Assembly (NCBI RefSeq): GCF_020723905.1
Contig: NZ_DYHZ01000002.1
Coordinates: forward strand, 1-64,000
Direction of reading: 5' to 3'
DNA from: Anaerolinea thermophila
GTDB taxonomy: Bacteria > Chloroflexota > Anaerolineae > Anaerolineales > Anaerolineaceae
Length of the DNA stretch: 64,000 nt
The first letter of the stretch is position 1. The number at the start of each line of letters is the position of its first letter. Under the pieces are notes generated by a model, which did no database searches, was not told the origin of the DNA, and saw only the letters and a list, made by a program, of their open reading frames with translations. The position numbers and the translations under genes were made by a program. Shown one piece after another: positions 1 through 64,000 of this stretch.

Positions 1-36
1 TGGGGGGCGACCCCCTGGGAGAGTAGGTCATCGCCA
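1..36 (+). rRNA. 5S ribosomal RNA, 3' end (partial)
   Basis: The first 36 bases read as the last third of a bacterial 5S rRNA. A GGGGG/CCCCC hairpin at about 3-16 is followed by GGGAGAGTAGGTCATCGCC, which matches the conserved 3' region of 5S (compare GCGAGAGTAGG near the 3' end of the E. coli molecule). A T-rich stretch (42-57) follows as a likely terminator. The rest of the gene lies outside the window, so an rRNA operon probably precedes it. Confidence 0.85.
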
Positions 37-98
37 AAAGACTTTTTCTTTTTAACTCAACCCGCCAGACACCCTGCGCCTTTTTTCTTAACTCCCAT

Positions 99-111
99 TA
101 AAATACATCCT
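99..111 (+). promoter_or_regulatory. -10 box of a probable leaderless transcript
   Basis: TAAAAT at 99-104 ends seven bases before the ATG at 112, and no Shine-Dalgarno sequence fits between them. Transcription would start at or next to the start codon. No clear -35 box was seen. Confidence 0.5.
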
Positions 112-1353
112 ATGAACATTGCCATGCTCTCTTACCACACCTGTCCGCTGGCAACCCTGGGCGGCAAAGACACCGGCGGAATGAACGTGTACGTCCGCGA
201 GGTGACGCGCTTTCTGGGCATGCGCGGCGTGCATGTGGATGTCTTCACCCGCTCTCAGGACGAACATGTCCCGCATGTCCTGCACGATCTGGGCTTTGGC
301 AACCGCGTCGTGCACCTCCCTGCAGGGGCGGAGACCTGGCTCCCCAAGCGACAACTGGTGGACTACATCCCGCAGTTTGCTGAAGGCATTCTGCGCTTTG
401 CTCGCGAGAAGGGCATCCATTACGACCTGATTCACGCCAATTACTGGATGTCGAGCATTGCCGCCGAGACCCTCAAGGCGGAGTGGGCTGTTCCGGTGGT
501 GACCATGTTCCACACCCTGGGATTGATGAAAAACCGCATCGCTCGCTCTCCCGAAGAGATGGAGGGCGAGTATCGCATCGAAGGCGAGCGGCGGGCTTTG
601 CGGATTTCCGATCGCGTCCTTGCCGCCACGCTGGCAGAAAAAGCCCAACTGCAATTCCTGTATCAGGCAGACGAGAGCAAAATCCGCATCGTGCCGCCCG
701 GCGTGGACATTACCCGCTTTTACCCCATCCCCCGCGAGGAAGCCTGCGAAGCCATCGGCATTCCTCCTGAAGACCGCATGTTGTTATTTGTGGGGCGCAT
801 TGAGCCGCTTAAAGGGCTGGATACGCTGATGCGCGCCATTGCCATTCTGCGGGAGTGCGGCGTGCAGTGCCATGTTCCCCATTATCTGGCGGTGGTGGGA
901 GGCGATCCTTCGTCATCGGGTGAGAACCTCTCCGATGAGATGGCGCGCCTGCAAACCCTGCGCCGCGAGTTGCATCTGGAAGATCTGGTGCTTTTCCTCG
1001 GCAAGCGCGCCCAGGATACCCTTCCCTACTACTACTCTGCCGCCGATGTGCTGGTCATGCCCTCCCACTACGAGTCCTTTGGCATGGTGGCGCTGGAAGC
1101 CATGGCATGCGGTACGCCGGTGGTGGCTTCTCAGGTGGGTGGACTGGCATTTCTGGTGCAGGATGGGCTGACCGGCTATGTGGTGCCCGATGGAGACCCT
1201 CAGGCGCTGAGTGACCGCCTGCGCCTTCTGCTTGTAGATGGCGAACTGCGCCAGCGGATGGGATTGCAGGCGGCGGCGTATGCCCGCCAGTATGCCTGGG
1301 AGAACATCGTTGAGCGCCTGCTGGGCGTGTATTCCGAACTGCTGACCTGTTGA
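112..1353 (+). CDS. GT4-family glycosyltransferase
   Basis: 413-residue retaining GT-B glycosyltransferase of family 4, related to the MshA and sucrose-phosphate-synthase type. The N-terminus has a LGGKDTGGMNVYVRE loop, where this subfamily binds acceptor and donor. The C-terminal Rossmann domain starts near LLFVGRIEPLKG and carries the E-x7-E nucleotide-sugar motif in YESFGMVALEAMACGTPVVAS. It probably transfers a hexose or N-acetylhexosamine to a small or lipid acceptor in the cytoplasm; the acceptor cannot be read from sequence. Its stop overlaps the TTG start of the next gene, so the two are translationally coupled. The start is chosen because the -10 box lies directly upstream and the N-terminus is full length for the family. 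Confidence 0.85.
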   Translation: MNIAMLSYHTCPLATLGGKDTGGMNVYVREVTRFLGMRGVHVDVFTRSQDEHVPHVLHDLGFGNRVVHLPAGAETWLPKRQLVDYIPQFAEGILRFAREKGIHYDLIHANYWMSSIAAETLKAEWAVPVVTMFHTLGLMKNRIARSPEEMEGEYRIEGERRALRISDRVLAATLAEKAQLQFLYQADESKIRIVPPGVDITRFYPIPREEACEAIGIPPEDRMLLFVGRIEPLKGLDTLMRAIAILRECGVQCHVPHYLAVVGGDPSSSGENLSDEMARLQTLRRELHLEDLVLFLGKRAQDTLPYYYSAADVLVMPSHYESFGMVALEAMACGTPVVASQVGGLAFLVQDGLTGYVVPDGDPQALSDRLRLLLVDGELRQRMGLQAAAYARQYAWENIVERLLGVYSELLTC

Positions 1354-3335
1354 AAAGGGCATCCGTGATTCGCAAAGGACTGCTGGGCTGGAAAACATTG
1401 CGGGCGCTGGGATGGCGTTCGCTGGGCTGGTACGGGCTGTACCGCTTCGGTGTGTGGACGGGACACTATTCCCGCCTGAAACCACCCCACACGCCCCCTG
1501 CCGCCCGATTGCGTCCCCTCTGGCAGTTGCCTGATGCGGAGCGTCTCCGTGCGGTGGGCGGGGATGAAGCCTGCCGCGCATTGATGGAGGAGGCGGAGGA
1601 CATCCTTGCCGGTCGGGTGCGTCTGTACGGCGGGGAGCGGGTCTCTTTGCAGTTGACTCCGCCGCTCCCCCTGCGCCACTGGACGGCGTATGAGGGCGGG
1701 CGTCATCTCTCCCCGGGGGTGGATATCAAAGACCTGTGGGAGCCTGCCCGCCTGGGCTGGGCATTTGTGCTGGGCAGAGCCTACCGCTGGAGCGGGGACG
1801 AGCGTTTTGCCGAAGCCTTCTGGCGTTTGCTGGAGGACTTTGACCGTGCCAATCCGCCCTATCTGGGGGTGAACTGGCTCTCGGGTCAGGAAGTTGCCCT
1901 GCGCCTGCTGGCATTGCTGTTTGCGCATGCAGTGTTTGTGTCTTCGCCGCACAGCACCCCGGAACGTCTTTCCCGCCTGACTGCCATGGTCATGGAACAT
2001 GCCGCGCGCATCCCGCCCACCCTGCCGTATGCCCGGGCGCAGTTCAACAATCATCATCTCAGCGAGGCGCTGGGGTTGTACGCCGCCGGTCTCGCGCTGG
2101 AGGGCGTTCCGCAGGCGCTCCGCTGGCGCGAACAGGGCTGGCGGGAACTCAACCGCGCCTTGCAGAGGCAAATTGCCCCCGACGGCACCTACTGCCAGCA
2201 CTCGGTTAACTATCACCGTCTGATGCTTCATCTGGCGTTGATGGCAGACGCGTTTGCCCGCGCGGAAGGGCGCCGCTGGCAGGCACTTACCGCACAGCGC
2301 CTGCGCGCCGCCGCGGCGTGGCTGGCATCCTGTCTGGATGAGGTTTCCGGGCGCATGATTCATCTGGGACATCACGACGGGGCGTGGATTTTGCCGCTGG
2401 CACACGGCGGAACTGGCGATGGACGCCCGACGGTGCAGGCGGCAGGTCTGGCGTTTGGCGGTGGAGCGGTGCTTCCGCCGGGGGCATGGGATGAACTGGC
2501 GTTGTGGCTCAATCTCCCCCTGCCTGTCCCTGGGGCAGAAAGCCGTTTGCCCGCTTCTCCCGCCATTCATCGGCTGGGAGAGAAGGGGGACTGGGCGGTT
2601 TTACGGGCGGCGCGCTTTTCCTCGCGTCCGGCGCATGCCGATGCCCTGCACGTGGAAGTGTGGCATGGCGGCGTTAATTTACTGCGCGATGCCGGTACCT
2701 TCCGCTACAATGCCCCTGCTCCGTGGGATAATGGGCTGGCAGGCGCGCTGGCGCACAACAGCGTGATCGTAGATGGGCGCGAGCCCATGACCCGCGCCGG
2801 GCGTTTCCTCTGGCTGGACTGGGATCACTCGTGGGTGACGGCAAAGGACGAAACCCGGGTAACAGCGGTGCGCGAAGGCTACCTGCGCCTGGGTATTCTG
2901 CATCAGCGCACCCTGGAGCGGGTGGATTCGGGCAGGTGGCTCATCACCGATCGTCTTTTGCCGTATGGAAGACGCCCCGTACGGCATACGTTCGCCCTGC
3001 ACTTTCTTCTGCCCGACTGGCACTGGCAGGTGGAGGGGGAAGATGGGGTTTTGCTGGAGGGAGAGGGGATGCAGGTGCGTCTGCGGGTGCAGGCGCGTGC
3101 CGAACCTCTGCCCGGCGGTCGCAACCGCCCGTTAATTGAAACCCGCCCGGCGTTGCAGATCATCCGTGCGGGAGAGGCACTGTGGGGCGAGGGGGAAGTC
3201 CCGCCTGTGTTGGGATGGTTTTCGCCCACTTACGGGGTGCGGGAACCGGCGCTGACGGTGCGCTGGCAGATCTCCGCCCTGCCGCCGCTGGCGCTGGAGA
3301 GCGAAATCGTCGTCACCGGAACAGAGCAGGAATAG
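1350..3335 (+). CDS. Heparinase II/III-like family protein
   Basis: 661-residue protein with the two parts of the heparinase II/III family: an alpha/alpha toroid in the N-terminal half (NWLSGQEVALRLLALLFA and FNNHHLSEALGLYAAG are typical) and a beta-sandwich C-terminal half (PAHADALHVEVWHGGVNLL, DNGLAGALAHNSVIVDGREP). Known members are polysaccharide lyases acting on uronic-acid polymers. No signal peptide is visible. Pairing with a glycosyltransferase suggests processing of a cell-surface glycan, a role that is inferred. The start is TTG at 1350 inside the preceding stop (TTGA overlap); GTG at 1365 is the alternative. Confidence 0.8.
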   Translation: MKRASVIRKGLLGWKTLRALGWRSLGWYGLYRFGVWTGHYSRLKPPHTPPAARLRPLWQLPDAERLRAVGGDEACRALMEEAEDILAGRVRLYGGERVSLQLTPPLPLRHWTAYEGGRHLSPGVDIKDLWEPARLGWAFVLGRAYRWSGDERFAEAFWRLLEDFDRANPPYLGVNWLSGQEVALRLLALLFAHAVFVSSPHSTPERLSRLTAMVMEHAARIPPTLPYARAQFNNHHLSEALGLYAAGLALEGVPQALRWREQGWRELNRALQRQIAPDGTYCQHSVNYHRLMLHLALMADAFARAEGRRWQALTAQRLRAAAAWLASCLDEVSGRMIHLGHHDGAWILPLAHGGTGDGRPTVQAAGLAFGGGAVLPPGAWDELALWLNLPLPVPGAESRLPASPAIHRLGEKGDWAVLRAARFSSRPAHADALHVEVWHGGVNLLRDAGTFRYNAPAPWDNGLAGALAHNSVIVDGREPMTRAGRFLWLDWDHSWVTAKDETRVTAVREGYLRLGILHQRTLERVDSGRWLITDRLLPYGRRPVRHTFALHFLLPDWHWQVEGEDGVLLEGEGMQVRLRVQARAEPLPGGRNRPLIETRPALQIIRAGEALWGEGEVPPVLGWFSPTYGVREPALTVRWQISALPPLALESEIVVTGTEQE

Positions 3336-3363
3336 CGCATGGCGTGACCGTGCGTCCCTCTGG

Positions 3364-3408
3364 AGGGGTGTCCCGGCGTCCCGGATATTGGCGAGCCGTG
3401 ACACCCCT
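3364..3408. terminator. Inverted repeat between convergent genes
   Basis: AGGGGTGTC (3364-3372) pairs with GACACCCCT (3400-3408) across a 27-base loop that can fold internally. It lies between the ends of the heparinase-like gene and folD and may end either transcript. There is no long T tract, so it is only a weak intrinsic terminator candidate. Confidence 0.35.
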
Positions 3409-3427
3409 TCTGGTTTCTTAAAATGAC

Positions 3428-4306
3428 TCAGACGTCGCTCAGGCGGGCGGCGCGCAGGGTGTTCTGCAACAGCATGGCAATGGTCATCGGACCCACTCCG
3501 CCGGGCACCGGCGTCAGCCAGCCAGCCACCTCTTTAACCTCGTCGAAGGCTACATCGCCCACCAGCCGGTATCCGCGCGGTTGAGTGGCGTCTTCCACGC
3601 GGTTGATGCCCACGTCAATGACCACCGCGCCGGGCTTGACCCAGTCGCCGCGCACCATCTCGGCGCGTCCCACGGCGGCAACCAGCACATCGGCGCTGCG
3701 GCATACTTCTTTAAGGTTGCGGGTGCGCGAGTGGCAGATGGTCACCGTGGCATTGGCGCGCACCAGCAGAAGTGCCACCGGCATGCCCACGATGTTGGAG
3801 CGTCCCAGCACCACGGCATTTGCCCCGTTGAGATCGGGCAGGACGGACTCAATCAGCACCATACACCCGGCGGGCGTGCAGGGGACGAAGAGCGGTTCGC
3901 GCCCTTTTTGCGCCAGCCGTCCAATGTTGATAGGGTGGAAGCCGTCCACATCCTTTTCAATGCTGATGGCTCCCAGCACCTTTTCTTCATCCAGACCGGA
4001 AGGCAGGGGTAACTGCACCAGAATGCCGTTAACAGCGGGATCGTCGTTGAGGCGTTTGACCAGATCCATCACTTCCTGTTGAGAGGCGGTGGCGGGAAGT
4101 TCGTATCCCATGGAACGAATGCCCACCTGCTGACAGGCTTTGTGCTTGGATTTGACGTACACCTGCGAGGCGGGGTTATCGCCCACCAGCACGGTAGCCA
4201 GCCCCGGCGCGGGTTTGCCCTCGGCGAGACGTTGGGCGACTTCTTGAGCAATCTGCTGGCGGATTTTTTCCGCCATTGCGGCGCCATCCAGAATCTGTGC
4301 GGGCAT
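3428..4306 (-). CDS. folD: Methylenetetrahydrofolate dehydrogenase / cyclohydrolase FolD
   Basis: 292-residue bifunctional enzyme interconverting 5,10-methylene-THF, 5,10-methenyl-THF and 10-formyl-THF in one-carbon metabolism. Signatures seen: the YVKSKHKAC segment with the catalytic Lys, VQLPLPSGLDEEKVL, the GRSNIVGMP nucleotide-binding loop, and the terminal PGGVGPMTIAMLLQNT block. Length is usual for the family. The start is ATG at 4306 with AAAGAGGAA upstream. TATAAT on the minus strand (4347-4352) is a plausible -10. It is transcribed alone, convergent with the heparinase-like gene. Confidence 0.95.
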   Translation of the reverse strand: MPAQILDGAAMAEKIRQQIAQEVAQRLAEGKPAPGLATVLVGDNPASQVYVKSKHKACQQVGIRSMGYELPATASQQEVMDLVKRLNDDPAVNGILVQLPLPSGLDEEKVLGAISIEKDVDGFHPINIGRLAQKGREPLFVPCTPAGCMVLIESVLPDLNGANAVVLGRSNIVGMPVALLLVRANATVTICHSRTRNLKEVCRSADVLVAAVGRAEMVRGDWVKPGAVVIDVGINRVEDATQPRGYRLVGDVAFDEVKEVAGWLTPVPGGVGPMTIAMLLQNTLRAARLSDV

Positions 4307-4407
4307 AATGGGTTCCTCTTTTGTGGCTGAAAATGAATTTGAGGTGATTATACTTCCATTTTTTCCGTCCGTTTGCCGGAGAACGGGCGGGTGGGAAATA
4401 TCTCTTA

Positions 4408-4435
4408 TTGACAGGCGCGTTTTTGTTTATATAAT
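4408..4435 (+). promoter_or_regulatory. Near-consensus sigma70 promoter
   Basis: A perfect TTGACA (4408-4413) and a perfect TATAAT (4430-4435) are separated by 16 bases, within an AT-rich stretch. The predicted start is near 4442, giving a leader of about 44 bases to the ATG at 4486. It is the closest match to consensus noticed in the window. Confidence 0.75.
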
Positions 4436-4485
4436 ACTATTTGGATTTCTGTTATATATTTTGTAAAAGATTGGAGGATAATTCC

Positions 4486-5853
4486 ATGCAGACAGAATCC
4501 GGCGTCACTCCCTATGCGGAGATTCCCTGCTGCCCCGATTTGAAAACATCGCCTACGTGCGACGTACTGGACTTTCGCCGTCATCTGGTTTTCCCCACCA
4601 GTGTTCGCACCGAACAGGGACAGATGGTGCGCGTGGAGGTGATCTTTCACGTGCGCTTTAGCCGCTGTTCGGGTCCGCTGGCACTGGGGGATATTGTGTA
4701 CTCTACCACATTATTACCCGGCGAGAAGGTGCGGCTCGCCACAACCGACCGGCGGAGCCGCTTCAGTTTTGACAGTGAAAGTAAACTGAGTTACCGCAGT
4801 GAGCAAATTTCCGAAGAGCAGTACCGCTTGCGCTCTCTGCGGGCATTCATGTCCGATCAAAACGTGGAAGACCGCGGTTCAGAAAACTTCCAAGAAGAAG
4901 GCAAGTGGGATTTCCACGGTGATGCCAGCGGTTCCCTGGGGTTCTTCTCGGTCAGCGCCGATACCAATGCCAAAGGTTCGCACAGCGGCTCCTCGGCGCA
5001 TGACTACCTGCGCGAATTTCGTGCCCATGCCGAGATGTCCGATAACCTCTCGGTGGAAGCCACCCGGCGGGCGCACACTCTCTCCATTGGTGAGGTATCC
5101 TCGCGCACCCACGTGCAGGGTGAATCGGAAGACCACTTTGAATCAGCGAGCCGTGAGTTCAGCAATCCCAACAGGTGCCATGCCGTGACCTTCCTGTTCT
5201 ACCGCATTAACAAGACCGAGAAGATTCGCTTCGAACTGGTGAGCATTGAACGGCGCGTGCTGGACCCCGTTGCGCTGATGCCGGTGCCTTCGGCGCCTTA
5301 CAAACCCACCGGCGCTGTGGCAACCGTGCCGCAGGAAGTGCCTGCCACCAACCTGAAGCGGCTGGAAATTCAGGAAATTGCCCTTGCCAGCGAGGCGCGG
5401 GCGCGTTCCTCACAGGTGGGTATTGCCAACCCCCAGTTGCTCAGCACACGCTTTGCTGCTGGAGTTGCCACGCAGGTCTCCACTGTTCCCGCCGCGGCGC
5501 TGGGCTTTCAACAACCCCTCTCCGACGAGGTGCGCACCAAAGCCCTGGCAGAAGTGGATGCACAACTGGTGCGGCAGGGGTTGATCGAGCGGGTAGGCGG
5601 GCAGGTGTCCAAACGCATCAAGGCGGAGGTGGATTACGAACGGGAAACCGCTATCCCCACTGCGGGCGTGATTGTCAAATCCTGTATGGACGACTGTGGT
5701 ATTTGCGAGCCTGAAGTGGCTCTGCGTGAGAAACTGGAACTGGAGCGCCTCGAACTGGAAAACAAACTCCTGGCAAAGCGCATTGAGCTGCTGGAAAAGT
5801 CCCAGGAATACCGCTGTTGCCCGGATGGCAAGGAAGACGAAGGCGGCGGGTAA
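4486..5853 (+). CDS. Uncharacterised Cys-containing protein with C-terminal coiled coil
   Basis: 455 residues; no family recognised. No signal peptide or membrane segment. A beta-rich N-terminal half includes LGDIVYSTTLLPGEKVRL (about 68-84), a Ser/Asp-rich middle (about 95-175) and NPNRCHAVTFLFYR (228-240). A helical second half ends in a charged coiled coil (about 410-442) rich in Leu and Glu. Cysteines cluster at 15-16, 400/404/407 (CMDDCGIC) and 444-445, possible metal or disulfide sites. The start is ATG 4486, preceded by TTGGAGGA; an upstream in-frame TTG at 4441 is at the transcription start and unlikely. It stands alone between its own strong promoter and terminator, so it is probably well expressed. 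Confidence 0.8.
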   Translation: MQTESGVTPYAEIPCCPDLKTSPTCDVLDFRRHLVFPTSVRTEQGQMVRVEVIFHVRFSRCSGPLALGDIVYSTTLLPGEKVRLATTDRRSRFSFDSESKLSYRSEQISEEQYRLRSLRAFMSDQNVEDRGSENFQEEGKWDFHGDASGSLGFFSVSADTNAKGSHSGSSAHDYLREFRAHAEMSDNLSVEATRRAHTLSIGEVSSRTHVQGESEDHFESASREFSNPNRCHAVTFLFYRINKTEKIRFELVSIERRVLDPVALMPVPSAPYKPTGAVATVPQEVPATNLKRLEIQEIALASEARARSSQVGIANPQLLSTRFAAGVATQVSTVPAAALGFQQPLSDEVRTKALAEVDAQLVRQGLIERVGGQVSKRIKAEVDYERETAIPTAGVIVKSCMDDCGICEPEVALREKLELERLELENKLLAKRIELLEKSQEYRCCPDGKEDEGGG

Positions 5854-5888
5854 CGACTCCCCACAGGACAATCGAATAGCACTGAAGG

Positions 5889-5929
5889 TCTCCCGCAGGA
5901 CGTATCCCTGCGGGAGAATGTTTTTTTTT
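5889..5929 (+). terminator. Intrinsic terminator after the 455-residue unknown gene
   Basis: Perfect 11-bp stem TCTCCCGCAGG (5889-5899) / CCTGCGGGAGA (5907-5917) with a 7-base loop, followed by nine T residues (5921-5929). It isolates the upstream gene from azlC. Confidence 0.9.
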
Positions 5930-5943
5930 CTGCAGGGAACGGG

Positions 5944-5949
5944 TATAAT
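5944..5949 (+). promoter_or_regulatory. -10 box upstream of azlC
   Basis: TATAAT directly after the preceding terminator and 45 bases before the azlC start. No good -35 was seen, so this is a modest prediction. Confidence 0.45.
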
Positions 5950-5993
5950 CTGCACTCATTCGTATTCATCCCCATTTTCTTGAGGGAGAGGTT

Positions 5994-6683
5994 ATGACCG
6001 CAATCGCATTCCAACGCTTTCGGGAAGGTGTGCGCCGTGAATTTCCTTTGCTCATCGGGGTTGCACCCTTTGGTATGATTTACGGCGTGCTGGCGCTTCA
6101 GGCAGGACTTTCCCCCGTGCAGGCGCAAGCCATGTCGGCGGTGGTGTTTGCTGGTTCGGCGCAGTTCATGACCGTGCAGTTGCTGGCAGGGATGACCCCT
6201 GCGCCGGTCATTCTCTTCACTGGCTTGATCATCAACCTGCGGCACCTGCTTTACAGCGCCTCGGTTGCCCCCTGGGTGAGTCATCTGCCGCTACGCTGGA
6301 AAGCCTTGCTGGCATACCTGCTCACCGATGAAGCCTTTGCGGTCACGATCGTGAACTACCGCCAGAACGGAGAGGATACCATGCACGAGCACTGGTTCTT
6401 CCTCGGCGCCGGGCTGGCGCTGTGGCTGGTCTGGCAGGCAAGCACGGCGCTGGGCATTTTCCTCGGAGCGGTCATTCCCCCTGCGTGGGGTCTGGATTTT
6501 GCTCTACCGCTGACCTTTATTGCTCTGGTGGTGCCGTCCCTGCGTCACCACGCCGATGCCCTCACTGCCGTGGTTGCGGGGACGCTGGCGGTGATGCTGG
6601 CGGGGTTACCTTACAAACTGGGACTGGTGCTTGCCAGCCTCATTGCTCTTGGGGTGGGATTGACTGTGGAGGAGAGGGCATGA
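5994..6683 (+). CDS. azlC: AzlC-family branched-chain amino acid exporter, large subunit
   Basis: 229-residue inner-membrane protein with several hydrophobic segments. The N-terminal FREGVRREFPLLIGVAPFGMIYG, the AVVFAGSAQFMTVQLL block and LIINLRHLLYSAS are hallmarks of the AzlC/YgaZ family. With AzlD it forms a two-subunit exporter for branched-chain amino acids and analogues. RBS GAGGGAGAGG precedes ATG 5994. Its TGA overlaps the azlD ATG (ATGA). Its place just before the Ile/Leu/Val biosynthesis operon suggests overflow export when the pathway is active. Confidence 0.93.
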   Translation: MTAIAFQRFREGVRREFPLLIGVAPFGMIYGVLALQAGLSPVQAQAMSAVVFAGSAQFMTVQLLAGMTPAPVILFTGLIINLRHLLYSASVAPWVSHLPLRWKALLAYLLTDEAFAVTIVNYRQNGEDTMHEHWFFLGAGLALWLVWQASTALGIFLGAVIPPAWGLDFALPLTFIALVVPSLRHHADALTAVVAGTLAVMLAGLPYKLGLVLASLIALGVGLTVEERA

Positions 6684-7006
6684 ATTCGACATGGATCATT
6701 TTCTTTGTTCTGGGCACGCTGACCTACCTGACGCGCTTTGCCTTTATCGCTCTGTGGGGGCGCCTGCGCCTGCCTGCATGGGTTCAGCGGGCATTGACTT
6801 TTGTGCCGGTGGCGGTCTTGAGCGCGATGATTCTCCCTGAACTGGTATTCTCCGATGGACATCTGAACCTGGCGCTGGATAATCCCCGCTTGCTGGCAGG
6901 CGCGGCAGCGGTGCTGGTGGCGTACCGCACCCGCAGTACCCTGCTGACCATTCTGGTGGGCATGGTGGTGTTCTGGGGATTGCGCTTTTTGCTGACGGGG
7001 GGATGA
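6680..7006 (+). CDS. azlD: AzlD-family branched-chain amino acid exporter, small subunit
   Basis: 108-residue hydrophobic protein with about four membrane segments. TYLTRFAFIALWGR and FVPVAVLSAMILPELV are typical AzlD/YgaH sequences. It partners AzlC. The start codon is ATG 6680, overlapping the azlC stop by four bases with GGAGGAGAGG just upstream; this indicates translational coupling and a 1:1 complex. Confidence 0.92.
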   Translation: MNSTWIIFFVLGTLTYLTRFAFIALWGRLRLPAWVQRALTFVPVAVLSAMILPELVFSDGHLNLALDNPRLLAGAAAVLVAYRTRSTLLTILVGMVVFWGLRFLLTGG

Positions 7007-7096
7007 AGATGCTCGGCGCCAGATTCTCAGGAAAGGCAATCGGAAGAGGGTCATTTTTTGCCCCATTTTTCACCCATTAATTACCCGTTTTACCCC

Positions 7097-7124
7097 TTGA
7101 CTTATGCGCTCCAGCCCTTAAAAT
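7097..7124 (+). promoter_or_regulatory. Promoter of the ilv-leu operon leader
   Basis: TTGACT (7097-7102), a 16-base spacer and TAAAAT (7119-7124). The predicted start near 7131 leaves about 35 bases before the leader peptide ATG and about 236 bases before ilvD. Confidence 0.65.
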
Positions 7125-7165
7125 AGGGCGAAATTCACCCGAAAAGGTAATCTATCTACCGGCTT

Positions 7166-7285
7166 ATGCATTCGTTCTTCTCGCTGTTCATTCTGTTCCT
7201 TATTGCGGTTCTCGTAATTATCCTCGAGAACCCGTTACCCATTTGGGCGGTCAGGATGAGCGCAGGAAGGAACGAAGAGCACTAA
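7166..7285 (+). CDS. ilv operon leader peptide (attenuator)
   Basis: A 39-codon reading frame from ATG 7166 to TAA 7283-7285. Fifteen of the first 20 residues are Phe, Ile, Leu or Val (F4, F5, F8, F11; L7, L10, L12, L16, L20; I9, I13, I18, I19; V15, V17). L24, I26 and V29 follow, then a hydrophilic tail. This is the composition of a ribosome-mediated attenuation leader. It sits between a promoter and an intrinsic terminator upstream of ilvD. The Shine-Dalgarno is weak (AAAAGG about 20 bases upstream). A small membrane protein is the alternative reading, but the matching antiterminator argues for a regulatory role. Confidence 0.75.
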   Translation: MHSFFSLFILFLIAVLVIILENPLPIWAVRMSAGRNEEH

Positions 7286-7342
7286 TTCAATCCAACGCAA
7301 ATGCAGACCAGAAGAACCGCCCAATCGGGCGGTTCTTTTTTT
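7231..7342 (+). promoter_or_regulatory. Transcription attenuator of the ilv-leu operon
   Basis: The terminator is an 11-bp perfect stem, AAGAACCGCCC (7312-7322) / GGGCGGTTCTT (7327-7337), loop AATC, with T7 at 7336-7342. TTGGGCGGT at 7243-7251, inside the leader reading frame, is exactly complementary to ACCGCCCAA at 7316-7324, giving a 9-bp antiterminator. A protecting hairpin can form between CCG/CCC (7232-7240) and GGG/CGG (7245-7250). A ribosome stalled on the Ile/Leu/Val/Phe codons at 7175-7225 would leave 7243-7251 free to disrupt the terminator. This mechanism is inferred from base pairing. Confidence 0.75.
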
Positions 7343-7366
7343 CAACCTTTGTCCTGTGGAGATGTC

Positions 7367-9034
7367 ATGCGATCAGACCGAATCAAAACTGCCCTTGAAT
7401 TTGCCCCTCACCGTGCTTTGCTGAAAGCCACGGGCGTCACCGATGCCGACCTGCACAAGCCTTTTATCGCGGTGGTCAACTCTTACGTGGATATTGTTCC
7501 CGGACACGTGCATCTGCAGGCTTTTGGAAAACGCGTTAAAGACGCTATCCGCGCGGCTGGCGGCGTGCCCTTTGAGTTCAACACCATTGCCGTGGATGAC
7601 GGCATTGCCATGGGACACGAGGGGATGAAATTTTCCCTGCCCTCGCGTGAACTGATCGCCGACTCCATCGAGACGATGCTCTCCGCTCATCCTTTTGACG
7701 GTATGGTGTGTATCCCCAACTGCGACAAAATTGTGCCCGGCATGCTCATGGCAGCGGTGCGAATGAACCTGCCGGCAATTTTTATCTCCGGTGGACCGAT
7801 GCCCGCCGGAAGAACCCCCGACGGTGAGGTGATTGACCTCATCTCGGTCTTTGAGGGGGTGGGCGCGGTGCAGGCGGGGAGAATGGACCGTCGCCGTCTG
7901 AAGGTGCTGGAAGATTACGCCTGCCCTTCCTGCGGTTCCTGCTCGGGCATGTTTACCGCCAACAGCATGAACTGCCTGATGGAAGCGCTGGGCATTGCCC
8001 TGCCGTACAACGGGACGGCGCTTGCCAGTACCCCCGAACGCGAAGCGCTGGCAGATCGTGCCGCCGCGCTCATCCTGCAACTGGTTGAGAAAGACCTGCG
8101 CCCGCGCGACATCATCACGCTGGAGGCGCTGGACGATGCCTTTGCGCTGGATATGGCAATGGGCGGTTCAACCAACACCATCCTGCACGCGCTGGCAATT
8201 GCTCACGAGGCGGGCATTGCTTACCCGCTGGAACGCATCAATCGCATCTCGGCGCAGGTGCGCCATCTCTGCAAGGTCAGTCCGGCGGGTCAATGGCACA
8301 TGGAGGATGTGCACCGTGCGGGCGGTATTCCCGCCATCCTCAACGAAATTCAGCGTGCTACGGGCATGCTCCACCTCGACCGCCCGACGGTGGCGGGGGT
8401 CTCGATGGGGGAAGCCCTGCGCGGCGCGGCAATCCGCGATGAGGAAGTCATTCATCCGTGGGAGAATGCTCACTCGCAGGACGGCGGGCTGGCGGTGTTG
8501 TTTGGCAACCTTGCGCCGCGCGGCGCGGTGGTCAAAACGGGTGGGGTGGTGCCTGCCATGCGCCGATTCAGCGGTCCGGCGCGCATTTACGAATCGCAGG
8601 AGGATGCCCTGCGCGGTATTCTGGCGGGTGAGGTTCAACCCGGCGAGGTGGTGGTGATTCGCTATGAAGGTCCCAAAGGTGGTCCCGGCATGCAGGAGAT
8701 GCTCAGCCCGACCAGTGCCATCATGGGCATGGGGCTGGGCGATAAGGTGGCGCTGATTACCGATGGACGCTTCTCTGGCGGAACGCGTGGGGCGTGTATC
8801 GGGCATGTCTCGCCCGAAGCCGCCGCGGGCGGTCCCATTGCCGCTCTCCAGCCGGGGGACGTGGTGGAAATGGATCTGGACGCGCGGCGCCTGGATGTGC
8901 GCCTGCCGCAGGAAGAAATTGAGCGGCGGCTGGCGGCGCTCCCGCCTTTCCAGCCGCGCACCACCAGCCGCTGGTTGCGCCGCTACCAGCATTTTGTCAC
9001 CAGCGCCGATTGCGGTGCGGTGCTGGAGTTTTAG
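7367..9034 (+). CDS. ilvD: Dihydroxy-acid dehydratase
   Basis: 555 residues. It dehydrates 2,3-dihydroxy-isovalerate and 2,3-dihydroxy-3-methylvalerate to the 2-oxo acids of valine and isoleucine synthesis. Signatures: [14 protein letters not shown], the Fe-S ligand region [12 protein letters not shown] (near 115-126), [17 protein letters not shown], and [20 protein letters not shown] near the C-terminus. The start is ATG 7367 with GGAGA before it. An in-frame ATG at 7301 is rejected because it would place the attenuator terminator inside the coding region. First structural gene of the operon. Confidence 0.96.
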
Positions 9035-9055
9035 AGTTTGCCAAAGGAGGAGACG

Positions 9056-10774
9056 ATGAAACGCACAGGTGCACAGATTGTTTGGGAAACGCTGATGCGC
9101 GAAGGGGTAGAGGTGGTGTTTGGCTATCCGGGGGGCGCCAACCTGCCGATCTACGATGCCATGCTGGATTATCCCGTTCGCCATGTGCTGGTACGCCACG
9201 AGCAGGGCGCCGCGCATATGGCAGACGGCTACGCCCGCGCCAGCGGCAGGGTGGGGGTGGCCATGGCAACTTCAGGTCCCGGCGCCACCAATCTGGTGAC
9301 GGGCATTGCCACTGCCATGATGGACTCCTCGCCGACCGTGTTCCTGACCGGACAGGTGGTGAGCAAATTCATCGGGTATGACGCCTTTCAGGAGACCGAT
9401 GTCACCGGTATCACCCTGCCCATCACCAAGCACAATTATCTGGTGACCCGGGTGGAAGAACTGGGCGATGTTCTCCGGGAAGCCTTTTACATTGCCCGCA
9501 CCGGACGTCCCGGTCCCGTGCTGGTGGATATTGCCAAAGACGCTCAGCAGAACAGCACCGACTGGGAATACAGCGACCGCCCCATCCAGTTGCGCGGCTA
9601 CCGTCCCAACCGTCATCCCCTGAGCAGGCAGGTGGAGCAGGCCCTGGAGATGCTCTCTGCGGCGCGCAAACCGCTTATCCTTGCCGGACGCGGTGTTCTG
9701 CTCTCCGGCGCCATGCGCGAACTGCGCGAGTTTGCCGAACGCGCTCACATCCCCGTGGCGGTGACCCTGCTGGGCATTGGCGCGTTTCCCGCCTCGCATC
9801 CGCTCAGCCTGGGAATGATGGGGATGCACGGTGAGGCGTGGGTTAACCAGGCGATTCAGGAATCGGATTTACTGCTGGCGTTTGGCATGCGCTTTGACGA
9901 CCGCGTTACCGGCAATCTCAAAACCTATGCCCCCAACGCCCGCAAGATTCATCTGGACATTGACCCTGCCGAAATCAACAAGAACGTGCGCGTGGATCTG
10001 GGCATTGTTGGCGATTTGCGCGAAAGTTTGCAGGAGTTCCTCGACCACCTGCCGCAGATGGATCACTCCGAGTGGGTGGAGCACATCAACACCCTTAAGG
10101 GTGAGTCGGCGGTGCGCGATATTCAGTACCTGCCCCCCGATGGACATCTCTACGCCGCGCATGTGATCCACGACCTGTGGCGATACACCGGCGGCAATGC
10201 TCTGGTGGTGACCGATGTGGGGCAGCATCAGATGTGGACGGCGCAGTACTACCGCCACGATCAGCCGTTCCAGTGGATCACCTCCGGCGGGCTGGGGACG
10301 ATGGGCTTTGGACTGCCCGCCGCCATTGGCGCCAAGATTGCCCGCCCCGATGCCGAGGTGTGGGCAGTGGTGGGCGATGGTGGTTTCCAGATGACCGCAG
10401 CCGAACTGTCCACTGCCGCGCAGGAGGGCGTCAAAGTGAACGTTGCCATCATCAACAACGGCTTCCTCGGCATGGTGCGTCAGTGGCAGGAGTTCTTCTA
10501 CGACCGCCGTTACGCCGCTACCCCCATGCGCAGTCCCGACTTTGTCAAACTGGCAGAGGCGCACGGCTTGACCGGTCTGCGGGTGTGGCGGCGCGAGGAG
10601 GTTTTCGATGCCATTCAGCGCGCCCGTGAAACCGACGGCACGGTGGTGATTGATTTCCGCGTGGAGCAGGAAGACAGCGTGTATCCCATGGTGCCGGCTG
10701 GCGCCGATTTGCATAACATGATTCGCCGACCGGTGCGCAACCCGCTGGTGGAAACCGCACAGGATGAGATGTAG
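9056..10774 (+). CDS. ilvB: Acetolactate synthase, catalytic (large) subunit
   Basis: 572-residue thiamine-diphosphate enzyme joining two pyruvates to acetolactate, or pyruvate and 2-oxobutyrate to acetohydroxybutyrate. Visible: [16 protein letters not shown], the catalytic Glu49 in [19 protein letters not shown], the central FAD-binding domain, and the ThDP/Mg motif [12 protein letters not shown] to [12 protein letters not shown]. The start is ATG 9056, preceded by AAAGGAGGAG; a TTG at 9038 is in frame but lies before the SD. It is followed by its regulatory subunit 14 bases downstream. Confidence 0.96.
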
Positions 10775-10788
10775 GAGGAGGAAGCCGT

Positions 10789-11328
10789 ATGCGTCACACA
10801 CTGGTTGCTTTAGTGGAAGATAAACCCGGCGTGCTTAACCGCGTGGCGTCGTTGTTCCGCCGTCGGGCATTCAATATCGAGTCGCTTACCGTCGGGCATA
10901 CCGAACAGCCCGGATTGTCGCGCATGACGATTGTGGTGGATGGCGATGATGTCGCCATCGAACGCCTCACCGCTTACCTGTACAAACTGGTCAACGTGGT
11001 GCATGTGGAAGACCTGACCCATGTGCCTGCCGTGACCCGCGATCTGGCGATGATCAAGGTGGCTGCGCCTCCCGAAACCCGCACGCAGGTGATGCAGGTG
11101 GTGGATGTTTACCGCGCCCGCATTGTGGATGTGACCACCCAGTCGCTCATCATCGAAGTTACCGGCGATGAGGAAAAAATCGAGAGTTTTGTGGAAGTGC
11201 TGCGCCCGCTGGGTATTCTGGAAATGGTGCGCACCGGATTGCTCGCCATGTCGCGCGGCGGGGCGCCGCTTTACCCGCCACCCAACGGGAACGGCAATGG
11301 ACATCACGCCGCCGCGTCGGCGGATTGA
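10789..11328 (+). CDS. ilvN: Acetolactate synthase, regulatory (small) subunit
   Basis: 179 residues. An N-terminal ACT domain begins HTLVALVEDKPGVLNRVASLFRRRAFNIESL, which normally binds valine for feedback inhibition; the C-terminal half (from about 85) is the ALS_ss_C domain that stimulates the large subunit. A Gly/Asn/His-rich tail (about 162-176) is unusual and probably disordered. RBS GGAGGAGGAAG precedes ATG 10789. Confidence 0.94.
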   Translation: MRHTLVALVEDKPGVLNRVASLFRRRAFNIESLTVGHTEQPGLSRMTIVVDGDDVAIERLTAYLYKLVNVVHVEDLTHVPAVTRDLAMIKVAAPPETRTQVMQVVDVYRARIVDVTTQSLIIEVTGDEEKIESFVEVLRPLGILEMVRTGLLAMSRGGAPLYPPPNGNGNGHHAAASAD

Positions 11329-11359
11329 GAAAATCAAAAACGTCAAAGGAGACACTGGA

Positions 11360-12412
11360 ATGGCAAAGATGGATTTTGCAGGAGTGCTGGAAGAAGTCGT
11401 TACCCGAGAGGAGTTTCCCCTCAGCCGGGCGCAGGAAGTGTTAAAGGATGAGGTAGTGGCAGTGCTGGGCTATGGCGTGCAGGGACCGGCGCAGGCGCTT
11501 AACATGCGCGATAACGGCGTCAGGGTCATCGTCGGCGTCAACCCCGGCGGGCGTTCGTGGAACAAAGCCCTGCAGGACGGCTGGGTGCCGGGCGAGACAC
11601 TCTTCTCCATGGAAGAAGCCGCCGAACGCGGCACCATTGTGCAGTACCTCGTCTCGGACGCAGCCCAGAAACTGACCTGGGAGCGCATCCGCCCCTGCCT
11701 GAAAGAGGGAGATGCCCTGTACTTCTCGCACGGCTTTGCGGTGGTGTATCGCGATCAGACCGGCGTGGTGCCGCCGCCTTATGTGGATGTCATCCTGGTG
11801 GCGCCCAAAGGTTCCGGCACCAGCGTGCGCGCCAACTTCCTCGCCGGGAGCGGCATCAACTCCAGTTTTGCCGTCGAGCAGGACTACACCGGGCGCGCCC
11901 GCGAACGCACCCTGGCGGTGGGCATTGCCATCGGTTCGGGCTATCTTTTCGAGACCACCTTCCAGCACGAGGTGTACTCCGACCTGACCGGCGAACGCGG
12001 CGTGCTGATGGGCGCGCTGGCAGGCATCATGGAAGCCCAGTACCAGACCCTGCGCGCGCATGGACACACCCCCTCCGAAGCCTTCAACGAGACGGTGGAA
12101 GAACTCACCCAGAGTTTAATTCGGCTGGTGGCGCAGAACGGAATGGACTGGATGTACGCCAACTGCTCCACCACCGCCCAGCGCGGCGCCCTGGACTGGC
12201 GCCACGAGTTCCGCAACGCCACCCTGCCGGTGTTCGAGCGTCTGTACCAGTCGGTGGCGTCTGGCGCCGAGACGCGCCGCGTGCTGGAAGCCAACAGCCA
12301 GCCCGATTACAAAGAAAAACTGGAAGCCGAACTGCGCGAGATGCGCGAGTCGGAAATGTGGCGGGCGGGAGCGCTGGTGCGCTCTCTGCGCCCGGAAAAC
12401 TGGCAGAAGTAG
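11360..12412 (+). CDS. ilvC: Ketol-acid reductoisomerase
   Basis: 350-residue class I enzyme that isomerises and reduces acetolactate or acetohydroxybutyrate with NAD(P)H and Mg2+. VVAVLGYGVQGPAQALNMRDNG is the dinucleotide-binding loop; FSHGFAVVY, APKGSG and VYSDLTGERGVLMGAL carry catalytic and metal ligands. The N-terminal MDFAGVLEEVVTREEFPLSRA extension resembles the Bacteroidetes-type enzyme rather than the common MKVYYDKD type. The beta2-alphaB loop (VNPGGRSW) lacks the usual Arg-x-Gly arrangement, so cofactor preference is uncertain. The start is ATG 11360 after AAAGGAGA; a longer upstream frame overlaps ilvN and is rejected. Confidence 0.95.
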   Translation: MAKMDFAGVLEEVVTREEFPLSRAQEVLKDEVVAVLGYGVQGPAQALNMRDNGVRVIVGVNPGGRSWNKALQDGWVPGETLFSMEEAAERGTIVQYLVSDAAQKLTWERIRPCLKEGDALYFSHGFAVVYRDQTGVVPPPYVDVILVAPKGSGTSVRANFLAGSGINSSFAVEQDYTGRARERTLAVGIAIGSGYLFETTFQHEVYSDLTGERGVLMGALAGIMEAQYQTLRAHGHTPSEAFNETVEELTQSLIRLVAQNGMDWMYANCSTTAQRGALDWRHEFRNATLPVFERLYQSVASGAETRRVLEANSQPDYKEKLEAELREMRESEMWRAGALVRSLRPENWQK

Positions 12413-12429
12413 CCTGCTTCCTTTCTGTA

Positions 12430-12481
12430 CCCTCCCCTGAGAATGGCTCTCCCCGCTCCCGGGGAGAGCCCGAGGGAGGGG
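12430..12481 (+). repeat. Nested palindrome in the ilvC-leuA intergenic region
   Basis: A perfect 10-bp stem GGCTCTCCCC (12445-12454) / GGGGAGAGCC (12461-12470) sits inside an outer pairing of CCCTCCCC (12430-12437) with the GGGAGGG region (12474-12481). No T tract follows, so it is not a standard terminator. It may be an mRNA stabilising or processing hairpin, or a copy of a dispersed palindromic repeat. Its 3' arm abuts the leuA Shine-Dalgarno. Confidence 0.6.
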
Positions 12482-12493
12482 AAGGAGAATGAG

Positions 12494-14119
12494 ATGAGCG
12501 ACGATTACGTACGAATTTTCGATACCACCCTGCGAGATGGCGAGCAATCGCCGGGGGCAACCCTGACCAGCGCTGAGAAACTGGAAGTTGCCCGTGGACT
12601 GGCGCGCCTCGGCGTGGATGTCATCGAAGCCGGCTTCCCCGCCGCCTCGCCCGACGATCTGGAAGCCGTGCGGCGCATTGCCGTGGAGGTGGGCAACCCC
12701 GCCGATGGCGGACGAGCCCCCATCATCTGTGGCTTGGCGCGCGCCACCCACAGCGACATTGACAAAGCCTGGGAAGCGGTGCGCCCCGCGCGGCATCCGC
12801 GCATTCACACCTTCCTTGCCACTTCGGAAATTCACATGCAGTACAAACTGCGCATGACCCGCCAGCAGGTGCTGGAGCGGGTGGAGGAGATGGTGTCGTA
12901 TGCCCGCAGTCTGTGCGAGGATGTGGAGTTCAGCCCCGAAGATGCTGGACGCAGTGACCCCGCTTTCCTCTACGAGGTGCTGGCGGTTGCCATCCGCGCG
13001 GGAGCCACCACCCTCAACATCCCCGACACGGTGGGCTACACCACCCCCGACGAGTTCGGCGCCCTGATTGCGGGCATTTTGCGCCACACCCCCGGCATCG
13101 AGCACTGCATCGTCTCGGTGCACTGCCACAACGATCTGGGTTTAGCCACCGCCAACACGCTGGCGGGCTTGCGGGCGGGCGCGCGTCAGGCGGAGGTGAC
13201 CATCAACGGCATTGGCGAGCGGGCTGGCAACACCGCCCTCGAAGAAGTGGTGATGGCGCTCCACACCCGTCCCAACCTGTACGGCTTGCGCACTGGCATT
13301 GACACCACCCAGATCACCCGCCTGAGCAAACTGGTCAGCAACTACACCGGCATGCCCGTTCAGCCCAACAAAGCCATTGTGGGCGCCAACGCCTTTGCCC
13401 ACGAGGCTGGCATCCATCAGGACGGTATGCTCAAGCACACCCTGACCTACGAAATCATGCGCCCGGAGACGGTGGGCGCCACCCAGAGCAAACTGGTGCT
13501 GGGCAAGCACTCCGGACGCCACGCGCTGAAAACCCGTCTGGCTTCGCTGGGATACGCTCTGGGCGAAGAGGAGATGGATCAGGTCTTTGAGCGCTTCAAA
13601 AATCTGGCAGATCGCAAGAAGGTCATCACCGATGCCGATCTGGAGGCGCTGGTTTCGGATGAACTGTACCAGCCGCGCGAACTGTACGCGCTGGATGGTT
13701 TACAGGTTGCCTGTGGCACGATGGGCATGCCGACCGCCACGGTGCGTCTGCGCGGACCGGATGGACAATTGTACGTCCATGCGGCGGTGGGAACCGGTCC
13801 GGTGGATGCCACCTACAAAGCCATTGACGCCATTGTCGGCGTGCCCATCACCCTGCTGGAGTTCGTCGTCCATGCCGTCACCGAGGGCATTGACGCGCTG
13901 GGCGAGGTCACCGTGCGCATTCAGGGCGAGGACGGGCTGTCTTCGGTCAGCGCTCAGCGCGAGGACGACCTGCCGCGCACCTTTGGCGGCTACGGCGCGG
14001 ATACCGATATCGTCGTCGCCAGCGCCAAGGCGTATCTGGCGGCGCTGAACAAACTGCTGGTGGCGCTCGGCGCCTTCGGTCCGGCGGAGAAATCTGCCCA
14101 ACATTCGCTGGTTTCGTAA
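12494..14119 (+). CDS. leuA: 2-isopropylmalate synthase
   Basis: 541-residue DRE-TIM metallolyase condensing 2-oxoisovalerate with acetyl-CoA, first step to leucine. [18 protein letters not shown] begins the barrel; [16 protein letters not shown] and [20 protein letters not shown] carry metal ligands. The C-terminal LeuA dimer domain (about 390-530) mediates leucine feedback. RBS GAAGGAG and ATG 12494; an in-frame ATG at 12443 falls inside the palindrome and is rejected. Confidence 0.95.
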
Positions 14120-14150
14120 GAAGGAAATTTTTTCCCAAAGGAGGAGTTGT

Positions 14151-14363
14151 ATGAATCCCCATCGCGTTTCATTTGATCCCATGAAGGAAGGTCACCCCGA
14201 CCCGTTTTCCCAGCCCAATACCATCCCCAACGGCTGGGACCTGACCGACGCCAATCTGGCAAACCACCCGCAGGCGCGGGCGGCAGATATGAACGGCACG
14301 GCTTTCGAGCAACATCTCCGCTTCACCGCAGGTGCGTATGAGCGCCCCAAAGACGTTGTTTGA
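14151..14363 (+). CDS. Small ORF (70 aa) between leuA and leuC
   Basis: A 70-residue hydrophilic protein with the best Shine-Dalgarno in the operon (AAAGGAGG at 14138-14145) and ATG at 14151. Third codon positions are strongly G/C, as in the neighbouring genes. It has no cysteines or membrane segments and is rich in Pro, Asn and Asp, with a segment [13 protein letters not shown]. Its last 26 bases overlap the leuC start in another frame, so leuC translation is probably coupled to it. No family recognised. It could be a LeuC accessory or assembly peptide, or chiefly a translational coupler. Confidence 0.7.
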
Positions 14364-15765
14364 AAAAATCTGGGAACGCCACGTGGTTGTGGAGCCGCCC
14401 GACTCCCCGGCGGTGCTGTACATTGACCTGCATCTGGTGCATGAGGTGACCTCGCCGCAAGCCTTCAGCGGACTGCGGGCGCGCGGTTTGCGGGTGCGCC
14501 GACCGGAGCGCACCGTCGCCACCATGGATCACGGCGTGCCCACCCTCTCGCAGGGCGGCAACGGCTCTGGGCGGCTTGCCTTTGCCGATGAATTGAGCCG
14601 CCGTCAGATTCAGCAGTTGGAAGAGAACTGCCGGGAGTTCGGCATCCGCCTGATGGGACTGGACAGCCCGAATCAGGGCATCGTGCACGTCATCGGACCC
14701 GATCTGGGACTGACTCAACCGGGCATGACCATCGTATGCGGCGACAGCCACACCGCCACCCACGGCGCATTTGGCGCGCTGGCGTTCGGCATCGGTACCA
14801 GCGAGGTGGAGCATGTGCTCGCCACGCAGTGCCTGCTCCAGCGCCGACCGAAAACCTGCGCCGTGCGCATCGAGGGACGCCTGAATCCGGGTGTGACTGC
14901 CAAGGATGTCATTCTGGCGCTGATTGCTCAAATCGGGACGGCGGGCGGCACGGGTTACGTCTTTGAGTATATGGGCGAAGCCGTGCGCGCCATGAGCATG
15001 GAAGAGCGCATGACTCTGTGCAACATGTCCATTGAGGGTGGTGCCCGCGCGGGCATGGTTGCACCCGACGACACCACCTTTGAGTATCTGGCAGGGCGTC
15101 CCTTTGCTCCGCAGGGCGAGGATTGGGAGCGCGCGGTGGCGTACTGGCGCACGTTGCCCGGCGATGATGGTGCCGTGTTCGACCGTACGGTCACGCTGGA
15201 CGCTTCCCGGCTGGAGCCGATGGTCACCTACGGCACCAATCCCGGCATGGGCGTGCCCATCAGCGGGCGCATTCCTGCGCCAGAGGAGATGAAAGATCCC
15301 AGCCAGCGCGCCGCGCTGGAGAAAGCCCTGACGTACATGGATTTGCGTCCGGGCGCGCCGGTGCAGGGTCAGCGGGTGGATGTGGTCTTCATCGGCTCAT
15401 GCACCAACGGGCGCCTTGCCGACCTGCGCAGCGCCGCACGCCTGCTCAAAGGCAGGCGGGTAGCGCCCGGAGTGCGCGTGCTGGTGGTGCCCGGCTCTCA
15501 ACAGGTCAAGCGCGCCGCCGAAGCCGAAGGGCTGGATCGGGTGTTCCGGGAGGCGGGCGCCGAGTGGCGGGAACCGGGCTGTTCCATGTGCATTGCCATG
15601 AACGGCGATCAACTGGAGCCGGGACAGTATGCCATCAGCACCAGCAACCGCAACTTTGAAGGGCGTCAGGGCAAGGGAGGGCGCACCTTCCTCGCCAGCC
15701 CACTGACCGCCGCCGCATCCGCCCTTACCGGCGTTATCACCGATCCGCGCCCACTGCTCTCCTGA
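14338..15765 (+). CDS. leuC: 3-isopropylmalate dehydratase, large subunit
   Basis: 475-residue aconitase-family protein that isomerises 2- to 3-isopropylmalate, and probably also processes citramalate from CimA. Fe-S ligands are in [14 protein letters not shown] and [46 protein letters not shown] is diagnostic. Start ATG 14338 overlaps orf70; GTG at 14332 is the only nearby alternative. No independent Shine-Dalgarno was seen, consistent with coupling. Confidence 0.95.
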
Positions 15766-15775
15766 GGAGGTCATC

Positions 15776-16366
15776 ATGCAGTCCTTTACCACCCTTACCT
15801 CGCACGTGGTTGTCCTTCCGGTCAACGACGTGGACACCGATCAAATCATCCCGGCGCGCTTTCTGAAGACCACCGACAAAACCGGTCTGGGAGCCAACCT
15901 GTTTGCCGACTGGCGCTACCTGCCCGATGGTTCGCCCAACCCGGATTTCGTCCTCAACCGTCCGCAATCGCAGGGGGCGCAGATCCTGCTGGCGGGCGAT
16001 AACTTCGGCTGTGGCTCATCCCGCGAGCACGCTCCCTGGGCGCTGTTGGGGTGGGGCTTCCGCGCGGTCATCTCCACTACCATCGCCGACATCTTCCGCA
16101 ACAATGCCCTCAAGAACGGTTTGTTGCCGGTGGTGGTCAGCCCGCAGGCGCACGCCCGCTTGATGACGCTGTACGCCGCCGACCCGACTTTGCCTTTGAC
16201 CATTGATCTGGCTTCTCAAACCCTGCGTCTGGCAGATGGAACGCAGGAATCCTTCCCGATTGACTCGTTCAGCAAGACCTGCCTGCTGAATGGGGTGGAC
16301 GAACTGGGCTATCTGCTCAGTCTGGAGGCTGAAATTACCCGTTACGAACAATCCATGCTCCGCTGA
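15776..16366 (+). CDS. leuD: 3-isopropylmalate dehydratase, small subunit
   Basis: 196-residue swivel domain that completes the LeuC active site. [16 protein letters not shown] and [29 protein letters not shown] are the family signatures. TGAGGAGGTCATC precedes ATG 15776, ten bases after the leuC stop. Confidence 0.95.
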
Positions 16367-16391
16367 ACGGGGCTTTTCTCTGAGGTGTGCC

Positions 16392-17990
16392 ATGAAAATC
16401 GAAGTGTACGACACCACCCTGCGCGATGGAACCCAACGAACCGACATCTCTTTATCGGTGAACGACAAACTCAACATTGCCCGCCGTCTGGATGCGCTGG
16501 GCGTGGATTTCATCGAAGGGGGCTGGCCCGGCTCCAATCCCAAAGATGCCGAGTTCTTTACCCGTGCCGCCCAAATGACGTGGAAGCACGCGCAGATTGC
16601 CGCTTTTGGCTCCACCTGTGCGGTGGAGAAGACGCCCGAGCAGGATGAAAACATCCGCGCTTTGCTGGAGTCGCGCGCGCCGGTCTGCACGGTGGTGGGC
16701 AAGTCCTCGGTGCTGCACGTCCACGAGGTTCTGCGCACCACGCTGGAGAACAACCTGCGCATCATCGAGCAGTCGCTGGCGTATCTGGCGGCGCAGGGAC
16801 GCCGGGTGGTGTACGATGCCGAACACTTCTTTGATGGCTACAAGGAGGATGCCGAATATGCCCTGCAAACGCTGGCGGCGGCACTGCGCGGCGGCGCGGA
16901 GACGCTGGTGCTGTGCGACACCAACGGCGGCAGTCTGCCGTGGGAGGTGGGCGAGATCGTCCGGGCAGTGCGGGTGCGCTTTCCGCAGGCAAAACTGGGC
17001 ATTCACGCCCACAATGATGGCGAGTGCGCGGTGGCAAACTCCCTGGCGGCGGTGCGCGAGGGCTGTGTGCAGGTGCAGGGGACGATCAACGGCTATGGCG
17101 AGCGCTGTGGCAATGCCAACCTGTGCTCCATCCTGCCCGATCTGGAGTTGAAGATGGGCTACGCCTGCCTGCCGGAGGGGCATCTGGCGCAGTTGACCGA
17201 TCTTTCCCACTACGTGGCTGAAGTTGCCAATCTGGCGCCGGACGAGCATCTGGCATACGTGGGCAGGGCGGCGTTTGCCCACAAAGGGGGCATTCATGTC
17301 GCCGCCATGCGGCGCACGCCGCGTTCCTACCAGCACATTGACCCGGCGCTGGTGGGCAACTCCTCGCAGGTGGTGGTTTCGGAACTTTCCGGGCGCGGCA
17401 ACCTGCTCAGCAAAGCCGAGGAGCACGGGATTCCGGTGGAGGAGGGGGTGGATGTGAGCGCCGTCCTGCGGCAGGTCAAGGCGCTGGAGGCGCAGGGCTT
17501 TTCCTTTGAAGCCGCCGATGCCTCAGTGATGCTGATGCTGTTGCGCCAGAAGCCCGATTACCAGCCGCCCTTTGCGCTGGTAGATTTCACCGCCGGGGTA
17601 GAACACCGCCAGGGACGGGGCATCTTTGCCGAAGCCACCGTCAAGGTGCGGGTGGGTGAGCAGGTCATCCACACCGCCGCCGAGGGCAACGGTCCCGTCG
17701 CCGCGCTGGATGCCGCCCTGCGTAAAGCCCTCTTGCCCTACTACCCTGCCATCTCCGCCTTCCACCTTTCGGATTACAAGGTGCGCATTCTGGACGGACC
17801 CAACGGCACCTCTGCCACCACCCGCGTGTTGATCGAAACGCGCAACGGACACCGCTCCTGGGGCACGGTCGGCGCCAGCACCAACATCATCGAAGCCTCG
17901 TGGCGCGCGCTTGCCGATTCCATCGAGTACGGCATCTGGGTTGCCGAACATCAGGCAGAACCTGCGCCGGCAGTTCCATCATCACTCTGA
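16392..17990 (+). CDS. cimA: (R)-citramalate synthase
   Basis: 532-residue DRE-TIM metallolyase joining pyruvate and acetyl-CoA to citramalate, the first step of the threonine-independent route to isoleucine. YDTTLRDGTQRTDISLSVNDKL and IEGGWPGSNPKDAEFF mark CimA rather than LeuA. HAHNDGECAVANSLAAV and TINGYGERCGNANLCSILPDL carry metal ligands; a C-terminal regulatory domain follows from about 400. ATG 16392; the longer in-frame extension overlaps leuD. Product goes through LeuCD and LeuB, both encoded beside it. Confidence 0.94.
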   Translation: MKIEVYDTTLRDGTQRTDISLSVNDKLNIARRLDALGVDFIEGGWPGSNPKDAEFFTRAAQMTWKHAQIAAFGSTCAVEKTPEQDENIRALLESRAPVCTVVGKSSVLHVHEVLRTTLENNLRIIEQSLAYLAAQGRRVVYDAEHFFDGYKEDAEYALQTLAAALRGGAETLVLCDTNGGSLPWEVGEIVRAVRVRFPQAKLGIHAHNDGECAVANSLAAVREGCVQVQGTINGYGERCGNANLCSILPDLELKMGYACLPEGHLAQLTDLSHYVAEVANLAPDEHLAYVGRAAFAHKGGIHVAAMRRTPRSYQHIDPALVGNSSQVVVSELSGRGNLLSKAEEHGIPVEEGVDVSAVLRQVKALEAQGFSFEAADASVMLMLLRQKPDYQPPFALVDFTAGVEHRQGRGIFAEATVKVRVGEQVIHTAAEGNGPVAALDAALRKALLPYYPAISAFHLSDYKVRILDGPNGTSATTRVLIETRNGHRSWGTVGASTNIIEASWRALADSIEYGIWVAEHQAEPAPAVPSSL

Positions 17991-18011
17991 CAACGAAGGG
18001 AAGTCTCATCC

Positions 18012-19076
18012 ATGCACAAACACATCGTTCTTCTTCCCGGCGACGGCATTGGTCCGGAGGTAGTGTCTGCCGCCAGACGCGTGCTGGATGCCGTTGCCGC
18101 CCGTCTTCATTTGAATCTGACGTACGTGGAGCATCTCATCGGCGGATGCGCCATTGACCGGCAGGGCACGGCGCTGAGCGCGGAAACCCTGCGCGCCTGC
18201 CAGAACGCCGATGCCGTCCTGCTGGGTGCGGTGGGCGGTCCGCAGTGGGATGATCCCACGGCGCCGGTGCGCCCGGAGCAGGGCTTGCTGGCGCTGCGCA
18301 AAGGGCTGGGGGTGTTTGCCAACCTGCGTCCGGTGCGCGTCTATCCTTCGCTGGTGGATGCCTCGCCACTGCGACCGGAAAAACTGCAGGGCGTGGACCT
18401 GCTGGTGGTGCGCGAACTGACCGGCGGGCTGTACTTTGGCGAACCCAAAGGGCGCTTTGAGGAGAATGGGCATCTCCGCGCGGTGGATACGCTGGAATAC
18501 CGGGATGACGAAATCGAGCGCATCCTCGATCTCTCTTTTCGGCTGGCGCAAAACCGCCGCCGCAAACTGACTCTGGTGGATAAAGCCAACGTGCTGGAAT
18601 CCTCGCGCCTGTGGCGGCAGATTGCCACGCAGATGGCAAGCCGCTATCCGGATGTTCGTCTGGATGTTCTGCTGGTGGATACGGCGGCAATGCGCCTGAT
18701 CACCCATCCGGCGAATTTCGATGTGATCGTGACCGAGAACATGTTCGGCGACATCCTCACCGACGAAGCCGCCGTGCTCTCCGGATCGATGGGACTGCTT
18801 CCATCGGCTTCGCTGGGAGGAAGCGGACCGGGCTTGTACGAACCCATTCACGGCTCTGCGCCGGACATTGCCGGGCAGGGTATTGCCAATCCGCTGGGCA
18901 CCATCCTCAGCGCGGCAATGATGTTGAGGTATTCGTTCCATCTGGAAGAGGGGGCGCGCGTTGTGGAAATGGCGGTGGAGCGCGCGCTTGCCGAAGGCTG
19001 TCGCACCCGCGATTTGGGCGGCAGCCTGACCACCGAAGAGATGACCGGCGCTGTGCTGGAGCGCCTGGTTTTTTAA
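18012..19076 (+). CDS. leuB: 3-isopropylmalate dehydrogenase
   Basis: 354-residue NAD-dependent beta-decarboxylating dehydrogenase giving 2-oxoisocaproate; it can also oxidise methylmalate from the citramalate route. [14 protein letters not shown], the substrate-binding [29 protein letters not shown] and the metal-binding [22 protein letters not shown] are present. GAAGGGAAG lies before ATG 18012. Confidence 0.95.
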
Positions 19077-19103
19077 ATCATCACGCATCAGGGAGTACGC
19101 ATC

Positions 19104-20027
19104 ATGACCGATACACAGGAGTATATCTGGCTGGACGGGGAACTGGTGGAGAGCGAAAAAGCCACCCTGCCGTTCATGACTTCAGCCCTGCACTACGGAC
19201 TGGGGGTGTTCGAGGGCATCCGCTGTTACGAGACGCCGCGCGGACCGGCGATTTTCCGCCTTGCCGAACACATGGAGCGCCTGATCGACTCGGCGCGCAT
19301 TCTGGGCTTCCGCGACCTGCCCTACACGGCAGAGCAGTTGGGCGAAGCCTGCAAGGCGGTGGTGCGCGCCAACCGCCTCTCTTCCTGCTACATCCGCCCG
19401 CTGATTTTCTTCGACAGCAAGGTGAAGAATCTCAACCTCGATCAGGGCTGGGCGCGGGTGGGCATCGCCGCCTGGTACTGGGGGGCGTATCTGGGCGAGG
19501 AAGCGCTGGAAAAAGGCGCCCGGATGAACATCTCCTCGTACACCCGTCATCATCCCAACGTGATGATGACCAAAGCCAAGATCACCGGCAATTACGCCAA
19601 CAGCGTGCTGGCAAAGACCGAGTCGGTGCGGCTGGGCTTCGACGAAGCCATCATGCTCGACCCGCAGGGCTACGTTGCCGAATGCACCGGCGAGAACCTC
19701 TTCATCGTGCGCAATGGGGTCATCTACACGCCCGGCACCTGGGCGGTGCTGGAAGGCATCACCCGCGACGCGCTCATTACCGTGGCGCGCGATCTGGGCT
19801 ATTCGGTGGTGGAGACGCAGTTGAGCCGCGATCACCTCTACATTGCCGATGAGTGCTTCGTCAGCGGCACGGCGGCAGAGGTGGTGCCGGTGACCGAAAT
19901 TGACTTCCGCATCATTGGAACCGGGCGGCGCGGTCCGGTCACCCATGCCCTGCAGAAAGCCTTCCATGCGGTGGTGCACGGCGAAGATTCCCGTTATGCG
20001 CACTGGCTGACGTATGTCAACGATTGA
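19104..20027 (+). CDS. ilvE: Branched-chain amino acid aminotransferase
   Basis: 307-residue fold-type IV PLP enzyme for the last step to Val, Leu and Ile with glutamate as donor. YGLGVFEGIRCY, the PLP lysine (Lys159) in KAKITGNYANS, and YVAECTGENLFIV are diagnostic. GGGAG precedes ATG 19104. Such enzymes often also accept phenylalanine, notable because pheA follows eight bases after its stop. Confidence 0.95.
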   Translation: MTDTQEYIWLDGELVESEKATLPFMTSALHYGLGVFEGIRCYETPRGPAIFRLAEHMERLIDSARILGFRDLPYTAEQLGEACKAVVRANRLSSCYIRPLIFFDSKVKNLNLDQGWARVGIAAWYWGAYLGEEALEKGARMNISSYTRHHPNVMMTKAKITGNYANSVLAKTESVRLGFDEAIMLDPQGYVAECTGENLFIVRNGVIYTPGTWAVLEGITRDALITVARDLGYSVVETQLSRDHLYIADECFVSGTAAEVVPVTEIDFRIIGTGRRGPVTHALQKAFHAVVHGEDSRYAHWLTYVND

Positions 20028-20034
20028 TGGGCAG

Positions 20035-20868
20035 ATGAAGGTGGCGTTTCAGGGAGAGCCGGGGGCTTACTCCGAAGCCGCCATCTTCGAGCATTTTGGC
20101 GCACAGGTAGAAAGCCTGCCCTGCGAGACCTTTGATCAGGTGTTTCAGGTGGTGGCGCAGGGCAAAGCCCGCTACGGCTTCCTTCCCATTGAAAACTCGC
20201 TGGCGGGGAGCATTCACCGCAACTACGACCTGCTTCTGCAGAACGACCTGCACGTGGTGGGCGAGCATCACCTGCGCGTTTCCCACTGCCTGATTGGCAT
20301 GCCCGGGGCGCGTCTGGAAGAGATCGAGAGCGTCATCAGCCATCCGCAGGCGCTGGCACAGTGCGACGGCACCCTGCGCCGTCTGGAGGTGAAGACCGAG
20401 GCGGTGTACGATACAGCGGGTTCGGTGCGTCTGGTGCAGGCAGAAGGCAACCCTCGCCGCGCCGCCATTGCCTCGCGGCGGGCGGCGCAGTTGTACGGCA
20501 TGTCCATCCTCGCCGAAGCCATCGAGGACAACCCGCTGAACTTCACCCGCTTCCTCATCCTCGCGGTGGAGCCGGTGCATCCCTGGGGAGATGCCAAAAC
20601 GTCCATCGTTTTTGCCCTGCAGAATGCGCCGGGCGCCCTGTTCAAAGCCCTCAGCGTGTTTGCCCTGCGGGACATCGATTTGACCAAGATCGAATCCCGT
20701 CCGCTGGTGGGCAAGCCGTGGGAGTACCTTTTTTACATTGATCTGGCAGGCTCTACGGAAGAGGCGCGGGTGCGCAATGCCCTGCACAACCTGAGCGAAT
20801 TTGCCACCTTCCTGCGTGTGCTGGGGTCGTATCCCCGTCACCGCTTGATCGAACCTCCCGAAAACTGA
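20035..20868 (+). CDS. pheA: Prephenate dehydratase
   Basis: 277 residues (284 if started at ATG 20014 within ilvE). Converts prephenate to phenylpyruvate. The catalytic domain begins MKVAFQGEPGAYSEAAIFEHFG and includes NFTRFLIL; a C-terminal ACT domain has NAPGALFKALSVFALRDIDL and KIESRP, the allosteric phenylalanine site. ATG 20035 matches the usual family N-terminus, so it is preferred. Last gene of the operon; its presence links Phe synthesis to branched-chain control. Confidence 0.93.
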   Translation: MKVAFQGEPGAYSEAAIFEHFGAQVESLPCETFDQVFQVVAQGKARYGFLPIENSLAGSIHRNYDLLLQNDLHVVGEHHLRVSHCLIGMPGARLEEIESVISHPQALAQCDGTLRRLEVKTEAVYDTAGSVRLVQAEGNPRRAAIASRRAAQLYGMSILAEAIEDNPLNFTRFLILAVEPVHPWGDAKTSIVFALQNAPGALFKALSVFALRDIDLTKIESRPLVGKPWEYLFYIDLAGSTEEARVRNALHNLSEFATFLRVLGSYPRHRLIEPPEN

Positions 20869-20886
20869 CTCCTCCTCCCAAGCCTT

Positions 20887-20911
20887 CCGCCCGCAGACCC
20901 CCTGCGGGCGG
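20887..20911 (+). terminator. Hairpin at the end of the ilv-leu operon
   Basis: A perfect 10-bp stem CCGCCCGCAG (20887-20896) / CTGCGGGCGG (20902-20911), loop ACCCC. No T tract follows, so termination may need another factor or use both strands. It lies between convergent pheA and the GNAT gene. Confidence 0.55.
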
Positions 20912-20933
20912 ACAGGTGATATGGAGAGGACTT

Positions 20934-21545
20934 TCACAGGCGTTTGACCATGCGCCAGAAGCCGGGGATGTCGGTTTCCCGCTCCAGATGGGAGAAGCGA
21001 TATTCCCGATCCACCTCAAAGCCAGCGCCCAGATACAGCCTCTGGGCGGGCAGGTTCTCCAGACTCACCAGCAGGGAAAGCGCCGAAAGCCGCAGGGCGC
21101 GGGCGGTTTGGGCGGCGTGTTCCAGGATGGCTTTGCCTACCCCCCTGCCGCGGTGGGAAGGACTGACCGCCAGCGCCTGAATGTACACCTCGCCGGAGTG
21201 GGCTTCCCGCACTCCGCTGAAGGCAGCCGCCCGGCGGATAAAGGTCAGGGACTTTCGCCAGCCCAACAGGGGCAACATCACCGCGGCGGTGTGCAGGTCA
21301 AGGCGGGGCAGGAGCGCGCCCGGATAGGCGATCAGCAACCCGATGATCTCATCGTCATGCTCGAGCAGTTGGGTAAAGGCATGGCTGAGGCGGTTGCGCG
21401 GATGTCGGAAGAGCGCTTCCAGATTGCGCCGGGCAAGCGCAGAGGAGCCCACTCCGAAGAGGAAATCGGCAAACGCGCCCATGGTGGCGTGAATCAGCGG
21501 CAGGGCGACCGGGGCATCCTCTGCCCGGGCGGCGCGCCAGTTCAT
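20934..21545 (-). CDS. GNAT-family N-acetyltransferase
   Basis: 203 residues. The acetyl-CoA site motif (VYIQALAVSPSHRGRGVGKAIL, around residues 120-141) and the following SLENLPAQRLYLGAGFEV are classic GNAT features. Substrate unknown. It starts three bases after the CBS-domain gene, in what appears to be one transcript with crcB, so it is probably under fluoride-riboswitch control. Confidence 0.85.
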   Translation of the reverse strand: MNWRAARAEDAPVALPLIHATMGAFADFLFGVGSSALARRNLEALFRHPRNRLSHAFTQLLEHDDEIIGLLIAYPGALLPRLDLHTAAVMLPLLGWRKSLTFIRRAAAFSGVREAHSGEVYIQALAVSPSHRGRGVGKAILEHAAQTARALRLSALSLLVSLENLPAQRLYLGAGFEVDREYRFSHLERETDIPGFWRMVKRL

Positions 21546-21548
21546 GTT

Positions 21549-22832
21549 TTACTCTCCGGCTCCGGGAATCTCCGCAAAATCGGCGTACAGGGCTTCCATC
21601 AATGCCTGACGGTCAACCACTCCCAGCAGACTGCCCGCTTCGTCCACCACTGCCAGCACCTTGCGTCCTTCCGCCAGCATGGTCTGTACGGCTGAGGCGA
21701 TGGGGAAATCCGGCGGAACGGTGAGCACGCCGCGGGAGTACAGGTCTGCGGCGGTTACTTTGAGCGGGGGCGGCGATGCCAGCCGCCGCAGGGCATGGAG
21801 CACTCCCTTGCGCTGAGCCGCTTCGACCCGCGCCACCACATCCGAATCGCTGAGCACTCCGAGGGGGTTGCGGTGTTCATCCACCACCAGCAGGCGGTTG
21901 GATGCGCTGGCGGCGAACTTTTCCACGATCTGGTCAATGCCTTCGTGGAGGTGGATGACCGGCAAATCGGTGCGCATCACCTCGCCGACGGTGCGCACCG
22001 CGCCCCGCACAGCGGCGGCGCTTTCCGGCAGGGCAACCGTGCCGCTGATCTGCCGCAGGACATCCAGCCGTGAGAGCATGCCCACCAGTTGGTTTCTGGC
22101 GTTGACCACCGGCAGGCGCTTCAGCCCTTTTTCGATCATGCGGCGCACGGCTTTGCCCAGATGCTCATCCTCCCGCACGGTGATGACCGGCTGAGTCATC
22201 ACGTCTTTCACCCGCAGGGGCGAGTCGCTCAGCAGGCGCATTTCTTCCTGCAGTTCGGATTCATCCAGCCGCACTGCCACCGAAAGGCGCTGACGGATGA
22301 CGCCCCGCTCCAGCAGGTCTTCGCTGGTGAGGATGCCCACCACCTGCCCCTCGGCATCCACCACCGGCATGGCTTTGATCCCGCTTTCCAGCATGCGCTG
22401 CCATGCCTGCCGCACGCTCATCTCCGGCGTCAGGTGGATAACGTTGCGGGTCATCACCTCGCTCACCAGACGCTCGGCGGGCAGGGGGTTGAGCAGTCGC
22501 TGGGTGTACTTGAGGATGTTCACTTCTTCCAGCGTAATCATGCCTTCCTGCACCATGGGGGAGATGCTTTCCAGCGCCTGATGGATTTTTTCAGGGGTAT
22601 CCACCACTTCGATGATGATGGGTAAATCGCTGGACAGCACTTCCAGATCTGCCGAGCGCAGGTAGGCATGTGCGCCAAATCCGCTGATGCCGCGCAGGAC
22701 GGTGGCGCCTGCCACCTTTTGCTGGCGCAGAACATCCAGAATTGCCACGTAGAGCAGTTTGCCCCGCCAGCGGTCGCTCTCGCCCAGATAAATGCGCAGT
22801 CTCAAACCCTCTCGAGTCTGGGGAAAATCCAT
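21549..22832 (-). CDS. DUF190 and four-CBS-domain protein
   Basis: 427 residues. An N-terminal DUF190 domain (about 5-110; LRIYLGESDRWRGKLLY, GFGAH) is followed by four CBS motifs at roughly 128-175, 215-265, 290-340 and 365-415, each with the hydrophobic-VV(D/N)-x-G(V/M)L pattern, forming two Bateman modules that usually bind adenine nucleotides. DUF190 has PII-like structure in known cases. ATG 22832 with GGAGG; the in-frame extension to 22940 overlaps crcB and is rejected. It is 14 bases after crcB, suggesting a sensor or regulator for fluoride or ion stress. Confidence 0.88.
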   Translation of the reverse strand: MDFPQTREGLRLRIYLGESDRWRGKLLYVAILDVLRQQKVAGATVLRGISGFGAHAYLRSADLEVLSSDLPIIIEVVDTPEKIHQALESISPMVQEGMITLEEVNILKYTQRLLNPLPAERLVSEVMTRNVIHLTPEMSVRQAWQRMLESGIKAMPVVDAEGQVVGILTSEDLLERGVIRQRLSVAVRLDESELQEEMRLLSDSPLRVKDVMTQPVITVREDEHLGKAVRRMIEKGLKRLPVVNARNQLVGMLSRLDVLRQISGTVALPESAAAVRGAVRTVGEVMRTDLPVIHLHEGIDQIVEKFAASASNRLLVVDEHRNPLGVLSDSDVVARVEAAQRKGVLHALRRLASPPPLKVTAADLYSRGVLTVPPDFPIASAVQTMLAEGRKVLAVVDEAGSLLGVVDRQALMEALYADFAEIPGAGE

Positions 22833-22846
22833 GCCACACCTCCGTT

Positions 22847-23224
22847 TCAGGAAAGCGCCTTTCCTAAATATACCCCAAATCCTGCGGCGAGCAATCCCAG
22901 CGCCATGCTCCCCAGCACGTTCAGCAACCCTGCCAGCCACTGCCCTTTCATGAAGAGGTTGATGCTCTCGTAGGTAAAGGTGGAAAAGGTCGTGTACGCT
23001 CCCAGAAAACCCACCGTGACCAGCAGACGCAGGTTGGGGTCAACCGGGTAGCGCCCGGTGACCAGCGTCATGAACAGACCGAGCAGGAAACTCCCGCTCA
23101 GGTTGATGATGAACGTTCCCCAGGGGAAGGCGGCGCCCCAGCGCTGTGCCGCCCAGACGCCCAGCCAGTAGCGTGCATTCGCGCCCAGCATGGCGCCGAT
23201 AGAAATCCAGAGAACCCGATCCAT
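22847..23224 (-). CDS. crcB: Fluoride channel CrcB/Fluc
   Basis: 125-residue small membrane protein with four hydrophobic segments. ISIGAMLGANARYWLG, PWGTFIINLSGSFLLGLF and VGFLGAYTTFSTFTYE are the Fluc signatures; the Asn and the Phe residues of the TTFSTF region line the fluoride pore in characterised homologues. It forms a dual-topology dimer that expels fluoride. ATG 23224 has AAGGTGAG seven bases upstream; GTG 23236 is an alternative. A fluoride riboswitch lies directly upstream. Confidence 0.95.
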   Translation of the reverse strand: MDRVLWISIGAMLGANARYWLGVWAAQRWGAAFPWGTFIINLSGSFLLGLFMTLVTGRYPVDPNLRLLVTVGFLGAYTTFSTFTYESINLFMKGQWLAGLLNVLGSMALGLLAAGFGVYLGKALS

Positions 23225-23251
23225 GTTTGCTCTCACCTTGTCAGTCCAATC

Positions 23252-23286
23252 AAAAAGCCCCTGCCAGATTTTTTCGGGCAGAGGCT
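23252..23286 (-). terminator. Riboswitch expression-platform terminator
   Basis: On the minus strand AGCCTCTGCC (23286-23277) pairs with GGCAGGGGCT (23265-23256), with one G-A mismatch position, and is followed by TTTTT. Its 5' arm shares GCCTC with the aptamer, so aptamer and terminator exclude each other. Fluoride binding would favour read-through into crcB. Confidence 0.8.
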
Positions 23287-23333
23287 ATCATCCTTTCGGC
23301 GGTTCGGAGAAACTCCGTGCGAGCCTCATCGCA
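23278..23333 (-). promoter_or_regulatory. Fluoride riboswitch (crcB motif)
   Basis: The minus strand reads GATGAGGCTCGCACGG, a CGGAG/CTCCG hairpin (23305-23317), then AACCGCC, GAAAGGATGATAGCCTCTGC. This matches the known fluoride aptamer layout (GATGAGGC, a hairpin, AACYGCC, TGATGGCCTC). GAGGC pairs with GCCTC at the 3' side. It lies about 54 bases before crcB, its usual target. Confidence 0.88.
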
Positions 23334-23498
23334 CGACACGGATTATAACAGAAAATCAGCCCAAAATCAGGGGAGACGCCGGGCGTTTTTGTAGCGGATG
23401 TCCGTGCCCCTGCGGGGTGCGTCTGAAGGGCGTGCCCAAGGGGGTTTCTTCCATAAAAATCATCCTCCTCGCGGCGGATGCTTTTTTCCACCTCCCGT

Positions 23499-23511
23499 TA
23501 AAATCAATCGT
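23499..23511 (+). promoter_or_regulatory. -10 box of a probable leaderless transcript
   Basis: TAAAAT at 23499-23504 lies seven bases before ATG 23512 with no Shine-Dalgarno between. The arrangement (CCCNTTAAAAT, 7 bases, ATGAA) closely resembles that before the gene at 112. Confidence 0.5.
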
Positions 23512-24102
23512 ATGAAAATGCCTGTTGCCCTTCCCGCTTCCCAACTGCCGCCGAACTACCGTGAAGTGGAGTACTGGCGCATCACCGCCAGCCGAAAGCG
23601 CGTGGTTCTGGCAAATCTGCTGGCAATTGCGCTTCTGCCCGTGTTTATCGGGCTGTCTCTGTGGGCAATGCACATTGCCGGAGTTTCGCTGGATGGTTTG
23701 ATCCTCACCGTTCCGCTGATATTGCTGGCTGGTCTGGCGGTGATTTTCATCCATGAAGGGGTGCACGCACTGGGGGTGCTGGTGTTTGGGGTCAAACCCC
23801 GCTTCGGCATTCTCTGGAAAGCCTTAGCGTTCTACACCACCATGCCCGGATGGGTGTTCAAACGGTGGGCGTACTGGGTCATTTTACTTGCCCCACTGGT
23901 GGTGTTGAGCGGGGTGCTCCCCCTGATGGCATCCTTCCTGCCAGGCGAATTCTGGCGTTCGCTGATCGCCCTCATGATGGTTCTGAACGGGGCGGGTTCG
24001 GCGGGCGATCTTATCCTTGCCGTCCTCCTGCTCCGCTATCCCCCCTGCGCCTACGTGGCAGACGAAAAGGACGGCATGCGCATTTTCCTGCCCGCCGATT
24101 GA
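23512..24102 (+). CDS. DUF3267-type membrane zinc metallopeptidase-like protein
   Basis: 196 residues with about four hydrophobic segments. HEGVH at 81-85 fits the zinc HExxH motif at the edge of a membrane helix, as in DUF3267 putative zincins; the AxGS/D segment NGAGSAGDLILAVLL may hold the third ligand (Asp). Function unknown; site-2-protease-like membrane proteolysis is possible. ATG 23512 chosen because a -10 box lies immediately upstream; the longer in-frame extension is compositionally unlike the protein. Confidence 0.75.
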   Translation: MKMPVALPASQLPPNYREVEYWRITASRKRVVLANLLAIALLPVFIGLSLWAMHIAGVSLDGLILTVPLILLAGLAVIFIHEGVHALGVLVFGVKPRFGILWKALAFYTTMPGWVFKRWAYWVILLAPLVVLSGVLPLMASFLPGEFWRSLIALMMVLNGAGSAGDLILAVLLLRYPPCAYVADEKDGMRIFLPAD

Positions 24103-24149
24103 GCCTTTCCCCTGCGGGCTTGTGGTACAATCGCCGCGGAGACTGACGC

Positions 24150-25361
24150 ATGCTTTCCCGCCTGCAATCCCACCCCTATCCCCGTCAGTTCTGGCTGATG
24201 TTTGCTGGCATGTTGATCAGCACCACCGGAGCCAGCATGATCTGGCCCTTCCTGATGATCTACGCCAGCGAGACGCTCTCCCTCCCTCTCAGCACGGTGA
24301 CCATCCTGATGACCCTCAGTTCCCTGATGGGGCTGGTGTCGTCCTTTATTGCCGGTCCCATTGTGGACCGCCTGGGACGCAAGTGGGCAATGGCGATCAG
24401 CCTGCTGGTCAACGGGGGCGGGTATTTGCTGTTGAGCCGCGCAGATACCCTGCCGGCTTTTGCGCTGGCGATGGCGGTCAACGGCACTTTCAACCCCATC
24501 TACCGCGTGGGCGCCGATGCCATGCTGGCAGACCTGATTCCCCCGCAGTGGCGCACCGATGCCTATGCCCTGATGCGCATGAGCAACAACGTGGGGGTGG
24601 CGCTGGGACCTGCCATTGGCGGGTTCATTGCCTCGCGGTCTTACGTCATCGCCTTTTACTGCGCCGCGGCTGGGCTGGCAGCCTATGGTCTGCTGGTGCT
24701 GCTCTTTGCCCGCGAAACGCTTCCTCCGGACGCTTCTTCGTCGCCCGCCGAGCCGCTGGGCGGTTACGTACAGGTGCTTTCCGATCGTCTGTACCGCGCC
24801 TTTCTGGTTGCTTTCACCCTGAATCAGATGGTGGCGGCGCTCATCTGGGTGCTGCTTTCGGCGCACGTCAAGCGCGCCTATGGCATTCCCGAGAGTATGT
24901 ACGGCTGGCTACCCACCACCAACGCGCTGATGGTGGTGTTCTTCCAGTACGGGGTTTCCAGAATCACCCAGCGCTTTGAGCCGCGGCGGATGATGGCGCT
25001 GGGGGCACTGCTGTATGCGCTGGCAGCGCTGGGAATTGCCTTTTCCTCCACCTACCCGGCGTTCTGGGTTTGCATGGTGGTGATGACCCTGGGGGAACTT
25101 ATCCTCGTGCCGACTTCCAGCACTTTTGCCGCCAATCTGGCGCCTGCCCACATGCGCGGACGCTACATGTCCCTCTACGGGCTGACGTGGGGCGTCTCGG
25201 CGGGCATCAGCCCGCTGGTGGGCGGCAACCTGTACGAAACCCTGGGCGCGCGCGCCATGTGGCTCACCGGCACGCTGGTGGGGCTGGGGTCTTCGGCGTT
25301 GTTTTTGCGCATGGGAAAACGGGCGGAGGGACAGGTTACGGAAACAGCCGCCGGGCTTTGA
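24150..25361 (+). CDS. Major facilitator superfamily transporter
   Basis: 403 residues, about 12 membrane segments. Motif A appears as GPIVDRLGRKWAM between helices 2 and 3; ADLIPPQWRTDAYALMRMSNNVGVALGPAIGGF is typical of drug-efflux-like MFS proteins. Substrate unknown. TACAAT at 24126-24131 gives a short leader. Its 3' end overlaps the convergent NrtR-like gene by 26 bases. Confidence 0.87.
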   Translation: MLSRLQSHPYPRQFWLMFAGMLISTTGASMIWPFLMIYASETLSLPLSTVTILMTLSSLMGLVSSFIAGPIVDRLGRKWAMAISLLVNGGGYLLLSRADTLPAFALAMAVNGTFNPIYRVGADAMLADLIPPQWRTDAYALMRMSNNVGVALGPAIGGFIASRSYVIAFYCAAAGLAAYGLLVLLFARETLPPDASSSPAEPLGGYVQVLSDRLYRAFLVAFTLNQMVAALIWVLLSAHVKRAYGIPESMYGWLPTTNALMVVFFQYGVSRITQRFEPRRMMALGALLYALAALGIAFSSTYPAFWVCMVVMTLGELILVPTSSTFAANLAPAHMRGRYMSLYGLTWGVSAGISPLVGGNLYETLGARAMWLTGTLVGLGSSALFLRMGKRAEGQVTETAAGL

Positions 25362-25980
25362 CTTCGGCGACGGCGTCGGGGCGGTAGCGGTACAGGCGGG
25401 CGGGTCTGCCCTCGCCGGTACGGCACTCTGCGGTGGCTTCAATGATGCCCGCCTGCAGGATGCGCCGCCGGAAATTGCGTTTGTCCAGTTTTTCTCCCAG
25501 AATCATCTCGTAAATGCGCTGGAGTTCCGAAAGGGTGAAGCGTTCGGGCAGTAGTTGAAAGCCCACTGCCGAGTACTCCAGTTTGTAGCGCAAGCGGCGC
25601 ATGGCGTAGGCGATGATCTCCGCATGGTCGCCGGTGAGCGGAGGGAGCGCTTCCACTGCCCACCAGCGGGCGGACGGGTGAGGGGACCCATACAGGCGAC
25701 TGGCGGGGAGCAGGGCAAAATAGACCACCGAGATCAGGCGCGGATTTGCCCGGGCAGGCTCGCCGTAAGTGTACAACTGTTCCAGATAAGTTTCACGGAT
25801 GCCGGTCAACTGACTGAGCAGGCAGGTGGCGGTCTCTTCCAGCGAGCGGGTCAGCGGCACGGGCGCGCCGGGCAACTCAAAGCATTCGCCAGCGGCGCAC
25901 AGCAGGACGTGCAGCCGTTCCTCCAGCAAACAAAACGCCACCACGCGCACATCCAGGCTGGGAATGAGGGACGCCTCCAT
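25336..25980 (-). CDS. NrtR-like Nudix/winged-helix transcriptional regulator
   Basis: 214 residues. The N-terminal 140 form a Nudix fold (VRVVAFCLLEERLHVLLC, YGSPHPSARWWAVEALPPL) in which the Nudix box is degenerate: the segment after ELPGAPV has EETATCLLSQLTGI without the REXXEE core, so catalysis is unlikely. The C-terminal part (FTLSELQRIYEMILGEKLDKRNFRRRILQ) is the winged helix of the NrtR family, which senses ADP-ribose or NAD metabolites in studied cases. No NAD gene is adjacent, so its targets are elsewhere or include the divergent lipoprotein. Confidence 0.8.
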   Translation of the reverse strand: MEASLIPSLDVRVVAFCLLEERLHVLLCAAGECFELPGAPVPLTRSLEETATCLLSQLTGIRETYLEQLYTYGEPARANPRLISVVYFALLPASRLYGSPHPSARWWAVEALPPLTGDHAEIIAYAMRRLRYKLEYSAVGFQLLPERFTLSELQRIYEMILGEKLDKRNFRRRILQAGIIEATAECRTGEGRPARLYRYRPDAVAEVKARRLFP

Positions 25981-26320
25981 GAGAAAGATTATAAATCAAC
26001 CCTTCGTTTCGGGCAGGCGCACAGCCTTATGCCTTTGTAAAAAGGGGGATACTCCAGTGGTCAAAAATAATATAATAAGATAAAGAAATCTAAATAATCT
26101 GCATTTGAGGTCGGAGAAGCCCATCATTGTATCTTTTATGGCAAAGCGCATTCTCAGGGAGGGAACCCCGCGGTTGACCTCGTCCTTTTGAGTGAAATTT
26201 TCGTGCTGATCGAGAAGCCCTCTCTCTCCTGTGGAGGCGCGCCATGACATCCGGGAAATATCCCGAACTCAGGCAGAGAACAACAGACAGGCATTCTGGA
26301 ACATTCAACGGGAGGGAAAG
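25981..26320. other. 340-base intergenic region upstream of the PKD lipoprotein
   Basis: No gene is supported here. There is a marked AT-rich island at about 26060-26105 containing TATAAT-like sequences on both strands, probably a divergent promoter region. If transcription starts there the lipoprotein has a leader of about 230 bases; GAGGTC (26107-26112) can pair with GACCTC (26176-26181), enclosing a smaller hairpin. No known riboswitch was recognised. Confidence 0.4.
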
Positions 26321-28969
26321 ATGAAGCGGTTTCTTCTGATCCTTCTTCTGGTCGTGTTTTTGCTGGGGGGGTGCGATTCGATCGGTGTGGATATCGGCGT
26401 GAACATGGAAGCCGAAATTGAGACGACCAGCGAATTAGGTCCGGACACCCTGGCGCGCATTGATGCCGTCAACCGTACCCTGGCAACCGGCATGGAAATC
26501 GGACCTGAAACCCGGCAGGTCATCCGCGAACTCAATGAGACCATCCGGCAGGGGGTCAAAGCCGGTTTTGACGAAGCCACCCTCAAACGGGTGGATACCC
26601 TTCTGCGGGTGGTGGAAGACGGGGTAAAGATCGGGCTGGATGAAGACACCCTCAACACCCTTAACGGCATGGTGGATACCATTGACCGCATGCCCGGCAA
26701 CTGGGAGACTGCCGCCACGGACATCATCCGCACGCTGGAGCGCTCCGGCGGCACGCTGGCGGGCAGAATGGCGGATGAGGTGAAAGGAGTGATGCACGAA
26801 GCCCGGCTCAACATGCAGCAGATGACTGCCTTTGCCGGCACTGAATTCCGCTGTAACGTGGATTTTCTCGGCTCGAAAGCCGGGGCTACCCTGCAGGAAT
26901 TCATCGGGCACAGCATTGTGGGCAGGCTCAGGCGCATCCTTGCGGGCGGCACTGCTCAAGAGCCTGTCCCCACCCCGTGGGTGTGTCAGGTGATTCCCGA
27001 ACGGGTGGATCTGGTGCGGGTGGGCGATCGGATGATTTTTGAGATGGGCATTCTCACCCTTACCGGCTACAACTACACCGATGCCAATTCGCCGCGGGCA
27101 TACATTGTGGACGAAGCCGGCAATCCGCTCCCCAATCTGATGCTGTATCCTTACCGCACCAGCCCGTATCAGATTCAACTTAACCTGCAGGGGCTGGACT
27201 TCAGCGCCATCCCGCCGCGCTCGCGGATTGTCTTTCAGTGGCCCAATGTGCCCGAAACCAGCGGGGTAGCCATCCTCTTCCCCACCGAAGGCGCGCCGAT
27301 TGCCCGCTTTACCTTCTCCCCTGCGGGCGGCAATGCGCCGCTGATCGTGCAGTTCACTGATACTTCAGAGGGCGCCCCTTCCCAGTGGCAGTGGGATTTT
27401 GGCGATGGCTCTACTTCCAACGAGCGCAACCCCACCCATACCTTCCTGGAGTCGCGTTCGTACACGGTGCAGTTGACCGTTTCCAATGCGCTGGGGTCTT
27501 CCTCGGTCTCACAGGTGCTGTCTGTGGGCGAGCAACTGGTGGCGGATTTCTCGTACTCCACGCGGGAGGGGGTGGCTCCCATGATTGTGGCGTTCACCGA
27601 TCGTTCGTCGGGTGCGCCGACTGCCTGGGAGTGGGATTTCGGCGATGGTGAGCGCTCCAGCGAGCAGAATCCCTCCCACGTGTACATGACCCCTAACCCC
27701 GAAGGGTACACCGTTACCCTGCGGGTGAGCAGAGACGGACAGACTGCCACCAAAACCAGCCCCGACCGCATTCACGTGTATGAGCGCCTGCAGGCTGATT
27801 TCACCGCCGACCCTACCATGGGGCAGGCGCCGTTGACGGTTACCTTCCGCGATGCCTCTACCGGCAGTAACCTTGTTTCCTGGCAGTGGGACTTTGGCGA
27901 TGGTACCACCTCAAATCAGCGCCATCCCACCCATACCTACAGTGCCAGCAATCTCTACGACGTAACCCTCACTGTAACCAACGCCATGGGCGAAACCAGC
28001 ACCAAAACCCGCCGGGGGTATGTCAACGCCTATCAAATCGTCCGCTTGCCTCGCCCCGGCTTCATCTTACCGCCGCTGTTTTCCATCTTACAGGACATCG
28101 AAGCCTATACCCTCAACGTTACCCTTGCCGATGGGACAACAAAGGATCTTCAGGTGCCCACGGAGAAGTATGATTGCGGAGTGATGGGTATGGAGTTGCG
28201 GAATGGCGATATATATGAAGGCGGTACAGGCAACATCCTCAAAGCCTATCTGTTCCGTCGGTACAGTGCGGCGCTGGGCAAAGAGGGCTGGTGGCTGGAG
28301 GTTGATTTTCTTACCCATGAGTCTAGCCCGGAATGGAGCGTGGATATCCTGTGCCTCAACAACAGGAGCGGTAATGGAGGCGCATATCTTTACCGCGACA
28401 ATTTCCGGGGGCTGGAGGGCGGCAAGAAGCACAATACCGGCATTTTGACCAGTGAGTATTCCTTCTGCGGCATTGTGGGACAACGGGCATTGATGGGAGA
28501 TATTGATGAAAACGGTACGCACGAAGTGATCTGGCAGGCGCGCATGGATGGCAGCGGTCCCGAGTGGCAGATTGTGGTGGATTTCATCACCCAATCCAGT
28601 AAACCGGAAGAACGCTGGGATGTGGAAGTACTGTGCCTGAAGAAGGGCGCCTTCCTTGCCACCGATAAGCCTGTCTTCATGACGGCGACCTACGAACATT
28701 TCTCGCCGCCGGCTTTTCCCACCTCGATATCAACCAGCGATTACCACTGCGGTGTGGTGGGGATTGCCTTCCAGTACGGCGATGTGGATGAGAACGATAC
28801 CCATCCCATTGTATTCACTGCGAGGGCGAGCCAGGGGATTGGTTCTACCATTTTCCCCAAGTGGGTGGTGAATGCCAATTTCCTCACTCATGGGGAAGAT
28901 GAATACATCACCGCTGATGTGTTGTGTGTGAACCGCGCATACATCAAAGGCGGGACGCCGCCGCCTTAA
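26321..28969 (+). CDS. PKD-domain lipoprotein with internal helical and C-terminal repeats
   Basis: 882 residues. Signal peptide with lipobox LLGGC (Cys18), so lipid-anchored outside the membrane. Residues about 40-125 hold four tandem helical repeats of about 23 residues (pattern G-D/E-x-TL..I..L..T...GVKIGL). Three PKD domains follow at about 325-403, 404-488 and 489-572, each with W(D/E)WDFGDG. The C-terminus (about 610-880) has three degenerate repeats starting Y-x-CG(V/I)(M/V)G, with GD(I/V)-x-E-x-x-T and ending (D/E)VLC(L/V)N. Probably a surface adhesion or glycan-binding protein; the C-terminal domain is not recognised. ATG 26321 follows GGGAGGGAAAG. Confidence 0.87.
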   Translation: MKRFLLILLLVVFLLGGCDSIGVDIGVNMEAEIETTSELGPDTLARIDAVNRTLATGMEIGPETRQVIRELNETIRQGVKAGFDEATLKRVDTLLRVVEDGVKIGLDEDTLNTLNGMVDTIDRMPGNWETAATDIIRTLERSGGTLAGRMADEVKGVMHEARLNMQQMTAFAGTEFRCNVDFLGSKAGATLQEFIGHSIVGRLRRILAGGTAQEPVPTPWVCQVIPERVDLVRVGDRMIFEMGILTLTGYNYTDANSPRAYIVDEAGNPLPNLMLYPYRTSPYQIQLNLQGLDFSAIPPRSRIVFQWPNVPETSGVAILFPTEGAPIARFTFSPAGGNAPLIVQFTDTSEGAPSQWQWDFGDGSTSNERNPTHTFLESRSYTVQLTVSNALGSSSVSQVLSVGEQLVADFSYSTREGVAPMIVAFTDRSSGAPTAWEWDFGDGERSSEQNPSHVYMTPNPEGYTVTLRVSRDGQTATKTSPDRIHVYERLQADFTADPTMGQAPLTVTFRDASTGSNLVSWQWDFGDGTTSNQRHPTHTYSASNLYDVTLTVTNAMGETSTKTRRGYVNAYQIVRLPRPGFILPPLFSILQDIEAYTLNVTLADGTTKDLQVPTEKYDCGVMGMELRNGDIYEGGTGNILKAYLFRRYSAALGKEGWWLEVDFLTHESSPEWSVDILCLNNRSGNGGAYLYRDNFRGLEGGKKHNTGILTSEYSFCGIVGQRALMGDIDENGTHEVIWQARMDGSGPEWQIVVDFITQSSKPEERWDVEVLCLKKGAFLATDKPVFMTATYEHFSPPAFPTSISTSDYHCGVVGIAFQYGDVDENDTHPIVFTARASQGIGSTIFPKWVVNANFLTHGEDEYITADVLCVNRAYIKGGTPPP

Positions 28970-29008
28970 ACCATGGTGGAACTCTGTGCAGGAACAGGTG
29001 CATCTTTA

Positions 29009-29040
29009 AGATTACACCCCGCGAAAGCGGGGTGTAATCT
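29009..29040 (+). terminator. Terminator after the PKD lipoprotein
   Basis: Perfect 14-bp stem AGATTACACCCCGC (29009-29022) / GCGGGGTGTAATCT (29027-29040) closed by a GAAA tetraloop. Only a short T/C-rich tail follows, but stem stability makes termination likely. Confidence 0.8.
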
Positions 29041-29107
29041 TTCCCTGCCGATTCCAGGGGGCAGGGGAGAATCGTGGGGGCATTTCCGCCCTTCTGCTCC
29101 TTTCGGC

Positions 29108-29120
29108 TATAATACCCTCC
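29108..29120 (+). promoter_or_regulatory. -10 box of a probable leaderless transcript
   Basis: TATAAT at 29108-29113 ends seven bases before ATG 29121, with ACCCTCC between. There is no Shine-Dalgarno. Confidence 0.55.
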
Positions 29121-30119
29121 ATGCACAGACGATGGATCTTCCGGGTCATGCTCCTGCTCTTTCTGGCGGGTTGTGTGCCGATTCCCCTGCCAGCCGGAAC
29201 CGCGCCGGTTTCTGCCTCTCCCACCCCTTCTGTAACCCCCAGCCTCACCGTTTCTCCCACCCTCACGGCAACCGCCATACCCTCCCCGACGGGTACTCCC
29301 ACCCTGACTCCCACGCCCGAGCCGGTGGTGCTGGCGGGTGCAGGCGATATCTCCATCTGCGGGCAGGACGGCGATGACCGGACGGCGCAACTGCTGGCAA
29401 GTCTACCCGGTGAAGTTTTCACTGCAGGCGATAATTCCAACGAGCAGGGTAAGCCCGTCCAGTACCGCCAGTGCTTCGACGGGTCCTGGGGCAGGCTGAT
29501 GCCCCGCCTGCATCCTGCCCCGGGCAACCACGATTACGGCACAGATGAGGGTTTTCCCTATTTTGCTTACTTTGGAGACCGCGCCGGTCCGCCGGGCAGA
29601 GGCTATTACAGTTACGAACTGGGCGCCTGGCACATTCTGGCGCTCAACAGCAACTGTGAGTACGCGGGCGGGTGCGGTGTGGATTCACCGCAGGAGCGCT
29701 GGCTGAGGGAGGATTTACTCTCCCACCCCAGCCGCTGTACGCTGGCGTACTGGCATCACCCGCGCTGGTCTTCCGGCTTACACGGGAGCGATGCCCGCAC
29801 CGATGCCTTCTGGCGCGCGCTGTACGATTTTGGCGCCGAGGTGATCATCAGCGGGCATGATCATCACTACGAGCGCTTTGCGCCGCAAACTCCCGACGGC
29901 GAGCGCGATGACCGCCGGGGTATCCGTCAGTTTATCGCCGGAACCGGTGGGGCAGGTTTGCGGGGCTACGGCGAGATCCTGCCGCTCAGCGAGGTGCGCT
30001 ATAACGACACGTTTGGCGTGCTGGTGTTCACCCTGTACCCCGACCGTTACGAGTGGCAGTTCCTCTCGGTGGAAGATGCCCGGGTGATCGATTCCGGCGC
30101 GGATGTGTGCCACCCCTGA
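29121..30119 (+). CDS. Secreted calcineurin-like phosphoesterase lipoprotein
   Basis: 332 residues. Signal peptide with lipobox FLAGC (Cys17), then a Thr/Ser/Pro linker of about 45 residues. The metallophosphoesterase core shows AGAGDISICG (metal 1), FTAGDNS, PAPGNHDYG, YWHHPRWSSG and SGHDHHYERF, giving the expected dinuclear metal ligands; it resembles purple acid phosphatases. Substrate not predictable. It acts outside the membrane, lipid-anchored like the preceding gene product. Confidence 0.88.
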   Translation: MHRRWIFRVMLLLFLAGCVPIPLPAGTAPVSASPTPSVTPSLTVSPTLTATAIPSPTGTPTLTPTPEPVVLAGAGDISICGQDGDDRTAQLLASLPGEVFTAGDNSNEQGKPVQYRQCFDGSWGRLMPRLHPAPGNHDYGTDEGFPYFAYFGDRAGPPGRGYYSYELGAWHILALNSNCEYAGGCGVDSPQERWLREDLLSHPSRCTLAYWHHPRWSSGLHGSDARTDAFWRALYDFGAEVIISGHDHHYERFAPQTPDGERDDRRGIRQFIAGTGGAGLRGYGEILPLSEVRYNDTFGVLVFTLYPDRYEWQFLSVEDARVIDSGADVCHP

Positions 30120-30120
30120 A

Positions 30121-30154
30121 AAAAAGAAACTCCCGCAGGGGATGCCTGCGGGAG
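30121..30154 (-). terminator. Terminator between convergent genes
   Basis: 10-bp perfect stem CTCCCGCAGG (30130-30139) / CCTGCGGGAG (30145-30154), loop GGATG. On the minus strand it is followed by a T-rich run, so it ends the thioredoxin-CcdA transcript; it may also act on the phosphoesterase transcript. Confidence 0.8.
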
Positions 30155-30175
30155 CAAAAAGACGCATATACACAG

Positions 30176-31555
30176 TTAGTGCCGTCTGGTGCGGGCACGG
30201 CGTGCGGCGGCGCGTTTGCGTCCTTCGGCTTCCGTGCCAATCCAGATGCCGTAGTGCGGCAGGATGACGCGGTGCACCAGCAAAATCAGCCCGGCGACAG
30301 CAAAGGCAATCAGGAAGACGATGACCGCTCCGCCGAGGTCGTTCATCAGCGCGGGGTTGATCAGCATGACTCCCGCCAGCGCCAGCATCAGCGTGCCGCC
30401 GATGAGTTTGAGGATGCGCCCTTCTTTTTCTTCCAGACGGCTGGCTTTGAGGGTGAACACCGCCGCAAAGAAGATGCCCAGTTCATCCACCTGGTAAACA
30501 ATCATGTACACCAGCAGGAGCAGGACGAAAGTCAGCGCGCCCACTTTCTGAGCGGTGAGCAGGTTCGTCCACAGCACCGGGAAGCCCGCTGTGCAGGAGA
30601 ACTCCACCAGCGAGACGCCTGCCGCCAGCACCACGGTGCCGCCCACCATCGCCCAGAAGTTGTCGCCTGCATCCAGCACGCGGCGGATGCCGCGGGCAAT
30701 GCCGGGCTTTTTCTCATCGGCAATGGTGAAGGAAATGCCCTCTTTGTACCAGAAGTAGTCCTTGATGTTCACCGCACCGAAGAAAATTGCCACCAGCGCC
30801 ACGATCACCTGAACCCATCCCACAAAGGAGATGATGTTGAGGACGGTGAACAGTCCGGCGATGAAAAGGGCATAAATTCCGGCGGTCACGGTCAGGAACA
30901 CCAGACCGATGATGATGATCTTCTTGCGTGAGCCGGTGCGCAGGGTGAGCGCCAGGAGCATGGTCAGCACCCACACCGAGCAGGGGTTAAAGCCATCTAC
31001 GAAAGAAATGAGCAGGGTGCTGACCAGCAGGGACTGCGATTTTAAATCTACCTGCCCGATGAGGGGGAGATTGATAACTGAGGTGGGATTGTTCGGGTCA
31101 ATAACCGGGCGGGGGGCAGGCTTTTCAGTGGAGGGGTTTTCCACCGGCGTTAAAATCCCTGCGGCGGCGTCTTTACAGCCGGTTTGCAGGCACGATTTGA
31201 CGGCTTCTTCCACCTCTGCGCCGATTTGTTCGTTGTAGCCCACCCAGTAACGGTCGCCAATAAAGGTGGTGGGCACGCCCGCTCCCTGAATCTGGTATGC
31301 GTCAATCATTTTCTGGAATTTTTTCAGGTTTTCGTCATTGTGCCAGACTTCGAAACGGCGCACTTCCAGATCGGGGTAGCGCTTTTCCAGTTCATCCAGG
31401 AAAGGCTTCATCTTTGCGCAGTGTGGACAGCCATCGCCCCAGAAGAAGTACAGAATGACCTTTTGCCCCTGGGCTTGAACCGGTTGTGAGAACAACAGCA
31501 CCGCGCCCAGCAGGAACAGTAATATCAGCGGCAACCAGCGACGGATCTTGTGCAT
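30176..31555 (-). CDS. Thioredoxin-domain and CcdA/DsbD-like membrane fusion protein
   Basis: 459 residues. Signal anchor (1-28), then an extracytoplasmic thioredoxin/glutaredoxin-like domain with CPHC in WGDGCPHCAKM and cis-Pro in GAGVPTTFIG (about 30-125). From about 165 come six or more membrane segments with FVDGFNPCSVWVL and EFSCTAGFPVLWTN, each with one conserved cysteine, as in CcdA/DsbD electron-carrying domains. It probably passes electrons from cytoplasmic thioredoxin across the membrane to its own CPHC domain. RBS GGAGGAAAAGG and ATG 31555. Monocistronic. Confidence 0.85.
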   Translation of the reverse strand: MHKIRRWLPLILLFLLGAVLLFSQPVQAQGQKVILYFFWGDGCPHCAKMKPFLDELEKRYPDLEVRRFEVWHNDENLKKFQKMIDAYQIQGAGVPTTFIGDRYWVGYNEQIGAEVEEAVKSCLQTGCKDAAAGILTPVENPSTEKPAPRPVIDPNNPTSVINLPLIGQVDLKSQSLLVSTLLISFVDGFNPCSVWVLTMLLALTLRTGSRKKIIIIGLVFLTVTAGIYALFIAGLFTVLNIISFVGWVQVIVALVAIFFGAVNIKDYFWYKEGISFTIADEKKPGIARGIRRVLDAGDNFWAMVGGTVVLAAGVSLVEFSCTAGFPVLWTNLLTAQKVGALTFVLLLLVYMIVYQVDELGIFFAAVFTLKASRLEEKEGRILKLIGGTLMLALAGVMLINPALMNDLGGAVIVFLIAFAVAGLILLVHRVILPHYGIWIGTEAEGRKRAAARRARTRRH

Positions 31556-31763
31556 AGAATCCTTTTCCTCCGATAAGTTGAATTAAACCATAAAACTTCC
31601 AGCCTGATGGGAAAAGATTAAAAACCTTTTAGAATCGCTGGAAGGCGGCTTCCCCACGGGCGCCGGGTTGTCCTGCCTGACAGCGACGCTTTCGGAAAAA
31701 AGCAGACTCAGGATTGTTATGAAATTGTAAAGAATCTCTTCTGCAGAAAGCGTTTTCATCTGG

Positions 31764-31769
31764 TATAAA
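31764..31769 (+). promoter_or_regulatory. Extended -10 promoter of HD-GYP gene
   Basis: TGGTATAAA (31761-31769) is an extended -10 element 69 bases before the GTG start at 31838. The leader between contains two small inverted repeats (GGGT...ACCC near 31787-31806, and AGAGA...TCTCT near 31808-31822) that might bind a regulator. Confidence 0.4.
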
Positions 31770-31837
31770 CAACATTGGAGTGATCGGGTTCATCGGGAGC
31801 GACCCCAGAGAATGAATCTCTAGAAAGGAGCGAAAAA

Positions 31838-34800
31838 GTGGACCAGCCTACCTGGCACGGTTTACTTTTCAACGCGGCATTGCTTCTGGGGATGAGCGTC
31901 CTGTATGACCTGTTCCTGCTTCAGGGTCGGGGGTTCTCGCGCCTGCGGCAGGTGGTTTCTGGCGTTATCCTTGGGGTGATTGGCATTGCCATTATCACCA
32001 CCGCTTTTCCCCTGATTGAAGGAGTGATCTTCGATACCCGCTCGGTTCTGTTGAGCGTGAGCGGGTTGTTTTTTGGTTTTCTGCCCACCCTGCTGGCGGC
32101 GGTGATCACTGCCGCGTACCGCCTCTATCTGGGTGGGGGTGGCGCGCTGACGGGGGTGATTGTCATCTTCACTTCCGCGTTGATTGGCTTGCTTTGGCGT
32201 TACCTGCGCCGGCGCGCGCTGGAGCAAATCGCCTGGTGGGAACTGTACCTGTTTGGCTGGGTGGTGCACCTCAATATGCTGGTGTGGATGTATTCCCTGC
32301 CGGGCGGGCTGGCGCGTCCGGTTCTGGCGGAAATCACCCTGCCGGTGCTGGCGATTTACCCCATCGCCACCCTGCTGGTGGGTAAAATTCTTTCCTTAAA
32401 TTTTCAACGCCAGCATGCCAGCCGGGAGCGTGAACGCCTGCTGGCGGTGCTGGAAAGCAGCCTCAACGAGATTTACCTCTTTCACCCCGAAACCCTGCGC
32501 TTTGAGTATGTCAACGCCGCGGCGTTGCGCAATCTGGGATATTCCCTTGAACAACTGCGCACCATGACGCCTTTGGACATTAAACCCGAATTTTCCCTGG
32601 CAACCTTTCGCGAGAAAATTCGCCCCCTGCTCAACGGGGAAGTTCCCAATCTGGTGTTTGAAACCCGCCACCGCCGCGCCGATGGTTCCACTTACCCGGT
32701 GGAAGTGCATTTGCAACTGGTGCAGGTGGGCAGTGAGCGGGTCTTTCTGGCAGTGATTCAGGACATCACCGAGCGTTTGCGCAGCGCCATGCGCTACCGT
32801 GCCCTGTTCGAGCATGCCTATGACGCGGTGCTGATCATTGAGGGCGAGCACATCATCGAGTGTAACCCGCGGGCGGTAGAATTGTTTGGCAACCGCCGGG
32901 AAGACCTGCTGGGCAAAACGCCTTTCGATATTTCCCCGCCTCTACAGCCGGACGGCGTACCATCTGATGTCAAAGGTCGGGAATTGCTCCATCTGGCGCT
33001 GATGGGCGAAGCGCAGTTGTTTGAATGGGTGCATCTGCGTCCAGACGGCACGTCTTTCTACGCGGAGGTCAGTTTGAGCGCGCTGAATCTGGAAGGGCAG
33101 ACCTTCATGCAGGCAATTGTGCGTGACATCAGCATACGCAAGCGCATGGAAAAATCGGAGCGCGAAGCGCGATTGCTGGCAGAAACCCTGCGCGAGACGG
33201 CGCTTTCGCTCACCAGCACCCTGGAACTGGATGAACTGCTGGATCGACTCCTGGAAAATCTGGAAAGGGTGGTGCCTGCCAGCGCCTGCAACGTGATGCT
33301 GGTGGAGGACGGCATGGTGCGGGTGGTGCGCGCCCGCGGTTACCGCGAGCGTGGGTACATGCCCACCGAGGGAATTACCTTTCCCCTGAACAGTACCCGG
33401 AATCTGCTCAACATCGCCGAAACGGGCAGGGCTTTGATCATTCCCCGCCTGGAAGAGTATTCTGACTGGGTACGGATTCCCGGCACCGAGTGGATGCAGT
33501 CGTATGCAGGCGCGCCCATTCTCGTCAAAGGCGAGTTGGTCGGCTTTCTCAACCTGGATGGCGATCGTCCCGATCAGTTCAGCGAGGAGGATGGTGAGCG
33601 GTTGCAGTTGTTTGCCGATCAGGTGGCGGTTGCTTTTGCCAACGCACAGTTGTACCGGCAGACTCAACGCCTTCTGCACCGCCTGGAAGCCATCAATCAC
33701 ATCTCCAACGTCCTGCGCCCGGCGCAGACGCTGGATGACCTGCTGAATCGGCTGTTGACCGAAACCCTGCATCTGCTGGAAACGCAGGACGGCGCCATCT
33801 GGATGTATGACAGTTCCCGGGATGAACTGCGTATTGCCATTGCTGCCGGATGGCAGACCCGCCTGCGTCCCTTTGCGCTCAAGCCGGGTGAGAGCATTGC
33901 CGGAAATGTGTATCTGCGGCGCGAGGTGTATTTGACCCATGACCTTAAGGAAGATCCGCTGAATGCGCTGATGATTCGACGTGTGGTGCCCGAGCGCACC
34001 GGCGGGGTCTTTGTGCCGGTGCAGTCGGGGGTGCAGACGCTGGGAGTGTTTGCCATCACCCTGCCTGCCGGAAAACCGGTACAGCCTGACGATGTCAGTC
34101 TGCTTGCCGCGCTGGGCGAAATGGGCGGCTCGGCAATCCAGCGCATGCGTCTGCATGATGAGATGCGCATGCACATTCAGCGGTTGGAAATGCTGCACCG
34201 CGTGGACACCGAAGTACTCAAGAACGCCAATCTGAACGACACCCTGCGCATGGCGCTGGAGTTGATTCACGAGACCCTGCAGGTGGATGTGGCGGTCATC
34301 CGTCTGTACAATCCCGATACGCAATTGCTTGAACTGGCGGCTTCGTTCGGTATGGGCATGGTGGAACCTGCCATTCCGCCGGGGGAGTATCTGGCGGGAA
34401 AAGCCGCGCTGGAGCGGCACACAGCGCGCTTCTGGCGCGGGGACCCGAACATCTCCCCTGAATGGGAGGAACTGGTGCGCCGCGAAGGGCTGGAAATGGC
34501 TTTTGCCCTGCCTCTGATTGCTCACGGTGAACTGGTGGGCACGCTGGGCGTTGCCATGCGCAGTTTGTTCCATCCCAACCGCGAATGGGAGGATTTTCTG
34601 GATACGGTTGCCGGTCAACTGGCGCTGGCAATTCAGAGTCACCGCCTGGTGGAACAATTGCGCCGCTCCAATCAGGAACTTCTGCTGGCGTACGATACCA
34701 CCATTGAGGGCTGGTCGCGCGCCATGGATCTGCGGGACCGGGAGACCGAAGGGCACACTCAGCGCGTCACACAACTGACCCTGAAACTGGCACAGCGCAT

Positions 34801-35248
34801 GGGCATCACCGGTCAGGCGCTCACCCATCTGCGCCGCGGCGCGCTTCTGCACGATATCGGTAAGATGGGTGTTCCCGATGCCATTCTGCACAAGCCCGGT
34901 CCCCTGACCGATGAGGAATGGCAGGTGATGCGCCAGCACCCGGTGTATGCCATTGACATGCTTTCTTCCATTGAGTATCTCAAACCGGCACTGGACATTC
35001 CCGGCTTCCACCACGAAAAATGGGACGGAAGCGGCTATCCCTACGGTTTGAAGGGGGAAGCCATTCCGCTGGGGGCGCGCATCTTTGCCGTCGTGGATGT
35101 CTATGACGCTCTGACCTCCGACCGCCCTTACCGCAAAGCATGGACGCGCGAGAAAGCCCTGGAGTACATCTGCGAACAGGCGGGGAAGCACTTCGATCCC
35201 CGGGTGGTGGAGGCTTTCCTGAAGATGATGGAAGAAGAAGGCTCGTAG
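31838..35248 (+). CDS. Membrane PAS-GAF-HD-GYP cyclic-di-GMP phosphodiesterase
   Basis: 1136 residues. Residues 1-185 have several membrane segments of 5TMR-LYT type (FPLIEGVIFDTRSVLLSVSG). Two PAS domains (about 200-320 and 321-440) and three GAF domains (about 455-600, 620-770, 785-940) follow. The C-terminal HD-GYP domain has HDIGK, HHEKWDGSGYP and DVYDALTSDRPYR, so catalytic residues are intact; it should hydrolyse cyclic di-GMP in response to membrane or cytoplasmic ligands. GTG start at 31838 after AAAGGAG. Monocistronic. Confidence 0.9.
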   Translation: MDQPTWHGLLFNAALLLGMSVLYDLFLLQGRGFSRLRQVVSGVILGVIGIAIITTAFPLIEGVIFDTRSVLLSVSGLFFGFLPTLLAAVITAAYRLYLGGGGALTGVIVIFTSALIGLLWRYLRRRALEQIAWWELYLFGWVVHLNMLVWMYSLPGGLARPVLAEITLPVLAIYPIATLLVGKILSLNFQRQHASRERERLLAVLESSLNEIYLFHPETLRFEYVNAAALRNLGYSLEQLRTMTPLDIKPEFSLATFREKIRPLLNGEVPNLVFETRHRRADGSTYPVEVHLQLVQVGSERVFLAVIQDITERLRSAMRYRALFEHAYDAVLIIEGEHIIECNPRAVELFGNRREDLLGKTPFDISPPLQPDGVPSDVKGRELLHLALMGEAQLFEWVHLRPDGTSFYAEVSLSALNLEGQTFMQAIVRDISIRKRMEKSEREARLLAETLRETALSLTSTLELDELLDRLLENLERVVPASACNVMLVEDGMVRVVRARGYRERGYMPTEGITFPLNSTRNLLNIAETGRALIIPRLEEYSDWVRIPGTEWMQSYAGAPILVKGELVGFLNLDGDRPDQFSEEDGERLQLFADQVAVAFANAQLYRQTQRLLHRLEAINHISNVLRPAQTLDDLLNRLLTETLHLLETQDGAIWMYDSSRDELRIAIAAGWQTRLRPFALKPGESIAGNVYLRREVYLTHDLKEDPLNALMIRRVVPERTGGVFVPVQSGVQTLGVFAITLPAGKPVQPDDVSLLAALGEMGGSAIQRMRLHDEMRMHIQRLEMLHRVDTEVLKNANLNDTLRMALELIHETLQVDVAVIRLYNPDTQLLELAASFGMGMVEPAIPPGEYLAGKAALERHTARFWRGDPNISPEWEELVRREGLEMAFALPLIAHGELVGTLGVAMRSLFHPNREWEDFLDTVAGQLALAIQSHRLVEQLRRSNQELLLAYDTTIEGWSRAMDLRDRETEGHTQRVTQLTLKLAQRMGITGQALTHLRRGALLHDIGKMGVPDAILHKPGPLTDEEWQVMRQHPVYAIDMLSSIEYLKPALDIPGFHHEKWDGSGYPYGLKGEAIPLGARIFAVVDVYDALTSDRPYRKAWTREKALEYICEQAGKHFDPRVVEAFLKMMEEEGS

Positions 35249-35270
35249 AGAGACTCTTCCGGAAAACACA

Positions 35271-35308
35271 ACCGCCCTCCCGTAAGCGGTGCAAAGCGGG
35301 AGGGCGGT
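35271..35308. terminator. Bidirectional terminator hairpin
   Basis: 12-bp perfect stem ACCGCCCTCCCG (35271-35282) / CGGGAGGGCGGT (35297-35308). A-rich on the left and T-rich on the right, so it can end both the HD-GYP and the pepF transcripts. Confidence 0.85.
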
Positions 35309-35327
35309 TTCGTTAAGCGTTATGACC

Positions 35328-37103
35328 TTACGGCAGAGGAATCTGCTCCAGTTGATTGACCAGTTCCGCAATGACGTCAAACCCGCCCTGCCAGAACGCC
35401 GCCTGGCGCATATCCACGCCGGCGTTCTGCAGGATGCGCTCCGGCGATTGCGAACCGCCCGCCGCCAGAATCTGCTTCAGGCGCGGCTTGAAGGATTCGC
35501 CTTCCTGTTTGAACTGGCGGTACAGCGAAAGCACCAGTAACTGCCCGAAGGCATAGGCGTACACGTAGAAGGGCGTGCCGTAAATGTGCGGGATGGACAC
35601 CCACTCCCAGCGGAACTCATCGCTCACCTCGACGGAGTCGCCAAACTGGTCTTTCAGGTTGCGCAGGTAGGCTTCCGCCATCTCGTCGGGCGAGGCGTTC
35701 TGGCGCACCATCTCATGGGCTTCCTTCTCGAACAGGGCAAAGAAGGCTTGCCGTTGAATGGTGGCGTAGGAGTCGTCCACCTGACGGAAGAGCAGGTCGC
35801 GGCGCACGGCTTCATCGCTTTCTTCCGCAAGCAGACGGTCCACCAGCATCATTTCGCCAAAGGTGGAGGCGGTCTCTGCCAGCGGCAGGGATGCGTGGAA
35901 GGTGAAGATGGAATGATCCTGCGCCATCATGCTGTGGATGGCGTGACCCAGTTCGTGCGCCATGGTGGCAACGTCATCGGCGCGTCCCTGGTAGTTGAGC
36001 AGAACCCATGGCGTCAACCGCGGGTTCACCGACCAGCAGAAGGCGCCACTGCGTTTGCCCCTGCGGATCTCACTGTCCAGATGCTGGTGATCGAACACCC
36101 GTTGAGCCAGTTTGGCAAACTGCGGGTCGAACTGGCGGAAAGAATCCAGCACCAGCCACGCCGCCTGATCAAAGGGGTAGGTCTTGTCGGCGCGCGCTAC
36201 TGGCGCGTAGATGTCATAGCGGCGCAGTTTCTCCATGCCCAGCCAGCGCGCCTTCAGGCGGAAGTAGCGCTGGAACACCGCAGTGTTCTGGCGGCACACT
36301 TCCAGCAGGGTGTCCACCACCTCATCGGGAATGTCGTTGGCAAGGTTGCGCACGGCGATGGGGCTTTTGTAGCCGCGCAGAGTAATGTTCTCGTTGTACC
36401 AGTCGCGCACCAGATTTTGATACATCTGAGCGAGGAAAGCGCCATCGTTGCCGTAAACACGGTACAGTTCCTGATAGGCGCGCGCCCGCAGGTCGGGATC
36501 GGCGCCGCGCACGTACACCATCAGTTCGCCGCGGGTCAGTTCCTTTACCTCGCCGTCCACTTCCAGTTTGAAGGTGTAGCGGTTGGTGTAGGTCTCGTAC
36601 AGGCGTTCGATGGCGCTGGCGCCGGTGACGTTCTTCAGGTTGATGATTTTTTCTTCGGCCTCGCTGAGCGTGTAGGGCTTGAGATGACGCATCTCTTCCA
36701 GCCAGTAGGTGTAATCTCCGGCGGATTGCATCAGGCGGGCGGCGTTCTGGTCGTCCAGCCCCTTCCACCACAGGGTGAAGAAGAGGGTGCGGTTTTGCAG
36801 TTCTGCCAGGAACTGCTCAGCCCGTCCCACCAGCGTAAGCGCGTTCTGATCCTGCGTGTTGGCGCTGAAGGACAGACCGGCGTAGCCGTACAGCCGGTAT
36901 GCCTCTTCGGTAATGCGTTCCAGTTTGCCAATCAGGTCGAGGAACGTCTCTGCGGAAATGTCCGGGGTGAGCACAGGGCGCAGGGCTTCAAATTCCTGCG
37001 TCTGGGTTTCCAGTTTCTGGAAGAGGGCTTCGATTTCTTCTGGCGTGCCCTGCGAAAGGTCGCTCAGGCGCCAGGCAGATTGGGTATAGGGCAGGGTTGT
37101 CAT
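35328..37103 (-). CDS. pepF: Oligoendopeptidase F (M3 family)
   Basis: 591-residue cytoplasmic zinc peptidase of the PepF family, which cleaves peptides of roughly 7-17 residues. The zinc site is MAHELGHAIHSMMAQ (HExxH) with the third ligand Glu in LAETASTFGEMM. The SIPHIYGTPFYVYAYAFGQLL segment is also typical. Length is normal. Last gene of the frr-uppS-cdsA string, 52 bases after orf113. Confidence 0.94.
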   Translation of the reverse strand: MTTLPYTQSAWRLSDLSQGTPEEIEALFQKLETQTQEFEALRPVLTPDISAETFLDLIGKLERITEEAYRLYGYAGLSFSANTQDQNALTLVGRAEQFLAELQNRTLFFTLWWKGLDDQNAARLMQSAGDYTYWLEEMRHLKPYTLSEAEEKIINLKNVTGASAIERLYETYTNRYTFKLEVDGEVKELTRGELMVYVRGADPDLRARAYQELYRVYGNDGAFLAQMYQNLVRDWYNENITLRGYKSPIAVRNLANDIPDEVVDTLLEVCRQNTAVFQRYFRLKARWLGMEKLRRYDIYAPVARADKTYPFDQAAWLVLDSFRQFDPQFAKLAQRVFDHQHLDSEIRRGKRSGAFCWSVNPRLTPWVLLNYQGRADDVATMAHELGHAIHSMMAQDHSIFTFHASLPLAETASTFGEMMLVDRLLAEESDEAVRRDLLFRQVDDSYATIQRQAFFALFEKEAHEMVRQNASPDEMAEAYLRNLKDQFGDSVEVSDEFRWEWVSIPHIYGTPFYVYAYAFGQLLVLSLYRQFKQEGESFKPRLKQILAAGGSQSPERILQNAGVDMRQAAFWQGGFDVIAELVNQLEQIPLP

Positions 37104-37155
37104 GATTCACCTCGATGAAAATGGGAATTACCGGGATGACGATGGAACGTGGGCA

Positions 37156-37497
37156 TCAGAATGCCGGGCGCTGGCGCGGGGCTTTACGGGCATGGAAGCG
37201 GTTGCCCTCGATGGGATCCAGGATGAAGGTGGGCGGGTTGCCGCGCGCCCATGGAGCCAGCCCGTTTTTTCTTAGCCAGCGTCCCACTGCCGGGCTGACC
37301 AGCGGAGCACTTTCCTCGCTCCAGAATTTCTCGCCGGGCAGGGGGATTTCCACTGCGCCTTCTTCGCCCTCCAGTTCCACCCAGATGCTCGTCCAGTCCT
37401 TCTGGAAGAAGGCATCGCGGTCTGCCGTTTGGACGCGGAAGCCGTACCCCGCGCCGTTGCGGCTGTGAGCGCCGTTATTCCAGCCAGTGACTACCAT
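37156..37497 (-). CDS. Small conserved protein of unknown function (113 aa)
   Basis: 113 residues, soluble, no cysteines. Begins VVTGWNNGAHSRNGAGYGFRV and includes a Trp-rich segment and WLRKNGLAPWARGNPP. The pattern resembles a family of conserved hypothetical proteins, but no function is known to me. ATG 37497 follows AAAAAGGAGG; the in-frame extension upstream overlaps the MoaD-like gene and is rejected. It follows the MoaD-like gene by 16 bases. Confidence 0.8.
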   Translation of the reverse strand: MVVTGWNNGAHSRNGAGYGFRVQTADRDAFFQKDWTSIWVELEGEEGAVEIPLPGEKFWSEESAPLVSPAVGRWLRKNGLAPWARGNPPTFILDPIEGNRFHARKAPRQRPAF

Positions 37498-37513
37498 TGT
37501 GACCTCCTTTTTG

Positions 37514-37792
37514 TCAGCCTCCGGCAACCGGAGGGAATATGTCCAGCACATCGCTGGGTTGCAGGGGGGTATCCAGCCCCTGCGGAAGGGTGGACACATC
37601 CTGCCCGTTGACCAGTACATGGACGTGGGCATGCAGTTCGCCTGCCTCGTTCATCCAGTGCGGGCGCAGAACAGGCACCTGCGATACCGCCGTTTCCAGC
37701 GCCTGCCTGACGGTGCTGTGTTCGGGCAGGTGGATGAAAATTTGTCTGGTTCCCGCCAGCAGGCGGAAGGTGGCATACAGGTTGATGATCAT
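37514..37792 (-). CDS. MoaD/ThiS-like sulfur carrier protein
   Basis: 92-residue beta-grasp protein ending DIFPPVAGG. The C-terminal Gly-Gly is the adenylation and thiocarboxylation site of MoaD and ThiS carriers. VLVNGQDVSTLPQGLDTPLQPSDVLDIFPPV is the MoaD signature. No molybdopterin or thiamine genes are adjacent, so its sulfur target is not evident. It begins three bases after cdsA. Confidence 0.87.
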   Translation of the reverse strand: MIINLYATFRLLAGTRQIFIHLPEHSTVRQALETAVSQVPVLRPHWMNEAGELHAHVHVLVNGQDVSTLPQGLDTPLQPSDVLDIFPPVAGG

Positions 37793-37795
37793 GGC

Positions 37796-38620
37796 TTAAA
37801 AGAACCACACAATCATGTAATATCCCAGGGGTGCCGCCCACAGCCACGAGTCAATGCGGTCAAACACGCCGCCATGACCGGGGAGCAGGTGGCTGGAGTC
37901 CTTGACGCCAAAGCCGCGTTTGATCAGGCTCTCGCCCAGATCGCCCAGCGGACTGAGGATGGCAATCACTGCACCGAGCAGTGCGCCGTGTCCGGCGGTG
38001 AGGTAGGGTACGCGCAACGCCCACAGCGCCGCCAGTCCAGCCGTCAGCGCAATACTGCTGACCACCCCGCCCAGATAGCCTTCCCACGTCTTGGAGGGGC
38101 TGATGTGCGGCGCCATCCTGTGTTTACCCATTCGACTGCCCACAAAATATGCCCCGGCATCGGCAAACCAGATGGCAGGGAAGACCAGCAGAAACCACCA
38201 GACGCCATCGGGCAACTGACGCAGAGAGACGATGTACCCGCCCAGTCCGCCCAGATACACCAGCCCGCCAAGGGTGATGTTCAGGTCCAGCACGGCGGTT
38301 TCGTGGTGGCTGCGGTAGGTGAACACCTGCCATCCCATGGTGAGGAAGATGAGCGCAGTCAGCGCAGGCAGGGCAAAGGCATCGCCGCCCAGGTAACGAA
38401 TCAGAGGGAGCGCCGCGCATCCGCTCACCAGAATCCAGGTGGTGGGATGGTAGCCGCCTTTCTGGAAGAGGTGTGCGTATTCCAGCGCCGCCAGTCCCAG
38501 CACCAGCGCGGCAAACAATGCAAATGCCGCCCCGCCCACCCAGATCAGGCTGACACCCACAGGAATGAGCAGAATGGCAACCAGTGTGCGTTGAGACAGT
38601 GGACTCAGGCTAGCAGGCAC
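37796..38620 (-). CDS. cdsA: Phosphatidate cytidylyltransferase
   Basis: 274-residue polytopic membrane enzyme making CDP-diacylglycerol from CTP and phosphatidate. The C-terminal signature [16 protein letters not shown] followed by [33 protein letters not shown] is diagnostic. GTG start at 38620 overlaps the uppS end by 11 bases. The frr-uppS-cdsA order is widespread in bacteria. Confidence 0.95.
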
Positions 38621-39359
38621 AGTCGGATGTATCGTCCTGAGCGGTCAGTTTTCCAAAACGGCGCTCGCGGCGGGAATAATCCACCAGCGCTTTGAAGTAC
38701 TCCTCACGGTCGAAGTCGGGCCAGAGGACAGGGGTGATGTACCATTCGGAATAGGCGCTTTGCCAGATGAGGAAGTTGCTCACGCGCATCTCCCCCGAGG
38801 TGCGGATGATGAGGTCGGGGTCGGGCAGGTCGGCGGTGAACAGGTAGCGGCTGACCAGTTCAGGGGTCACTTCTTCGGGTTTGACCCCGTCACGCATCAT
38901 GGCGCGGATGGCACAGACGATTTCGTCTCTGCCCCCGTAGTTGAACGCCACGCTCAGAATCAGGCGGTCGTTGTTGCGGGTGCGCTCCACCGCCCGCAGG
39001 ACCTTCTCCTGAAGCATGTCGGGCAGGCGTTCAAGGTGACCCAGATGGCGCAACTGCACCCCCTGCTGGTCAAGTTCGTCCAGTTCGCGTTCAATCACCT
39101 CTTCGAGGATGTGTAGAAGCCCCTCTACCTCTTCCTGAGGGCGTCCCCAGTTTTCTGTGGAGAAGGCGTAGATGGTCAGATACTTGACGCCAAACTCCAC
39201 GCTGGCGCGGATGATGCGGCGCAGATTTTCAGTACCCGCGCGGTGACCTGCCAGTCGGGGCAATCCGCGTTTTTGCGCCCAGCGACCGTTGCCGTCCATG
39301 ATGATGGCAACGTGCACGGGGACTTTGGTCAGGGTGGTGGATGGGGTAGATGCGTCCAT
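38610..39359 (-). CDS. uppS: Undecaprenyl diphosphate synthase
   Basis: 249-residue cis-prenyltransferase adding isopentenyl units to farnesyl diphosphate for the cell-wall carrier lipid. [24 protein letters not shown] contains the catalytic Asp and substrate loops; [13 protein letters not shown] and [24 protein letters not shown] are the other conserved blocks. ATG 39359 is chosen, giving a normal length; upstream in-frame residues overlap the frr end. Confidence 0.95.
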
Positions 39360-39375
39360 AGGGTCTGGCGGAGGT

Positions 39376-39933
39376 TTAAACCTCCATGATCTCTTTCTCT
39401 TTTTTCTGTCCAATCGTGTCAATTTCCTGAATGAAGCGGTCGGTCAACTTTTGCAGTTCTTCCTCACCCTTCTTCAGGTCATCTTCGGAGATGAGTTTTT
39501 CCTTCTCGAAGTCGCGCAGGTCTTTGACCATATCGCGGCGCACATTGCGCACGGCAATACGGCTCTCCTCGAGGCGGGCATGCACCACTTTGACCAGTTC
39601 ACGGCGGCGTTCCTCGGTGAGCGGGGGGATGTTCAGGCGGATGACCTTGCCGTCGTTGTTGGGGGTCAGCCCCAGATCCGAAGCCATGATGGCTTTTTCG
39701 ATGATGCGCAAAGTGGAAGCGTCAAACGGGCGGATCATCAGGACGCGCGGTTCAGGGGCGCTGATGCTGGCTAACTGCATCAGCGGGGTGGGCACGCCGT
39801 AGTACTCCACCTGCAGACGTTCTACCAGCGCAGGGCTGGCGCGTCCGGTGCGGATGCCGGCAAGGTTCTCTTCCAGCGCCTGAATGGCGCCTTTCATGCG
39901 GGTTTCTGCTTCTTTGAGGGTCTCTTTAATCAC
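39376..39933 (-). CDS. frr: Ribosome recycling factor
   Basis: 185 residues, exactly the usual length when started at GTG 39933, which has AAGGAGG five bases upstream. With EF-G it splits the post-termination ribosome. [23 protein letters not shown] and [29 protein letters not shown] are diagnostic. rpsB, tsf and pyrH, which often precede frr, are not here; instead a divergent arsR gene lies upstream, so this operon starts at frr. Confidence 0.95.
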
Positions 39934-40177
39934 AGGTGCCTCCTTGACTCTCGGGGGAATCTGTTTCCTTATTGTGCCTTCCTTAAGCATACCCTAAATT
40001 TGCGATTTTTGCTATCCCACTTCGCTCCCGTGCTCCTGCCATGGCTGAGCGTTGCCTGGACGGTGGAAAAAGGCAGTCTGGCTGGGATACCGGAGTGAGC
40101 GGAGAAATGGTTTTTAACGCTTGCAGGTTGCGGTTTAGCTCTTTGACTTTAAGAAAAATGCCATGTTCTCTTTCCCG

Positions 40178-40206
40178 TTGACGTTCCAGCCCATCGTCGT
40201 TAAACT
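40178..40206 (+). promoter_or_regulatory. Candidate promoter of the ArsR-family gene
   Basis: TTGACG (40178-40183), 17-base spacer, TAAACT (40201-40206). Transcription would begin near 40213, leaving only a very short leader before ATG 40220, so an upstream promoter is possible too. Confidence 0.4.
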
Positions 40207-40219
40207 AAGGGAGGAAAAG

Positions 40220-40636
40220 ATGATGGAAACGAAAAAGATCAGGCAAGAAAGCATTTTTGAGGCGCAGGCGGGACTGTTCAAACTGCTTTCGCACCCCGCG
40301 CGTCTGAAAATCCTTGCCCTGTTGAGAGAGGGTGAGGAATGTGTCTGCCACATGGAAGCCATGCTGGGCTACCGCCAGGCGTATCTCTCTCAGCAACTGG
40401 CGCTTTTGCGTGAATCCGGCGTGCTGGAGATGCGCCGAGAGGGCTGGAATGTGTATTATCGCGTGGCGCGCCCGGAGATTTACCGCATCCTCGATGCCGC
40501 TTACACCGTGGGAGGTTCGCTGGATGAATTGCGCCTCTGGGAAGAAAAGAAGAAATCCTGTGAATGCCCCAAGTGTTGCCGCGCCCGCGGAGAAACTCCC
40601 GCGGGAGAGGATACCCCGCTGGCGCTGACGGAGTAA
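40220..40636 (+). CDS. ArsR/SmtB-family metalloregulator
   Basis: 138-residue winged-helix repressor. LSHPARLKILALLREGEECVCHMEAML carries the CVC motif in the position of the ArsR arsenite site; RQAYLSQQLALLRESGVLEMRREGWNVYYRV is the recognition helix and wing. A second Cys cluster (CECPKCC) lies near the C-terminus, which suggests an additional metal site. No arsenic or metal exporter is adjacent. ATG 40220 with GGGAGG just upstream. Confidence 0.88.
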   Translation: MMETKKIRQESIFEAQAGLFKLLSHPARLKILALLREGEECVCHMEAMLGYRQAYLSQQLALLRESGVLEMRREGWNVYYRVARPEIYRILDAAYTVGGSLDELRLWEEKKKSCECPKCCRARGETPAGEDTPLALTE

Positions 40637-40655
40637 GTTCTGGCAGGGTTCTTAC

Positions 40656-40681
40656 GCCGCTCTCGGGAGAGAGCGGCTTTT
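40656..40681 (+). terminator. Terminator after the ArsR-family gene
   Basis: 9-bp stem GCCGCTCTC (40656-40664) / GAGAGCGGC (40669-40677), loop GGGA, followed by TTTT. Confidence 0.85.
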
Positions 40682-40732
40682 CCTTTAAACTTCTGAATTC
40701 CTGCGTGGCGGGCGGCGCTGCCTGCCCCGGCA

Positions 40733-40741
40733 TGGTATAAT
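40733..40741 (+). promoter_or_regulatory. Extended -10 promoter of gyrA
   Basis: TGGTATAAT is a TGn-extended -10 with perfect TATAAT (40736-40741), 35 bases before gyrA. No -35 match is obvious, as usual for extended -10 promoters. Confidence 0.6.
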
Positions 40742-40775
40742 CAAACGGTTTGGAGAACGTTTAGAGGATTGGCTT

Positions 40776-43220
40776 ATGACTGCTGGCACCATTCAATCGG
40801 TGGATATTGATGAACAAATGCGCACCGCTTACCTCGATTACGCCATGAGCGTGATCGTGGCGCGGGCTTTACCCGATGCCCGTGACGGGCTGAAGCCCGT
40901 ACACCGGCGTATCCTGTACGCCATGGAGGATATGGGCATCCGCTCCAACTCGGCGTATAAGAAATCTGCCAGAATCGTCGGTGAAGTGCTGGGTAAATAT
41001 CACCCGCACGGCGATATGGCGGTGTACGATGCCATGGCACGGATGGCGCAGGATTTCAGCATGCGCTACCCCCTGGTTGACGGGCAGGGCAACTTTGGCT
41101 CGATTGACGGCGATGCCCCCGCGGCGATGCGTTATACCGAAGCCCGCCTGAACCCCATGGCGGAAGAACTGCTTGCCGATATTGACAAAGACACGGTAGA
41201 TTTCGTGGATAACTTCGACGGCACACTCAAAGAGCCGGTCGTCTTGCCTGCCCGTTTGCCCAACCTGTTGTTGAATGGCTCCTCGGGTATTGCCGTGGGA
41301 ATGGCAACCAGTATCCCCCCGCACAACCTGCGGGAGGTGGCTCAGGCGGTGGATTATCTCATCGAAAACTACGACCAGATTGACGAGGTCACCGCAGAAG
41401 ACCTGATGCGCATCATTCCCGGTCCCGATTTTCCCACCGGCGGCATCATCGTGGGACGGGAGGGCATTCTGCACGGCTACAGCACCGGTCGCAGCCGCCT
41501 GACCGTGCGCGGCGTTGCCCGCATCGAAGAACAAAAAGGCGGGCGTTACAACATCATCATCACCGAGATTCCTTATCAGGTCAACAAAGCCAGTTTGATT
41601 GAACGCATCGCCGAACTGGTGCGCGAGGGCAAACTGGATGAAATTGCCGACCTGCGCGACGAGTCCGACCGCCACGGCATGAGCATTGTCATCGAACTCC
41701 GCCGCGGCGCACAACCCCGTCAGGTGCTCAATCAACTGTACAAGTACACCCCCCTGCAGTCCACCTTCAGCGTGAACATGCTGGCGTTGGTGGAGAACGA
41801 GCCGCGCCTTCTGCCCCTCAAACGCGCCCTGCAGGTGTTCATCCATCACCGTCAGGAAGTCATTACCCGCCGGACGCGTTTTGAACTGGACAAAGCCCGC
41901 GCCCGTGCGCACATTCTGGAGGGCTTGCTCATTGCGCTGGCAAATCTGGATGCGGTGATCACCACCATCCGCCAGTCGCCTGATGCCGAAACTGCCCGCC
42001 AGCGCCTCATTGAGCGCTTCAAACTGACCGAGGTACAGGCGCAAGCCATTCTGGATATGCAGTTGCGCCGCCTTGCCGCCCTGGAGCGTCAGAAAATCGA
42101 GGACGAGTATCGGGACATTCAGGAGCGCATTGCCTATCTGGAAGACCTGCTGGCAAATCCGCGCAAGATTCTCGCCCTCATTCAGACAGATATGAAAGAA
42201 CTGGCGGAGAAGTACGGCGATAACCGCCGCACGCGCATTGCCGCCGAAGCCCGAGAGGACTTCAGCGAGGAAGATCTGGTTGCCGACGAAGCCGTGCTGA
42301 TTACCCTGACCGCGCGCGGCTACATCAAGCGGGTCAACGCCAGCGCCTACCGCACCCAGAATCGCGGCGGCAAGGGCGTTATCGGGCAGGAAGTCAAAGA
42401 GGAAGACGAAATCACCACCATTCTGGCGGCGCGCACCCTCGATACCCTGCTGTTCTTTACCGATCGCGGCAAGGTGTACGCGCAGAAAGCCCATCAAATT
42501 CCCGAAGCAAACCGCACCGATAAGGGCATCCCTGCCATCAATGTGCTGGCGCTGGAAGCAGGCGAGCGCATCACCGCGGCGGTGGCGGTGCGCAGTTTTG
42601 CCGATGCGCGTTACTGCCTGATGGCGACACTCAACGGCAGGGTCAAGCGGGTGGATTTGCGCGAATTTGAGAGCGTGCGCCCTTCGGGGTTGATTGCCAT
42701 CTCGCTGGAGAATGGCGATCAACTGGGCTGGGTGCGCCTGACTGATGGTTCCAGCCATGTTCTGCTGGTCACCGAGCAGGGGTACCTGGTGCGTTTTGCC
42801 GAGACCGAAGTACGCCCCATGGGACGGCAGGCAGCGGGCGTCACGGGCATTTCCCTGCGCGAGGGCGACCGCGTGGCTTCGATGGACATCGTCGAGGAAG
42901 GCGGCGGGCTGTTGCTGATCACCTCCAGAGGCTGGGGCAAGCGCGTGCGCCTGGACGAGTTTATGCTCAAAGGGCGCGCCATCGGCGGCGTGATGACCCT
43001 GGATCACAAATCTTTGCACAAAACAGGAAAACTGGCAGTGGCGCGGGTGGTGCAGGAAAACGACGAAGTGGCGCTGTTCAGCGCCTCGGGGGTTGCCCTG
43101 CGGGTCAAGGTCAGTTCCATCCCCTTCAAAGGGCGGACGGCGCAGGGCGTCAGCGTCATGCATCTGGACGAGGGCGACAGTGTGGCATCCCTCGCCCGCC
43201 TTCCACGGGAAGAATCGTAG
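40776..43220 (+). CDS. gyrA: DNA gyrase subunit A
   Basis: 814 residues. The breakage-rejoining subunit of type IIA topoisomerase. The catalytic tyrosine lies in [41 protein letters not shown] and [14 protein letters not shown] (quinolone-determining region) are conserved. The C-terminal beta-pinwheel contains the GyrA box as QNRGGKGV, which separates it from ParC. gyrB is not in the window. ATG 40776. Confidence 0.96.
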
Positions 43221-43242
43221 GGCGGCGCTTAAATGCACGCAG

Positions 43243-43281
43243 GCGGGTGAAGGGAAAAGATTCCTTTCGCCCGCTTTTTTT
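43243..43281 (+). terminator. Terminator after gyrA
   Basis: Imperfect stem GCGGGTGAAGG (from 43243) with CCTTTCGCCCGC (43263-43274), followed by seven T (43275-43281). TACAAT (43283-43288), a likely -10 for the next gene, begins right after it. Confidence 0.85.
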
Positions 43282-43313
43282 GTACAATAAGAGAAAACCT
43301 CAAGGAGTGAACC

Positions 43314-43802
43314 ATGGACCTCTCAATTGTTTCGATTGAAAAACCCGAAGCCGTGAATTTTATTTTAGGGCAGTCGCATTTCATTAAAACCGTTGAAGAC
43401 CTGCACGAAGCGCTGGTCTCGGCGGTGCCGGGCATTCGATTCGGGCTGGCATTCTGCGAAGCCTCAGGCAAGCGCCTGATTCGCTGGAGCGGTACAGACG
43501 AAGCCATGATCGAACTGGCGAAGAAGAACGCCATGGCAATCGGCGCCGGGCACAGTTTCATTATCTTTCTGGGGGAAGGGTTTTACCCCATCAATGTGTT
43601 GAAAACCGTGCAGGCGGTTCCCGAAGTCTGCCGCATCTTCTGTGCCACTGCCAACCCCACGCAGGTCATTGTGGTGGAGAACGGCGAAGGACGCGGCATC
43701 CTCGGCGTGATTGACGGCGCCAGTCCCAAAGGCATCGAAGGGGAGGAAGATATTCAGTGGCGTAAGGACTTCCTGCGCAAAATTGGCTACAAACTGGGTT
43801 GA
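43314..43802 (+). CDS. Adenosine-specific kinase family protein
   Basis: 162 residues. ILGQSHFIKTVEDLHEAL, GIRFGLAFCEASGKRLIRWSGTD and GVIDGASPKGIE match the archaeal and bacterial Adenosine_kin (PF04008) family. Members bind adenosine or AMP; true physiological activity is not established. RBS AAGGAG before ATG 43314. Confidence 0.88.
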   Translation: MDLSIVSIEKPEAVNFILGQSHFIKTVEDLHEALVSAVPGIRFGLAFCEASGKRLIRWSGTDEAMIELAKKNAMAIGAGHSFIIFLGEGFYPINVLKTVQAVPEVCRIFCATANPTQVIVVENGEGRGILGVIDGASPKGIEGEEDIQWRKDFLRKIGYKLG

Positions 43803-43828
43803 TAAGTGGTTGTAAACTGCCTGTCCTG

Positions 43829-43860
43829 GCGGGTGAGAAGTTTGTCTCACCCGCTTTTTT
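43829..43860 (+). terminator. Terminator after the adenosine-kinase-family gene
   Basis: 10-bp perfect stem GCGGGTGAGA (43829-43838) / TCTCACCCGC (43845-43854), loop AGTTTG, followed by TTTTTT. Confidence 0.92.
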
Positions 43861-43900
43861 CATCCCCTCATACAATCAGGATGAAAAAGGGCAGATTAAG

Positions 43901-45124
43901 ATGAAAAAATTACGCATTCTCATCAGTTTCCTGGCGTTGCTTGCCCTGCTTGCTTTCCCTGCCGCGGGCAGGGTACAGGCGCAGGCACTCCAGCCGCATA
44001 CCCCCGACCTGCCCCCGCAAACCCCGCAGGAAGTTTCCCCGGGCGAACCGGCTCTCCAGACTGCCGTGCTGACCGCGCTGAACCTGCCGCCGCTCAAAGC
44101 CGTGCTCATCGTCGGTCCCATTGACGGCGATAGCGGCACCTGGACGCGGCAGGAAATTGCCAACATGGAACTCGCCGCGCAGGAACTGGAGAAGCACGGC
44201 GTCACCGTGTACCGGTTCTACACCCCCAGTAACAACTGGGAGCAGATCAAAAGCGCCGCCAGCGGTGCGCATTTCCTGTTCTACCGCGGGCACGGCATTT
44301 ACTGGTCAGACATGCCCTATCCAACCGTGGGCGGGTTTGCTCTGAAAGACCGCTTTTACTCCAGCGCCGACATTCAGCGCGACCTCAAACTGGCGAAGAA
44401 CGCCATTGTCATGATGTATGCCTGCTTCAGCGCAGGCTCTGCCAGCAACGACACCATCCCGGTGACGCAGGCAGAAGCGCGGCGGCGGGTGGGTGAGTAC
44501 TCTCAGCCGTTCTTTGCCCTCGGCGCGGGCGGGTACTTTGCGAACTGGTTTGGCGATGCCTTCCAGCAGTATGTGCGCTTCCTCTTTGAAGGCAAAACCC
44601 TCGGACAGGCTTACCAGTCCTTTTATGATTACGAAGCCAGCAAGACGGTGCAGACCACCCATCCGACTTTCCCGTCCATTCCCATGTGGCTGGGCTACGA
44701 TGAATGGTACAACCCCAAACCGCAGTGGAATAACGCCTTTGTGGGCGACCCCGCTCAGACGCTGGAATCGCTCTTTGCTCCTGCCATGCAGGTTTCCAGC
44801 CCCACGGTGGCGGCAATGCTGGAGCCGGTCAGCGCCCCGCAGACCTTCAGCGTACAGATCACTGCCAGTAACGGCGTTTCCTTCAACTGGAGCGCCGCCG
44901 CAGTAGGAAGCAAGCCCGCCTGGTTAAACTTCACCGCAAGCGGGTCGAGCAGTCAGCCCATGCAGATCACCCTTCAGCCCACTGGCGCTGCCGGGACGTA
45001 TGATGCGCAGATTCAGGTGAATCCTGTGGGCATGAGCCTGTTGAATGCGCCGCAAATCATCACCGTGCGGCTCATTCAGACGGTTCAGATCAACCGGGTG
45101 ATGATCCCCCTCATCCTGCGTTAA
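43901..45124 (+). CDS. Secreted caspase-fold (clan CD) peptidase-like protein
   Basis: 407 residues. Signal peptide to about residue 29 (ends VQAQA). The core (about 65-270) has a His-Gly pair in FLFYRGHGIYW (His131) and a Cys in MMYACFSAGS (Cys175), the spacing and context of caspase/gingipain-like clan CD peptidases. The C-terminal part (about 310-400) is beta-rich and Ig-like (NWSAAAVGSKPAWLNFTASG). Substrate unknown. ATG 43901; a seven-codon mini-ORF from ATG 43881 ends on it (ATGA), close behind TACAAT at 43871-43876. Confidence 0.8.
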   Translation: MKKLRILISFLALLALLAFPAAGRVQAQALQPHTPDLPPQTPQEVSPGEPALQTAVLTALNLPPLKAVLIVGPIDGDSGTWTRQEIANMELAAQELEKHGVTVYRFYTPSNNWEQIKSAASGAHFLFYRGHGIYWSDMPYPTVGGFALKDRFYSSADIQRDLKLAKNAIVMMYACFSAGSASNDTIPVTQAEARRRVGEYSQPFFALGAGGYFANWFGDAFQQYVRFLFEGKTLGQAYQSFYDYEASKTVQTTHPTFPSIPMWLGYDEWYNPKPQWNNAFVGDPAQTLESLFAPAMQVSSPTVAAMLEPVSAPQTFSVQITASNGVSFNWSAAAVGSKPAWLNFTASGSSSQPMQITLQPTGAAGTYDAQIQVNPVGMSLLNAPQIITVRLIQTVQINRVMIPLILR

Positions 45125-45160
45125 TCGGCGTTCGAGTCCGGGCAGCCCAATAACAATCAT

Positions 45161-45192
45161 GCGCCCCTCTGCGGGATTTGCCGGAGGGGCGC
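45161..45192. terminator. Hairpin between convergent genes
   Basis: GCGCCCCTC (45161-45169) pairs with GAGGGGCGC (45184-45192). No clear T tract; it lies between the caspase-like gene and der and may serve either strand. Confidence 0.5.
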
Positions 45193-45214
45193 TGGATGGT
45201 CAGGGGGAAAGCGA

Positions 45215-46582
45215 TTAATGGCGGGGTTTGAGCACAAACCGGATGGGTGTACCGGTGAAGGGGTACTCTTTGCGGAAGACGTTCTCCAGAAAACGCAGAT
45301 ATGAAAAATGCGCCAGTTTGGGATCGTTGCAGAAGAGCAGGAAAGTGGGCGGATCGGAGCGCACCTGTGTGCCGTAGTAAATATGGAGCGAGCGCCCGCC
45401 GCGCGAGACCGGGGCATGGCGTTCCTGCGCTTCCTGAATCAGGCGGTTGATGACGCCGGTGTTGAGGCGCGCCAGGCGTTCTTCCTGCACCCGCAGTGCC
45501 ATGGGAAGCACCTGATCCACGCGCTGACCGGTTTTGGCAGAGATGAACAGAATGGGGACGTAGTCCATGAAATTCAATTCCTGACGCAGGCGGGCAGTGT
45601 ACTCCGCCATGGTGCGGTTGTCCTTCTCCACAGCGTCCCACTTGTTGACCAGCACCACGGTGCTTTTCCACGCTTCAAGGATGAACCCCGCGATGTGGGT
45701 ATCCTGTGCGGTGATGCCGGTGGTGGCGTCAATCATCAGCAGGGCGACGTCACAGCGCTCAATGGCGCGCAGGGAGCGCAGAACGCTGTACTTTTCCACG
45801 CCCGGCTCGATTTTGCCGCGGCGGCGGATGCCTGCCGTATCAATCAGGGTGATGGGAACGCCGTTGTACTCGATGCGCGTGTCCAGCGCGTCGCGGGTGG
45901 TGCCGGGAATGGGGCTGACGATGGCGCGTTCCTCGCCCACCAGACGGTTGAGCAGGCTGGATTTTCCGGCGTTGGGTTTGCCCACAATGGCAATCTTGAC
46001 CGAGTCATCCTCGCCTTCTTCTTCCGCTTTGGGTAAACTGGCGATGAGCGCATCCAGCAGGTCACCGGTTCCGGTGCCGTGCAGGGCAGAGATGGGGTAA
46101 GGCTCGCCCATGCCGAGTTCGTAAAATTCGCTGGCAACCGCGCGCAGGTTGGCGCTGTCGGCTTTGTTGACCACCAGGAACACCGGCGGGTGGGGCTTGC
46201 CGTCCACGATTTGCTGTTTGCGCCGCAGAATTTGCGCCACCTCGCGGTCGGCGGGTGTCAAACCGCTGATGGCATCCACCAGAAAGAGGACAGCGTCAGC
46301 GTCCTGAATGGCAAGTTCCGCCTGACTGCGAATTTCCTTAATAAATTCCGCTGAACCAATGGAAAGCGGTTCGCGTCCGGCACGGGCGGCGCTGGGGTCA
46401 ATCCCGCCGGTATCCACAATATCGAACTCCACCCCGCTCCATTCCGCCGTCGCAAACAGACGGTCGCGGGTGGTGCCGGGTGTGTCGTCCACGATTGCCA
46501 GAGGCTCGCCAGCCAGCCGGTTGAACAGGGTGCTCTTCCCGACGTTGGGTCTTCCTACCAGTGCCACAATTGATCTTGCCAT
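45215..46582 (-). CDS. der: Ribosome-associated GTPase Der (EngA)
   Basis: 455 residues with two tandem GTPase domains and a C-terminal KH-like domain. First G1 is GRPNVGKST (10-18); second is GKPNAGKSS (about 182-190); DTPGTTRDR and DTAGIRRRGKIE are the switch regions; NKAD and NKWD are G4 motifs. It assists 50S subunit assembly. ATG 46582. Slightly longer N-terminal linker than E. coli, otherwise ordinary. Confidence 0.96.
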   Translation of the reverse strand: MARSIVALVGRPNVGKSTLFNRLAGEPLAIVDDTPGTTRDRLFATAEWSGVEFDIVDTGGIDPSAARAGREPLSIGSAEFIKEIRSQAELAIQDADAVLFLVDAISGLTPADREVAQILRRKQQIVDGKPHPPVFLVVNKADSANLRAVASEFYELGMGEPYPISALHGTGTGDLLDALIASLPKAEEEGEDDSVKIAIVGKPNAGKSSLLNRLVGEERAIVSPIPGTTRDALDTRIEYNGVPITLIDTAGIRRRGKIEPGVEKYSVLRSLRAIERCDVALLMIDATTGITAQDTHIAGFILEAWKSTVVLVNKWDAVEKDNRTMAEYTARLRQELNFMDYVPILFISAKTGQRVDQVLPMALRVQEERLARLNTGVINRLIQEAQERHAPVSRGGRSLHIYYGTQVRSDPPTFLLFCNDPKLAHFSYLRFLENVFRKEYPFTGTPIRFVLKPRH

Positions 46583-46868
46583 GGCTGTATTTATAACATG
46601 CTAAAAGGTTCCGGACAAGGCATTTGGAAATCTGCCGTGATTCCTCTTCCCAAATCCTTCAGGCGCTGATAGGATAAGATCATTCGGGGGAGTGTGGCAA
46701 ATGAGACAATCCTCAAGAATGAAACGGGTGGTGGTGGAAAAAAACGCAGGATGGAGCAGCGCTGGCATTTGCCTGGCTGGGCGTTTTCCTGCTGGCTTCA
46801 GACATTCTGGAAAAGCGGGCAAATACGGGGATTTTTCACCCTCAAAATAAAGCAAAGGATTGGTAAGC

Positions 46869-47690
46869 ATGAAACTCTACGTTGTTTGTGATCTGGAAGG
46901 AGTGGCGGGGGTGGTTCATCACCCTCAGCAGTGCCGCTGGGATGCCGACAGGGGCTGGTATGCGCCGTTTCTGGAACAGGCTCGCCGTCTGGCAACCCTT
47001 GAACTGAATGCGCTGGTCGAGGGAGCGCTTTCTGCGGGGGCGGAGGAAATCATCGCCTGGGATGGACATGGCAATTTCCCGGGCGGGCTGGAGGTTGAAC
47101 TCCTCCATCCTGCCTGTAAACTGATTATGGATGCAGGCGATGGTGGTCCTGCCGGGCTGGATTCGTCCTTCGACGCGCTTCTGCAACTGGGACTGCACGC
47201 CATGGCGGGTACACCTCGGGCTGTGCTGGCGCACTCGTTCTTCGGCAATCTGCTGGAGTACACGGTCAATGGAGAGGCGGTCGGGGAAATCTGGATGAAC
47301 GCCTACACTGCCGGAAAGGTGGGCGTCCCGTTCATCTTCCTCAGCGGCGACCGCGCCGCGGCGCTGGAAGCCCGGCAACTGGTGCCGGATGTTGAAGTTG
47401 CCATTGTCAAGGAAGGGCTGTCCGAAGAGGCGATTGGTCTGGATCATGTCCAGCCCGCCCTCTGTCTTTCTCCGCAGGCGGCGCGGGAGACCATTCGGAA
47501 AACTGTGGCGCGTGCTTTATGGAAGGTGGGCAAAGTGGCTCCCTTCACACGCAAGCCGCCCTTCACCCTCCGCGCCCGCTTTTCCGGAGAACGTTTTGCC
47601 GAAGAGCGCGCCGGTCAACCCGGCGTGCGCCGCGTGGATGCCTGTACGGTGGAACTCGTCGGCGCGGATGAACCCTGGCTGTTGTTGTAG
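46869..47690 (+). CDS. M55-family D-aminopeptidase (DppA-like)
   Basis: 273 residues. CDLEGVAGVV is the DMEG-type metal motif of DppA; IAWDGHGNFPGG and a single HSFFG carry other zinc ligands, and VNGEAVGEIWMNAYTAG follows the family pattern. Known members cleave D-Ala-containing peptides, so it may recycle cell-wall peptides. ATG 46869 preceded by AAAGGA; the 286 bases upstream hold no supported gene. Confidence 0.87.
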   Translation: MKLYVVCDLEGVAGVVHHPQQCRWDADRGWYAPFLEQARRLATLELNALVEGALSAGAEEIIAWDGHGNFPGGLEVELLHPACKLIMDAGDGGPAGLDSSFDALLQLGLHAMAGTPRAVLAHSFFGNLLEYTVNGEAVGEIWMNAYTAGKVGVPFIFLSGDRAAALEARQLVPDVEVAIVKEGLSEEAIGLDHVQPALCLSPQAARETIRKTVARALWKVGKVAPFTRKPPFTLRARFSGERFAEERAGQPGVRRVDACTVELVGADEPWLLL

Positions 47691-47704
47691 GTTGGGGGAA
47701 AAAG

Positions 47705-48391
47705 ATGGAGACGCCGGTTTCTCTTTCACAACTCAAAAAAAAGGTGTACGGTCGCTTCTTCATGGCGTTTGTCGTGCTGGCAGGGATGTTTTTTCTCCCT
47801 GCCGGTACTCTGCGCTACTGGCAGGCCTGGCTGTTTCTGGCAAGTCTGTTTATCCCCATGTTCGTCGTGATGCAGTGGCTTTTCCATCACGATCCTGACC
47901 TGCTGGAAAGGCGAATGCGCCTGCGCGAACGCGAAGCCGAACAGAAGACCATCATCAGCGTTGCGGTGGTCATTTATCTGCTGATATTCCTCCTGCCGGG
48001 TTTTGATCGGCGCTGGGGCTGGTCGAATGTGCCGGCATGGGTCTCGATTCTTGCCGATGTGGGATTGCTGGCTGGCTATGCCCTGTTTGTTGCTACCCTG
48101 AAAGCCAACCGCTATGCCGCGCGCACTGTTGCGGTTGAAGAAGGACAACAGGTTGTATCCAGCGGACCGTACGCCCATGTGCGCCATCCCATGTACCTGT
48201 CCACAATGATCATCTACACTCTCTCTCCGCTGGTGCTGGGATCGTACTGGGCGGTGCTTCCTGCGCTTTCCATCATTGCCCTGCTGGTGGCGCGGATTCG
48301 TAATGAAGAGAAAGTGCTTTTACGCGATTTACCCGGGTATGCCGAATACATGCAGAAGGTACGTTATCGCCTCATTCCGGGCGTGTGGTGA
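47705..48391 (+). CDS. ICMT/PEMT-like membrane methyltransferase family protein
   Basis: 228 residues with five or so membrane segments. The C-terminal motifs GPYAHVRHPMYLSTMI and RNEEKVLLRDLPGYAEYMQKV are those of isoprenylcysteine carboxyl methyltransferase and phospholipid methyltransferases and bind S-adenosylmethionine. Substrate unknown. It begins 14 bases after the M55 gene, so probably co-transcribed. Confidence 0.85.
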   Translation: METPVSLSQLKKKVYGRFFMAFVVLAGMFFLPAGTLRYWQAWLFLASLFIPMFVVMQWLFHHDPDLLERRMRLREREAEQKTIISVAVVIYLLIFLLPGFDRRWGWSNVPAWVSILADVGLLAGYALFVATLKANRYAARTVAVEEGQQVVSSGPYAHVRHPMYLSTMIIYTLSPLVLGSYWAVLPALSIIALLVARIRNEEKVLLRDLPGYAEYMQKVRYRLIPGVW

Positions 48392-48546
48392 GAAGCGCGC
48401 TCCTGATTCCCCTGTGTTCTCCCCCCGCAGGGGAATTTCCAGTGCTGTTTCCTCTTACACCGGCTTCCTGCCAGAGGGGTAAGGAAATGCCTCAAAAGAG
48501 AGCCTTCATGCCTCTTAACAACTGGCTGACTCTTGCGCCAGAATCC

Positions 48547-48581
48547 TTGTCTGAGAAAAAAGCCTGTGCTAAACTGATTTT
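48547..48581 (+). promoter_or_regulatory. Promoter of a probable leaderless TPR gene
   Basis: TTGTCT (48547-48552), a 17-base spacer and TAAACT (48570-48575), which ends six bases before ATG 48582. There is no Shine-Dalgarno. Confidence 0.55.
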
Positions 48582-50435
48582 ATGACCCCCGAAGAGACCA
48601 TTTACGAAGAGGCATTGACCGCGCTGAAAAGCGGCGACCTTGCCCGCGCCCGCGATTTGTTCACCCGCCTGCTGCGCATGAATCAGAACAAAGCCGAGTA
48701 CTGGGTGTACATGAGCGCCACCGTGGAGACCGCCCGCGAGCGGACATACTGCCTGCAGGAAGCCCTCAAGCGTGACCCGCAAAACGCCGAAGCCAGGCGC
48801 GGATTGCAAATCCTCGGGCTTCATCCGGTGGATGAATCTCAGGTCATTCCTCTTAAATGGCAGAAACGCAACTGGGAGGTAGCCCCGCCGGTGAGTGAGG
48901 CGCCCCTCCCGCCGCTGATGACGCCGCGCACCATCTTCGCCATCCTCGGCGGTCTGGTGGCGCTGGCAGTGATTGTGGTGCTGGTTGTGAGCGGCCTCAA
49001 CCGTCCGCAAAGGCGTTCTATCATCATCCCGTCCAATCTGGATTTACCGGCAACCTTTACCCCCACTCCGCTCCCCACCGTGGCGGTGCAGGCTTCTCCT
49101 TCCCCCACCTTTATCGGTCCCACGCCGCTGTGGATGAAACTTTCGGCGACCTACACGCCCACCCCACTGTACGTCAACACGCCGCACCCTATCAGCGAAG
49201 CCTACCGCATTGGTATGCGTGCGTATTCCCGGCAGGACTGGCCCGGGGTGGTGAACTACCTCCAGCAGGTGGTTACCGTACAGCCCGATTCCCCCGATCT
49301 GTACTATCACATGGGCGAAGCCCTGCGTTTTCAGGGTAAAGCCGAGCAAGCCCTGACCTATTACTCGCAAGCCATCAGTGTAAAGCCGGAGTTCGCTCCC
49401 GCCTACCTGGGGCGCGCCCGCGCCCGACTTGAACTGGGCAAAGACCTGGACAAAGCCCGCCAGGATTTGGAGACCGCCATTGCCCGCGACCCGCAACTGG
49501 GCGAAGCCTATCTGGTCCTGGCTCAACTGGAACTGCGCCAGGATAATCCTGAAGAAGCCCTGCAGTTGCTTGCTCAGGCAGATGCCCTCCTGCCGGATTC
49601 TCCTCTGGTGGCGCTGGCGCGCGGCGAAGCCTACCTGGCACTGGGCGAGGTGGATGCTGCCCTGGAACAGGCTCAGCGCGCCAACACGCTGGATTTGACC
49701 CTGCTCCCCGCTTACCGCCTGCTGGGTGCGGCACTGCTGGAAAAGGGCGAAGCCGAACAGGCTGTGGAACCGCTGGAAACCTACCTGCTCTACGAGACCA
49801 GGGACCTGGAAGCCTACCTGCTGGCTTCGCGCGCTTATGAAGCCGCCGGGCGCATCCCCGAGGCGCTCAAAGCCCTCGACCGGGCGCTGGCGCTGAACAG
49901 TCGTTCCCCGGAGATCTACATTCGCCGTGGGGAACTGTACCTGGCGCAGGAAAATTATGACAAAGCCATTGACGATTTCAAAGCCGCTTACCGCCTGAAG
50001 AAGACTTACCCCGCCAGTATGGGATGGGCGAAAGCCTTACTGCTGGGCGGTTACCCCGGCGATGCCTACATGCAGTTTGAAGCCACCAAAGGGCTGGCAG
50101 AGACGGATGCTCAGAAAGCCGAACTGTATTACTGGGAGGCGCAATCGCTGGAAAAACTTAATGAGGTGATTGCCGCCATCAATACCTGGAACAAACTGCT
50201 GGCGCTCCCGCAGGATGCCGTCAAGCCTGAGTGGGCAGAGTATGCCCGCCAGCGTTTGCAGGTGCTGGTCACCCCCACCCGCACACCTTTGCCTAGCGCC
50301 ACCCCCACGGTGACGCGCACCCCGGCGGTTTCGTCCACTGCCACCCGCACCCCGGGCGTCTCTGCCACGGCAACGCGCACGCCTACCCTCCGCGCCACCG
50401 TTACCCGCACGCCCACCCCCAGTCCGACTCGATAA
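48582..50435 (+). CDS. Membrane-anchored TPR protein with Thr-Arg-Pro repeat tail
   Basis: 617 residues. An N-terminal cytoplasmic region with one TPR-like unit (1-110) leads to a single membrane helix (IFAILGGLVALAVIVVLVVSG, about 123-143), a Thr/Pro linker, then about ten TPR units (about 205-560) predicted outside the membrane. The tail (about 565-617) is a repeat of T(A/V)TRTP units. It probably organises an envelope complex. The next gene starts four bases after its stop, so the two products likely work together. Confidence 0.85.
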   Translation: MTPEETIYEEALTALKSGDLARARDLFTRLLRMNQNKAEYWVYMSATVETARERTYCLQEALKRDPQNAEARRGLQILGLHPVDESQVIPLKWQKRNWEVAPPVSEAPLPPLMTPRTIFAILGGLVALAVIVVLVVSGLNRPQRRSIIIPSNLDLPATFTPTPLPTVAVQASPSPTFIGPTPLWMKLSATYTPTPLYVNTPHPISEAYRIGMRAYSRQDWPGVVNYLQQVVTVQPDSPDLYYHMGEALRFQGKAEQALTYYSQAISVKPEFAPAYLGRARARLELGKDLDKARQDLETAIARDPQLGEAYLVLAQLELRQDNPEEALQLLAQADALLPDSPLVALARGEAYLALGEVDAALEQAQRANTLDLTLLPAYRLLGAALLEKGEAEQAVEPLETYLLYETRDLEAYLLASRAYEAAGRIPEALKALDRALALNSRSPEIYIRRGELYLAQENYDKAIDDFKAAYRLKKTYPASMGWAKALLLGGYPGDAYMQFEATKGLAETDAQKAELYYWEAQSLEKLNEVIAAINTWNKLLALPQDAVKPEWAEYARQRLQVLVTPTRTPLPSATPTVTRTPAVSSTATRTPGVSATATRTPTLRATVTRTPTPSPTR

Positions 50436-50439
50436 ACCC

Positions 50440-53301
50440 GTGCGTCCGGTTCCGCTTGCCTTACTGCTGAAAAAACGCCAGCGCCGCGAATGGATGCGCA
50501 GGGCGCGCGGCTTTTCGCCGTTTGCCCGCTTTGCCGGTGGAGTGCTGACTCTCTTCCTCCTTTTGATGGGCGCCGGCACGGTGCTGGCGGCGCTGTGGAT
50601 GTCGCAAATCACCGCCAGCCTGCCGGACGTATCTTCCCTGCCTGCCCTGCTTTCTCCCTCTGGCGATGGCGTCTTTCAGCCCACCCGCCTGTATGACCGC
50701 ACCGGACAGCATCTGCTTTACACGCTGGAAAATCCCGGTCTCACCCGCCGCACGCTCAGCCTTGACCCGGCGCGTCCCGATCACATCTCCCCTGAGGTGG
50801 TGCGGGTGATCATTCCACTGCTGGATGAAGCCTTCTGGAACAGTCCCGGAGTGGATGCCCGTCATCTGCTCGACCCGTATCCACGCACCATTGCCGAGCG
50901 GCTGGTGCTGAACCTGCTGCTGGATCAGGAAGCCCCGGACGCGCGCCGCGCCCTGCGCATGCGTCTGCTGGCGGCTCAGGTGGTCTCGCAATACGGTCGG
51001 CGGCAGGTGCTGGAGTGGTACCTCAACAGCGCTCCGTTTGGACATCTCGCCTATGGCATTGAATCTGCCGCGCGGCTGTATCTGGATAAATCTGCCAGCG
51101 AACTCAATCTTGCCGAAGCGGCGCTGCTCATTCCCCTGCTGAACACCCCTGCCCTGAATCCGCTGGATGCCCCTGCCGCGGCGCTGGAAAATCAGCAAGC
51201 CGCGCTGGATGCCCTGCTGGAGAAAAACGTCCTCACCCCCGAAGAACATCAACGCGCCCGCAACACCCCCCTGCGCCTGCGGGAGAATTTTCCCGAGAGC
51301 CGCTCGGCGGCGGGTGCCTTCACCACCCTGGTGCTGGATCAGATTGCCGCACAACTGGGGCGCCAGCGCCTCGAACGCGGTGGACTGCGCATCATCACCA
51401 CGCTGGACTGGACGCTCCAGCAGGAGTTGCAGTGCAGTGTGCAGGCCCACCTTGCCCGGATTGAAGGGCAGTCGGTTCAGGCAATTCTGCCCGACGGCTC
51501 TCCCTGCCAGATGAGCCGCTTACTGCCCACCCGTCCGCCTGTGGAACGCGCCCCCGGGAACCTCGCCGCCAGCGCGCTGGTGATGAATCCCCGCACGGCT
51601 CAGGTGCTGGCATTTGTGGGCGATACCACCCGTGCAGGCGAAGCCGCCTACCTCTCGGTGCACCCTGCAGGCACCCTCCTGCCCCCCTTTGCCATTGTCA
51701 CCGCCTTCTCCCGGGCGTACAGCCCTGCCACGCTGGTGTGGGACCTGCCGCAGGACCTCTCCCTGCCCAACCTGGATGGCACCTTTCACGGTCCGGTTCG
51801 GCTGCGCATAGCCTTAGCAAATGATTACGTGAGTGCGCTCTCGCGCGTTATCCAGCAGATGGGTGACGACCACCGTCTCTGGCAACTGGCGCAGGCGCTT
51901 GGGCTGGAGGATTTGAGCGGCGTTCAGGGCACACAGAACTGGGAAAATGCCCGTTTCAGTTTGCCGCAACTGGCGCAAGCCTATGCGTTCTTCCCAAACA
52001 TGGGCATGCTCTACGGTGTGCAGGAAGACAGCACCCGCCCGTTACAGCCCGTCACCGCGCTGTATGTGGAAGATGCGCAGGGGAATGTGGTGCTGGATGG
52101 AACTCAGACGCAAAGCCGTGCGCTGGTCAGCGCCCCCATTACCTATCTGATGCACCACGTGCTCAGCGATGAACCCGCCCGCTGGCAAACCCTGGGCTAC
52201 CCCAATCCGCTGGAGATTGGACGCCCCGCAGGCGCGAAAATTGGCCGAGCCAGCGGCGGAAAAGACCTGTGGACGGTGGGTTATACCCGTGATCATCTGG
52301 CGCTGGTATGGATGGGAGAGATGGCGGCACAATCTCAGCCGCCTGCCCTGCGCGTTCAGGATGCCGCCGCGCTCTGGCACGCCATCATGCAGTATGTTAG
52401 CCGCGATCTGCCGCCGCGGGAGTGGGAGACGCCTGCGGGAATCTCTACCGTGCAGGTGTGTGACCCTTCGGGTTTGCTCCCAACGCCTGACTGCCCGCAG
52501 GTTGTCACGGAAGTCTTCCTGACGGGGAACGAACCGATTGCCTACGACAACCTCTATCAGGTGGTGCAGATCAACCGCGAGACGGGCAGGCGGGCTACCG
52601 TTTTCACTCCGCCTGCACTGGTGGATGAGAAGGTGTACATGAACCTGCCCCCTGAGGCGCTGGAATGGGCGCAGTCGCAGGGCATTGAAACTCCGCCGGA
52701 AAAGTACGATGCCATTCAAATGCCGCTCATGCCTGCGGGTGCGCAAATTATCGAGCCATTGCCGTTTGCCATGGTGCGCGGTGAGGTAATGATTCGCGGA
52801 ACGGCGGGCGGAGAGGGCTTTGCTTTCTATCAGGTGCAGGCGGGCGAGGGATTGAACCCGCAATCCTGGATTGAGATTGCCCGGGGTGACCGTCCCGTAG
52901 AGAACGGTTTGCTGGGCAGGTGGGATACGGCGGGACTGGAAGGGTTGTACGCGCTACGCTTACAGGTGGTGCGCGCCGATCAAAGTGTGGATACCGCCAT
53001 TCTTCAGGTAACGGTGGATAACACCCCGCCTTTTGCGCGGGTGCTCTCCCCGCTTCCCGAGCAGACCCTGACGGTAAAACCCCGCCAGAGCATCACCCTG
53101 CGCGCCGAAGCGGAAGACACCAGCGGGATTGTCCGGGTGGAATGGTGGCTGGATGGTCAGAAGATGGGTGAAAATCTCGTGGCGCCCTTCTCCTGGCACT
53201 GGCAGGCAACCGAGGGACAGCACACCCTGTTTGTGCGCGCATTCGATGCGGCGGGCAACGTGGGTGAATCCCCGCGAATCATTTTCCGCATTTCCCGCTA
53301 A
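50440..53301 (+). CDS. Class A penicillin-binding protein homologue with lost active sites
   Basis: 953 residues: membrane anchor (about 33-53), glycosyltransferase-51 region (about 85-240), transpeptidase-like region (about 370-650) and two Ig-like C-terminal domains. The fold is clear from LEWYLNSAPFGHLAYGIESAARLYLDKSA, but the GT51 EDxxF glutamate aligns with Leu128 (LLDEAFW), and STITQQ reads RTIAER. In the transpeptidase the SxxK motif reads TLLP (412-415), SxN reads DYV (462-464) and KTG reads KIG (600-602). It is probably a pseudoenzyme scaffold. GTG start at 50440. Confidence 0.83.
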   Translation: MRPVPLALLLKKRQRREWMRRARGFSPFARFAGGVLTLFLLLMGAGTVLAALWMSQITASLPDVSSLPALLSPSGDGVFQPTRLYDRTGQHLLYTLENPGLTRRTLSLDPARPDHISPEVVRVIIPLLDEAFWNSPGVDARHLLDPYPRTIAERLVLNLLLDQEAPDARRALRMRLLAAQVVSQYGRRQVLEWYLNSAPFGHLAYGIESAARLYLDKSASELNLAEAALLIPLLNTPALNPLDAPAAALENQQAALDALLEKNVLTPEEHQRARNTPLRLRENFPESRSAAGAFTTLVLDQIAAQLGRQRLERGGLRIITTLDWTLQQELQCSVQAHLARIEGQSVQAILPDGSPCQMSRLLPTRPPVERAPGNLAASALVMNPRTAQVLAFVGDTTRAGEAAYLSVHPAGTLLPPFAIVTAFSRAYSPATLVWDLPQDLSLPNLDGTFHGPVRLRIALANDYVSALSRVIQQMGDDHRLWQLAQALGLEDLSGVQGTQNWENARFSLPQLAQAYAFFPNMGMLYGVQEDSTRPLQPVTALYVEDAQGNVVLDGTQTQSRALVSAPITYLMHHVLSDEPARWQTLGYPNPLEIGRPAGAKIGRASGGKDLWTVGYTRDHLALVWMGEMAAQSQPPALRVQDAAALWHAIMQYVSRDLPPREWETPAGISTVQVCDPSGLLPTPDCPQVVTEVFLTGNEPIAYDNLYQVVQINRETGRRATVFTPPALVDEKVYMNLPPEALEWAQSQGIETPPEKYDAIQMPLMPAGAQIIEPLPFAMVRGEVMIRGTAGGEGFAFYQVQAGEGLNPQSWIEIARGDRPVENGLLGRWDTAGLEGLYALRLQVVRADQSVDTAILQVTVDNTPPFARVLSPLPEQTLTVKPRQSITLRAEAEDTSGIVRVEWWLDGQKMGENLVAPFSWHWQATEGQHTLFVRAFDAAGNVGESPRIIFRISR

Positions 53302-53304
53302 GGA

Positions 53305-53820
53305 TTATTCGGGCACTTCCCGCACGATGGTGCATCCATAGGATGGGATGTGCTGGATGGCGGGTGTCTCTCCCTTCAGAATGGCATCCAGGGCTTCGAG
53401 CGCGTAGAAGCGGGTGGGAACGCGCTGGCGGAATGAGGTATCATCCAGCGCACCGTGATACCGCAGGATGCCGCTGGCGTCCAGCACGAAGCAGTGCGGC
53501 GTGGTCACGGCTTCGTATAAATCCGCTACCCGATGCTGTTCATCAATCAGCACCAGTGGCAAGCCGCGGGAATGGGCTACCTCGCGGATGAGTTCAGGCG
53601 TCTCGTTGATGTTCGAGGCAATGGAAACCCATACCGCCGAATCGTGAAATGCCTGCCAGCGCTCCACCAGCATGCGGTCTGCCTGTTCTGCCCAGGGACA
53701 TTCGGCAGACCAGAAGTTAATCAGCACGGGCTTGCCGCGCAGGGCGGAGAGGGTCACTGCTTCTCCGGTGATGGAAAGCAGGGTGAAATCGGGTGCGGGT
53801 TGATCCAGTTGAACGGGCAT
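53305..53820 (-). CDS. Redoxin-domain (TlpA/AhpC-like) protein
   Basis: 171 residues with a thioredoxin fold: PAPDFTLLSITGEAVTLSALRGKPVLINFWSAECPWAE. The active site has one cysteine (Cys41) where CxxC would be; another Cys163 is near the C-terminus (SYGCTIV) and may serve as resolving partner. cis-Pro is in TTPHCFVLD, with a third Cys next to it. No signal peptide, so cytoplasmic. Possibly a peroxidase or thiol oxidoreductase. ATG 53820 after GGAGGA. Confidence 0.82.
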   Translation of the reverse strand: MPVQLDQPAPDFTLLSITGEAVTLSALRGKPVLINFWSAECPWAEQADRMLVERWQAFHDSAVWVSIASNINETPELIREVAHSRGLPLVLIDEQHRVADLYEAVTTPHCFVLDASGILRYHGALDDTSFRQRVPTRFYALEALDAILKGETPAIQHIPSYGCTIVREVPE

Positions 53821-53885
53821 GGCTTTATCCTCCAGGGCAGGTGTTTTTTAAAAGCATATCAGGTTTAACCGATTCTGTACACCGC

Positions 53886-54689
53886 TTACATCATGCCGGC
53901 GCGCGCCATCACCTCACGGATGAACGCCACAGTCTTGTACAGTTCGTCCGCCGCAGGTGTGCCCCGGGGGTTCATGCGTCCTTCCCAGGCACTTTGAATC
54001 AGCCCATGCCAGCGGGGGTCCAGCGTGGTTAACGCCCAGTGCATGGCATGCGGCTTGGGGACAACCTCGCCATGTGTCAGGGTGTACAGGATGCGGCACA
54101 GCGAAAGCACCACGTAGGATTGATAGCCGCGGGAGTTCATTTTTTGAGGGTTCTCCACCAGTCCCTGCGCCCATTCCGCAAGCACCACGCGCATGGCGTG
54201 TTTCAGGTCTTCGGGGGCAGGCGGAGTGAACAGAGTGTGCGGCTCGGGACCATACAGCCCAATCCCGCGGTGGTAGAGGATGTGACGGTGTATCGTCCAC
54301 CAGCCCTCATCGTGGTCGGCAATTTTCAGACGCTCTTCCCTGCCGCGCTCCAGATTGGGATGGAAGCGCTGTTCCGGGTCGAACCGTTGCAGGAAACTTA
54401 AGGGCAGGTACGAACCTTCCAGTTCCACTGCCCACGGAGTGGGGAAAGAAGCCAGACGCTCATGCAGGGCGTACAGCGCACGAAAGGTGTTCTCGTCCAC
54501 GGGTTCAGAGGTGACCGAAAGGAAGTCCACATCGCTGGCGGTATCGAAGCCGCCGTTAGCAAGCGAACCTTCCAGATACACCCCAATCAGGCGCTCTTTC
54601 AAGATTTCCTGCATGCCTGCAAGCAGTTCGCTTAACAGCAGGGTGATGTCCGGATAATTTTCTAGAAAAGCGGGCAGAGGACCGGGCAT
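53886..54689 (-). CDS. AadA-like nucleotidyltransferase with DUF4111 domain
   Basis: 267 residues. The nucleotidyltransferase motif GSLANGGFDTASDVDF (about 41-56) has the GS...DxD pattern. The C-terminal helical region matches DUF4111 as in aminoglycoside 3''-adenylyltransferases (PHTLFTPPAPEDLKHAMR, SRGYQSYVVLSLCRILYTL, GEVVPKPHAMHWAL). Real substrate unknown; aminoglycoside resistance is only one option. ATG 54689 lacks a strong RBS. Confidence 0.8.
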   Translation of the reverse strand: MPGPLPAFLENYPDITLLLSELLAGMQEILKERLIGVYLEGSLANGGFDTASDVDFLSVTSEPVDENTFRALYALHERLASFPTPWAVELEGSYLPLSFLQRFDPEQRFHPNLERGREERLKIADHDEGWWTIHRHILYHRGIGLYGPEPHTLFTPPAPEDLKHAMRVVLAEWAQGLVENPQKMNSRGYQSYVVLSLCRILYTLTHGEVVPKPHAMHWALTTLDPRWHGLIQSAWEGRMNPRGTPAADELYKTVAFIREVMARAGMM

Positions 54690-54782
54690 AGGATGAGATG
54701 AAGCATCCTTTCTGAGGCAGGTATGGGGTGTGCATGGGATAACCTGCCTTCCTGCGAGGGGGATTATACCCGCTCTTGCGGT

Positions 54783-57686
54783 TTACTCATAAGAGGAATC
54801 TTCATCCAGCATTTCCAGGAACAGTGGCACCAGGCGCGGGTCAAAGTGCCTGCCTGCCTGCTCGATGAGGTACTGGCGCACCTGTTCGGGCTTCCAGGCG
54901 GTACGGTACGGGCGGTCAAAACTGAGCGCGTCCCATACATCTACCACAGCAAACACCCGCGCCGCCAGGGGAATCTCTTCCCCTTTTAACCGGTAGGGGT
55001 AACCTGTGCCGTCCCATTTTTCGTGATGGTACTGCGGAATGACAATCGCCGGGCGCAGGTACTCAATGGCAGAGAGCATGCGTGCGGCGTGTTCGGGGTG
55101 CCTGCGCATGATTTCCCATTCCTCTTCGGTCAGATTGCCCTCTTTGAGCAGGATGCTGTCCGGGATTGCCATCTTCCCAATGTCGTGCAGGATGGCGCCG
55201 ATACGGATGCGTTCCAGTTCCTCTTCGGGAATGCCCGCGCGGCGGGCAAGGCGTACCGTCCACTCCGCCACGCGCCGGCTGTGTCCTTCGGTTTCCTTGT
55301 CGCGCCGCTCCAGCGCAATGGAGAAGCCCTGAATGGTGGCTTCGTAGGCGCGGCGCAATTCCTCATTGGAACGCTGTAAATTCTCCAGCAGGTCGGCGTT
55401 GTAGATGGCAATGGCGGCTTGCCCCGCCAGCGTTTCCAGATAGTCCATCCAGTCGCGTTCCAGCGTCAACGGCTGGCGCTGGAAGATTTCCAGCACGCCT
55501 TTGACCTCGCCTTTGGCGATCAGCGGCAACCCGATGAAACTGACAAAGCCTTCCTGTTTCATCCCCGGCATGACCAGAGTTTTCATCAGTTCATCGGGAA
55601 CATTGTTCAGGACGATTTTCTGGCGGCTCTGGACAATGCGTCCGGCATAACTTTCGCCAAAGGCAAGGCGGAACTTCTCCGGTTCGGCGTACAGGAATCC
55701 GTCTCCGGCAATGCCGGTCAGAGCCTGTTCCTGCCCGTTGTAGCGCAGGACCGCCGCCGCATCCACTTTTAAGAGGGTGGTCAACTGGGAAATCAGAAGT
55801 TGCAGGGTAAACTTCAGGTCGGCGTTGGCGGTGATGGACGCGTCAATCAACTGCAGTGCCGCCAGACGTTGAATCTGCTGATCCAGGCGCAGTTCTGCCT
55901 GCTTGCGCTCGGTGATGTCCAGCAGATACCAGGCAAACTGGCGTACGTTTCCATCCGCCTCGTAACTGACCGTGTTGAAGTCGTACACCCAGCGAATGCT
56001 GCCATCGGCGCAGCGCACGCGGTACTCGCGTTCAAAGGTGGGCGATTTTGCCGTCAAATGTGCCTGCGTTTGCTCGATGATGCGCTCGCGGTCGTGAGGG
56101 TGAATCAGCACTTCATAAAAGTCCCGCAGGGTTGTGAAGCGCGATGGCGTGTACCCGAAGCGGGTTACGTTTGGCGAAACATACTCCACCGGATGATTGC
56201 CGCCCGTGCGGGCGCGGAACACCACCACCGGACCCTGAATGAACATCTGGTAACTGCGCCGCAGGGCTTCTTCAAACGAAAGGCGCTCGGTGATGTCACG
56301 GGCTACAATGCGGTAACCATGCACCTGACCGTTGCCCAGCGCGGCAATGATCACCTCGCCGGGGAAGACCGTGCCGTCCTTTTTCAGGAAACGCAGCACC
56401 AGCGGGCGGGATACCTGACCGGTTGTAAGCGAACGACACAGGTTTTGAAAAGCAGGTACCTCGGGCAGTGGAATCATCGAGGAAAATTCCACGTTTTGCA
56501 GGGCAGAAAGGTCGGAGAAAGCCGTAATGGTCAGCGCGGCGCGGTTGGCATAGGTCAGTTTTCCCTCGGCGTCGGTTTCAAACACCATATCAGGCAAGAG
56601 GTCTGCCAGATGGCGGTAGCGGGCTTCGCTCTCAGCCAGCGCCTGTTGACGCTTCATGATGGTGTGCTGCATCCGCTGAATGCTGGACGCCAGTTCGGCA
56701 ATTTCCCGGGATGAGATGGCAATGGTAGAGAAAGATATCCCCTCGCTGTAATCGCCTGCGGTTAATTGTTTGACCCGGTCGTTGAGAATTTCCAGCGGGC
56801 GTACCACCGCCCGGTTGAGGCGTTTTTCAATCTGCCCCACCAGCAGGGATGCCAGTAAAGGCACCAGCAAAATGGTCAGCAGGGTTCCGGCGACGTACCA
56901 GCCCATTCCGATCAGCACGGCGCGCTCCACCACCAGCGTCCAGCCGGTGGTGGGAATGTCTACCCGGGTTGCCAGACGAAGGGGTTGGGAAGTCCCCTTG
57001 ATCCAGTTCAGGTCCTGCACGCGGGTTGGCGGTTGAACGGGGGTGGTGTCCAGCGCATTTCCCCCGCCAAAAAATGCTGTGCCCTGTTCGTTGTAAACCA
57101 TCCAGCGGGTGTGGCGTGCTTCCAGCAGAAAACTTCGCCGGATGAGTTCTTTAAAGATGTCCAGTTTGATCTCGGCAATCAGGTAGCGGTTGGAGGGGAG
57201 AGGAAGTGCTGCCACCAGCACCTCAAATCCGGAGAAGGGTGAGGCTTGCGGCGGGAAAAAGCGCAGGGGCATCTCCGGGGAGAGGGAGGAGGTATAAGGC
57301 TGGTTGCTGAAATTCCAGCGCAGGAGCGGCTCTTCAAAGGGAGCCATGGTGAGCACATCTCCCCGTTCATCGATCACGAAAAGCCGATCCACTTCGGCGG
57401 CTGTGCGGCGGATTGCCTCAAGGGTGGCGGCGCTTTCCGCGGGAGGAAGGTCCCAGTTCACGGATTGTGCCGCCTGCATGGCTTCGAGGGTATCCTGCAG
57501 ATGGTCATCCATCATCTGTGCCATCAGGCGGGCATAGGAGTACTCGCGCGAAATCAGTGCCTGCCAGACCACGCTCCACGCCGTCAGGTTTACCAGCACC
57601 ATGGCGATGAATAACGGGATGAACAGACGGCTGAAGAGCATCCGTCGGATAATGTTTGCCAGTTGGGAAGGAATCGGTGGCTTCAT
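54783..57686 (-). CDS. Membrane Cache-HAMP-PAS-GAF-HD-GYP phosphodiesterase
   Basis: 967 residues. Two membrane segments (about 20-42 and 268-292) enclose an extracytoplasmic Cache-like sensor domain. A HAMP region (about 292-345), two PAS domains (about 370-490 and 500-625), a GAF domain (about 640-785) and an HD-GYP domain (about 800-960) follow. HDIGK, HHEKWDGTGYP and DVWDALSFDRPYR show intact catalytic residues, so cyclic-di-GMP hydrolysis is expected. Its HD-GYP domain is close to that of the gene at 31838, suggesting paralogues with different sensors. Confidence 0.9.
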   Translation of the reverse strand: MKPPIPSQLANIIRRMLFSRLFIPLFIAMVLVNLTAWSVVWQALISREYSYARLMAQMMDDHLQDTLEAMQAAQSVNWDLPPAESAATLEAIRRTAAEVDRLFVIDERGDVLTMAPFEEPLLRWNFSNQPYTSSLSPEMPLRFFPPQASPFSGFEVLVAALPLPSNRYLIAEIKLDIFKELIRRSFLLEARHTRWMVYNEQGTAFFGGGNALDTTPVQPPTRVQDLNWIKGTSQPLRLATRVDIPTTGWTLVVERAVLIGMGWYVAGTLLTILLVPLLASLLVGQIEKRLNRAVVRPLEILNDRVKQLTAGDYSEGISFSTIAISSREIAELASSIQRMQHTIMKRQQALAESEARYRHLADLLPDMVFETDAEGKLTYANRAALTITAFSDLSALQNVEFSSMIPLPEVPAFQNLCRSLTTGQVSRPLVLRFLKKDGTVFPGEVIIAALGNGQVHGYRIVARDITERLSFEEALRRSYQMFIQGPVVVFRARTGGNHPVEYVSPNVTRFGYTPSRFTTLRDFYEVLIHPHDRERIIEQTQAHLTAKSPTFEREYRVRCADGSIRWVYDFNTVSYEADGNVRQFAWYLLDITERKQAELRLDQQIQRLAALQLIDASITANADLKFTLQLLISQLTTLLKVDAAAVLRYNGQEQALTGIAGDGFLYAEPEKFRLAFGESYAGRIVQSRQKIVLNNVPDELMKTLVMPGMKQEGFVSFIGLPLIAKGEVKGVLEIFQRQPLTLERDWMDYLETLAGQAAIAIYNADLLENLQRSNEELRRAYEATIQGFSIALERRDKETEGHSRRVAEWTVRLARRAGIPEEELERIRIGAILHDIGKMAIPDSILLKEGNLTEEEWEIMRRHPEHAARMLSAIEYLRPAIVIPQYHHEKWDGTGYPYRLKGEEIPLAARVFAVVDVWDALSFDRPYRTAWKPEQVRQYLIEQAGRHFDPRLVPLFLEMLDEDSSYE

Positions 57687-58084
57687 GGCGCGGTTCTTTC
57701 GGTCAGGTAGAGGGCAGAAAATTGCGCCACTCTACGCTCAACACGGAGAGCGGATAAAACAGCAACTACCGGCAAAGGGAAACTGTGATCGATAACGAAT
57801 TCCAGAGAATAGTATACCTTCAAAATCCTCAATTGTATGCCGGGAAAAAGGTTACAAATGCGTTTCTCTTCTGCCATGAAAGGGTTTCTTTTAATCAGGT
57901 CAGGTTTTCCTTTCCGGGCAGGAGGCGGTTGCAGAAGGCTCTCGCGGAATGCCTGTTGCCCGGCAGGCACTTTCAGCCGCCCGGCTGCATTGCCTCTTTG
58001 CGGGAACGCCGCCGGGTGTTTGCGCAATCTGCCTGTTCAGGGTATACTCTCCCTGCGTTTGACCCTGGAGGGAGAAAAAGGAGC
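57687..58084. other. 398-base divergent intergenic region
   Basis: No gene supported. It holds a TATACT-type -10 for the minus-strand HD-GYP gene (57811-57816) and a plus-strand promoter TTGCGC (58020-58025), 17 bases, TATACT (58043-58048). Between them are two hairpins: TGCCTG/CAGGCA (57950-57969) and CAGCCG/CGGCTG (57974-57987). The hairpins may be an operator or part of a short RNA; no known element was recognised. Confidence 0.5.
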
Positions 58085-59005
58085 ATGAAACGCGCAGTCA
58101 GCATCAGCATTGGGTCTTCCAGACGAAACAAAACCGTAGAGATTGATCTGCTCGGTGAACGCGTGCGACTGGAGCGCATCGGCACCGATGGAGATATGGA
58201 CAAAGCCGCCCAATTATACCGTGAACTGGACGGGAAAGTGGACGCCTTTGGCGTGGGGGGAACGGATCTGGGCTTGCGGGTTGCCGACCGCTGGTATCCG
58301 CTGCACTCGGTCAGCCGTCTGGTGCGCGATGTGCGCCAAACGCCGGTGGTGGATGGCACCGGTTTGAAAACCACGCTGGAAAAGCGCGTGGCGGGCGTGC
58401 TGGAGCAACTGGCTCCCCGCCTGCCGGAGAAAACCGCGCTGGTCACCACGGCAGTGGATCGCTGGGGGATGGCAGAAGCCGCACTGCAGGCGGGTTTTCG
58501 CGTCACCTTTGGCGATTTGATTTACTCGCTGGGCATTCCCATTCCTCTGCACAGCCCGCGCAGTATTCGCCTGATGGCGGCATTACTCCTGCCGGTACTC
58601 TCGCGCCTTCCTTTTGAATGGCTGTATCCGGTAGGGGAGAAGCAGGGCAGGCGCAGTCCCAGACACACCCGCTTTTTCCGACAAGCCGCGGTGGTGCTGG
58701 GCGATTGTCACTACATTTACCGCTACATGCCCGACGACATGCGCGGGAAAGTCATCGTCACCAACACCACCACCCCTGAAGATGTGCAAACCTTCCGCGA
58801 AAGCGGAGTGCGCTGGCTCATCACCACCACTCCCGTGCTGGAAGGGCGTTCGTTTGGCACAAATATGATGGAAGCGGCATTGATTGCCGCCGCCGGCAGG
58901 CGCGAACCGGTTAACTATGCCCGGGCGGAAGGGTATTACCGCTGGCTGGAAGGTCTGCTGGATGAATTGAAATTATCGCCGCAGGTGCAGGAGTTGAACG
59001 CATGA
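58085..59005 (+). CDS. Conserved protein of unknown function
   Basis: 306 residues, soluble. Begins VSISIGSSRRNKTVEIDLLGERVRLERIGTDGD, then DAFGVGGTDLGLRV, RQTPVVDGTGLKTTLEKRV and a C-terminal ARAEGYYRWLEGLLDEL. Similar proteins in Deinococcus and Chloroflexota carry the label quinate 5-dehydrogenase, but I see no standard shikimate or quinate dehydrogenase motifs. ATG 58085 after GGAGGGAGAAAAAGGAG. Its stop overlaps the next start (ATGA), so it is coupled to the NTP transferase and PAP2 genes. Confidence 0.78.
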   Translation: MKRAVSISIGSSRRNKTVEIDLLGERVRLERIGTDGDMDKAAQLYRELDGKVDAFGVGGTDLGLRVADRWYPLHSVSRLVRDVRQTPVVDGTGLKTTLEKRVAGVLEQLAPRLPEKTALVTTAVDRWGMAEAALQAGFRVTFGDLIYSLGIPIPLHSPRSIRLMAALLLPVLSRLPFEWLYPVGEKQGRRSPRHTRFFRQAAVVLGDCHYIYRYMPDDMRGKVIVTNTTTPEDVQTFRESGVRWLITTTPVLEGRSFGTNMMEAALIAAAGRREPVNYARAEGYYRWLEGLLDELKLSPQVQELNA

Positions 59006-59769
59006 AAGCCATTCTTGCCGCCGGGGGAGAAGCCTCACCCCGGGATCCCCTGTATCCCTTTACCCGGGGCAACCCCAAAGCCCTGCTGGATCTGGCTGGA
59101 AAGCCCATGGTTCAGTGGGTGATTGATGCCCTCAATGCCAGTTCTGCGGTGGAGTCTATCGTCGTGGTGGGGTTGCCGCCAGACACCCATCTGGAAAGCC
59201 GCCTGCCTTTGCGCTTCCTTCCCGATCATCACGGCATGCTGGAAAACTTTCAGGCAGGGGCGCGCGCCATTTATGAGGAAGACCGCCGCGATCAGGTGGT
59301 GCTGGCGGTGTCTTCCGATATTCCGCTCATCCGCGGGGAGATGGTGGACTGGGTGGCGCAAAACACGCAGGACATCGAAGCCGATCTGTACTACCATATC
59401 ATCGAGCGCCACGTCATGGAAACCCGTTTCCCGGGCTCCAGACGCACCTACCTGCGCATCGAAGGACGCGAGTACTGCGGTTGCGACTTGAACGCCATGC
59501 GTCTGAAAGCCGTGCTTGAAGCCGATTCCAACTGGAACGCCATGGTGCAGTCGCGCAAAAATCCCCTGCGGCAGGCGCGGTTAATCGGCTGGGATATCCT
59601 GCTCCTGCTGTTGCTGGGACGATTGACCATTCCCGAAGCGGAGCGTCGCTTTAGCAGGCGCATGGGGCTGCGCGCCCGCGCCATTTCCTGCCCGTATGCC
59701 GAACTGGGTATGGACGTGGACAAGCCCGTGCAGTACGAACTTGCCCGGCGGGAACTTTCAGCAAGGTAA
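59002..59769 (+). CDS. MobA-like NTP transferase domain protein
   Basis: 255 residues. The N-terminus AILAAGGEASPRD...PKALLDLAGKPMVQWVIDAL is a nucleotidyltransferase Rossmann start with a modified signature loop (no GxRMG). VLAVSSDIPLI has the metal-binding Asp. It should activate a phosphorylated sugar, polyol or similar compound with an NTP. Middle gene of a three-gene operon; ATG overlaps the previous stop. Confidence 0.83.
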   Translation: MKAILAAGGEASPRDPLYPFTRGNPKALLDLAGKPMVQWVIDALNASSAVESIVVVGLPPDTHLESRLPLRFLPDHHGMLENFQAGARAIYEEDRRDQVVLAVSSDIPLIRGEMVDWVAQNTQDIEADLYYHIIERHVMETRFPGSRRTYLRIEGREYCGCDLNAMRLKAVLEADSNWNAMVQSRKNPLRQARLIGWDILLLLLLGRLTIPEAERRFSRRMGLRARAISCPYAELGMDVDKPVQYELARRELSAR

Positions 59770-59773
59770 TCCC

Positions 59774-60328
59774 ATGGGGTCGTCTTTCTGGCAGTCGCTG
59801 CAACAGTGGGATGACCGCTGGACTTCCCGCCTCACATTAAAGCCGGGACGCGGTCCGGGCTGGTACTGCGCCACTTTTCTGGCGCACTCCGGCGATTCCT
59901 GGCTGTGGGTGGGCGCACTGGGGGTGATCTGGCTGTTGACTTCAGACTCCTGGCACCGCCGTGCGGCTTTGCTGGCGGCGGCGGTGGGCATTCAGGCGCT
60001 CACCGTGTTTGCCCTCAAGCAGTTCATCCGTCGTCCGCGTCCTGAAGGCGAGTGGGGTGCCATTTACCGCAATGTGGATCCGCATTCCTTTCCCTCCGGG
60101 CATGCCGTACGGGCGGCTCTGCTAGCGGTGATGGCAGTGGGGCTGGGTCCGCAGTGGTTTGCGGCGCTTTTGCTGATCTGGGCGCCGCTGGTCAGCCTGG
60201 CGCGGGTTGCCACGGGGGTGCATTATCTCTCCGATGTGCTGGCGGGCATGTTGCTGGGAACGTTGATGGGCGTGGGCATGCTGGCGCTCTCCGACTGGCT
60301 GATGCAGTTGTTCCCGTTTTTCTTTTAA
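59774..60328 (+). CDS. PAP2-family membrane phosphatase
   Basis: 184 residues with about five membrane segments. All three PAP2 motifs are present: KQFIRRPRP, PSGH (in SFPSGHAVRAA) and ARVATGVHYLSDV. Such enzymes dephosphorylate phosphatidate, undecaprenyl diphosphate or phospho-alcohol lipids. ATG 59774 is five bases after the preceding stop. With the NTP transferase it suggests lipid or head-group metabolism. Confidence 0.88.
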   Translation: MGSSFWQSLQQWDDRWTSRLTLKPGRGPGWYCATFLAHSGDSWLWVGALGVIWLLTSDSWHRRAALLAAAVGIQALTVFALKQFIRRPRPEGEWGAIYRNVDPHSFPSGHAVRAALLAVMAVGLGPQWFAALLLIWAPLVSLARVATGVHYLSDVLAGMLLGTLMGVGMLALSDWLMQLFPFFF

Positions 60329-60334
60329 TAAAAA

Positions 60335-60363
60335 ACTGCCCGCTCAAAAGGGCAGTCTGTTTT
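60335..60363. terminator. Terminator between convergent genes
   Basis: 7-bp stem ACTGCCC (60335-60341) / GGGCAGT (60350-60356), loop GCTCAAAA. A-rich before and CTGTTTT after, so it can act on both the PAP2 operon and the GH5 gene. Confidence 0.8.
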
Positions 60364-60382
60364 CTGAGAAGTGCAAACCGGT

Positions 60383-61423
60383 TCAGCGCTGACTGACGAT
60401 TTCCACCAGTTCCTGGCTTTCCACTTCGCCTTTCCAGTTGACCAGGCGGAAATTCATCTCTTTGTAACTCCACACTGCTCTACCGATGCCGTGCTGGCGC
60501 AGCAATCCCACCACATCGCGGTGCCAGTTCAGACGGCTTTCCAGTGGGGCATGGTCAATGGCGCCGTATTCCCCGCAGTACAGGGGCAGGTGGGTCTGTT
60601 CGAGGAAATCCACGGCGGGCTGAAGGAAGTACCTGAGCATGTCCAGGTTCATCGTTTTGCCGCGGTAGGCGGCGAAATGTGCTTCGTATTCGGGATGCCG
60701 GGCTAAAAATGCGTCCAGCCCCGGAATCTCTCCCGGGTAGTGAGTGGTGGTGTCGAAGGTTTTAAGGAAATCCACCCAGTACGCTTTCTGATGGGTGAAG
60801 GGCATGGGTTCGTAAAAGTGGAAGGTGTAGACGATGTGCGGGTCATCTACACGCACAAGGTCTTTGAGCGTCCACGCCGAGTTGTACTGATTCCCCCCAA
60901 TCATGATCCAGCGTTCGGGATCTACCGCGCGAATACGCCGCACGGCGCGCAGAGCCAGTTCGTTCCAGGGAGCGCTGGTGGGCAAAACCACCTCGTTCAT
61001 CAGTTCAAAAATCAGCCCGGGGCGTTCCACCTTGCGGTAGCGGCGGGCAAAGGCTTCCCACAGGGCAAGAAAGCGTTCCTGTAAATCCACATTTTGAAAG
61101 AGGCGGTTTTCCTGCAGGGCGTTGAAACTGAACCCGGGGGCGCGGTGCAGGTCGAGGATGAGGTTCAGGTTGTACTTCTGGCACCACTCGATGACGCGAT
61201 CCACGTAGCCAAAGCCGCGCTCGTTGTAGGAAAAGGGGTTGTCGTCCGATTCAAAGACGGGGTAATCCATGGGCAGGCGGATGTGATCCATGCCCCACGA
61301 GGCGATGCGGGCAATGTCTTCTTCCTGGATAAAGGTCTCGAAATGCTGGTAATCAAACGAGTCGTATTGGGAAATCCATCCCCCCAGATTGACGCCAGCC
61401 TCAAAGCCGGAAAAGGTTTCCAT
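60383..61423 (-). CDS. Glycoside hydrolase family 5 protein
   Basis: 346-residue (beta/alpha)8 barrel. LGGWISQYDSF, HIRLPMDYP, LILDLHRAPG, the acid/base Glu in FELMNEV and the nucleophile Glu in YCGEYGAID fit GH5 cellulase-like enzymes. No signal peptide, so it acts in the cytoplasm, probably on imported oligosaccharides. RBS GAAAGGAG and ATG 61423. Monocistronic. Confidence 0.88.
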   Translation of the reverse strand: METFSGFEAGVNLGGWISQYDSFDYQHFETFIQEEDIARIASWGMDHIRLPMDYPVFESDDNPFSYNERGFGYVDRVIEWCQKYNLNLILDLHRAPGFSFNALQENRLFQNVDLQERFLALWEAFARRYRKVERPGLIFELMNEVVLPTSAPWNELALRAVRRIRAVDPERWIMIGGNQYNSAWTLKDLVRVDDPHIVYTFHFYEPMPFTHQKAYWVDFLKTFDTTTHYPGEIPGLDAFLARHPEYEAHFAAYRGKTMNLDMLRYFLQPAVDFLEQTHLPLYCGEYGAIDHAPLESRLNWHRDVVGLLRQHGIGRAVWSYKEMNFRLVNWKGEVESQELVEIVSQR

Positions 61424-61514
61424 GGGGCGCTCCTTTCTACCATGTTGAGCGGAGGGAAAAGTGAACGTTCAACTGATTATAACGCAGATTATCTAAAGAA
61501 GTTTATTTTTTTGC

Positions 61515-61583
61515 TATACTCAAATCGAACACATCTTTTTCTGGGACTTCCGCAGGGATACCACGGAAGATTTTCTTTTTTTT
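61515..61583 (+). promoter_or_regulatory. Promoter and terminator-like leader upstream of the M28 gene
   Basis: TATACT (61515-61520) is a candidate -10. Downstream, CTTCCG (61547-61552) pairs with CGGAAG (61564-61569), followed by a T-rich run (61571-61583). A transcript from this promoter would end after about 60 bases unless it reads through, so this may be an attenuator or a short RNA. Confidence 0.4.
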
Positions 61584-61644
61584 GAGATTTTGACCCGGAT
61601 GTTTCCCGATTGGTTTCAGCATCAGCGGTTAGAAGGAGACCTGT

Positions 61645-62907
61645 ATGAATTCAACAACAGCCTTTCAGAAATCTACAGCCTATCTTCAGTTCCTGTGTGA
61701 GGAACTTCCCGAGCGCAGTGTGGGCAGTGAGGGCAATCGTTGTGCCACCGCTTTCTTCCAGCAAACGGTATCTGCTCTGGGCTGGGAAACCGAAACTACC
61801 CTTTTGGAAGTTATGGACTGGCAGGAAGAGGGTGCAACTTTGCGGGCAGGGGAACGGGTGTTTGAGGTGCGAGTCAGCCCTTATGCTCTCGGATGCGCGG
61901 TGAAGGCGCGTTTGATGAGTGCCGCCACACTGGAAGAACTGGAACGTCAGGACGTTGCCGGGTCGGTCTTGCTCCTGCACGGAGAGTTAGCCCGAGAACA
62001 ACTCATGCCCAAAAACTTTGTGTTTTACAACCCGCAGGAACATCAGCACATCATTGCTCTGCTGGAGCAAAAGCAGCCCGCTGCACTGGTGTGCGCCACG
62101 GGTAGAAACGCGGCGGTGGCGGGTGGAGTGTATCCCTTCCCGCTCATTGAAGATGGCGATTTTGACATCCCCTCGGTGTACCTGACGGCAGAAGACGGGC
62201 AGGAATTGCTGTCCTGCGTGGGCACAATCGTGCAACTGGAGTCTCGTTCGGATCGCATTCCGGCGCAAGCCTATCAGGTGATTGCCCGCAGGGGAGAAAA
62301 CCCTGATCAACGCATCGTAATTTCTGCCCACATCGATGCCAAAAAAGGCACACCCGGCGCCATGGATAATGCCTCCGGTGTGGTGGTTTTGCTGTTGCTG
62401 GCTGAACACCTTCGGTCGTATCAGGGAGGAATTACCCTCGAACTGATCCCGTTCAATGGAGAAGATTACTATGCGGTGCCGGGGCAAATGGCGTTCCTGC
62501 GACAGAATCAGGGGCGCCTTCATACCATCCGACTCAATATAAACATCGACGGGGCTGGTTATAAAGAGGGCAAAACCGCGCTGTCCTTTTTTAACCTTCC
62601 CGAAGCCCTGCACGCTCATATGGTGCAAATCCTCACCCGGTATAAGGGATTGACAGAAGGCGCTCCATGGTATCAGGGGGATCACAGCATCTTTCTTCAG
62701 CAGGGCATTCCTGCCGTGGCAGTCACCTCTCAGTGGTACCTGGAGAATATGGAAACTCAGGATATCACCCACACGCCAAAGGATTGTCCCGAGATTGTCG
62801 ACCCCTGGAAACTGGTGGAGGTTGCCGAAGCGCTCAGTGCTTTCATCCATGGGTTGGCAGATGCACCACAGGATCGCTTTCTCCGTGATTCGTCCCCATC
62901 TCTCTGA
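61645..62907 (+). CDS. M28-family aminopeptidase
   Basis: 420 residues, no signal peptide. Zinc ligands of the M28 fold: VISAHIDAKKGTPGAMDNASGVVVLL (His, Asp), FNGEDYYAVPG (catalytic Glu region), NINIDGAGYKEG (Asp), and HTPKD near the end (His). A PA-like insert may occupy about 90-210. It probably cleaves N-terminal residues from peptides in the cytoplasm. AAGGAG precedes ATG 61645. Confidence 0.87.
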   Translation: MNSTTAFQKSTAYLQFLCEELPERSVGSEGNRCATAFFQQTVSALGWETETTLLEVMDWQEEGATLRAGERVFEVRVSPYALGCAVKARLMSAATLEELERQDVAGSVLLLHGELAREQLMPKNFVFYNPQEHQHIIALLEQKQPAALVCATGRNAAVAGGVYPFPLIEDGDFDIPSVYLTAEDGQELLSCVGTIVQLESRSDRIPAQAYQVIARRGENPDQRIVISAHIDAKKGTPGAMDNASGVVVLLLLAEHLRSYQGGITLELIPFNGEDYYAVPGQMAFLRQNQGRLHTIRLNINIDGAGYKEGKTALSFFNLPEALHAHMVQILTRYKGLTEGAPWYQGDHSIFLQQGIPAVAVTSQWYLENMETQDITHTPKDCPEIVDPWKLVEVAEALSAFIHGLADAPQDRFLRDSSPSL

Positions 62908-62975
62908 CTGGCTTTCGCAAGCAGGTGCTTCAGTGACTGCGGTCAGGCGCACACGAAAATTTAAAAATAATAAAT

Positions 62976-63086
62976 TATTATCAACAATTCGTCTTATGAT
63001 GGATTGAATAGACAGGTCATCATAAGGACGATGCGCCAGGCTTCCATCATAGGAGCCCTTCCCCACAACCTGGCGTGCGGTTTTTT
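62976..63086 (+). ncRNA. Candidate structured RNA with terminator
   Basis: TATTAT (about 62976) in an AT-rich stretch is a possible -10. Two hairpins follow: GTCTTATGATG (62991-63001) with CATCATAAGGAC (63018-63029), and CGCCAGG (63034-63040) with CCTGGCG (63069-63075), the latter enclosing GGCTTCC/GGAGCC. T6 follows (63081-63086). This could be a small RNA of about 100 bases, a riboswitch-like leader or the M28 gene's 3' end. No known family matches. Confidence 0.4.
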
Positions 63087-63327
63087 CTTCACGCCCGAAG
63101 ACCTGCCCCTGTGCCGTAGATTAGCCCATGCGCTGTAGGAAAAATCGAGGAGCAAAGTCCGCCGGGCGTTGCAGGAGTGCGCCGATATGACCACCTCTCG
63201 CGCATGGGAGTTGCCGAAACAACTGTGGGAAACTGCCAGCAAGCCCCAGAACAATCCCGTGCATGGGTTTCCGGCGATCAAGTTCGAGTACTTCTTTCTA
63301 TTGCTGGATTCCTGCCCTGCCTTCCCG
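63087..63327. other. Unassigned 241-base stretch
   Basis: No supported gene. An in-frame run upstream of the next start (from 63169) reads DMTTSRAWELPKQLW and PVHGFPAIKFEYF, which looks protein-like but has no convincing start or homology I recognise, so a decayed gene fragment is possible. Confidence 0.3.
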
Positions 63328-63339
63328 TATAATCAGGGT
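63328..63339 (+). promoter_or_regulatory. -10 box of a probable leaderless transcript
   Basis: TATAAT at 63328-63333 ends six bases before ATG 63340. There is no Shine-Dalgarno. Confidence 0.5.
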
Positions 63340-63987
63340 ATGGACATTCCTTCAGGTTTCTGGGGCACACTCATTGCCTGCGCCCTGTACGGCGCAGTTC
63401 ATTCGGCGCTGGCTTCTCATACCGTCAAGGGATGGGCGGAGCGCCGCTTTGGCGCATGGGCACAGCGCACTTACCGCCTGTTTTTTGTCTTCATGGCTTC
63501 TCTGACCACGCTGGCACTGGCGGCGGTTCCCCTGATTCTGCCTGACCGCCCGCTGTATGTCATTCCCTTCCCGTGGGTGGTGCTGACGCTGGCTGTGCAG
63601 GCGTTTGCCGTGTGGGGACTGCTGATGGCATTGCGTCAAACCGATGCGCTTTCTTTTCTGGGATTGCGGCAGTTATCTGATCCCCAGCCTCTGCGCCGCC
63701 GCGCGCAGAGCGGAGAACTGATCACCGGCGGGTTTTACGGCATGGTGCGTCATCCGCTGTACCTGTTCTCGCTGATTCTCATCTGGCTGTTTCCCGTGGT
63801 GACCTGGAACATCCTTGCGCTGATGATCGGGATTTCGGCGTATCTTTATGTGGGCACTCTGCTGGAAGAGCGCAAATTGCTGGACGAATTTGGCGAAGCC
63901 TACGCCCGGTACCGGCGCGACACCCCGATGATTTTCCCCCGCCTGTTTCCCCGGCGTCCTAAAACGCCACGCCCAGAAGGAGAATGA
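63340..63987 (+). CDS. NnrU/ICMT-like membrane methyltransferase family protein
   Basis: 215 residues with about five membrane segments. GALYGAVHSALASHTVKGW-like start (VHSALAS) is typical of NnrU; GGFYGMVRHPLYLFSLILIW and LLEERKLLDEFGEAYARYRRDTPM are ICMT-like SAM-binding motifs. Substrate unknown. ATG 63340 chosen because the -10 box lies directly upstream; a longer frame from 63169 is rejected. Basic, Pro-rich tail. It may be a distant paralogue of the gene at 47705. Confidence 0.83.
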   Translation: MDIPSGFWGTLIACALYGAVHSALASHTVKGWAERRFGAWAQRTYRLFFVFMASLTTLALAAVPLILPDRPLYVIPFPWVVLTLAVQAFAVWGLLMALRQTDALSFLGLRQLSDPQPLRRRAQSGELITGGFYGMVRHPLYLFSLILIWLFPVVTWNILALMIGISAYLYVGTLLEERKLLDEFGEAYARYRRDTPMIFPRLFPRRPKTPRPEGE

Positions 63988-64000
63988 GCATCTCGGTGCG

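Follow-up and report, generated by a model that had tools for sequence, protein, structure and literature searches.

The window, that is, the whole 64,000-nucleotide stretch of Anaerolinea thermophila DNA analysed here, carries on its forward strand an ilv-leu operon of ten genes, all named by NCBIfam models. Its first gene, ilvD (7367–9034; TIGR00110), is followed by ilvB, ilvN, ilvC, leuA, leuC, leuD, cimA, leuB and ilvE (9056–20027). Immediately ahead of ilvD, on the same strand, lies an element that, judging from its sequence, is very probably a ribosome-mediated transcription attenuator of the operon. A first-pass annotation of this DNA had proposed a promoter, a 39-codon leader rich in Ile, Leu and Val codons, an intrinsic terminator at 7312–7342 and a perfect 9-bp antiterminator, arranged in the order that attenuation needs. 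These elements and their order were all recovered, with slightly wider limits for the terminator.

The promoter-like site TTGACT-16-TAAAAT (7097–7124) has a motif score of 10/12 and predicts a transcription start near 7131. Promoter-like sites scoring at least 9/12 occur upstream of 47 of 60 homologous leaders, compared with 172 of 1200 mononucleotide shuffles. Transcription from a site 3′ of 7342 finds no backing in the sequence: 24 nt remain there before ilvD, and they contain no promoter match. Directly 3′ of the −10 is a GC-rich stretch, AGGGCGAAA (7125–7133, forward strand), which occupies the position of a discriminator and resembles the CGGGCGAAA of many homologues. Among 30 leaders with good promoters, the stretch after the −10 reads CGGGCGAA in nine and AGGGCGAA in two. 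GC-rich discriminators after the −10 are linked to ppGpp control.

The leader open reading frame (ORF; 7166–7285, forward strand, with ATG at 7166 and TAA at 7283–7285) has 39 codons, MHSFFSLFILFLIAVLVIILENPLPIWAVRMSAGRNEEH, of which 14 specify Ile, Leu or Val (I/L/V), compared with 22.6% I/L/V in six proteins of the operon. The content of the operon matches these control codons, and a short ORF rich in codons for the operon's products is found both in the window and across loci. The window's leader ORF has no Shine-Dalgarno sequence; a 4-base match is present for two of 30 leader ORFs with promoter scores of at least 10/12, compared with 46 of 60 ilvD genes. In those 30 leaders, the distance from the predicted transcription start to the first in-frame start codon is 6 to 37 nt.

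The intrinsic terminator (7310–7342, forward strand) lies between the leader ORF and the first gene and consists of a 13-bp stem, AGAAGAACCGCCC-AATC-GGGCGGTTCTTTT, at about 7310–7339 and a T run at 7336–7342. Folded on its own, it reaches −21.6 kcal/mol. It was not listed by one program's terminator scan; a separate scan found the stem, which is plain in the sequence, and folding agrees. The left arm of the antiterminator, TTGGGCGGT (7243–7251, forward strand), lies within the leader ORF and pairs perfectly over 9 bp with ACCGCCCAA (7316–7324). The latter stretch of the terminator doubles as the right arm of the antiterminator, which therefore competes for the terminator's 5′ arm. The pairing has p=0.003, the floor of 300 shuffles in which dinucleotides were kept where the draw succeeded, and the fold of the whole leader has a z score of −5.75 against its shuffles.

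A hairpin, GGTTCTCG[TAATTATCCT]CGAGAACC (7207–7232, forward strand; −10.8 kcal/mol), spans Val-Leu-Val-Ile-Ile-Leu codons of the ORF; in the window it is separate from the antiterminator arm and 10 nt from it. Its 5′ arm, GCGGTTCT (7206–7213), is complementary to AGAACCGC within the terminator (7313–7320), and in the window the two could serve as an additional antiterminator. Between the antiterminator arm and the stop codon 3′ of it are 34 nt, a distance that is 24 nt in 15 of the 51 leaders compared; a ribosome that has reached the stop therefore leaves the arm uncovered, unlike in the textbook trp case. The arm-to-stop distance is +2 to +4 in L195, L196, L199, L209, L219 and L225 and −12 in L198, L201 and L211. 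In these leaders, from other families of the phylum, the arm would be covered by a ribosome at the stop or comes after the stop, an arrangement closer to the textbook one.

The longest ilvD reading frame begins at ATG 7301, about 10 nt 5′ of the terminator stem, and reads through the stem; it is a likely source of mis-annotation. The true start is likely to be 7367, since GGAG lies just upstream and the 12 relatives listed all start with MRSD or MRST at the aligned position. The first-pass annotation had expected gene callers to place the ilvD start inside the terminator. The terminator does lie in the longest ORF; the start at 7301 is upstream of the stem and not inside it.

Conservation and covariation in ilvD leaders

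IlvD was searched for in 201 genomes of the window's order, 98 of which had a match, and named relatives were added. The tally covers 75 of 79 ilvD upstream regions of 600 nt (L033, L034, L037 and L038 were left out), and the strict scan required an I/L/V-rich short ORF, a terminator no more than 70 nt from its stop and an antiterminator score of at least 16. This comparison, which the first-pass annotation had named as a check on its reading, found both the composition of the short ORF and the pairing conserved. The ORF, with an 8-codon window holding at least seven I/L/V codons, is present in 66 of 75 loci, compared with 7 of 450 shuffled regions. An ORF with a terminator is present in 60 loci and the full set with an antiterminator in 52, compared with none in the shuffled regions. 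Among 424 overlapping 600-nt tiles of the window, four have the ORF, one has the ORF and terminator and one has the full set, which is the element itself. These counts argue that the element is not due to chance.

Over the 600 nt scanned, an ORF with terminator is missing from 15 of the 75 loci and the full set from 23. Leader and terminator are present further upstream, as seen over 700 nt, in L128 and L131; L125 is at a contig end, and in L145 the ORF falls slightly short of the I/L/V threshold and is followed by a terminator at −491. An ORF is present and no qualifying terminator was found in L142, L010, L019, L111, L130, L133 and L144. The ORF just upstream in L146 and L147 looks like the end of IlvC, and ilvD may not be the first gene there. 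The 600-nt scan found no leader ORF in the named Chloroflexi L035 and L043, for which no excuse is apparent. Outside the tally, neither ORF nor terminator was found in the Chloroflexi L038 and L033. Long I/L/V-rich hydrophobic short ORFs precede ilvD in two MAGs, labelled Ignavibacteriae (L034) and Calditrichia (L037), and no terminator was found in either. Two leader ORFs occur in tandem in L116, L119, L036, L200 and L214, several with a terminator each; the first ORF of L200 and L214 may serve another gene.

Both same-genus genomes examined have full-length matches to a covariance model of the leader, of 62.7 bits in G578 (arms TTCGGGCGG and CCGCCCGAA) and 81.9 bits in G603 (arms TTGGGCGG and CCGCCCAA), 22–32 nt before ilvD genes whose products are 83% identical to the window's. 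A full leader match likewise precedes ilvD in G607, from another genus of the family. G597 and G611, which lack IlvD, have only weak, partial matches. G013, which has the most similar IlvD (88%), has a leader with ...MISFFSLFILIAILVLVIVLENPLPVWAVRVSAGESRSR and with arms identical to those of the window.

Alignment A1 contains 45 of 51 leaders, with L005, L023, L025, L029, L112 and L137 left out as close to others; it is also without L002, L003, L006, L007, L010, L014, L016, L017, L020, L022, L028 and L030. A2 contains 41 of the 45, without the second copies of L036 and L119 and without L148 and L150; L054 is the same record as L026. In A1, 86.5% of antiterminator cells pair, compared with at most 53.8% when the arms are slid, and 37 cells have both sides changed, compared with 14.6 in shuffles (0/500). 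For the terminator, 94.7% of cells are paired and two-sided changes occur in 8 of 10 pairs. Competition for one strand is clearest at position 7318, which is shared by both structures. Its pair with 7249 is G-C in 23 and A-U in 18 of 45 leaders, and its pair with 7331 is C-G in 25 and U-A in 16. The base at 7318 was compared with its two partners in 61 leaders: where it is T (22 leaders), A stands at 7249 in 20 and at 7331 in 19, and where it is another base (39 leaders), A is seen at neither position. On an IlvD tree of 74 rows, independent changes are few: the pair 7249/7318 shows 3 at either position, and the terminator side shows 3 to 5. Concordant independent pairs average 1.8/2, 2.5/4 and 1.9/3 for three column pairs with 0 discordant, too few for any sign test to reach 0.05. 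Weight therefore rests also on the differing arm and terminator sequences elsewhere in the phylum.

The hairpin over the control codons is a third element of the leader, kept beyond the needs of the peptide. Against redraws that kept the peptide and varied synonymous codons, the window's hairpin is stronger (p=0.005), as are the hairpins of 34 of 62 leaders at p≤0.05 (mean score 18.0 vs 12.8). The antiterminator reaches p≤0.05 in 17 of 62 leaders, the remaining 45 missing this level (mean score 21.6 vs 16.0), and has p=0.31 in the window. At least six of seven hairpin pairs are found in 37 of 45 aligned leaders, in either of two registers. The antiterminator GGG begins 12 columns after the end of the 3′ hairpin arm (A1 columns 87–98), and 43 of 45 leaders keep this spacing with an identical codon phase. 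The I/L/V run stops seven codons ahead of this GGG: I/L/V is found at codon −5 in 45 of 45 leaders, at −3 in 39, at −2 in 3 and at −1 in none. These 45 leaders were chosen for I/L/V content and not for a sharp end of the run. In enteric trp and his leaders, hairpin-stabilised RNA polymerase pauses lie 11–12 nt from the hairpin; by analogy, the control hairpin probably pauses RNA polymerase about 12 nt downstream, a hold that would last until the hairpin is melted by a ribosome.

Spread through the phylum and transporter leaders

R1, the covariance model built from 41 leaders, matched 152 of 400 genomes of the phylum at E≤0.01; many of these matches are bare terminators. Forty match regions were examined, 38 from other genomes and two from the window's own genome, and genes were assigned by tblastn. 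Branched-chain amino acid (BCAA) genes with more than 40% identity follow 22 of them, a distant IlvB-like enzyme (29–32% identity, with ilvC behind it in two cases) follows three and a transporter follows two. Thirteen matches were unassigned or judged false (L192, L197, L202, L204, L206, L209, L212, L217, L220, L221, L224, L226 and L227). Among the 22 BCAA matches, 19 precede ilvB-ilvN, and L190, L208 and L218 precede ilvE, ilvD and ilvE-ilvB, respectively; L190 belongs to the same order, nine belong to other families of the same class and 12 lie outside the class. The pairing was tested in 28 of 29 loci (L194 has no ORF in range), with p<0.05 in 20. BCAA leaders outside the order, many of which have CCTCCC-type terminators, reach p<0.05 for the antiterminator in 14 of 20 cases. 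The remaining eight of the 28 comprise two transporter leaders, the ilvE leader from within the order (p=0.79) and five loci with distant or unassigned genes. In its own genome, the window's leader is the one strong R1 match (88.9 bits; next 26.9), and the R1 search found no convincing second attenuator copy there; L226 was rejected as such a copy because it is a terminator between convergent genes.

The two transporter matches (60.0 and 55.6 bits) precede a putative ABC transporter of the hydrophobic amino-acid type in genomes of the window's family, G027 and G081, both of which lack an IlvD match. The G027 transporter has a Peripla_BP_6 substrate-binding protein followed by a LivH-like permease, and its NCBIfam matches are below their cut-offs. 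A search with the transporter protein found a match in 19 of 61 genomes of the family. With G081 added, 12 of 20 transporter loci have a leader of the same layout, with scores from 60 to 13.4 bits (L268, L189, L278, L280, L281, L271, L282, L277, L269, L279, L276 and L274), and eight have none; for the weakest, L274 (E=0.02), L276 and L279, layout counts for as much as score. Over the 13 codons up to the hairpin end, the 12 transporter leaders have 33 Trp/Tyr, 15 Met, 5 His and 49 I/L/V among 156 codons. The same region of 60 ilv leaders has no Trp/Tyr, no Met and 542 I/L/V among 779, a contrast that is exaggerated because the ilv leaders were selected for I/L/V. Six of the 12 transporter hairpins beat their synonymous redraws.

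The same RNA frame thus seems to have been given new sensor codons before an importer, a reading that is attractive and short of proof. A broader and tentative proposal is that the phylum has a codon-programmable scaffold, consisting of a hairpin with sensor codons and a 12-nt pause, a coding antiterminator arm and a terminator, in which codons and genes would be exchanged and the frame kept. It is possible, with similar reserve, that the exchange ran from Ile/Leu/Val to Trp/Tyr/Met/His and from synthesis to import, as exemplified by the amino-acid importers of the window's own family. The conserved codon hairpin, the phylum-wide spread, the transporter version and the missing leader Shine-Dalgarno sequence all go beyond the first-pass annotation.

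Folding states and rival explanations

The presence of the elements, their order, their conservation and their competition for one strand are established by the sequence and its comparison. How they might act together can be outlined as follows. RNA polymerase would start near 7131, and a ribosome would begin the Shine-Dalgarno-less leader ORF at 7166; a hairpin pause about 12 nt downstream would let the ribosome catch up with the polymerase. When charged Ile, Leu or Val tRNA is short, the ribosome would stall on the codons at 7208–7225 and cover and open the hairpin at 7207–7232, leaving 7243–7251 free just ahead. This arm would pair with the emerging 7316–7324, so that the terminator could not form and the operon would be transcribed. 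When amino acids are plentiful, the ribosome would pass the arm toward the stop at 7283 while the terminator is being made; such a fast ribosome would sit between the antiterminator arms and leave 7310–7342 free, and transcription would stop. With no ribosome, the default would be off, because the leader would fold on itself and hide the arm. We infer that the leader is translated, that the ribosome stalls and the polymerase pauses, and that the switch answers to amino-acid supply.

Thermodynamic folding of the window sequence is partly consistent with three such ribosome-dependent states, agreeing with them as long as the 3′ terminator arm has yet to be made. With the RNA masked to 7238 and folded before the 3′ terminator arm is made, antiterminator pairs have probabilities of 0.37–1.00. 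Without a ribosome these probabilities are 0.00, because the ORF folds on itself; a single-sequence fold of the window leader places the outer helix of this whole-ORF fold at about 7167–7195 with 7252–7281. With the RNA masked to 7297, as for a ribosome at the stop, the terminator alone forms. When the complete RNA is folded to equilibrium, the terminator prevails in all the states folded, that of the stalled ribosome included, so the switch would be kinetic if the model is right.

Leader peptides are strongly hydrophobic and the ORF is conserved, as would be expected if it encoded a real small membrane protein with an ordinary terminator at its end. Such a protein is very improbable, however, given that the RNA structure inside the ORF exceeds what a peptide needs and that the residues encoded by the arm differ by group (WAV, RMA, GQA, EAA) and the pairing stays. 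A terminator severing the ORF from ilvD, with a matching antiterminator, would moreover be pointless, and the hydrophobic run is partly swapped for Trp, Tyr, Met and His before the transporter. Reinitiation, by which a translated leader would mainly aid ilvD translation, is the least probable explanation. The available text of PMC4833913 proposes it for short leader genes with short stop-to-start distances, and a short leader gene does lie upstream of a structural gene here; the terminator stands between the two, ilvD starts 81 nt after the leader stop, and the ilvD genes of 46 of 60 loci have their own Shine-Dalgarno sequence.

A terminator governed by a T-box, a metabolite riboswitch or a protein in place of the ribosome is about as improbable as the membrane protein. 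T-boxes are known in Chloroflexi, according to the available text of PMC3766115, and a protein input is compatible with the sequence. Among 20 further loci, one T-box at threshold was found beside the leader of L225: at L225:1-206 (G346), it scores 133.7 bits and lies directly upstream of the ilvBN leader-peptide attenuator, which places two aminoacylation sensors in tandem. Against such inputs, no Rfam family, T-box RF00230 included, reached its gathering cut-off in the window, and none reached threshold in 20 homologous loci, of which 18 are ilvD leaders; control codons match the operon products and differ in the transporter leaders. The best weak Rfam match by E-value is Leu_leader RF00512, which spans the whole leader (7160–7340; E 0.0043) at 24.9 bits, half of its gathering score of 50, and so falls outside that family. 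Ribosome-mediated attenuation, the reading of the first-pass annotation, holds as far as sequence can tell, both in the conservation of ORF and pairing and in the position of the predicted transcription start.

Relation to known attenuators

The first-pass annotation knew of no described case in this phylum, and none was reported among the titles and abstracts listed in our literature searches; the broad survey of Lopatovskaya et al. 2010 could contain one. In the available text of PMC2965389, leader-peptide attenuation is described in 2010 as shown only in Proteobacteria and Actinobacteria, with a case in Firmicutes added, and in the available text of PMC4833913 Chloroflexi are one of the groups whose genomes are too few for a judgement. 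Chloroflexi are not mentioned in the available portions of PMC2965389, PMC1262725, PMC10272879 and PMC8632094, and appear in those of PMC9413887 only in a reference. If conserved throughout Chloroflexota, the attenuator would reveal how a large and little-studied phylum governs its amino-acid synthesis; the leader set also yields a covariance model that is ready for use. The occurrence of a single design with various codons before various genes provides natural experiments on the re-assignment of sensor codons. The fixed hairpin spacing offers a testable idea for the pacing of ribosome and polymerase without a Shine-Dalgarno sequence.

Enteric ilvGMEDA, ilvB and leu attenuators have an I/L/V-rich leader peptide, a terminator and a mutually exclusive antiterminator. 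The window's element has the same three parts and serves the same pathway; it differs in that its left arm lies inside the ORF, 3′ of the control codons, and in that these codons have a separate hairpin. T-box leaders (RF00230) sense aminoacylation, control the terminator of amino-acid genes and need no leader peptide. The window's leader is like them in terminator control by aminoacylation and unlike them in using a leader peptide, with no T-box detected in the window. Actinobacterial ilvB genes, in the available text of PMC1262725, are preceded by short ORFs with runs of I, V and L codons and a terminator, as in the window; their mode of regulation is called unclear there, and codon substitutions in S. 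coelicolor were without effect. A further related system is the Corynebacterium ilvBNC attenuator (ilvB-II motif), for which the available text of PMC10272879 and PMC11857589 gives a BCAA leader peptide (formed without a ribosome-binding site, according to the title of a cited reference), three RNA structures, a terminator and antiterminator that share a boundary GCC, and a proposed pause at the upstream hairpin. Compared by description, the window shares with it the BCAA leader without a Shine-Dalgarno sequence, the three structures, the common boundary of terminator and antiterminator and the proposed hairpin pause. It differs in phylum and in first gene, which is ilvB there and ilvD here, and the first hairpin blocks the antiterminator in Corynebacterium, whereas hairpin and arm are separate in the window. 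The mechanism is of a known kind; what is new, as far as searched, is the phylum, the codon hairpin at a fixed spacing and the transporter version.
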